Both the position numbers and the translations under genes were made by a program. 34,915 nt of DNA from Bacteroidales bacterium (lineage in GTDB: Bacteria; Bacteroidota; Bacteroidia; Bacteroidales; UBA1715), in the NCBI GenBank assembly GCA_012519815.1, contig JAAYPM010000022.1, positions 1-34,915 on the forward strand, read 5' to 3'. The notes under the pieces are model-generated. The model did not search any database, was not told where the DNA came from, and saw only the letters and a list, made by a program, of their open reading frames with translations. Below, piece by piece: positions 1-34,915 of this stretch (positions are counted from its first letter, which is position 1; the number at the start of each line of letters is the position of its first letter).

Positions 1-66
1 ACAGGACTTGAACCTGTGACCCCCTGATTATGAGTCAGGTGCTCTAACCAGCTGAGCTATGGGCCC
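1..66 (-). tRNA. tRNA with CAU anticodon (Met or Ile2), 3' end truncated by window edge
   Basis: Reverse complement GGGCCCATAGCTCAGCTGGTTAGAGCACCTGACTCATAATCAGGGGGTCACAGGTTCAAGTCCTGT has the D-arm, anticodon stem CCTGA/TCAGG with loop CTCATAA, and T-arm GGTTCAAGTCC. Acceptor 3' strand is outside the window. Confidence 0.93.
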
Positions 67-171
67 TAATTACTATATGTAATTTGAGATTGCAAAAATA
101 AATAAAAACTTGTATTTTACAAGAATGATATCAAAAAAAAGATAAGAAAATCACTACTCTTTTTTTATATG

Positions 172-1296
172 CTATAAAACGCCTTTTGTACTTGGTATTC
201 CAATATTAGAAAGATTGCGTGAAACTGCCATTTTTATAGCTTTTGCTGTTGCCTTAAAAATTGCTTCAATTTTATGGTGCTCGTTTTCGCCTTCTACTTT
301 AATATTCAGATTGCATTTTGAAGCATCTGAAAATGATTTAAAAAAGTGACTAATCATTTCGGTTGGTAAATCCCCTATCATTTCTCTTTTAAATTCTACA
401 TTCCACACAAACCAAGGTCTTCCTGAAAAATCAATTGCAACCTGTGCAAGCGAATCGTCCATTGGCAGTAAAAATCCGTATCGTTCAACACGATGTTTAT
501 TACCTAATGCTTTTAAAAAAGCCTCTCCAAGTGCTATGCCTGTATCTTCAATAGTATGATGTTCGTCAATATGCAAATCGCCATTAACCGATATTTTTAT
601 ATCACAATTTGAATGACGTGCCAATTGGTCTAACATATGATCAAAAAAACCTAAACCTGTAGATATTTCAGATTTCCCTGTGCCATCAATAGAAAGAAAC
701 ACATCAATTTTTGTTTCATTTGTATTACGAACAATATGAGCTGTACGTTTAGGAAATACAAGAAAATTAGAAATTTCATTCCAATCGCAACTCACACAAT
801 CACATAAAGATTGTAATTCAGAAGGAATAACAAGAGGCGTATCGCAAGGATGCACAACTATAGCACGTGTTCCTAAGTTTTTTGCTAGTTCAATATCAGT
901 AACTCTATCTCCTATTACAAAAGAATTTTCCAAGTCATAATCGCCAGTCATATATGATTGTAACAAAGCTGTGCCTGGTTTTCGGCTTGGTTTATTTTCA
1001 TGAGGAAACGAACTATCAATAATAACCTCAGAAAACTCAATTCCTTCATTTTTTAGGATTGTAAGCATGGTTGTATGCACAGGCCAAAACGTATGTTCTG
1101 GGAAGGAATCTGTTCCTAAACCATCTTGATTTGTTACCATTACAAGTTCATAGTCTGTATGTAAAACAATAGTTTTTAAAGCTGAAATAACATCTGGTAA
1201 AAATTCAAATTTTTCATACGAATCAACTTGAAAATCATCTTTTGGTTCAACTATAATGGTACCATCTCTATCTATAAAAATAACTTTTTTTGCCAT
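172..1296 (-). CDS. hisB: Bifunctional histidinol-phosphatase / imidazoleglycerol-phosphate dehydratase
   Basis: HAD N-terminus FIDRDGTI...VTNQDGLGTDSFP; IGPD motifs GLGFFDHMLDQLARHSNCDI, DEHHTIEDTGIALGEA, ENEHHKIEAIFKATAKA. ATG at 1296 (MAKKVIFIDRDG) is the likely start. Confidence 0.96.
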   Translation of the reverse strand: MAKKVIFIDRDGTIIVEPKDDFQVDSYEKFEFLPDVISALKTIVLHTDYELVMVTNQDGLGTDSFPEHTFWPVHTTMLTILKNEGIEFSEVIIDSSFPHENKPSRKPGTALLQSYMTGDYDLENSFVIGDRVTDIELAKNLGTRAIVVHPCDTPLVIPSELQSLCDCVSCDWNEISNFLVFPKRTAHIVRNTNETKIDVFLSIDGTGKSEISTGLGFFDHMLDQLARHSNCDIKISVNGDLHIDEHHTIEDTGIALGEAFLKALGNKHRVERYGFLLPMDDSLAQVAIDFSGRPWFVWNVEFKREMIGDLPTEMISHFFKSFSDASKCNLNIKVEGENEHHKIEAIFKATAKAIKMAVSRNLSNIGIPSTKGVL

Positions 1297-1317
1297 AACA
1301 TGCACAGGATTATAATT

Positions 1318-2376
1318 TTAAAATTTTACTTCAAATAATTTTGGCCAATTTTTGCCAGTAACAAATATACGATTATTCTCTTTGTCGTATGCAATTCCAT
1401 TTAACACATCAATTTCATCATGATGATACTGCGGTGGCAATAATGCCGAAAGTGAAATTCGTTGATGTATTTTTCCTGTTTTAGGGTCAATTTTCACAAT
1501 ATCATCGGTAGTGTAAATATTTGCATACAAAAAGCCGTCAATATACTCCAATTCATTTAGTTGTCGTACGGGACCTTGATTATCATACACAGGAATTTGA
1601 GTGACTTTTGTAAAATGTGGTAATGAATAAAAATACAAATATTCAGAGCCGTCGGTCATAATAAGAAATTCTCCGTCATACGCAAGTCCCCAGCCTTCTG
1701 TAGGATAAGAAAATTGTCCAATTTCAGACAAATCATGTTTTGAATACATAAATCCTTTTTGTGATTTCCACGTAAGTTGAAATATTGTATCGCCCACCAA
1801 TGTAAGTCCCTCACCAAAAACAGTTTCGGGTAATTTTTTTGATTGCAACACATTTCCTGTATTCAAATCAACTTTTCTTATTGTTGACTCTCCGTAAAGC
1901 CCTGTACTTTCATACAAAATGCCATCATGATATTCTAAACCTTGTGTATAAGCTGTTATATCATGATTAAATGCTTTTATGTTTGAAACCTGTGTTTGTG
2001 TTGGAATTATATCAGAAAGCAAGGTAACATACACCGTGTGTTGTTCAACAACGCCATCATAAAACAATGAACACAGCACAGTTTGGCTGCCAAGAATGTT
2101 GGTAGGCATAGTAACCGCAAAGTCATTTGTATTGGTATAGGTGACTAAAAGAGGTTGTTTGCCAATATATGCAACAATAGAATCTGCTTGTTTTTTTGAA
2201 TTATACGTAAATTCCATAGCAGAACCCGCAGAAACTCGAGTGCTACCTTTTGTGGGTGATACAACAAACACTTTTTCCTGTGTTTTTGTTGTTTGATTAC
2301 ATGAAATAAAAAACACACAAATACATTGCATGCTACATAAAAAAAATAGTTTCGTTAAAAAATCACACAATTTCAT
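1318..2376 (-). CDS. Glutaminyl-peptide cyclotransferase (glutamine cyclotransferase family), predicted lipoprotein
   Basis: Lipobox-like FFISC; FNHDITAYTQGLEYHDGILYESTGLYGESTIRKVDLNTG, LTWKSQKGFMYS, GWGLAYDGEFLIMTDGS, LNELEYIDGFLYANIYTTDDIVKIDPKTG, LNGIAYDKENNRIFVTGKNWPKLFEV are family-typical. Confidence 0.92.
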   Translation of the reverse strand: MKLCDFLTKLFFLCSMQCICVFFISCNQTTKTQEKVFVVSPTKGSTRVSAGSAMEFTYNSKKQADSIVAYIGKQPLLVTYTNTNDFAVTMPTNILGSQTVLCSLFYDGVVEQHTVYVTLLSDIIPTQTQVSNIKAFNHDITAYTQGLEYHDGILYESTGLYGESTIRKVDLNTGNVLQSKKLPETVFGEGLTLVGDTIFQLTWKSQKGFMYSKHDLSEIGQFSYPTEGWGLAYDGEFLIMTDGSEYLYFYSLPHFTKVTQIPVYDNQGPVRQLNELEYIDGFLYANIYTTDDIVKIDPKTGKIHQRISLSALLPPQYHHDEIDVLNGIAYDKENNRIFVTGKNWPKLFEVKF

Positions 2377-2575
2377 ATATTAATTGTTTTTGTTTGCATT
2401 GAATAACAAATATAGAAAAAACTATGTATTATGTACGATTTAAACAGCTATTCATACAAAGAATAATTTTAAAAGAATGTTATTTCACAAACAAAAAATG
2501 TAAGACTTATTTCTTGTTTTACACTAAACATATATAAAAAATTTTACCTTTGTTACGAATTTAAAATTCAAAAAA

Positions 2576-3001
2576 ATGACGATACAAGAAATACAAGATA
2601 CTATTATTGAAGAGTTTCGCATTTTTGATGATTGGCTTGATAAATATCAATATATTATTGACATAAGCAAAGAACTTCCATTAATTGACAGCGAATACAA
2701 ACAAGAAAAATATCTTATAAAAGGCTGTCAATCACAGGTGTGGCTTTTTGCTGAATTACATAACAACAAAATTATATATAAAGCCGATAGCGATGCTATT
2801 GTTACAAAAGGCATTATTGCTCTTTTAATTAGAGTACTTTCTCATCGCTCACCCGAAGAAATAATGAATGTTGATTTGTATTTTATTAAAGAAATTGGAT
2901 TACAAGAAAATCTATCGCCTACTCGTTCAAACGGGTTGCTTGCAATGATAAAACAAATGAAATTATATGCAATAGCATTTAATCATACTTTAGAAAAATA
3001 A
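2576..3001 (+). CDS. sufE: SufE family Fe-S cluster assembly protein
   Basis: YLIKGCQSQVWLFAEL with catalytic Cys context, followed by DSDAIVTKGIIALLIRVLSHRSPEEI. Confidence 0.93.
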   Translation: MTIQEIQDTIIEEFRIFDDWLDKYQYIIDISKELPLIDSEYKQEKYLIKGCQSQVWLFAELHNNKIIYKADSDAIVTKGIIALLIRVLSHRSPEEIMNVDLYFIKEIGLQENLSPTRSNGLLAMIKQMKLYAIAFNHTLEK

Positions 3002-3002
3002 T

Positions 3003-3320
3003 ATGAGCACAGATAATAAAAACATTGAACAAGAAATAATTCAGACTCTTTCAACAATATATGACCCTGAAATACCGGTAAACATATATGATTTAGGATT
3101 AATTTACTCTATTTCAATCGACAAACTTCCGCAAGTTACTATTCTTATGACACTTACATCGCCAAATTGTCCAATGACAGATGTTATAGTGTATCAAATT
3201 GAAAACAGATTAAAATTAATTGAAGGCATTGATGAAGTTTTTGTTGAAATCACTTTTGATCCACTGTGGGATAAGGACATGATAAGTGAAGAGGGCAAAT
3301 TACATTTAGGGTTTTTATAA
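3003..3320 (+). CDS. DUF59 / MIP18-family (SufT/PaaD-like) Fe-S assembly protein
   Basis: STIYDPEIPVNIYDLGLIYSI... LTSPNCPMTD... PLWDKDMISEEGKLHLGF; starts 2 nt after sufE ends. Confidence 0.92.
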   Translation: MSTDNKNIEQEIIQTLSTIYDPEIPVNIYDLGLIYSISIDKLPQVTILMTLTSPNCPMTDVIVYQIENRLKLIEGIDEVFVEITFDPLWDKDMISEEGKLHLGFL

Positions 3321-3330
3321 ACAATCATAT

Positions 3331-4449
3331 ATGAATCATTCTATTCAAATGGTCGATCTATATGGTCAATATGTACGAATCAAATCAGAAATTGATGATG
3401 CAATAGCATCGGTAATTACAAATACTACATTTATAAACGGACCTGAAGTTAGTGCTTTTCAAAAGGATCTTGAAAATTATTTACATGTTTCACACGCTAT
3501 ACCTTGTGCAAATGGAACCGATGCTCTTACTATTGCATTATGGGCTTTAGATTTAGAACCTGGTAGTGAGGTGATTACTACCGATTTTACATTTATTGCT
3601 ACCGCTGAAGCAATTGCACGAGTTGGATTGGTTCCTGTGCTTGTTGACGTGCATCCAGAAACATTTAATATTGACACACAGGCAATAAAACAGGCTATTA
3701 CTCCAAAAACAAGAGCTATTATGCCAGTACATTTATTTGGACAAGCAGCTGATATGGATGAAATTATGCATATTGCACAACAACATAATTTATATGTAAT
3801 AGAAGATGCAGCTCAATGTTTTGGTGCCGAATATTATTCAAAAAACGGCACAAAAAAACTATGCAGCATTGGTGATATTGCATGTACATCATTTTTTCCA
3901 TCAAAAAATTTAGGTTGCTTTGGCGATGGTGGCGCACTGTTCACAAACAATGCAGAACTTGCAACAAAAATAAGACTCATAGCAAATCACGGGTCTTTAA
4001 AAAAATATTATCATACAACTATTGGGGTAAATTCTCGTCTTGATTCTATACAAGCAGCTATTTTACGCGTAAAATTGCGATATATAGATTCATACAACGC
4101 TGCTCGTCAAAAAGCAGCATCTTTATATACAAAATTTTTACGTGATATTCCGTGGATACAAACACCTATAACGAATGCTCAATCGAATCATGTGTTTCAT
4201 CAATACACAATCACACTTAAAAACACATCAAATAAAGAACTTCAAGACTATTTAAAACAACATAATATTCCAAGCATGATTTATTATCCTGTTCCAATGC
4301 ATAAACAAGAAGCTTTGCAACAATTTGCACCACAATCATGTCTGGTTTCAGAAAGGCTTTCAAAATCGGTCGTAAGTTTACCTATGCACACCGAACTTAC
4401 CGAAGAACAAATCATATATATTTGTAATACCATTCGGTCATTTAAATAA
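3331..4449 (+). CDS. DegT/DnrJ/EryC1/StrS family PLP aminotransferase (WbpE/PorR-like)
   Basis: [66 protein letters not shown] (PLP Lys), [16 protein letters not shown]. Confidence 0.94.
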
Positions 4450-4456
4450 TTCTACA

Positions 4457-5041
4457 ATGAGCAGTACTTTTTTTGCACACGAAACAGCAGTAATCGACGA
4501 AAATTGCACAATTGGAAGCGGAACAAAAATTTGGCATTTTTCACATATTATGTCACATTGTATAATTGGCGAACGATGTAATATTGGTCAAAATGTTGTA
4601 GTTTGCCCCAAAGTAGTGCTTGGCACGAATGTAAAAATTCAAAATAACGTATCGGTTTATACAGGAGTGGTATGCGAAGACGATGTTTTTCTTGGTCCTT
4701 CCATGGTTTTTACCAATATTTTAAATCCTCGCAGCGCAATAGTTAGGAAAGAACACTATGTAAAAACACTTGTACAAAAAGGAGCTACAATTGGAGCAAA
4801 TGCTACCATTGTATGTGGCATAACTATAGGAAAATACGCTTTAATTGGTGCTGGAGCTGTAGTAACAAAAGATGTAAAACCATATGCTTTAATTGTAGGA
4901 AATCCCGGAAAACAAATAGGTTGGGTAAGCGAATACGGACACACGCTCAAATTTAACTCAAAAAACGAAGCGGTTTGTAAAGAAAGTGGCACCGCATATA
5001 TACTTGATACAAAAACAGATACTATTAGAGAGAAAAACTAA
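4457..5041 (+). CDS. Left-handed beta-helix acyltransferase, WbpD/WlbB-like UDP-sugar N-acetyltransferase
   Basis: Hexapeptide repeats ([38 protein letters not shown]...), [71 protein letters not shown]. Paired with the DegT aminotransferase. Confidence 0.88.
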
Positions 5042-5617
5042 TTACCATTTTTTTATCACCTCATCAAACTGCAAACGTTTAAAATCAGTTAACAGATTCA
5101 AATTATCTATTTTTCCAGAAAACACATATATTTCCCCCGCTTCTAATCTATATTCTGGATTACCACCAATACCACCTCCTACAGATAAACGAGAATCATC
5201 TGAGTCAAAGGCAGACAAACTTGTATAAGGACCATGTAAACCGCTATTATCAAGAGCTTTTACACGTGCTTCTATAAATAACTGATTAAATGTTGCTCCC
5301 ACAACCCACACATTTTCAATGTGAATTTTATCAAGATTTTCGGTTTGAGTAAATGGTATAAAAAGCGTATCTGTAATAGAAATAAAAAATTGCGAAAGAA
5401 TACTATCAGCATTTTTTCTTTGGTCTCGAATAGAATCATTCAATTGCAAAAAAAGCTGAATATTAGTAGGGTCAATTTTTGATTCAAATTCTTTTATTTT
5501 TAATGAATATTCATTTGCAACTTGTGCTATATGATTTATTGTTACTTTTTTTGTTTGTGTAGTACACGAAAACAAACTACTAAAAATTAAAAACAATATT
5601 AAAATTCGTTGTGTCAT
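5042..5617 (-). CDS. Predicted lipoprotein of unknown function
   Basis: N-terminus MTQRILILFLIFSSLFSCTTQTKK is a lipoprotein signal; no family recognised. Confidence 0.75.
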   Translation of the reverse strand: MTQRILILFLIFSSLFSCTTQTKKVTINHIAQVANEYSLKIKEFESKIDPTNIQLFLQLNDSIRDQRKNADSILSQFFISITDTLFIPFTQTENLDKIHIENVWVVGATFNQLFIEARVKALDNSGLHGPYTSLSAFDSDDSRLSVGGGIGGNPEYRLEAGEIYVFSGKIDNLNLLTDFKRLQFDEVIKKW

Positions 5618-5624
5618 AATACTA

Positions 5625-6425
5625 TTATTTTTTTGTTGCTTTTAAATATGATTCAACAATTCCTTTAATAAATGCTGAACTAAAACCATTATGTTCCATT
5701 TCATTAAGTCCTGCAATAGTAACTCCATGTGGTGTTGTTACTTTATCAATTTCATCTTCGGGGTGCGTATGAAGTTGCAAAAGTAATTCGGCAGCACCTT
5801 TTGCAGTTTGTGCGGCAATAAGTTGTGCATCTTCAGCATGAAATCCAATTTGTGTTCCACCTTGAGAAGCTGCTCGTATAGCACGTAAAAAAAAGGCAAT
5901 TCCACATGAGCCAAGTGCAGTTGCCGAAGTAATTAAAGGCTCATCTATTACTAATGTTTTTCCTAATGCATTAAAAAGAGAAATAATATCTTCAAAATCT
6001 TGACAATCTTTTTTGTTTGATGCAATACACGTCATTGATTCTCTAATTTTAATTGCAGTGTTTGGCATTGCTCGTGCTATGCAAATATCTTGAGATATAA
6101 TTTCAGAAATTTCAGAAATAAAAACGCCAGTTACTATAGAAATAATCACATGATTTGAAGTAATAGATGGTGCAATATCACGTAAAATTGCATGAGCCAA
6201 TTGCGGTAAAACGGCAATAAAAACAATTCGCGATGATGCAACAGCTTTTTTATTATCATCGGTAAAAGAAAAGCCATTTTCATGTAAATCCTTAGGCAAA
6301 TCAGAGGTGTTTCTTGTAATTATAATTTGTTGCGGTTCATAAACATGTGAAGCAACAAGTCCTTGTGCAATAGACATTCCTATATTTCCACCACCTATAA
6401 TTGCAATTTTTTCTGACACATTCAT
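5625..6425 (-). CDS. proC: Pyrroline-5-carboxylate reductase
   Basis: IAIIGGGNIGMSIAQGL (Rossmann), ARAMPNTAIKIRESMT, TSATALGSCGIAFFLRAIRAASQGGTQIGF, VTTPHGVTIAGLNEME. Confidence 0.95.
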   Translation of the reverse strand: MNVSEKIAIIGGGNIGMSIAQGLVASHVYEPQQIIITRNTSDLPKDLHENGFSFTDDNKKAVASSRIVFIAVLPQLAHAILRDIAPSITSNHVIISIVTGVFISEISEIISQDICIARAMPNTAIKIRESMTCIASNKKDCQDFEDIISLFNALGKTLVIDEPLITSATALGSCGIAFFLRAIRAASQGGTQIGFHAEDAQLIAAQTAKGAAELLLQLHTHPEDEIDKVTTPHGVTIAGLNEMEHNGFSSAFIKGIVESYLKATKK

Positions 6426-6511
6426 ATTTCTATTTTTATGTATTCTGCAAGGTACATTTTTTTATTATTTATTTATAATAAGATTTCATTTTTCTCTATA
6501 AAAAAATAATT

Positions 6512-8026
6512 TTATATATTTTGATACAAAAGAATATCATCAATATACTCTCGTGTATTTGATAATCGAGGGACTTTATGCTGCCCGCCTAATTTTCCTT
6601 TTGCTTTAAGCCATGCATAAAATGTTCCTTCAACAACAGATTTTACAATTGGAGGTGCAAGCGTTATATTTTTATATCGTTTTGCTTCATAATCAGAATT
6701 TACATCTTTTAGTTTTTCATCTAATAGTTCCACAAACAACTGCATATCAGATGGTTCTTGTTCAAATTCCACTAACCATTCATGTGCTCCTTTTGTAGTT
6801 TCCGACATGTAAATAGGGGCTGCGGTGTATTCTCTTATTTTGGCATTTGTTTGCATACACGCCTCTGCAAGTGCTTTTTCGGCATTATCAATAATTAATT
6901 CTTCGCCAAACGCATTTATAAAATGCTTAATACGTCCAGTAATTTTAATTTTATAAGGATATTTTGAAGTAAATTCAACAGTATCACCAATTATATATCG
7001 CCACAAACCAGAATTTGTAGAAATTACAATTGCATAATTTTTACCTAATTCAACATCTGTTAAAATTAAAGTTGGTGGATTTTCATCATGAATATTTTCA
7101 ATTGGAATAAATTCATAAAACACTCCTACATCAAGCATAAGGAGCATATCATTTGTTGAAGGGTTATCTTGAATTGCAAAAAAACCTTCGGAAGCATTAT
7201 ATACTTCCATATATCGCATAGTTTCTTTTGGTATTAAACTCTGAAACTGCTCTCTATAAGGAGTAAAACTCACGCCTCCATGTATAAACAATTCTAAATT
7301 AGGCCAAATTTCTAAAATATTTGTTTTGCCTTGCATTTCGAGAATTTTTTTTATCAAAACCATTGTCCACGAAGGCACACCAGCAAGGCTCACAACATTT
7401 TCTTCACTGGTAATTTGTGCAATTTTTTCTATTTTTTCTTCCCATTCGTCCATAAGTGCAACAGAAATTTCGGGAGTTCGATAAAAATGTGCCCAAAACG
7501 GTAAATTTTGTATTAAAATTGCCGACAAATCTCCAAAATAAGAATCCATTGAATATTTACTAATTTGATGGCTTCCTCCAAGTGCAAGACTTTTACCTTT
7601 CCACATATTTGAATCAGGATACATATGGTTATAAATAAGCACCGAATCTCGTCCTCCTCGGAAATGGCAATTTTCAAGAGATTCTTTACTTACGGGAATA
7701 AACTTACTTTTATCATTTGTTGTTCCACTACTTTTTGCGAACCATTTTATAGGCGTGTGCCACAACACGTCTTGTTCTCCATTTCTAATACGTTCAATAT
7801 ATGGTTGTATATCTTCGTAATGATTTAATGGCACTTGTTTTTGAAAATCTTCGACACTTGTTATTGCGGCATACTTACATTTTTTTCCCCATACCGTTTC
7901 TTTCGCATCACTTATAAGTTGAAACAAAAGTTCATTTTGAATATCCTGCGGGTAGGTTTTATACCAATTAATTTGCTGCAATCGTTTTACAGAAACCCAA
8001 GATAGAATAGAATTAAGCAAAGGCAT
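6512..8026 (-). CDS. GH3 auxin-responsive promoter family protein (ANL acyl-adenylating superfamily)
   Basis: WFAKSSGTTNDKSKFIPVS, VYNASEGFFAIQ, GLWRYIIGDTVEFTSKYPYKIKITGRIKHFINAFGEELIIDNAEKAL, KLGGQHKVPRLSN are hallmark GH3-family motifs. Confidence 0.93.
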   Translation of the reverse strand: MPLLNSILSWVSVKRLQQINWYKTYPQDIQNELLFQLISDAKETVWGKKCKYAAITSVEDFQKQVPLNHYEDIQPYIERIRNGEQDVLWHTPIKWFAKSSGTTNDKSKFIPVSKESLENCHFRGGRDSVLIYNHMYPDSNMWKGKSLALGGSHQISKYSMDSYFGDLSAILIQNLPFWAHFYRTPEISVALMDEWEEKIEKIAQITSEENVVSLAGVPSWTMVLIKKILEMQGKTNILEIWPNLELFIHGGVSFTPYREQFQSLIPKETMRYMEVYNASEGFFAIQDNPSTNDMLLMLDVGVFYEFIPIENIHDENPPTLILTDVELGKNYAIVISTNSGLWRYIIGDTVEFTSKYPYKIKITGRIKHFINAFGEELIIDNAEKALAEACMQTNAKIREYTAAPIYMSETTKGAHEWLVEFEQEPSDMQLFVELLDEKLKDVNSDYEAKRYKNITLAPPIVKSVVEGTFYAWLKAKGKLGGQHKVPRLSNTREYIDDILLYQNI

Positions 8027-8151
8027 AACGTTACTATAATAATATCAAAAATACAAAAATTATCGATTATGATATTCTATTTTAAGAACAAAATATTAGA
8101 TATTATACAAAGTACACAATGTATAATATAATTTATCACATTGTTGCAATA

Positions 8152-8185
8152 AAAAAAGCCCTGCATAAAATATGCAAGGCTTTTA
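8152..8185 (-). terminator. Rho-independent terminator of the 8217-9233 gene
   Basis: Minus strand: AAAAGCCTTGCATATTTTATGCAGGGCTTTTTTT, a GC-containing stem followed by a T run just downstream of the stop codon. Confidence 0.8.
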
Positions 8186-8216
8186 ATACTGTATGTTATA
8201 ATAGTTACTTAAAAAA

Positions 8217-9233
8217 CTATTTTACAATTTTCGCAGTTCCTTCAGCAGTAACAATTGAATATACACCTGCTGGTAAAGTTGAAATGTCGAATTGACCTTG
8301 TGCAGTTGCAATAACTTGTCCAAGAACATTTACAACTGAAATAGTAGCTGAATACACAACACCATTTACAACTTCTAATTGGTTGCCTTCTACAGTTTCA
8401 ATGTTAACCCATGGAGAATACGTAGTAGGAGCAGAATTACCAATTACTATATTTTTAATATAAAAATCTTTCGCATCGCCTGCTGTTCCTTCTGGAACAG
8501 AATTACCATCATCAATAGTTAAAACAAAACCTACTATTTGAGTTGAGCTAAGTGGATTTTCAGCATCTTTAATTCCAGTATTATCAACTGTCCACCAATC
8601 ACCAGAGTACCAATCTTCCATAATATCAACACTTTCGTCTGCAATAACCTCTCCTAATATAGGACCACCCCAAGAATATTTTAAATTAGTCCATTTTGCA
8701 GCATCTGTAATATCAACACCACCTGTTGTAGCAGCCACGTCAAGATTTGGTGAAGCACCGTTTGAAGTTTTACCTGCAATATCTTTTAAGTCAAGGCGTA
8801 GATTTAAACCAGCTGAAGCCTGTACATCAAACGAAATTAATCTGTTTTCTGCATTCGTGAAATCAATTGTGTATCCACGTGCAGTTTGATAGTCTTGATC
8901 GTCTCCATTTAAGTCTTTCATAAACTTACTATCACTCGCATTACCATCCCACTGTACGGTAAAGAACCCAAAATCATTCCAGTTTGCACCTCCTGGGTGT
9001 GTAAATGCAATTTTCACAACTTCATCTGTTTCCCACGAATATGTGTATGGAGCTGTTGTTGTAATAACTTGTCCTGATAATTCAGTATCATAGCCATTTG
9101 TTTTTATTAAGCCAGTTAAAGCTGTAACATTTTGTGTTTGGTCGTCAACCAACCAATTCTCAGGATCATACTGAGCAAATACTCCAGCACTGATAATAAG
9201 ACCAGCGCCAAATAAAAGTAAAGATTTTTTCAT
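8217..9233 (-). CDS. Secreted protein of unknown function with T9SS type A C-terminal sorting domain
   Basis: Signal peptide MKKSLLLFGAGLIISAGVFAQ; C-terminus VVYSATISVVNVLGQVIATAQGQFDISTLPAGVYSIVTAEGTAKIVK fits T9SS CTDs. ATG at 9233 preferred over TTG at 9242. Confidence 0.88.
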   Translation of the reverse strand: MKKSLLLFGAGLIISAGVFAQYDPENWLVDDQTQNVTALTGLIKTNGYDTELSGQVITTTAPYTYSWETDEVVKIAFTHPGGANWNDFGFFTVQWDGNASDSKFMKDLNGDDQDYQTARGYTIDFTNAENRLISFDVQASAGLNLRLDLKDIAGKTSNGASPNLDVAATTGGVDITDAAKWTNLKYSWGGPILGEVIADESVDIMEDWYSGDWWTVDNTGIKDAENPLSSTQIVGFVLTIDDGNSVPEGTAGDAKDFYIKNIVIGNSAPTTYSPWVNIETVEGNQLEVVNGVVYSATISVVNVLGQVIATAQGQFDISTLPAGVYSIVTAEGTAKIVK

Positions 9234-9343
9234 AGTATACAAAATTTAAGTTTAAAAATTATAATTTTATTATACGCAAATATAAGAATAAAAATTACGA
9301 TACAAACTATTTTACAAAAAAATGACACATATTTTACATATTT

Positions 9344-12300
9344 TTACTTAACAATAAGTATATATTCCTCTAATATAGCACCGCATAACACGTTCAACAA
9401 ATAAACACCTGACTGATTTACAGTGATTTCATGGACATTACTAAAGATTCCTTGCTCAATACTAACGCCATGCACACTAAACAGCTCGTATGTACATATT
9501 TGTTCGTTACAAGTGGCAATAGTTATTATTTTTCCCATTTGCGCAGGAATAGGATACACATGCACTGTGTTTTGTGTTATTTTGCCTATTTCCACCCCAG
9601 TTTCTCGAGAAGAGTTAAGCACAACATGTTCTGTAACAGGTGCTAAGGACCCCAATTCGGTTGTAACTGCCGAAGTTTCATTATAGGTAAGTAACACTTG
9701 TTGATTTTTATAAATAACGCTATCAAATTCAAATACTATGCGTACACTATCACTTGACTGATAGGCAACAGAACGTAAAGGAATTTCAACGCCATCAGCA
9801 GTAAGCATAATTTCTGACACATTAGGTAGTGTTTCTATTTTTCTATCATAAAACACATACAATAATGTACCCGAAGTGTGTACAAAAGAGGTTGTTATTT
9901 CAGCATTGCTCGGATTGTTTCCTTCGAGAATTGAAAACCAGTTAAAATTAAAGCCATGTTCTTCTACCTGAATTTCAATTGTATGCGACCCTACATCTAA
10001 TGGTATAGCAACTGATGAATTACGCCACGTTAACCAACTCCCGGTATTTGGCACATACATATTTGCCTCTTTTTTTCCATCAACCCAAATAGAAACATAG
10101 CCGTTTGAGCTTGCACCAGCATGACGCATTGTTATTGTATAATCACCTGCCGTAGCACATTCAATATAATATGCATATATATCGTTTTTTCCTATAAAGG
10201 CAACATGCTCTCCGCTTCCTTCATCATTACTTGCTTCAAGTTGCATGTTTCCTTTATAATATGCAAAATTTTCTGCTTGAATTGTAGCTGGAATAAGAGT
10301 AGATGCAGGAGTAGGATTTAAATTATTTTGAATAATTACATCTGTAAAACCATCAAGATACCCACCATACAAACTCATTATTTCAGCATTATCATAATAT
10401 GACATTGTATATGTGTTCTCAAAAAAGAGTGGTTGTTCAAACCGTACCGTTGCCACCGAACTTTGAAATTTTATTGTATATGGTATTGAAACTCCATTTT
10501 CAAAAAATTCAAGTCCTGAAACATCAGAATTTTGAGTTTGAACAAGCATGTCAAAATATAGTTCAACAGTGTAGTTGTCGGTAATTCGAACAGAATCAAT
10601 TGTTAAAGAGGTACGAGGTGCATTATTTTTCACAGACATACTAAAATCTTGTGCCATAGCACCATCTACTGCTTCTATTGTCTGTGCTGTATTTTCAATT
10701 TTCACAGAATCATATATCAATATACGAGGTGATACATATGCAATTAATTGATACTCATTTTCTGACGAAAGCACAAGAGAATCCACAGTATAATTTGTAG
10801 CATTTACAAGAACAGCAACAGAGTTTTCAGATAGATTTGTTTCATTAATTGGTTTTGAAAATTCAAGCATAATAGATGTTCCATACGGCGATGTAAATGC
10901 TGAATAAATTTTTAAAGGAGCTGCTTGTAATTCATTATTAACACGAAACGATGAAATATCAGCAACAGGAATTTCATTTTTTCCTAATAATGCAGCTCCT
11001 TCATATGAAATATAAATAGAATCACTTGTTTCTGACATTGGTGCATCAAGAGTTATAAGTAATTCTGATGAAGAAACTCCCAATGTAAGTCCCGAAATTT
11101 GTAACGGAGCACCTTGTACAGTTACAAGAAATTCAGAAAGTGCAGTAGCTTCATCTTGTATTACAATATCAGAATCAAATGCAACTTTTATAACTGAATT
11201 ATTTTCTTCTAAAATTTTTGCAGAAAGAATATTCGTTTGTTGCTGAGGCTGAATTTCAAATATAAGTGCGGTATATGCAGGAACGGTGTAAGTAAACGCA
11301 TCATCATTAATTGACAAAACGGGGTCAAAAGCTGTAATTTCAGAATTATTTTGTCCAAATCCATACACAAGAGCATTGGTATAATATCCACCTGCAAGAT
11401 TAAAATCAGTTGTTTTGTCAGTAGCCGTTTTATTTATAACTATTAATCGAAGTGTTCCATGTTCATCAACGGAAGCAAAACTTGATAAAGTTGCATTATT
11501 ATCTACTTCGGCTTGCACCGAAATTGGTCCAAATTTGCTACCAGCTCCATCATAATTAAGGTACATTTTATACGCAGACACAGCGTATCCTACTGTAGCA
11601 TCCCATTTATTTGCCATATACACCCCTTCTCGACCAAATACACCAAGTACATCAACAAGCGACAAACCACCAGAAAAATGGTTTTCGGCATCATACTTAA
11701 ATTCAGTAAATGCCAATTTTGTGCCTGGATAATAAGTATTAATAGACTGTTTTAGCCGTCCAATAATATTAATAGCTCCAGCTTGTTGTGAAATCCAACT
11801 ATTTTCAACATAGGTGTTGTCCCATAAAGAGCGAGGTGCCTGCAAACGAGCAGCAATCATATCCTCAGCAATTAATTGTTCCTCTGTGGCTGTTCCATCA
11901 AGATTCACAATACGTTTTTGAGTTACTGTTCCTTTTGCTTCGGGATACCAATGCACCGCTAACACATCAAGGATTCTTTTACCGTATTCCTGTTCAACTT
12001 TTGCAAGAGAATCAAGATAAAAATCAACAAACCACCCATATCCCTTAGCTGTTCTTATAGCAGACCAATCTGTGTAAACATCCATACTTAAACGAAGCAT
12101 AGAATTCCATCCATAAAACATAGGTCCAAACACCTCTGTTTTTCGAGCAATGCCTTTTACCACACTCCCCACCTCTATAGTTTTATAGAAAAACTCATCT
12201 AACGACAATGCATTTGGGCGAATATATGGATGTGTACTTGCCCACAAAGCAGGTTCATTGTCAATTCCAAATCCATCTACTCCCCCCTCACCTACTTGCC

Positions 12301-12835
12301 CGAGCGTGTGTTTCAAATAATTTACAAATTCATCAATATATACCTTTCCATCAGTTTTATCTGGAACGAGCGATAGTTCTGAGTCTTTTCTGAATTCCAC
12401 AGCATTCCAACGAGAGCTCGGTGCTTTTTGCTCTTCGGTTACAGAGCCTGCATTGTCGGCAGCCACATATCCCGCAGCTTGTAGTGTAATCAAAGAATAT
12501 TGATTACGGAGTTTTGCTTGCTCTACAGTATTTATAACCGCAATACCAGGTATAGTTCGTTGTTGAGCCGAAAGATTATTTGTAAAATAATTATCAGAAG
12601 TATGAAAGTAATCTGCTCCAGCATTTGAATAATTGGTTTCCCAATTATACGTTGTAGTTCTATTTCCGCCCCAACGAATTGCTGTTGCATGTTGTGTTGG
12701 CACATTTGCTCCATACACATACGGGCTTATAGGATTTCTATCGGCTTTAACATTAACATGTACCGATGAATTTTGTGCCATTATATATGACACCATACTT
12801 ATAGTGAAAAAACAGAGTGCTTTAATTTTCTTCAT
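9344..12835 (-). CDS. Glycoside hydrolase family 44 (endoglucanase-like), multidomain with CBM6-like module and T9SS C-terminal sorting domain
   Basis: NPISPYVYGANVPTQHATAIRWGGNRTTTYNWETNYSNAGADYFHTSDNYF; acid/base region GFGIDNEPALWASTHPYIRP; nucleophile region FTEFKYDAENHFSGGLSLVDVLGVFGREGVYMANKW; CBM6-like TIQAENFAYYKGNMQLEAS...DVGSHTIEIQVEEHGFNFNWFSIL; C-terminus VHVYPIPAQMGKIITIA...GVYLLNVLCGAILEEYILIVK. Confidence 0.92.
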   Translation of the reverse strand: MKKIKALCFFTISMVSYIMAQNSSVHVNVKADRNPISPYVYGANVPTQHATAIRWGGNRTTTYNWETNYSNAGADYFHTSDNYFTNNLSAQQRTIPGIAVINTVEQAKLRNQYSLITLQAAGYVAADNAGSVTEEQKAPSSRWNAVEFRKDSELSLVPDKTDGKVYIDEFVNYLKHTLGQVGEGGVDGFGIDNEPALWASTHPYIRPNALSLDEFFYKTIEVGSVVKGIARKTEVFGPMFYGWNSMLRLSMDVYTDWSAIRTAKGYGWFVDFYLDSLAKVEQEYGKRILDVLAVHWYPEAKGTVTQKRIVNLDGTATEEQLIAEDMIAARLQAPRSLWDNTYVENSWISQQAGAINIIGRLKQSINTYYPGTKLAFTEFKYDAENHFSGGLSLVDVLGVFGREGVYMANKWDATVGYAVSAYKMYLNYDGAGSKFGPISVQAEVDNNATLSSFASVDEHGTLRLIVINKTATDKTTDFNLAGGYYTNALVYGFGQNNSEITAFDPVLSINDDAFTYTVPAYTALIFEIQPQQQTNILSAKILEENNSVIKVAFDSDIVIQDEATALSEFLVTVQGAPLQISGLTLGVSSSELLITLDAPMSETSDSIYISYEGAALLGKNEIPVADISSFRVNNELQAAPLKIYSAFTSPYGTSIMLEFSKPINETNLSENSVAVLVNATNYTVDSLVLSSENEYQLIAYVSPRILIYDSVKIENTAQTIEAVDGAMAQDFSMSVKNNAPRTSLTIDSVRITDNYTVELYFDMLVQTQNSDVSGLEFFENGVSIPYTIKFQSSVATVRFEQPLFFENTYTMSYYDNAEIMSLYGGYLDGFTDVIIQNNLNPTPASTLIPATIQAENFAYYKGNMQLEASNDEGSGEHVAFIGKNDIYAYYIECATAGDYTITMRHAGASSNGYVSIWVDGKKEANMYVPNTGSWLTWRNSSVAIPLDVGSHTIEIQVEEHGFNFNWFSILEGNNPSNAEITTSFVHTSGTLLYVFYDRKIETLPNVSEIMLTADGVEIPLRSVAYQSSDSVRIVFEFDSVIYKNQQVLLTYNETSAVTTELGSLAPVTEHVVLNSSRETGVEIGKITQNTVHVYPIPAQMGKIITIATCNEQICTYELFSVHGVSIEQGIFSNVHEITVNQSGVYLLNVLCGAILEEYILIVK

Positions 12836-12928
12836 AATTGTAATTTAAAATATATTAATACATCTGTGATATGTATATAACATTAAAATACAATCACAAA
12901 AATTTCTAACTATTTTAGGAGATGTTTG

Positions 12929-13132
12929 TTATTTATAAGCTTTAAACGGACTGTTTGTTGTAACAGTGCCGTCAGCCAACTCATAGTATATTTTACCATC
13001 AACAGAATACACTAAGGGTATTCCTTTTTTTCTATTTTCTTCTTGTACTTTTCGAACGGCATGATTGCCGATAGACTCAATCTCAAATCCTTTTAAATAT
13101 AGATTCAAATCAGAAAATTTCTTAACCTCCAT
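12929..13132 (-). CDS. Small partner protein adjacent to zeta-like kinase (candidate antitoxin)
   Basis: 67 aa, starts 10 nt after the zeta-like gene on the same strand; HAVRKVQEENRKKGIPLVYSVDGKIYYELADGT resembles small proteins I recall next to zeta-toxin-like ATPases. Confidence 0.75.
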   Translation of the reverse strand: MEVKKFSDLNLYLKGFEIESIGNHAVRKVQEENRKKGIPLVYSVDGKIYYELADGTVTTNSPFKAYK

Positions 13133-13142
13133 AGGTAATCAT

Positions 13143-13721
13143 TTAAAATTGTTCAACAAACTTATAAAAATAATCTTTATTTTTTATAAAAAATTGATTT
13201 TTTATTCCAAGCGCTATCTCAATAAACTTATTTTCAGAATTATACACCAAATACCATTTATCAGCTAAATTTTTATAATTATTCCAAAAATTTTCCTTGC
13301 TTCTATAATAACGCCGTATCACATCTTTATCGGGGACATGGTGCCCTCCTTTTAAAACACGTTCTTTAATTCGTTCAATACACACAGTTGGGGAATACAA
13401 AAACACATACACCATAATTACCTCATAGCCTTCTTTATGAAAATCGGGTATCATTTTATTTAAATACGAACCCGAAAGTGTACTTTCAATAAGAATACTT
13501 TCACCCTTTTCTTTATATTTTTTAAGATTAGTAAAAAATATTTTCCCTGCACTCACGCTTACTTTGCTCATGTCCTCAGGATTTAATTCTTTTGCAATAT
13601 CATCAGCATTCAGGCACGGCATAGGGTGTAACGCTAAATAACTTCGTGTAAAAGTAGTTTTACCCGAACCATTTGGGCCGCCTATAATTACTAATTCTTT
13701 TTTCTCCAACTTCGTTTCCAC
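13143..13721 (-). CDS. Zeta toxin family P-loop kinase/ATPase
   Basis: Walker A GGPNGSGKTTFTRSYL, NADDIAKELNPED, LIESTLSG, RIKERVLKGGHHVPDKDVIRRYYRSKENFWNNY. GTG start at 13721. Confidence 0.88.
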   Translation of the reverse strand: METKLEKKELVIIGGPNGSGKTTFTRSYLALHPMPCLNADDIAKELNPEDMSKVSVSAGKIFFTNLKKYKEKGESILIESTLSGSYLNKMIPDFHKEGYEVIMVYVFLYSPTVCIERIKERVLKGGHHVPDKDVIRRYYRSKENFWNNYKNLADKWYLVYNSENKFIEIALGIKNQFFIKNKDYFYKFVEQF

Positions 13722-13805
13722 TATGCAAAATTACGCTAAAAATCAAATATGATAAAATTTGTATGAGATATACAACAATATACTGTTTTTTTTTGTAAAA
13801 GTTAT

Positions 13806-13840
13806 TAAAAAAAAAAAGGCAGAGAAGAAATCCCTGCCTC
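13806..13840 (-). terminator. Rho-independent terminator downstream of the LuxE-family gene
   Basis: Minus strand GAGGCAGGGATTTCTTCTCTGCCTTTTTTTTTTTT: AGGCAG/CTGCCT stem followed by a long T run. Confidence 0.85.
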
Positions 13841-14026
13841 GCATCCTAAATAAATACTAACCTAAGAAAGGTTTGTTGAGAAGATTATTATATAAAAAAA
13901 TATAATACGTTTTTTTCAAATGTATAACATATTTATAGAACTCATGAGTTTGAAAAAATGATAATACTAAATATTTGACGAAGCGCTCGAAAAGTTGGGC
14001 GAATAACACAAAAACTTCCGAGAAAT

Positions 14027-15013
14027 CTAAATCATAAGACTGCAACCACGTATATCAGCACTATCTATTCGTCCTTCAACAGTAAAATATATATCAGAAA
14101 TTTTGCGACCAATATCCTGTGTTTCAATAAACGAACACGAATATAAATTTGCCAAATCAATGATATTTAATCCACCAGAAACAGAATTTGGAAGATATGC
14201 ATAAGGGTCATACAAATCGCGAATAAGCACATGCATCCACGGAGGATGCACAAATTCTCCATTTTGCTTAGCATACGATTGACTCAACAACTCTGTCATT
14301 CCATATTCTGAATGAATTGACGAAACGCCAAATGCAGGTTTTAGAATATGATGCAATTCTTCACGAATTATTTCACGCGTTCGACCTTTCATGCCACCTG
14401 TTTCCATAACTATAGTATGCGGATGTGAAACTGAATGTTTTTGTGCAAAATCAACAAGTGCAAAACTCACACCCACGCACAAAATTTTAGCATGAGAATA
14501 CTGCGAAAATAAAGAAATAAATTCATGCTCAGCATTTAAAAAAAAACCACTTTCTTTATAATTCGATTGACTCATAAACTGTTGCATCATATACACAAGT
14601 GATGAATTTTCTCGTTCAAGATATGAAGGCAGCAAGGCAATAATAACATATTCTGAAAGTTTTCCATACAGAGATTCAAACATAGTTAATGAAGCTCTGT
14701 TGTAAATTTCGGGCACACATACATAATGTTTACTGGGAATATCGCCAGTTGTGCCTGAACTTTCAAATATTTTTTTTACTGGAATCGTTGAAGAAACTAC
14801 AACATGCGTTTTAAAAAAAGAAATTGGTAAAAACGGTATTTTTCGAATACAATCAACATGATTTGGATTAATTTTACGTGCATCAACATACGATTTATAA
14901 ACAGAATTGGTAGAATATTGAAATTTAAAAACCTGTAATGCACAATTTAAAAAGTCATGTGGGGTTTTTATAGAAAATATTTGTTCTTCTAATTGTAATT
15001 CTCTATTCGACAT
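14027..15013 (-). CDS. LuxE-family acyl-protein synthetase
   Basis: IRKIPFLPISFFKTHVVVSS, IFESSGTTGDIPSKHYV, METGGMKGRTREIIREELHHILKPAFGVSSIHSEYGMTELLSQSYA, FIETQDIGRKISDIYFTVEGRIDSADIRGCSLM. Confidence 0.9.
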   Translation of the reverse strand: MSNRELQLEEQIFSIKTPHDFLNCALQVFKFQYSTNSVYKSYVDARKINPNHVDCIRKIPFLPISFFKTHVVVSSTIPVKKIFESSGTTGDIPSKHYVCVPEIYNRASLTMFESLYGKLSEYVIIALLPSYLERENSSLVYMMQQFMSQSNYKESGFFLNAEHEFISLFSQYSHAKILCVGVSFALVDFAQKHSVSHPHTIVMETGGMKGRTREIIREELHHILKPAFGVSSIHSEYGMTELLSQSYAKQNGEFVHPPWMHVLIRDLYDPYAYLPNSVSGGLNIIDLANLYSCSFIETQDIGRKISDIYFTVEGRIDSADIRGCSLMI

Positions 15014-15088
15014 GATACTATTTTATTCAAAGAAAAAACTATGAAAAAACAAAACTAATAAATTAGATTTGCATAACTATAAAAAAAT

Positions 15089-16099
15089 ATGAATAGATTA
15101 CACTATATATATAGGTATAGTATTAGTGTAACAAAATCACTTACTATACAAAAACTTGTTAATCTTGTATTATTACGAGTTTCATTTTTTTTATCATGGG
15201 CATTAAAAATTCATGTTATATGGGGAAAGCCTGCGTTTTTAAGCATTGAACCAACAAATATGTGTAATCTTCAATGTCCAGAATGCCCTACAGGAAATAA
15301 AACTTCTGAGGTTGCAAAAGGAAAAATTTCAGTTGAAACATATACAAATATCATTTCAGCTGTAAAGAAACAATTGATTTTTTTAAATCTCTATTTTCAA
15401 GGCGAACCATTTTTGCATGAAAAGATGCCCCAATTAATTTCTATTGCACAAAAAGCAGGTATTACGGTAAGCACTTCAACAAATGCTCATTTTATAGATT
15501 CTTCAAATGTTGATGCGATTATTTTATCAGGTTTACATAAAATAATTATTTCCTTAGATGGATACGATCAAAAAAGCTATGAAATATATCGAAAAAAAGG
15601 TTCGTTTGATACGGTGATTTCTGCATTAGAACTGTTACAAGCGGCTAAAAAACGACATGAATCAAAAACACCACTTATTGAAGTGCAGTGCTTATTGTTT
15701 AAACACACCGAAAATTACATGCAAGAAATAAAGCAAATAGGGAAACAACATGGTGCCGATATAGTTGTATTTAAAACAGCACAATTTTATTCACCAGAAA
15801 ATATCGCCATGCTTCCTACAAAAAAACATAGCAGATATATACATAATAAAGATGCAAATACGCTTACATATAAACGCAAACTAAAAAATAAATGTTGGCG
15901 CATGTGGAGTTCTGTTGTTTGTGCTTGGAATGGCGATGTGGTTCCATGTTGTTTTGACAAAAATCACACCTATACATACGGAAACAGTAATACAGAAGAT
16001 TTTAATGATATTTTACAATCAAAAAAAACACGTGCTTTTAAAACCTTGGTACACAGCAATAGAAAAAGAATACCAATGTGCACGAATTGTTCATCATAA
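15089..16099 (+). CDS. Radical SAM protein with SPASM-type C-terminal Cys cluster
   Basis: SIEPTNMCNLQCPECPTGNK (CxxxCxxC) and C-terminal KCWRMWSSVVCAWNGDVVPCCFDKNHTYTYGN...IPMCTNC. Confidence 0.93.
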   Translation: MNRLHYIYRYSISVTKSLTIQKLVNLVLLRVSFFLSWALKIHVIWGKPAFLSIEPTNMCNLQCPECPTGNKTSEVAKGKISVETYTNIISAVKKQLIFLNLYFQGEPFLHEKMPQLISIAQKAGITVSTSTNAHFIDSSNVDAIILSGLHKIIISLDGYDQKSYEIYRKKGSFDTVISALELLQAAKKRHESKTPLIEVQCLLFKHTENYMQEIKQIGKQHGADIVVFKTAQFYSPENIAMLPTKKHSRYIHNKDANTLTYKRKLKNKCWRMWSSVVCAWNGDVVPCCFDKNHTYTYGNSNTEDFNDILQSKKTRAFKTLVHSNRKRIPMCTNCSS

Positions 16100-16136
16100 A
16101 AATATAAAAAAACACTCTGTAATTTAAGTATTTTAT

Positions 16137-16144
16137 TATTTTTG
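16137..16144 (+). promoter_or_regulatory. Putative Bacteroidota -7 element (TAnnTTTG) of the sugar transferase gene
   Basis: TATTTTTG located 8 nt before the ATG at 16153; no clear -33 element. Confidence 0.4.
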
Positions 16145-16152
16145 CAAGCAAT

Positions 16153-17583
16153 ATGAGGGAACATAAAACACATAAAAAAAGACAAGTAGCTTTATACGTA
16201 ACCTTTGATATTTTATCTGCAATTATATCATGGACTGCATTTTTTTTGTTTCGCAAAGGATTTATTGACAGCTCTTTTGGGGGTATTCAACAAAACGTTT
16301 CTCTTGATAGCAACTACTATTATGGGTTAGCATCCATCCCATTCATGTGGTTATTTTTATATTACATAAATGGCTATTATAAAAATATTTATAAGAAATC
16401 ACGCCTTAATGAACTTATACAAACATTTTTAATTACCATATTAGGTTGTATTATAATGTTTTTTTCTATTCTTATTGATGATATTGTTGACACATATCAA
16501 TCATATTATAAATCTATTCTTTTTTTATTTATTATACATTTTACAACAACTTACATACCCCGAATTATAATTACAAGCATTACAAATGCTAAAATTCATG
16601 CACGAAAAATCGGCTTCAATACCGTTCTTATTGGAAGCAATGAAAAAGCAGAAAAACTTTATAAAAAATTACAATCAACAAAAAAGTCATCAGGAAATAT
16701 GTTTGTAGGATTTGTAAATGTACTACAACAACAATCGTATGTTTTAAACAATTACCTTCCTCATTTAGGATATATTGATGATATTCATGATATTATAAAA
16801 GAACATGCTATTGAAGAAGTTATTATTGCAATAGAATCAAAAGAACATAAACATCTTGAAACTATTTTGCAAAAATTAGAAGGAATTAAAATAATAATTA
16901 AAATAATACCCGACAATTATGATATTATATCAGGACGAGTAACATTAAATTCTATTTATGATGAACCGTTAATTCTAATACATCATGATTTAATGCCTGC
17001 ATGGCAAGAAAACATGAAACGAGCAATAGATGTTTTTGTTTCCTTACTTGTTTTATTTTTAGGCTCTCTTTTTTATATATTCATAGCAATTGGCGTAAAA
17101 TTATCATCACCCGGACCTGTTATTTTTAAACAAAAACGCATTGGTTTACATGGCAAACCATTTTATATATACAAATTTCGTTCGATGTATATAGATGCAG
17201 AAAATAACGGACCGCAATTAGCTGAAATAAATGATGCTCGTATAACAAAATTTGGTGAATTTATTCGAAAATATCGTATAGACGAAATTCCACAATTTTT
17301 TAATGTTCTTATTGGCAATATGTCGCTTGTAGGACCACGTCCAGAGCGTCAGTTTTTTATTGAGCAAATACTTCCACACGCACCACATTATTTACATTTA
17401 CTGCGTGTAAAACCTGGTATAACATCATGGGGACAAGTAAAATATGGATATGCAAAAAACATTGATGAAATGTTAGAACGCCTTCAATATGATATAATTT
17501 ATATTGAAAACATGTCTATTTATGTAGATATTAAAATTCTGATTTATACTATTAAAACAGTAATTCTTGGGAAAGGTTTATAA
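16153..17583 (+). CDS. Polyprenyl-phosphate sugar-1-phosphate transferase (WcaJ/exopolysaccharide glycosylphosphotransferase family)
   Basis: N-terminal TM helices, CoA-binding-like domain, then KRAIDVFVSLLVLFLGSLFYIFIAIGVKLSSPGPVIFKQKRIGLHGKPFYIYKFRSMYIDAE, ITKFGEFIRKYRIDEIPQFFNVLIGNMSLVGPRPER, GITSWGQVKYGYA. Confidence 0.95.
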   Translation: MREHKTHKKRQVALYVTFDILSAIISWTAFFLFRKGFIDSSFGGIQQNVSLDSNYYYGLASIPFMWLFLYYINGYYKNIYKKSRLNELIQTFLITILGCIIMFFSILIDDIVDTYQSYYKSILFLFIIHFTTTYIPRIIITSITNAKIHARKIGFNTVLIGSNEKAEKLYKKLQSTKKSSGNMFVGFVNVLQQQSYVLNNYLPHLGYIDDIHDIIKEHAIEEVIIAIESKEHKHLETILQKLEGIKIIIKIIPDNYDIISGRVTLNSIYDEPLILIHHDLMPAWQENMKRAIDVFVSLLVLFLGSLFYIFIAIGVKLSSPGPVIFKQKRIGLHGKPFYIYKFRSMYIDAENNGPQLAEINDARITKFGEFIRKYRIDEIPQFFNVLIGNMSLVGPRPERQFFIEQILPHAPHYLHLLRVKPGITSWGQVKYGYAKNIDEMLERLQYDIIYIENMSIYVDIKILIYTIKTVILGKGL

Positions 17584-18228
17584 ACGCCCCTGTTCTATCA
17601 TAACCACAATTCTTTCAATCATTTTATCTTCTCCTTCGGGGTCATATTCTGATTTTAAAGATTCACCAAACATTCGAGCAACTCGCTGCCACACAAAAGC
17701 TTGAACACTTCCTCTCACTTCTTTAATAAGTTCATATGATGATTTATCTAATTCGCGGTCAACTAATTTAATAAGTATTTGCCCTTGTCGTACCGTCAAT
17801 TTTTTTAAATCTTCGGCATACACCTGCATTAATTCAGCTTCTTTTTCTTTAATATATTTTTTCTTATTTTTATTTTTTGGCAATGACTCTAAGCTTAACT
17901 GAATTTCAATCATCGTGTTTCGGGCAATTTGAGAATATGGATACACTTTTTTTACATCGCGTACCAAACGCCTATATTTTAAATATTCTTCGTGATCATT
18001 AAATTGCAAAGGTGGATACACCGTAACTTTTGGCAATTTAACAAGTGCCAAAGTATCATCATTTATAACAATTGCAGGCAACACATATCCAGTAGCAACG
18101 CTCACGTTTTGCGAAAAAGCACACAAATTAATCAATAAGAAAAAAACAAAACTTATATTTCGAACCATGTACGTTATTTTAAAAACACGACAAATATACA
18201 TGTTTTTATAGAATACAAATGTCATCAA
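17578..18228 (-). CDS. DUF4294-type conserved Bacteroidota protein with signal peptide
   Basis: LVKLPKVTVYPPLQFNDHEEYLKYRRLVRDVKKVYPYSQIARNTM...KLTVRQGQILIKLVDRELDKSSYELIKEVRGSVQAFVWQRVARMFG is typical of the family as I recall it; the true start may be MVRNISFVFF. Confidence 0.8.
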   Translation of the reverse strand: MMTFVFYKNMYICRVFKITYMVRNISFVFFLLINLCAFSQNVSVATGYVLPAIVINDDTLALVKLPKVTVYPPLQFNDHEEYLKYRRLVRDVKKVYPYSQIARNTMIEIQLSLESLPKNKNKKKYIKEKEAELMQVYAEDLKKLTVRQGQILIKLVDRELDKSSYELIKEVRGSVQAFVWQRVARMFGESLKSEYDPEGEDKMIERIVVMIEQGRL

Positions 18229-18294
18229 AAAAATATAATCAATAATTTTAATTTGAAAAAATTACAGTATTATTGCACAAGCTTAATTAAAAGT

Positions 18295-19017
18295 ATGAAA
18301 ATAATTGTAGATGCGGGAAATTCATATATAAAAGTATTTTTTTTATCGAGCCAAACGGTTACAAAAAAAATACAATTTTCGTATGCAGAAATAGCATTAT
18401 TTGTTTTGGAAATGCAAACACACGCTCACCTTCCGATTATTATTTCAGATGTTTCGGGGAGAATTGATACTTCCATACTTTCTCAACTGCCATCTCATTA
18501 TTTTTTATTTTCGCATTCACATGCTGTGCCAATTACAATTGAATATCAAACAATTTCAACCTTAGGTCTTGACCGAATAGCAAATGCGGTAGGTAGCGTA
18601 ACACTACGCCCTAATACCAATAAACTTATTATTGATATAGGTACAGCAATAACTATTGATTTTGTAGATGCAAACAATACATTTAAAGGTGGTGTAATAT
18701 CACCGGGAATGCACACTCGGTTTGATGCATTACACTCAAAAACAGGAAATCTTCCTTTAGTTGCAAAAGATGAAAAAATATATTTACATGCTAACACAAC
18801 CGAATCCGCCATACAAAGCGGTGTTATTCAGGGAATTGTATTTGAAATACGTAAATATATTGAAACATATAACACAATATATCCCGATATTAAGGTGTTC
18901 TTATGCGGTGGTGATGCTTTTTTCTTTGAAAAATTCCTAAAAAAACGCATCTTTGCAGAACCAAATTTATTAGCAATTGGGTTACAAACAATATACGCAT
19001 ATAATGTTACGAATTAA
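18295..19017 (+). CDS. coaX: Type III pantothenate kinase
   Basis: MKIIVDAGNSYIKV, LGLDRIANAVGS, LIIDIGTAITIDFVDANNTFKGGVISPGMHTRFDALHSKTGNLP, VIQGIVFEI, VFLCGGDAFFF. ATG at 18295 preferred over the upstream TTG. Confidence 0.94.
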   Translation: MKIIVDAGNSYIKVFFLSSQTVTKKIQFSYAEIALFVLEMQTHAHLPIIISDVSGRIDTSILSQLPSHYFLFSHSHAVPITIEYQTISTLGLDRIANAVGSVTLRPNTNKLIIDIGTAITIDFVDANNTFKGGVISPGMHTRFDALHSKTGNLPLVAKDEKIYLHANTTESAIQSGVIQGIVFEIRKYIETYNTIYPDIKVFLCGGDAFFFEKFLKKRIFAEPNLLAIGLQTIYAYNVTN

Positions 19018-20290
19018 AATAACTTTACTTACAATAAGCTTTTTTGCAATAAACGTTTCAAGTTTTGCGCAACGAGTAACCACATCGCCATATAGCATGT
19101 TTGGGTATGGGGATATGTACACAAACAGTCTGCATGTGCTTGACGGAAAAGGAGGTGCGGGCATTGCAAATCGTAACAAACACCATATTAGCTTTTTAAA
19201 TCCGGCAGGTCATAGTGGGGTGCAAAGCGAACGATTTATTTTTGAAACAGGCATAGGCAACAATATGAGAATACTGCAACAAGAACAATCAAGCAATCTT
19301 ACAAATGCAGCTGGCTTAGAATACCTTGCATTTGCATTTCCAATACTTGCATCAAAGTGGAACAGTGCAATTGGACTTTTGCCTTTTTCGTCAGTTGGGT
19401 ATGAAATAACCGCATCAAGCACAAGCAATGATTTCTTATATGAAGGAAGTGGCGGCATAAATCAAATTGTATGGGGAAATGCGTTTACACCATTTTCAAA
19501 TTTTTCTATAGGATTTCATGCACGGTTTCTTTTTGGCGAATCATATACAAAATCATTTGTTTTATTTCCTGAAAGTTCGGCAAGTTTTTCAACCGAAAAA
19601 CGCGAAACTATAAAAACAAATGGGCTTATTTGGGATTTTGGTTTTATATACACAATTCCCCTTTCTGAAACGTCAAATATTTCAATTGCAGCAACATATC
19701 GCGACAAACAAACCGCAGCATACACACAGAAGAATTTTTTAGCTACATTTTTGAATTTAGAAGATTCAGAAGAAGCTATCACTTTTATTGATACAGTTTC
19801 AAACTCATATAATTCGGACATACGCACAGATTTTCCTCAGAAAATTGGGGTCGGAATTCAATATACAATTACCAACAAGTTTGAATATTCGCTTGATGTT
19901 TCACAAGAAAATTGGAATAAAATTTTTGTATATGGAGCAACAAATAAAAATCTTTCAAACAGTATATCTTTGAATACAGGAATTGAATATATTCCAGACA
20001 CACGTTCATTAGCATATTTTAAAAGATTGCCCTATAGAATTGGATTTCATTACTCGCAACTACCTATTTCTGAAACAATTGGAACAGAAAAAAACAAACC
20101 TATAGATATTGGCGTTAGTTTTGGCACAGATTTTATGCTAAAACAAACAGGAAACAGTATTACCCTATCATTTATTTTAGGAAAACGAGGAGATTTTACT
20201 GTTTCTCATTCTATTCAAGAAACCTATTTTATAACGAAATGTACTATACGGCTTCATGAAGCGTGGTTTTTTAAACGGAAAATTGATTAA
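19004..20290 (+). CDS. Outer membrane beta-barrel protein, FadL/OmpP1-like
   Basis: Signal peptide MLRIKITLLTISFFAINVSSFAQ, then TTSPYSMFGYGD... LNPAGHSG and repeated amphipathic beta strands. ATG at 19004 overlaps the coaX 3' end. Confidence 0.75.
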   Translation: MLRIKITLLTISFFAINVSSFAQRVTTSPYSMFGYGDMYTNSLHVLDGKGGAGIANRNKHHISFLNPAGHSGVQSERFIFETGIGNNMRILQQEQSSNLTNAAGLEYLAFAFPILASKWNSAIGLLPFSSVGYEITASSTSNDFLYEGSGGINQIVWGNAFTPFSNFSIGFHARFLFGESYTKSFVLFPESSASFSTEKRETIKTNGLIWDFGFIYTIPLSETSNISIAATYRDKQTAAYTQKNFLATFLNLEDSEEAITFIDTVSNSYNSDIRTDFPQKIGVGIQYTITNKFEYSLDVSQENWNKIFVYGATNKNLSNSISLNTGIEYIPDTRSLAYFKRLPYRIGFHYSQLPISETIGTEKNKPIDIGVSFGTDFMLKQTGNSITLSFILGKRGDFTVSHSIQETYFITKCTIRLHEAWFFKRKID

Positions 20291-20311
20291 ATAAACTATA
20301 AATATATAATT

Positions 20312-21643
20312 ATGAAACTAACAAATAAAATATTGCTTTACATAGGAATAGCAACTCTTCCGTTACACATATTTGCTCAAAGCGAAACATATGATTACGG
20401 AAGCGGAGAAGACAGTATTCGATGTTTACAAAATTTATCTGTATATCAAAATCGATACAGAAATGAAGAAAAAACATCAGACTTTGCTCCAGAAACGATG
20501 AAAGCGTGGCGAAACGCATTTTTTCAGTGTCCTAAAGGTTCACAAAACATGTACAGCCCTCATGGAGTAAAAATGTTTGAAACCTTATTTAAAAACACAC
20601 AAGATGAGACACTTAAAGCTGCATACATAGACACTATTAAATTAATATACGACAGACGTATTGAATATTTTGGTGAAAAAGAACGATATCTTGGATATAA
20701 AGGTGCAGATATTTTTATGCTTAACTCTAATTTGTTTGAAGAGGCTTACAGCTTATGTAAAGAATCTGTTGATGGATTAGGCAATAATTCTGATGTTAAA
20801 ACTATTATTATTTTAATGCAAACAGCTGTTATAAAAGTAGCAAACAATACTATGAAAAAACCTGAAGCAATTGCATTATATCAACAACTTGATGGTATTT
20901 TAGAATATAACAGTAAAAAAGGTTCTAACACGCATGAAAGTTGGCGAAAAAACTTAGAAGCTATCTTTTTACGTTTAAATCCAGATTGTTCTGACCTGAT
21001 TGCTACATTTGAACCTCAATTTAAAGCCAATCCTGAAGATACAGAACTGTTAAAAAAAATCACATCGTACTTGGCAAAAAACTGCACCGAATCTGATTTA
21101 TACCTACAAGCAGCAATAAATCTTGATAAAATAGAGCCTTCTGCATTGTCAAAACGGAATATAGCAGAAATGTATGTTTCAAAAAAAGAGACATCGCTTG
21201 CACTGCAATATTTCCAACAATCTATTGACATAGAAGAAAGTAGCGAACAAAAAGCAGCAACATATTATACTATGGCAAATGTTGTAAGTTCAAATCCAAG
21301 TTTAAGTGTTTCCTATGCTCAAAAAGCACTTGCACTAAATCCAAATATGGGAATAGCATATATTCTTATTGCTCGGCAATATGTTGCTGGAAGTTCAGAA
21401 TGTGGAAAAGGAACCGATGAATATGAAGTGGAAAAATGGAAAGCATTTTGGGTTGCCGAAGATTTATGTATTAAAGCAAAAAACATAGATGCAAGTGTTA
21501 CAGCACAAGCAAATACAGACATTTCAAAATATAGAAAATACTTTCCTGATATAGAAACAATGTTTGGATACGATATAACCGAAGGTTCAACTCAAACAAT
21601 AAACTGCTGGTTTTCAGCAACAACTACAGCAAAAGCAAAATAA
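20312..21643 (+). CDS. TPR-type periplasmic protein of unknown function
   Basis: Signal peptide MKLTNKILLYIGIATLPLHIFAQ; TPR-like helical repeats (SKRNIAEMYVSKKETSLALQYFQQSIDIEESSEQKAATYYTMANVVSSNPSLSVSYAQKALALNPNMGIAYILIARQYV). Confidence 0.75.
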   Translation: MKLTNKILLYIGIATLPLHIFAQSETYDYGSGEDSIRCLQNLSVYQNRYRNEEKTSDFAPETMKAWRNAFFQCPKGSQNMYSPHGVKMFETLFKNTQDETLKAAYIDTIKLIYDRRIEYFGEKERYLGYKGADIFMLNSNLFEEAYSLCKESVDGLGNNSDVKTIIILMQTAVIKVANNTMKKPEAIALYQQLDGILEYNSKKGSNTHESWRKNLEAIFLRLNPDCSDLIATFEPQFKANPEDTELLKKITSYLAKNCTESDLYLQAAINLDKIEPSALSKRNIAEMYVSKKETSLALQYFQQSIDIEESSEQKAATYYTMANVVSSNPSLSVSYAQKALALNPNMGIAYILIARQYVAGSSECGKGTDEYEVEKWKAFWVAEDLCIKAKNIDASVTAQANTDISKYRKYFPDIETMFGYDITEGSTQTINCWFSATTTAKAK

Positions 21644-21647
21644 TTAC

Positions 21648-22247
21648 ATGCATTCATGTAAACATATATATACAACAAGCATCGTTATAGCTATAATGAT
21701 GCTTGTTTCGTGTAAAAACGACATGAAAAATATTATTAAAATTTCGGAAATTGAACAAATGCCCGAATTATCAGGAGAAAATTTGTATCTGCAACAAACA
21801 GAATATGGCAATGTAACACTATCAATATTTACCAAAACACTTCAAAAATATTCCGCAGAAAATTCCTTGTACAAATCTCCTCGAACAATTTTTCCCGATG
21901 GTATTCATGTAGTTCATTTTAGCACTTATCCCGACACAAGTGCAATGATTAAAGCTAATTATGCCATTCAGTATGAAGAAGAAGACAAATGGGAAGCAAA
22001 AGGAAATGTAATTGCTAAAAACTCAAAAGGCGAAATATTGCATACCGAATTTTTAGTGTGGGAACAAGCAAAAGGGAAAATATATTCTCATGAACATGTG
22101 CAAATAACCACCTCCGAAGATATTATTATTGGACAAGGTTTTACATCTGATGAAAATTTTGATAACTGGGAAATAACCAATGTTACAGGAGTTTTTTCAT
22201 TTTATGATTCAGAAGAAACCGATTCTTTGGCAACAGAAACACAATAA
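21648..22247 (+). CDS. lptC: LPS export periplasmic protein LptC-like lipoprotein
   Basis: Lipobox-like LVSC; YPDTSAMIKANYAIQYEEEDKWEAKGNVIAKNSKGEILHTEFLVWEQAKGKIYSHEHVQITTSEDIIIGQGFTSDENFDNWEITNVTGVF. Confidence 0.85.
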   Translation: MHSCKHIYTTSIVIAIMMLVSCKNDMKNIIKISEIEQMPELSGENLYLQQTEYGNVTLSIFTKTLQKYSAENSLYKSPRTIFPDGIHVVHFSTYPDTSAMIKANYAIQYEEEDKWEAKGNVIAKNSKGEILHTEFLVWEQAKGKIYSHEHVQITTSEDIIIGQGFTSDENFDNWEITNVTGVFSFYDSEETDSLATETQ

Positions 22248-22250
22248 TAC

Positions 22251-22427
22251 ATGCGAAAAAAAATTCTTACATATATATGGTTGTTTATAGCTATTGCATC
22301 ATTCATTACGCTTGTTGATGTTTATAAAAAACAACAATTTTCAAAAGATTTTTACGTGTTTTTAACGATTTTTATTATATCATGCATTCTATTTTTCATC
22401 AAAAAAAGAAAACATTTTAACACATAA
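22251..22427 (+). CDS. 58-aa small membrane protein, not in the supplied ORF track
   Basis: MRKKILTYIWLFIAIASFITLVDVYKKQQFSKDFYVFLTIFIISCILFFIKKRKHFNT: two predicted TM helices; begins 3 nt after lptC and ends 12 nt before the next gene. Confidence 0.7.
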   Translation: MRKKILTYIWLFIAIASFITLVDVYKKQQFSKDFYVFLTIFIISCILFFIKKRKHFNT

Positions 22428-22439
22428 ACACAATTCACA

Positions 22440-23705
22440 ATGAGTTATTTTTTACTAATTATTGTTTGTTTATTGCTTTTAACTCTCTTGTCAGGATTAG
22501 AAATTGCGTTTTTTAATTCCAACACATTGCAAGTTGAAATAGATGTGCACAAAGGAAATGTATCAGCAAAAATCATCTCGTTTTTTTTAAAACGTTTTGA
22601 TATATGTGTTATAAGTATATTATTAACAAAAACAATTACACTTGTAACATATGGACTATTAATAGTATATGCTGTAGAATTAATTTTGTCAGCATGGATA
22701 CCATCACAACTACTTATTATAATTGTTCAAATTATTATAGCTGCAATTATTCTCATTTTTACAGTTGAACTTTTACCTAAGGTTGTTTTTCAAATTCATG
22801 CACATTTTATTCTTCGCATATTTTTAATTCCATTTATCATCATTTTTATTATAACATATCCTATAACCATTGTTGCACATATACTTTCACGGTTTTTTTT
22901 CAAATTTACTCGTTTAAAAAAACGTGGTGAACAAAATATAAAAGATAGAGCAAAACACGATTTAAGGCATTTTTTTGTTGAAAAATCTTCTGAAACACAA
23001 CAAAAAAATCAGCAGACAAATAATTTTAAAATATTTATAAATGCACTTGAGTTTTCTTCGGTAAAATTACGGGAATGTTTAAAACCAAGAACCGAGTTAA
23101 TTACAATAAACATTGAAAATGAATTAGATACGTTAATTCCAAAATTTGCAGATTCAGGCTATTCAAAAATTTTGGTATATAAAAACTCTGTGGACACGAT
23201 TGTTGGATATGTGCACTCATCAGATATGCTTAAAAATCCTGAATCTATTTCGTCTATTCTTCGGAAAATTCCGTTTGTTCCCGAAACGATGAGTGCAAAA
23301 AAAATGCTTGCTCAGTTTATTAATGAAAAACAAAGTATTGCAGTAGTTGTTGATGAATTTGGTGGCACAGAAGGAATTGTTACTATTGAAGATATTATTG
23401 AAGAGATTTTTGGGGAAATTAGAGACGAACACGACCAAATTGAACTTGAAGAACGGCAAATAAATGAACAAGAATTTATATTTTCTGGAAGACAAGAAAT
23501 TGATCATTTAAACGAAACCTACCAACTGTCTCTATCTGATTCAGAAGAATACAAAACACTCGCAGGTTTTTTCCTGTATTATCACGAAAAATTTCCTACT
23601 ATAAATGCAACAATAACCATTAATAACTTAAAATTAACGGTGCTTAAAATCACAGGGACACGTATAGAATTAATTCATGTAAAAATATTACAAGATACCC
23701 ATTAG
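22440..23705 (+). CDS. CorC/HlyC-type hemolysin family protein (DUF21-CBS-CorC_HlyC; GldE-like)
   Basis: N-terminal TM domain; LRECLKPRTELITINIENELDTLIPKFADSGYSKILVYKNSVDTIVGYVHSSDML; FVPETMSAKKMLAQFINEKQSIAVVVDEFGGTEGIVTIEDIIEEIFGEIRDEHD. Confidence 0.92.
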   Translation: MSYFLLIIVCLLLLTLLSGLEIAFFNSNTLQVEIDVHKGNVSAKIISFFLKRFDICVISILLTKTITLVTYGLLIVYAVELILSAWIPSQLLIIIVQIIIAAIILIFTVELLPKVVFQIHAHFILRIFLIPFIIIFIITYPITIVAHILSRFFFKFTRLKKRGEQNIKDRAKHDLRHFFVEKSSETQQKNQQTNNFKIFINALEFSSVKLRECLKPRTELITINIENELDTLIPKFADSGYSKILVYKNSVDTIVGYVHSSDMLKNPESISSILRKIPFVPETMSAKKMLAQFINEKQSIAVVVDEFGGTEGIVTIEDIIEEIFGEIRDEHDQIELEERQINEQEFIFSGRQEIDHLNETYQLSLSDSEEYKTLAGFFLYYHEKFPTINATITINNLKLTVLKITGTRIELIHVKILQDTH

Positions 23706-23721
23706 AATTTAGTATTTTTTT

Positions 23722-23729
23722 TATCTTTG
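23722..23729 (+). promoter_or_regulatory. Putative -7 element (TATCTTTG) upstream of the PPIase gene
   Basis: Matches Bacteroidota TAnnTTTG; 36 nt from ATG at 23766; -33 element unclear. Confidence 0.45.
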
Positions 23730-23765
23730 CAAACTTAAAATAAACATTAATATAAAAATCAGATA

Positions 23766-25889
23766 ATGTCAGTTATACAAAAACTTCGAAGCAAAACCGG
23801 GATCACTACAATTTTTATTGGTGTTGCCTTATTAGCATTTGTAATTACAGGGCTTGACCCTCAAATGTTTTCATCTATTACAGGAAACGAAAATGTAATA
23901 GCAGAAATTAAAGGTGAAAAATACCCATATGAAGCATACTATGAAATGTTAGAACGTCTTCAACAACAATTAGACGGAAACGCATCTGAAATGCAACAAC
24001 AAGGTGTATATAGCAGAGCATGGGATGCTTTTATTGCACGTAATGTGTACGATGACACTTATGAAAAAATAGGAATCGGAATATTTAATCCATGGCTTTC
24101 TATTATTGGCATCTCATCAAGTGAATTTGAAGACATTATGATTGGAGACAACATTGCTCCAGAAGTATATAACGCCGATATTTTCAAAAATCCTGACACA
24201 CGCCAATTCGATAAAGATATTCTATTACAAACACTTGCTAATTTATCAAGCATTCGTGAGCAATATCCTGATTTTTACATGGAATGGTTAAATTTTGAAA
24301 CGGGAATGCATCAAAAAGTGCTCGAAACAAAACTAAACACTATTGTATCAAAAGCAATGTATCCTACAGCACTCGAAATAGAAATGGCTATTGCTGAAGA
24401 ATCAAAACAAAACACTATTGAATTTATTAAAATTGACTATAATTCTATTGCAGATTCGTTAGTAACTATTACCGATAAAGAAATAGCAGCCTATTATGAA
24501 GCTCACAAAAAAGATAAAAAATTTATGCGTGAAGATGATGCAGTAACTATTGAATATGTAAGTTTTGCTATTAATCCAACTGCCGAAGATATTCGTAATA
24601 CAGAAATACACACAGCAAATTTGCGTGATGGTTTTATTAACGCTCGTAATATTCAAAGTTTCTTAAATATTAATTCTGATATAAAATTTGACCCAACTTA
24701 TTACAAAAAAGGAGTGTTACCCGAAGTTATTGATGATTTTGCATTTTCGCAAGCAATAGACAGCACAACAGACATGTATTTAGAAAATAACATGTATAAA
24801 ATTGCGAAAATATCTGACATTCGTTATGCGTCTGATTCGGCACGTGCTCGGCATATTCTTTTAATTGGAGAAGATGCAATGCAAAAAGCAGACAGTCTTC
24901 AAAAAGTACTTACAAATAAAGAAGCAAATTTTACAGACCTTGTACGTATGTATTCAGCAGATAGTGCATCTATTCCGCTGGGAGGTGTTATTGATTGGTT
25001 TTATGAAGGACAAATGGTACAACCGTTTCAGGATACTTGCTTTTTTGGAGAGCGAGGCAAATTTTACATAACACCTACACAATACGGTGTCCATATTATA
25101 GAAATCCTAAACCAAGGTCCTAAATCAAAACGAGTACAAGTTCAATATTTAGCAAGAGAAATTCAATACTCTACCGATACTCGAAAAGCAGTATATTCTG
25201 AAGCTGTAAATTTTGCTTCAAAAAATGAAACAAAAGAGCAGTTTGATATATCAATTGCTGAAAATAATACACTTGTAAAGCGTATAGCAGAAAATGTTAC
25301 ACCAAATCAAAGATTTATTTCTGGAATTTCCGATTCACGTGATTTAATTCGATGGGCTCATGATTCTAAAAATGCAAGAGGAGTGGTTTCTGATATTTTT
25401 ACCTGCGGTGATGCTTTTGTAGTTGCTGTTGTTACAGAAACATTTAAAAAAGGCACAAAAACACTTGCGCAAGTTAAAGATGAAATACAGTCAATTATAC
25501 GTATTGAAAAGAAACAAGCTTACATTACTAATATAATTAACAATAATGCGGGAGAAAAAACTTTGCAAGCAATTGGCGAATTATTTAATGTAACTCCTAT
25601 AGTTTCTAACACTATTACTTTTGCTTCGGTTACAGCACAAAATATTGGAAAAGAGCCAAAAGTAATTGGCACAGCAACAAATCTTGAAGTAGGTACAATG
25701 TCAAGCATAATTTTAGGAGAAACAGGCGTGTATATGCTTGTGGTTACCGATTCTAAAACGGTTGAAACAGATGCTGAACAAAAAGAAATGCGTATGGCAT
25801 CTTCAAAAAGCATGAAAATAATAAATAACATATTTCCTTATTTAAAAGAAAAAGCAAATATTGTAGATAATCGATTGAGATTCTTATAA
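23766..25889 (+). CDS. PpiD/SurA-type peptidyl-prolyl cis-trans isomerase (SurA_N + parvulin)
   Basis: MSVIQKLRSKTGITTIFIGVALLAFVITGLDP; parvulin segment ARARHILLIGEDAMQKADSLQKVLTNKEANFTDLVRMYSADSASIPLGGVIDWFYEGQMVQPFQDTCFFGERGKFYITPTQYGVHIIEIL. Confidence 0.93.
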   Translation: MSVIQKLRSKTGITTIFIGVALLAFVITGLDPQMFSSITGNENVIAEIKGEKYPYEAYYEMLERLQQQLDGNASEMQQQGVYSRAWDAFIARNVYDDTYEKIGIGIFNPWLSIIGISSSEFEDIMIGDNIAPEVYNADIFKNPDTRQFDKDILLQTLANLSSIREQYPDFYMEWLNFETGMHQKVLETKLNTIVSKAMYPTALEIEMAIAEESKQNTIEFIKIDYNSIADSLVTITDKEIAAYYEAHKKDKKFMREDDAVTIEYVSFAINPTAEDIRNTEIHTANLRDGFINARNIQSFLNINSDIKFDPTYYKKGVLPEVIDDFAFSQAIDSTTDMYLENNMYKIAKISDIRYASDSARARHILLIGEDAMQKADSLQKVLTNKEANFTDLVRMYSADSASIPLGGVIDWFYEGQMVQPFQDTCFFGERGKFYITPTQYGVHIIEILNQGPKSKRVQVQYLAREIQYSTDTRKAVYSEAVNFASKNETKEQFDISIAENNTLVKRIAENVTPNQRFISGISDSRDLIRWAHDSKNARGVVSDIFTCGDAFVVAVVTETFKKGTKTLAQVKDEIQSIIRIEKKQAYITNIINNNAGEKTLQAIGELFNVTPIVSNTITFASVTAQNIGKEPKVIGTATNLEVGTMSSIILGETGVYMLVVTDSKTVETDAEQKEMRMASSKSMKIINNIFPYLKEKANIVDNRLRFL

Positions 25890-25909
25890 ATAGAATAATG
25901 ATTTTAGTT

Positions 25910-25943
25910 AAAAGGGTGTTTTCAAAAGAAGCACCCTTTTTTT
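25910..25943 (+). terminator. Rho-independent terminator after the PPIase gene
   Basis: AAAAGGGTGTTTTCAAAAGAAGCACCCTTTTTTTA: stem AAAAGGGTG/CACCCTTTT plus T run, 20 nt after the stop codon. Confidence 0.85.
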
Positions 25944-26030
25944 ATATAATCACTATTATTCGACAAACAACTATATGAATGTGCTTTTGAAACAAGAATA
26001 TAAAAGCAGACAAAAATCACTCATTTTTTT

Positions 26031-26095
26031 AACCGCAATGTTCGCAAAGTAGCTTTATTCAATATGTTGTATTTTTCTTTGTATTCTTTACAGTT
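26031..26095. repeat. Decayed inverted repeat of GCAAAG-type intergenic element
   Basis: Left arm AACCGCAATGTTCGCAAAG (26031-26049) and right arm CTTTGTATTCTTTACAGTT (26077-26095; reverse complement AACTGTAAAGAATACAAAG) match at 12/19 positions; related AACCACAGAATACATTC follows at 26109-26125. Confidence 0.45.
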
Positions 26096-26124
26096 TTCTT
26101 TTTTATGTAACCACAGAATACATT

Positions 26125-26784
26125 CTATTCAATATAATTTTTTGTATATTTTCGTACGGTATAGGTAAATTCAATAGTAGTATCTGTTGACGATTGTGGT
26201 GAATATTTTTGTTTCGCAGCATATGAAAATGGAACAAAAGCAAAATCTTTAAAAAAATACGCTAACAAACCTCCTACAATAAATCCTCCCAAATGAGTTT
26301 CCCACGAAATAGCAGCATTTTGTGGAATTATTCCCCACATTATGCCAGTTTGCAAAAACAGAACAATAAAAGAAATAGCTAAGACGGTGCGTTGTTTTTT
26401 AAAAAAACCTAAAAAAATCATAAATGCACTAAATGCATACACAATGCCACTTGCTCCAATATGCACAGAAAAAGGATTTCCTATAAACCATGTAAATAAA
26501 CCGGGAATAAGATACGCAACAAAAAAAACAATATATGCAACCGAATGATAGGTATAAAATAAAAAAGCACTTAAAATAACAAATGAAACCAAGTTTGAAA
26601 ATAAATGAAACCAAGAACCGTGTATAAGTGGAAATAAAAAAATCCCCCAAAAGCCTTGAAAAGAAAGAGGAATTACGCCAAATTGAGCACATGATACATG
26701 GGCAAAAACTTCAATAATTTTTACAAAAATCACTAAAAAAACAAAGACAGTTGGAAGCGTATATAAAGAGAAAAAATATTTCAT
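26125..26784 (-). CDS. Rhomboid family intramembrane serine protease
   Basis: LIHGSWFHLFSNLVSFVIL (HxxxN), VHIGASGIVYAF (GxSG), WETHLGGFIVGGLLAYFF (catalytic His in TM6); multiple TM helices. Confidence 0.93.
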   Translation of the reverse strand: MKYFFSLYTLPTVFVFLVIFVKIIEVFAHVSCAQFGVIPLSFQGFWGIFLFPLIHGSWFHLFSNLVSFVILSAFLFYTYHSVAYIVFFVAYLIPGLFTWFIGNPFSVHIGASGIVYAFSAFMIFLGFFKKQRTVLAISFIVLFLQTGIMWGIIPQNAAISWETHLGGFIVGGLLAYFFKDFAFVPFSYAAKQKYSPQSSTDTTIEFTYTVRKYTKNYIE

Positions 26785-26913
26785 TACACTAATTTATTTA
26801 AAAATAGTGAAAATCATAGTATTTTTATTGAAGTTTTACTATTTTAGCTAAAATTATCTTTATTTTTGTAAATTCTATGTGATTTTTAACAAGCGAATTA
26901 AAATAATTGCGAT

Positions 26914-27609
26914 ATGAAAAAGATTTTGTTTTTAATGTGCACAGTAATAAGCATATACTTTATCTCATGTAAAGAGGAACCAAGTAGTATTGATTGCGAT
27001 ATGGAAGGCATAAAAGTATTCAAAAAAACATACGGCCCCGACTCTGTTATTACTATTTATCCAGTGATTACAACCAACAATTATGATTTTTGCGATTCTA
27101 TGGTGTGGGATACTATTGCGAGCGACTGGGTTCAACCCTATATTTTAGATCCATCAAAAAAATGCACCGAAGAAGTAGCCTTAGAATATATTCGCCAAGG
27201 GAATGACACCGCATGCCCGTGTCGTGAAAATCCAAATAAACATAACGACCAAATCAATTCAAAATTTGTAATTGATGGTATTGAAAAATTCAAATCAAAT
27301 CATCTTTTTATAAAGGTACCGGGTGATACTATTAAAATCCGACGATATGTTGACTATACAAATGAAGGTAACGTGTTTCAAGGATATGTTGCTACAGACA
27401 CATCTTTAGGATATTATAAAGAATACAATGCACGAGTATTAAAATCAGGCATTTATGAATATGAACTTATATTATTTAAAGATCCAGAACATCAAGTTCC
27501 ATTTGACACAATTGCAAACAGATTTGTAATTATTACAAGTAAATATCGCGATCATAATTCTAATTGTAAAGACAAAGCAAGAGAAAAGAACGATCCACTT
27601 CTCAAATAA
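26914..27609 (+). CDS. Predicted lipoprotein of unknown function
   Basis: MKKILFLMCTVISIYFISCKEEPSS lipobox; no family recognised. Confidence 0.75.
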   Translation: MKKILFLMCTVISIYFISCKEEPSSIDCDMEGIKVFKKTYGPDSVITIYPVITTNNYDFCDSMVWDTIASDWVQPYILDPSKKCTEEVALEYIRQGNDTACPCRENPNKHNDQINSKFVIDGIEKFKSNHLFIKVPGDTIKIRRYVDYTNEGNVFQGYVATDTSLGYYKEYNARVLKSGIYEYELILFKDPEHQVPFDTIANRFVIITSKYRDHNSNCKDKAREKNDPLLK

Positions 27610-27644
27610 AAACATTTAAACGTAAATATAATTATTGTAAATTA

Positions 27645-27676
27645 TTGTACCATTTCAATTAATTACCTTATATTTG
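27645..27676 (+). promoter_or_regulatory. Putative Bacteroidota promoter (TTG-N21-TATATTTG) upstream of HU gene
   Basis: TTG at 27645-27647 and TATATTTG at 27669-27676, spacing 21 nt, compatible with the Bacteroidota -33/-7 consensus. Confidence 0.55.
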
Positions 27677-27728
27677 CTTTCTCAAAAAAAATAAAGGTTA
27701 ATTATTTGATAGTTAAAATTATAAAAAT

Positions 27729-28013
27729 ATGACAAAGGCAGATATCGTAAATGAAGTATCGAAAAAAACAGGAATCGAAAAAGTAATAGTTCAAAAAACT
27801 ATTGAAGCATCAATGGAAACAATCAAAGAATCTTTAACGCAAGGTAACAATGTGTATTTGAGAGGATTTGGTAGTTTTATTGTTAAAAAACGTGCTAAGA
27901 AAACAGCAAGAAACATTTCAAAAAATACAACTATTATAATTCCGGCGCATAATGTTCCTGCATTTAAACCTGCAAAAACATTTATTAATTCGGTAAAAGA
28001 TAACGTAAAATAA
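27729..28013 (+). CDS. HU family DNA-binding protein
   Basis: MTKADIVNEVSKKTGIEKVIVQKTIEASMETIKESLTQGNNVYLRGFGSFIVKKRAKKTARNISKNTTIIIPAHNVPAFKPAKTFINSVK. Confidence 0.96.
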   Translation: MTKADIVNEVSKKTGIEKVIVQKTIEASMETIKESLTQGNNVYLRGFGSFIVKKRAKKTARNISKNTTIIIPAHNVPAFKPAKTFINSVKDNVK

Positions 28014-28017
28014 AATC

Positions 28018-28023
28018 AGGAGG
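28018..28023 (+). promoter_or_regulatory. Consensus Shine-Dalgarno AGGAGG
   Basis: AGGAGG 8 nt before ATG at 28032; other gene starts in the window lack such a motif. Confidence 0.8.
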
Positions 28024-28031
28024 AATATAAT

Positions 28032-28121
28032 ATGCCGAGTGGAAAAAAAAGAAAGCGTCACAAAATAGCTACCCATAAAAGAAAAAAACGTCTTAGAAAA
28101 AATAGACATAAAAAGAAATAA
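28032..28121 (+). CDS. 29-aa AURKAIP1/COX24-domain (bS22/mS38-like) small ribosomal-protein candidate, not in the supplied ORF track
   Basis: Translation MPSGKKRKRHKIATHKRKKRLRKNRHKKK; strong RBS; resembles the very short Bacteroidota AURKAIP1/COX24-domain proteins and mycobacterial bS22 in its KKRxx(x)KxxxHKRKKRLRKxRxKKK pattern. Confidence 0.88.
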   Translation: MPSGKKRKRHKIATHKRKKRLRKNRHKKK

Positions 28122-28144
28122 ATTTTCTTTTTGTTTTTAAAATA

Positions 28145-28182
28145 TATTAATCCTTTGTTGCTTCTGCTTCAAAGGATTAATA
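28145..28182 (+). other. Perfect 13-bp inverted repeat (RNA hairpin candidate)
   Basis: TATTAATCCTTTG - 12-nt loop - CAAAGGATTAATA between the 29-aa gene and RNase E/G; no T run after it. Confidence 0.7.
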
Positions 28183-28333
28183 CTTAATAATGATACGAGT
28201 AGAGAAAATATGTTTCTCTGTCAGTCATAATAATAAATGTAAAGCCGATAGTTTCAATTTTTTACAAAAACATTGTTCTTTAACAATTTTTACAAAAACG
28301 TACTACTATCAGTTTCAATGAAACACTACTCAA

Positions 28334-29890
28334 GTGAATAAAGAAATAATCATACGAAGCCAAGAATCCAATATAGATATTGCTCTCGTTGAAAACAATC
28401 ATTTAGTTGAATTAATTCGTAATCAAACAGATACACCGCAATTTTCAGTTGGAGATATATATATTGCGAAAGTTAAAAAAGTTATATCTGGACTTAATGC
28501 GGTATTTGTTGATTTAGGATATGAAAAAGATGCCTTTTTACACTATCATGATTTAGGTCCACAATTCAGCTCTCTTTCTGCTTTATTAAAAGATCTTATT
28601 GGCACAAAACCAATAAAAGCATTCGAAAAAAATGAACGCTTAGCAGATATTGACAAAAATGGCAATATTGCAGAGGTGCTTGAATCGGGGCAACATATTC
28701 TTGTGCAAATTTCAAAAGAACCTATTTCTACAAAGGGTCCACGACTGTGTTCCGAAATATCAATTGCTGGACGAAATATAGTTCTTTTACCTTTTTCGAA
28801 TAAAGTTTCTATTTCTCAAAAAATTGAAACACCCGAAGAAAAAGCTCGTTTAAAACGTATTGTTCGTGCACTTATACCACCAAACTACGGCGTAATTGTA
28901 AGAACCGCTGCCGAAGGAAGTACAATTACCGACATAGAACTCGAAATTCAAGAACTCGTAAAAAAATGGGAAAACGCATTACGAAAAATTCGAAAATTCA
29001 AAAATCAAACACCTCATCTTATTGTAAGTGAAATAAGTAGAACATCAGCATTGCTTCGAGATATTTTTACGGTGGAATTTAACAATATACTTACCAATGA
29101 TGCAGAACTTAAAGATGAGTTACAAGAATATATTACAACTATTGCTCCCGAACGAGCAAAAATTGTAAAACTATACACAGCAACGCCTCCCATTTTTGAA
29201 CAATTTGGAATTGAACGCCAAATAAAAAGTTCGTTTGGGCAAACTGTTCCTGTAAAAAATGGTGCATATCTTATTATTGAAAAAACAGAAGCACTTCATG
29301 TAATTGATGTAAATAGTGGGAATCGTACCAAGTTTGAAAAAGATCAAGAGTCCAATGCGTTTGATGTAAATAAACATGCAGCCATAGAAATTGCACGACA
29401 AATTAGACTGCGTGATTTAGGTGGAATTATAATTGTTGATTTTATTGACATGCGTACCACTGACAACAAACAAAAGTTGTTTGAAACGCTGAAAGAAGCT
29501 ATGTCGCACGATAGAGCAAAACATAATATTCTTCCGCTCAGTAAATTTGGGCTTATGCAAATAACTCGGCAACGAGTACGCCCTGAGCTTAAATTAAATA
29601 CCAATGAAGTTTGTCCAACATGCAATGGTTCTGGAAATATTTCTCCTTCTATTAACATTATGCATCAAATTGAGCACGATTTACGACATATAACAAAAGT
29701 GCTTAAAATTAAACATCTTACTATAAAAGCACATCCGTTTATTGCTGGATATATTTCAAAAGGAGTATTTTCTTTATTGCAAAAATGGAAATTTTTATAT
29801 TCATTTTCTATTCGCACCCATGCTATGAGCAGCTATAATTTTCTTGAATATACGTATCATACAAAAGACGGAAAAAAGATTATTTTGTAG
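28334..29890 (+). CDS. Ribonuclease E/G family protein
   Basis: GDIYIAKVKKVISGLNAVFVDLGYEKDAFLHYHDLG (S1), GQHILVQISKEPISTKGPRLCSEISIAGRNIVLLPF, ALHVIDVNSGNRTK, DLGGIIIVDFIDM, FGLMQITRQRVRPEL, CPTCNGSG. GTG start at 28334. Confidence 0.95.
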   Translation: MNKEIIIRSQESNIDIALVENNHLVELIRNQTDTPQFSVGDIYIAKVKKVISGLNAVFVDLGYEKDAFLHYHDLGPQFSSLSALLKDLIGTKPIKAFEKNERLADIDKNGNIAEVLESGQHILVQISKEPISTKGPRLCSEISIAGRNIVLLPFSNKVSISQKIETPEEKARLKRIVRALIPPNYGVIVRTAAEGSTITDIELEIQELVKKWENALRKIRKFKNQTPHLIVSEISRTSALLRDIFTVEFNNILTNDAELKDELQEYITTIAPERAKIVKLYTATPPIFEQFGIERQIKSSFGQTVPVKNGAYLIIEKTEALHVIDVNSGNRTKFEKDQESNAFDVNKHAAIEIARQIRLRDLGGIIIVDFIDMRTTDNKQKLFETLKEAMSHDRAKHNILPLSKFGLMQITRQRVRPELKLNTNEVCPTCNGSGNISPSINIMHQIEHDLRHITKVLKIKHLTIKAHPFIAGYISKGVFSLLQKWKFLYSFSIRTHAMSSYNFLEYTYHTKDGKKIIL

Positions 29891-29950
29891 CTATTACAAA
29901 TCTTTTAGCTATACAAACCTAATATTTACCACTTTAGAGAGATAGTATTA

Positions 29951-30406
29951 TTAACGAATATACAAATCTCCATCATAAAAATCGCAGCTATATTCTCTTA
30001 AAGGATGTTTTGCTGGTCCTTGCTGCATATATCCACCAATCATAGAAAAAACAGAACCACAACACGGACATACTAACAAATCAGGAAATGCACTATCAAT
30101 TTCCATAGCACAGGTATCGGCTTCGTGCGTGCAGGTTCTGTCAAAGGCTTTATAATCATCATGCCCTCCTTCTACTTTTGCTCGAAACACCACTACTCCA
30201 TTACAATTATATCCCACACAATTTGACGATGAAACATACACAGAATTGAGTGGAGAACGCAATGCTGAATATTGAGGATCACTTTCAATATTAAAAACAT
30301 GTATATTAACAGAAGTAAATGGAACAGGATTTTGCTCTTTTTTACAAGAAAGCAAAAACAATGTGCTAAAGAATACAAAAAAGTATAGAGAGAATTTTCG
30401 AAACAT
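29951..30406 (-). CDS. Rieske-like [2Fe-2S] lipoprotein with altered ligand motif
   Basis: Lipobox FLLSC; AFDRTCTHEADTC...LLVCPCCGSVFSMIGGYMQQGPAKHPLREY. Confidence 0.8.
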   Translation of the reverse strand: MFRKFSLYFFVFFSTLFLLSCKKEQNPVPFTSVNIHVFNIESDPQYSALRSPLNSVYVSSSNCVGYNCNGVVVFRAKVEGGHDDYKAFDRTCTHEADTCAMEIDSAFPDLLVCPCCGSVFSMIGGYMQQGPAKHPLREYSCDFYDGDLYIR

Positions 30407-30419
30407 ACATACAAATATT

Positions 30420-30427
30420 TATCTTTG
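30420..30427 (+). promoter_or_regulatory. Putative -7 element (TATCTTTG) for the basic secreted protein
   Basis: TAnnTTTG match ending 40 nt before ATG at 30468. Confidence 0.4.
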
Positions 30428-30467
30428 TAAAGATACAAAATTCATAAAACTTGTATTTATTATAGCA

Positions 30468-30842
30468 ATGGTTATTTTCAAACGATTTACATATACAATA
30501 ATAACTATATTTTTATGCACAAGCCTTACATATGCACAAGGTAAAGCAAGAAAAGGTGCATATATTCCCGATGCCAGTCCCGAACAAAGTCAACAACAAG
30601 CCGATGAAAAACGCCGTAAGGAAAAACAGGCTATTGAAAAACCTCTAAACAAACGTCAAATTCGCCGTAATATGCGCCGTAGAGATAGAAAGGCAAACAA
30701 AAATTATGAGGCACATCATGAAAGGATTCAACAAAAAGAAGTAAAAAAACGTATGAAAAAAAACAAAAAAGCATCACGTGCACATAATGATAGAAAAAAA
30801 CCAAATCCTATACGTACACTCATAAATAATCTTTCCGAATGA
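30468..30842 (+). CDS. Small highly basic exported protein of unknown function
   Basis: Signal peptide MVIFKRFTYTIITIFLCTSLTYAQ followed by a Lys/Arg/Gln-rich region. ATG at 30468 chosen because a promoter-like box sits just upstream. Confidence 0.75.
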   Translation: MVIFKRFTYTIITIFLCTSLTYAQGKARKGAYIPDASPEQSQQQADEKRRKEKQAIEKPLNKRQIRRNMRRRDRKANKNYEAHHERIQQKEVKKRMKKNKKASRAHNDRKKPNPIRTLINNLSE

Positions 30843-31729
30843 TTCAATTAGTGCGTCATGCAAATATTGATTTTAATAAATGGGACGCATGTGTTTCTTC
30901 TGCCATACATTCAGAAATATATGCACTCAGTTGGTTTTTAAACTGCGTTTCGCCACAATGGGACGCCATGATTTACAATGATTATGAGGCAGTTATGCCA
31001 CTTCCAATAAAATCAAAATATGGAATACGATATGTGGTTCAACCACCTTTGTGTCAAAAATTAGGTGTTTTTTCGCCACATGTTATTTCCAAAGACATAT
31101 ATGAAAAATTTGAAACAATACTTTCTAAATATATAAGTGTGCGATATGCTACTTATGCACCTATTTTCAACACAAAAAAATCAAAAGAACAGGCTAATTA
31201 TACAATAGATTTACATAAAAATCATGTGGAAATTGAACATGCTTTTAATAAAAACTGCAAACGCAATATTAAAAAAGCCATTAAAAACAACATAACTTCT
31301 CACACAATAAGTCATCAAGAATTTTTAGATTTTTATATACCCTTATTTGCATACCCCGATTTAGAGCATTACAAAAAAATAATAGCACATCTTTTAGATG
31401 TTGCCAATACAAACCATGCCTTAGAGTGCATAGGAACAAAAAAAAATAATTCGATAAATAGTGCAGTTGCATTTTTAAAAACCCCAAAAACATATTATTA
31501 TTTACTTGCAAATTCAAATGCAGAAGGCAAAGAAAACAGCAGTATGTTTTTACTTATTCAAAACTTTATTCAAAAACATGCACAAGAAAATGCAATACTT
31601 GATTTTGAAGGCTCACAAATTAAAGGAATAGCAAAATTTTATAAAAGTTTTGGTGCAATATATACTCCCTATTATCTTTTCACATCACACCGTTTACCTT
31701 TTTTAGGAAAATGTATGAAAAAAACATAG
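30839..31729 (+). CDS. GNAT/FemAB-like acyltransferase family protein
   Basis: VQPPLCQKLGVFSPH, HAFNKNCKRNIKKAIKN, YYYLLANSNAEGKENSSMFLLIQNFIQKHAQENAILDFEGSQIKGIAKFYKSFGA; overlaps the preceding gene by 4 nt. Confidence 0.8.
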   Translation: MIQLVRHANIDFNKWDACVSSAIHSEIYALSWFLNCVSPQWDAMIYNDYEAVMPLPIKSKYGIRYVVQPPLCQKLGVFSPHVISKDIYEKFETILSKYISVRYATYAPIFNTKKSKEQANYTIDLHKNHVEIEHAFNKNCKRNIKKAIKNNITSHTISHQEFLDFYIPLFAYPDLEHYKKIIAHLLDVANTNHALECIGTKKNNSINSAVAFLKTPKTYYYLLANSNAEGKENSSMFLLIQNFIQKHAQENAILDFEGSQIKGIAKFYKSFGAIYTPYYLFTSHRLPFLGKCMKKT

Positions 31730-31761
31730 TTATTCTTTCATACAAAATTAATGATTTTATA

Positions 31762-34008
31762 TTAATATCCTCCTGCTTCTATGTGAGCCAGCACAAATTG
31801 TATTTCGCCATATGTTATAGTGTCGGGCAAAGCTTTTTTTATTGCTTTAAGCGAAAAACTCTCAACATTTTTAATTGTTTGTTTTATAAGATTCACTTTT
31901 TCTTTTGACATTAAATCTTCAATATCAATCATGCTTTCGGCAACAAAATAAGCTAAATGTTTTTCTATTGTTCCTACGGTGAAATCTCGTTCTTTTGCAA
32001 TTTGTTCAATTTCCATTCCCGCCGAAAACATTTCAAAACTTATTTCTTGTGTTGTACGCTTATCTTTTAATTTTGATTTTGCAGGTGTTTTTTGCTTTTT
32101 TGCTTTTTTAACAGATGCTTTCTGTTCATACTGTGCACGTTTTTCTATAATATATTCAGGCACAGGCGTTTTTTTTACAAGTGTTTTATTTGAAATAATG
32201 GCAGTAAGAATTTCAATACTTTTTCTCATTTTTTGAAATTGATTAAAAGCTGACAATTCTAAGTTTCTAAGTTCAGTTTCATAGGCTTTAACTCCTCGTA
32301 TTGACTGAAGTTCAGAAATAAGAGCAAAAAAGTCCTGTGAAACCTCATCAAAAATAGGTTCACAATAAGCAACCCCTGCTTGCACACGTTGCAATATAAA
32401 ATCCAACTCTGCATTAGTATAAAAACACCGTCTGATTTGATTTTGAAATTTTTGCAACACTTCAATAAGTGGCGTTAATTTGTTACAAATACGTTCAATT
32501 TCTGGTTTAAATGCTTGTTTATTTGAATGAGTTTCGCTTTTTGTGTACGTAGCAATGTGTCGTTGTATCATAGTATGTAATGGCAACACATCAAACGACT
32601 CTACTATATGCGATTCTATATATGAAATAACCCCGTTTTTGTATTCATTTTCTAATTCTTGCGTATTTAATTTTCTGTTAGTAAATTGTAACAAACGAGC
32701 ATTTTGATTAGGCATATTTTCTTTAATTGGCGTGGTTAAAACCAATCCATCTAACGATTCAAGTCGCGAAAGTGCCACATATATTTGCCCGGGAGCAAAG
32801 GCGTCAGAAACATCAATAATAGCCTTTGCAAAGGTAAGCCCCTGACTTTTATGCACAGTAACAGCCCATGCCAATTTTATTGGATAATGCGTAAACGTTC
32901 CTATAATTTTTTCTTGAATCTCACCCGTCGTTTTGTGTAATTCAAATCGTTTATGTTCCCAAGTATATTTTTCTACTTCTACTATTGTTTTTGTTTCAGG
33001 AAATTCAACAAGAATTTTGTCGGCAGTTGTTTCATGCACCACACCAATTTTTCCATTATAATATTGAGATTCACCAGAATAATCATTTTTTAAAAACATA
33101 ATTTGAGCACCTTGTTTAAATTCTGTTGTAATATCAATAGGATATATATGTTCGGGAAAATCGCCCGTAATTGATGCTTCATAAAAATATGATGGCGTGG
33201 TAAGTTTCTGTAATTCTGCGGCATTTATGGTATCAGCCTTTCGGTTGTGGGTTGTAATATGAATGTAAGAATCGTTTTTATTCATTGCAAAATCCGACTT
33301 TACGTATGAATTTAATATGCGAGTATCGTCTGCGGTTATTATATTGTTACGTAAATTATTCAAAATATTCACAAAATCCACATCAGACTGCCGATAAATC
33401 CGTTGCAGTTCAATTGTTATAGGTTTTTGTTGTTGAAATACTAAGGCATCAAAAAAATAGAGACTTTTATAAAATTGCTGCAAAACATTCCATTCTTCAT
33501 CTTTCACAATAGGAGGTAATTGCAGCATATCACCTATAAATAACACTTGCAAACCGCCAAAAGGGAGTGTACGTTTTTGACGTGCATATCGTAAAATCGT
33601 ATCAATTGCATCAAGCACATCGGCTCGTAGCATACTTACTTCATCTATAATAAGCAGTTCGGTTTGTTGCAATAAATTTCGTTTAGCTGCATGTAATTTA
33701 ATTTTTTGGGGCAGTTGGTCTAGTGGTGTAATTTCAAATTGAACGTTTTCCATGTGAGTACTACCTGTATATGGAATAAATGCTCCAAACGGAATCTGAA
33801 ACAGCGAATGTAATGTTACACCTCCTGCATTAAGTGCCGCTATTCCTGTTGGTGCTGCAATTAACACTTGTTTATGCGTATTAGACACAATAGTGCGAAG
33901 CAAGGTGGTTTTTCCTGTTCCTGCTTTTCCTGTTAAAAAAATTGATTTATTCGTACCATTAATAAACTTTATAGTTGTAAGTGCGTGTTCATTATCGGTA
34001 AATTTCAT
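31762..34008 (-). CDS. Pif1/RecD-like helicase with C-terminal helix-turn-helix region
   Basis: NKSIFLTGKAGTGKTTLLRTI (Walker A), LLIIDEVSMLRADVLDAID, PFGGLQVLFIGDMLQLPPI, LAWAVTVHKSQGLTFAKAIIDVSDAFAPGQIYVALSRLESLDGLVLT; C-terminal TQEISFEMFSAGMEIEQIAKERDFTVGTIEKHLAYFV. Confidence 0.93.
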   Translation of the reverse strand: MKFTDNEHALTTIKFINGTNKSIFLTGKAGTGKTTLLRTIVSNTHKQVLIAAPTGIAALNAGGVTLHSLFQIPFGAFIPYTGSTHMENVQFEITPLDQLPQKIKLHAAKRNLLQQTELLIIDEVSMLRADVLDAIDTILRYARQKRTLPFGGLQVLFIGDMLQLPPIVKDEEWNVLQQFYKSLYFFDALVFQQQKPITIELQRIYRQSDVDFVNILNNLRNNIITADDTRILNSYVKSDFAMNKNDSYIHITTHNRKADTINAAELQKLTTPSYFYEASITGDFPEHIYPIDITTEFKQGAQIMFLKNDYSGESQYYNGKIGVVHETTADKILVEFPETKTIVEVEKYTWEHKRFELHKTTGEIQEKIIGTFTHYPIKLAWAVTVHKSQGLTFAKAIIDVSDAFAPGQIYVALSRLESLDGLVLTTPIKENMPNQNARLLQFTNRKLNTQELENEYKNGVISYIESHIVESFDVLPLHTMIQRHIATYTKSETHSNKQAFKPEIERICNKLTPLIEVLQKFQNQIRRCFYTNAELDFILQRVQAGVAYCEPIFDEVSQDFFALISELQSIRGVKAYETELRNLELSAFNQFQKMRKSIEILTAIISNKTLVKKTPVPEYIIEKRAQYEQKASVKKAKKQKTPAKSKLKDKRTTQEISFEMFSAGMEIEQIAKERDFTVGTIEKHLAYFVAESMIDIEDLMSKEKVNLIKQTIKNVESFSLKAIKKALPDTITYGEIQFVLAHIEAGGY

Positions 34009-34179
34009 AGTATGTATATTTTTAGTGTTGCGTTACAAAAATATGATTTTTTCTTTATCATTTTCATATTGTTGCAATATATTTACAAGCACTAGTATAC
34101 GTTATAGTATGATATGCAATAAAAAACTACCACAAAACATACATCTATTTTGTAAAAAACAAGACAATAGAGCAAGAAG

Positions 34180-34915
34180 TTACAGAGGATTTTTCATAAG
34201 CACTTCATGGATTATAGAGGGCAAGACGGCATGCATTGTTTTTTGAGAAACACACCAATATGTGTTTTTTCGTTCCAAATATTTTCCTAAATATATTTGC
34301 TCTGATTGTCCGGGGGTTGGGACTAAAATGGCTTTTATTTTTAATTTTTCATAATCCATAATTGAACTATAGCCAGCACGCGAAATTACAAGCTTTGAAC
34401 CGCATAAAAAATGATTTATTTCATGATTTGTTGCAAACGTTTGAATTCTGCAATTTTTAATATTTGTAAAATTATTTTCGGCGGCAACAACACCACGAAC
34501 AATGCACGATTTATAAGGCAGATACGGTAAAATTGCACGGAGTTCTTTTTCAAAAATTGTTCGTTGTGGCTCTGGTCCCGAAACAATAGCCACAATATCA
34601 TATACAATAGGGCAAGTAATAGATTCTCGTGCTGTTAAAGGACCTATATAATGCATGTTTGGTACTTTCCAACTATGTGATAAAATTCCAGATAAATTTT
34701 TTGTTCCTTCATAATCAGGAATCCAACATTCATCAAAGTTTGAAATCATGCTTTTATTAACCAAAAAAAAGAGATATTCAAACGGTCGCAAAAACCATGG
34801 AAGCCGAATGCGAATTTGATGTGTTATAAACACAGAGCGACACAATAAACTGCGCATACCAAATCGATTGTCGGAAATTATGATATCGGCATTGTATTTT
34901 CGAACCAAATTATCG
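34180..34915 (-). CDS. Glycosyltransferase (GT28 C-terminal/MurG-like), 5' end truncated by window
   Basis: IISDNRFGM, FVTHQ-like VFITHQIRIRLP, CGSKLVISRAGYSSIMDYEKLKIKAILVPTPGQSEQIYLGKYLE. The frame stays open past TTG at 34908 to the window end. Confidence 0.8.
   Translation of the reverse strand, partial: DNLVRKYNADIIISDNRFGMRSLLCRSVFITHQIRIRLPWFLRPFEYLFFLVNKSMISNFDECWIPDYEGTKNLSGILSHSWKVPNMHYIGPLTARESITCPIVYDIVAIVSGPEPQRTIFEKELRAILPYLPYKSCIVRGVVAAENNFTNIKNCRIQTFATNHEINHFLCGSKLVISRAGYSSIMDYEKLKIKAILVPTPGQSEQIYLGKYLERKNTYWCVSQKTMHAVLPSIIHEVLMKNPL

Follow-up and report, generated by a model that had tools for sequence, protein, structure and literature searches.

The window, by which we mean the whole stretch of 34,915 nucleotides that was analysed, carries a very short frame between the genes for an HU-family protein and for RNase E/G (rng), read in the same direction as both. 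The earlier note had placed an unlisted 29-residue Arg/Lys-rich gene here; its translation was exact, and profile matches identify both neighbours as it named them. The locus comprises the following features:

27729–28013, + strand: gene of an HU-family DNA-binding protein, upstream of the short gene (Pfam PF00216, Bac_DNA_binding, E 1.4e-26)
28018–28023, + strand: Shine-Dalgarno (SD) sequence AGGAGG of the short gene (−10.3 kcal/mol against the 16S rRNA tail of a family member; GGAGG in 14 of 14 family genomes)
28032–28121, + strand: gene of 29 codons, predicted to encode bS22 (exact translation, whole-length PDB matches, conservation in the phylum, mostly silent changes)
28145–28182, + strand: hairpin after the short gene, the probable end of an HU–bS22 transcript (fold z −2.7; stems in the family)
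28334–29890, + strand: gene of RNase E/G (rng), downstream of the short gene (NCBIfam TIGR00757, E 2.1e-125)

The frame at 28032–28121 translates into MPSGKKRKRHKIATHKRKKRLRKNRHKKK, 29 residues followed by TAA, and its Lys and Arg content (59%) and length fit what is expected of the bS22 type (about 28–33 residues, over half of them Lys or Arg). Since its composition is of low complexity, the region is AT-rich and 1.02 Mb of the genome holds two further short ORFs that are basic, one can suppose that a Lys/Arg-rich ORF arose by chance in an A-rich gap and is no gene at all. However, 83–100% identity is kept in 58 of the 60 genomes of the order sampled around the source genome, the synteny is invariant and homologous chains are present in ribosome structures. 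The codon changes point the same way: relatives that differ at 11–22 of the 87 bases show 5–17 silent and only 1–3 replacing changes, and THKRKKRL and NRHK form an invariant core. Moreover, among 4604 ATG frames of 25–40 codons in the same 1.02 Mb, this is the only one that combines at least 50% Lys and Arg with an SD. The conservation and the PDB matches led us to drop the chance reading, which retains practically no probability, and the 29-residue gene is confirmed as real.

The gene is also widespread, being found in 289 of 297 genomes across Bacteroidota, nearly always as one match per genome both there and in the 60 nearby genomes. HU lies directly upstream in all 53 fetched loci, nearly all of them from the same order as the source genome, and wherever the contig reaches far enough, at 51 loci, RNase E/G follows without exception. 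Two of the checks proposed in the earlier note, conservation in related genomes and HU–rng synteny, bear it out. At two loci outside the class (L160 and L202), a sequence resembling the start of a tRNA gene follows bS22 in place of rng. No match, even by profile (best E 1.0), was obtained in the nearly complete genomes G206, G254 and G258, which are all three of one genus, nor, in the profile search, in the nearly complete G286, G334 and G346, three of another. These are apparently lineage losses, so bS22 is not required everywhere.

A search of all solved structures supports the identification of the product as a small-subunit ribosomal protein, bS22 of the Bacteroidota/spirochaete type. Three distinct chains were matched, each over its whole length: 7jil_5 from the Flavobacterium johnsoniae ribosome (E 2.3e-10), 9i5v_10, described as “AURKAIP1/COX24 domain-containing protein” (E 4.4e-10), and 8fmw_V, bS22 of the Borrelia ribosome (E 3e-6). 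The matches are stronger with a 16-sequence profile than with the single sequence. Chain 7jil_5 is labelled 30S S22, and in some entries 50S L38; its structure is that of Jha et al. 2021, as cited in PMC10085706. It comes from the same phylum and aligns end to end with the predicted protein, 26 of the 29 residues being identical, and the two differ by three replacements (I12V, L21A and K23A) and one extra C-terminal K. The Borrelia burgdorferi protein (PMC10618245) is of the same length class and shares the frame MPxG...THKRKK...RKNRHKK, although it belongs to another phylum, starts with GUG and is less similar in sequence. bS22 is a known ribosomal protein carried by most Bacteroidota, not a discovery. 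The earlier note had named it correctly, F. johnsoniae and Borrelia bS22 being the closest solved chains, and had called its role in the ribosome an inference, while published structures already establish this role for the phylum.

The proposed resemblance to AURKAIP1/COX24 stands as a structural link through the bS22 pocket and fails as a Pfam sequence match. Pfam and NCBIfam searches with the single protein gave no match, including the COX24_C model (PF08213, AURKAIP1/COX24; curated cut-off 23 bits) that the earlier note had named as a check. This model matches weakly in 10 of 16 relatives (best E 0.0014), none of them over the cut-off, and it exceeds the cut-off in none of 99 phylum genomes; AURKAIP1/COX24 is therefore a link of structure here and not of sequence. 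The same holds for the kinship with mycobacterial bS22 and mS38, for which structure and not sequence comparison speaks. In a single hhalign comparison, the Bacteroidota bS22 profile met actinobacterial bS22 with a probability of 32% (36% identity over 25 columns, E 0.00049), the mycobacterial query being identical to a PDB chain, and actinobacterial chains were not among the matches of the profile search of PDB. The bS22 proteins of Mycobacterium smegmatis and Cutibacterium acnes (PDB 5o61 and 8crx) nevertheless occupy the same ribosomal pocket (PMC10618245, PMC10085706), and an analogous pocket is filled by mitochondrial mS38 (AURKAIP1/COX24) and eukaryotic eL41 (PMC10618245). mS38 is much longer than the protein encoded here, and neither mS38 nor eL41 gave a sequence match to it or to its profile in the PDB searches.

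One pocket is shared by F. johnsoniae, Borrelia and mycobacterial bS22, and in Borrelia the protein contacts h2, h27, h44 and h45 of 16S rRNA and H68 of 23S rRNA (PMC10618245). In C. acnes the site is the same and the bridge runs through 23S H67 (PMC10085706). In these relatives bS22 is a bent helix that adds a subunit bridge near the decoding centre. By analogy, the protein of the studied organism would be a very basic component of the small subunit, placed in the h2/h27/h44/h45 pocket, where contact with H68 (as in Borrelia) or H67 (as in C. acnes) may provide the same bridge. We infer the same placement here because of the 26 residues identical to the F. johnsoniae chain. A basic peptide could, on the other hand, work mainly outside the ribosome, either in the nucleoid or in RNA degradation together with HU or RNase E/G, or as an antimicrobial. 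The fixed linkage to HU and rng would suit the former role, and the latter recalls the finding that C. acnes bS22, as a free peptide, inhibits both the growth of bacteria and translation in cell-free systems (PMC10085706). Nevertheless, gene linkage by itself does not demonstrate function, inhibition was assayed with peptide added from outside, and the closest homologues are located in ribosome structures (PMC10618245). We consider an extra-ribosomal role very improbable; judged by its homology, the gene almost certainly encodes bS22, a protein of the ribosomal pocket as in relatives.

The protein would be made from a joint transcript of HU and bS22, closed by the hairpin that stands ahead of rng. 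In 12 of 14 family genomes the hairpin site can form a stem of at least 10 pairs without a break, as against 9 of 120 shuffled sequences, and the stem sequence differs between the genera of the family while the pairing is kept. A simple terminator scan did not call the hairpin at 28145–28182, and no known RNA families were found around the gene. Most simply, the hairpin is the terminator of the HU–bS22 unit, though it may instead be part of the 5′ leader of rng.

The SD is the least ordinary part of the locus, because the ribosomes of Bacteroidia largely ignore such signals: bS21, bS18 and bS6 keep their anti-SD sequestered, and an SD stands before few genes (PMC9976891). The “full Shine-Dalgarno” that the earlier note had listed as routine is indeed present as AGGAGG, 8 nt ahead of the ATG and 4 nt past the HU stop codon. 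A 16S gene was not found in this assembly and two exact 16S-tail patterns gave no match in the family genomes; the tail was taken from one family member, where it carries CACCTCCTTTCT. With 17 nt of this tail the pairing energy given above was obtained. GGAGG precedes bS22 in all 14 family genomes (L001, L002, L004, L005, L007, L008 and L034–L041, which represent four genera and are not independent samples), with −9.3 to −11.1 kcal/mol for a 10-nt tail, and in none of 84 mock windows. Of the remaining members of the order 6 of 45 have it, and outside the order 22 of 60 members of the phylum do. Among the long ORFs of this genome (1.02 Mb of fragments), 6 of 723 have an SD of −7 kcal/mol or stronger before the first ATG, as against 12 of 723 mock windows, so these ORFs show no SD use above chance. 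The one new detail reported here is this family-wide conserved SD of bS22 in a genome that otherwise makes no general use of SDs, as would be expected of a gene read by ribosomes whose anti-SD is free. Its strength, calculated with RNAduplex, remains below the approximately −13 kcal/mol reported for the rpsU control with another program (PMC9976891).

In the Bacteroidia, rpsU is the documented exception that has an SD, and in F. johnsoniae it is the only gene with an obvious one; replacement of a bS21 tyrosine by alanine in that species raised translation from strong SDs (PMC9976891). The residue changed in that study is retained here as the tyrosine at position 54 of bS21, according to sequence comparison. 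In contrast to F. johnsoniae, the SD of the studied genome stands before bS22 and not before rpsU (L054, G000:C8; −0.1 kcal/mol). Most other family members have a weak to moderate SD before rpsU, with AGGAG in several, and rpsR is without GGAGG across the family. In the screen of Bacteroidia for ribosomal genes with an SD (PMC9976891), bS22 is absent from the main text. It may be speculated that in this family ribosomes whose anti-SD is free, such as immature 30S subunits or those lacking bS21, translate bS22 in preference, and that the SD of bS22, instead of that of rpsU, couples bS22 supply to small-subunit assembly. We offer this coupling tentatively and hold it to be rather unlikely. To a simpler view, that the conserved GGAGG is an inherited sequence or an ordinary aid to initiation and has no regulatory meaning, we give an even chance. 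The dependence among the 14 family genomes agrees with this simpler view, as do the SDs before bS22 in some members of the phylum outside the order. It accounts less easily for the persistence of GGAGG while spacing and flanking bases change, for SD-like sites before long ORFs being no commoner than in mock windows, and for the lack of GGAGG before rpsR in the family.

Recognising bS22 mainly mends the annotation of genes that fall under size cut-offs; the B. burgdorferi gene, too, had been unannotated (PMC10618245). If its SD is used, bS22 would join the ribosomal protein genes controlled through the free anti-SD.

A strong SD, GGGGAGG, also precedes the gene of a uL5-like product in this genome (L097:18083, + strand).
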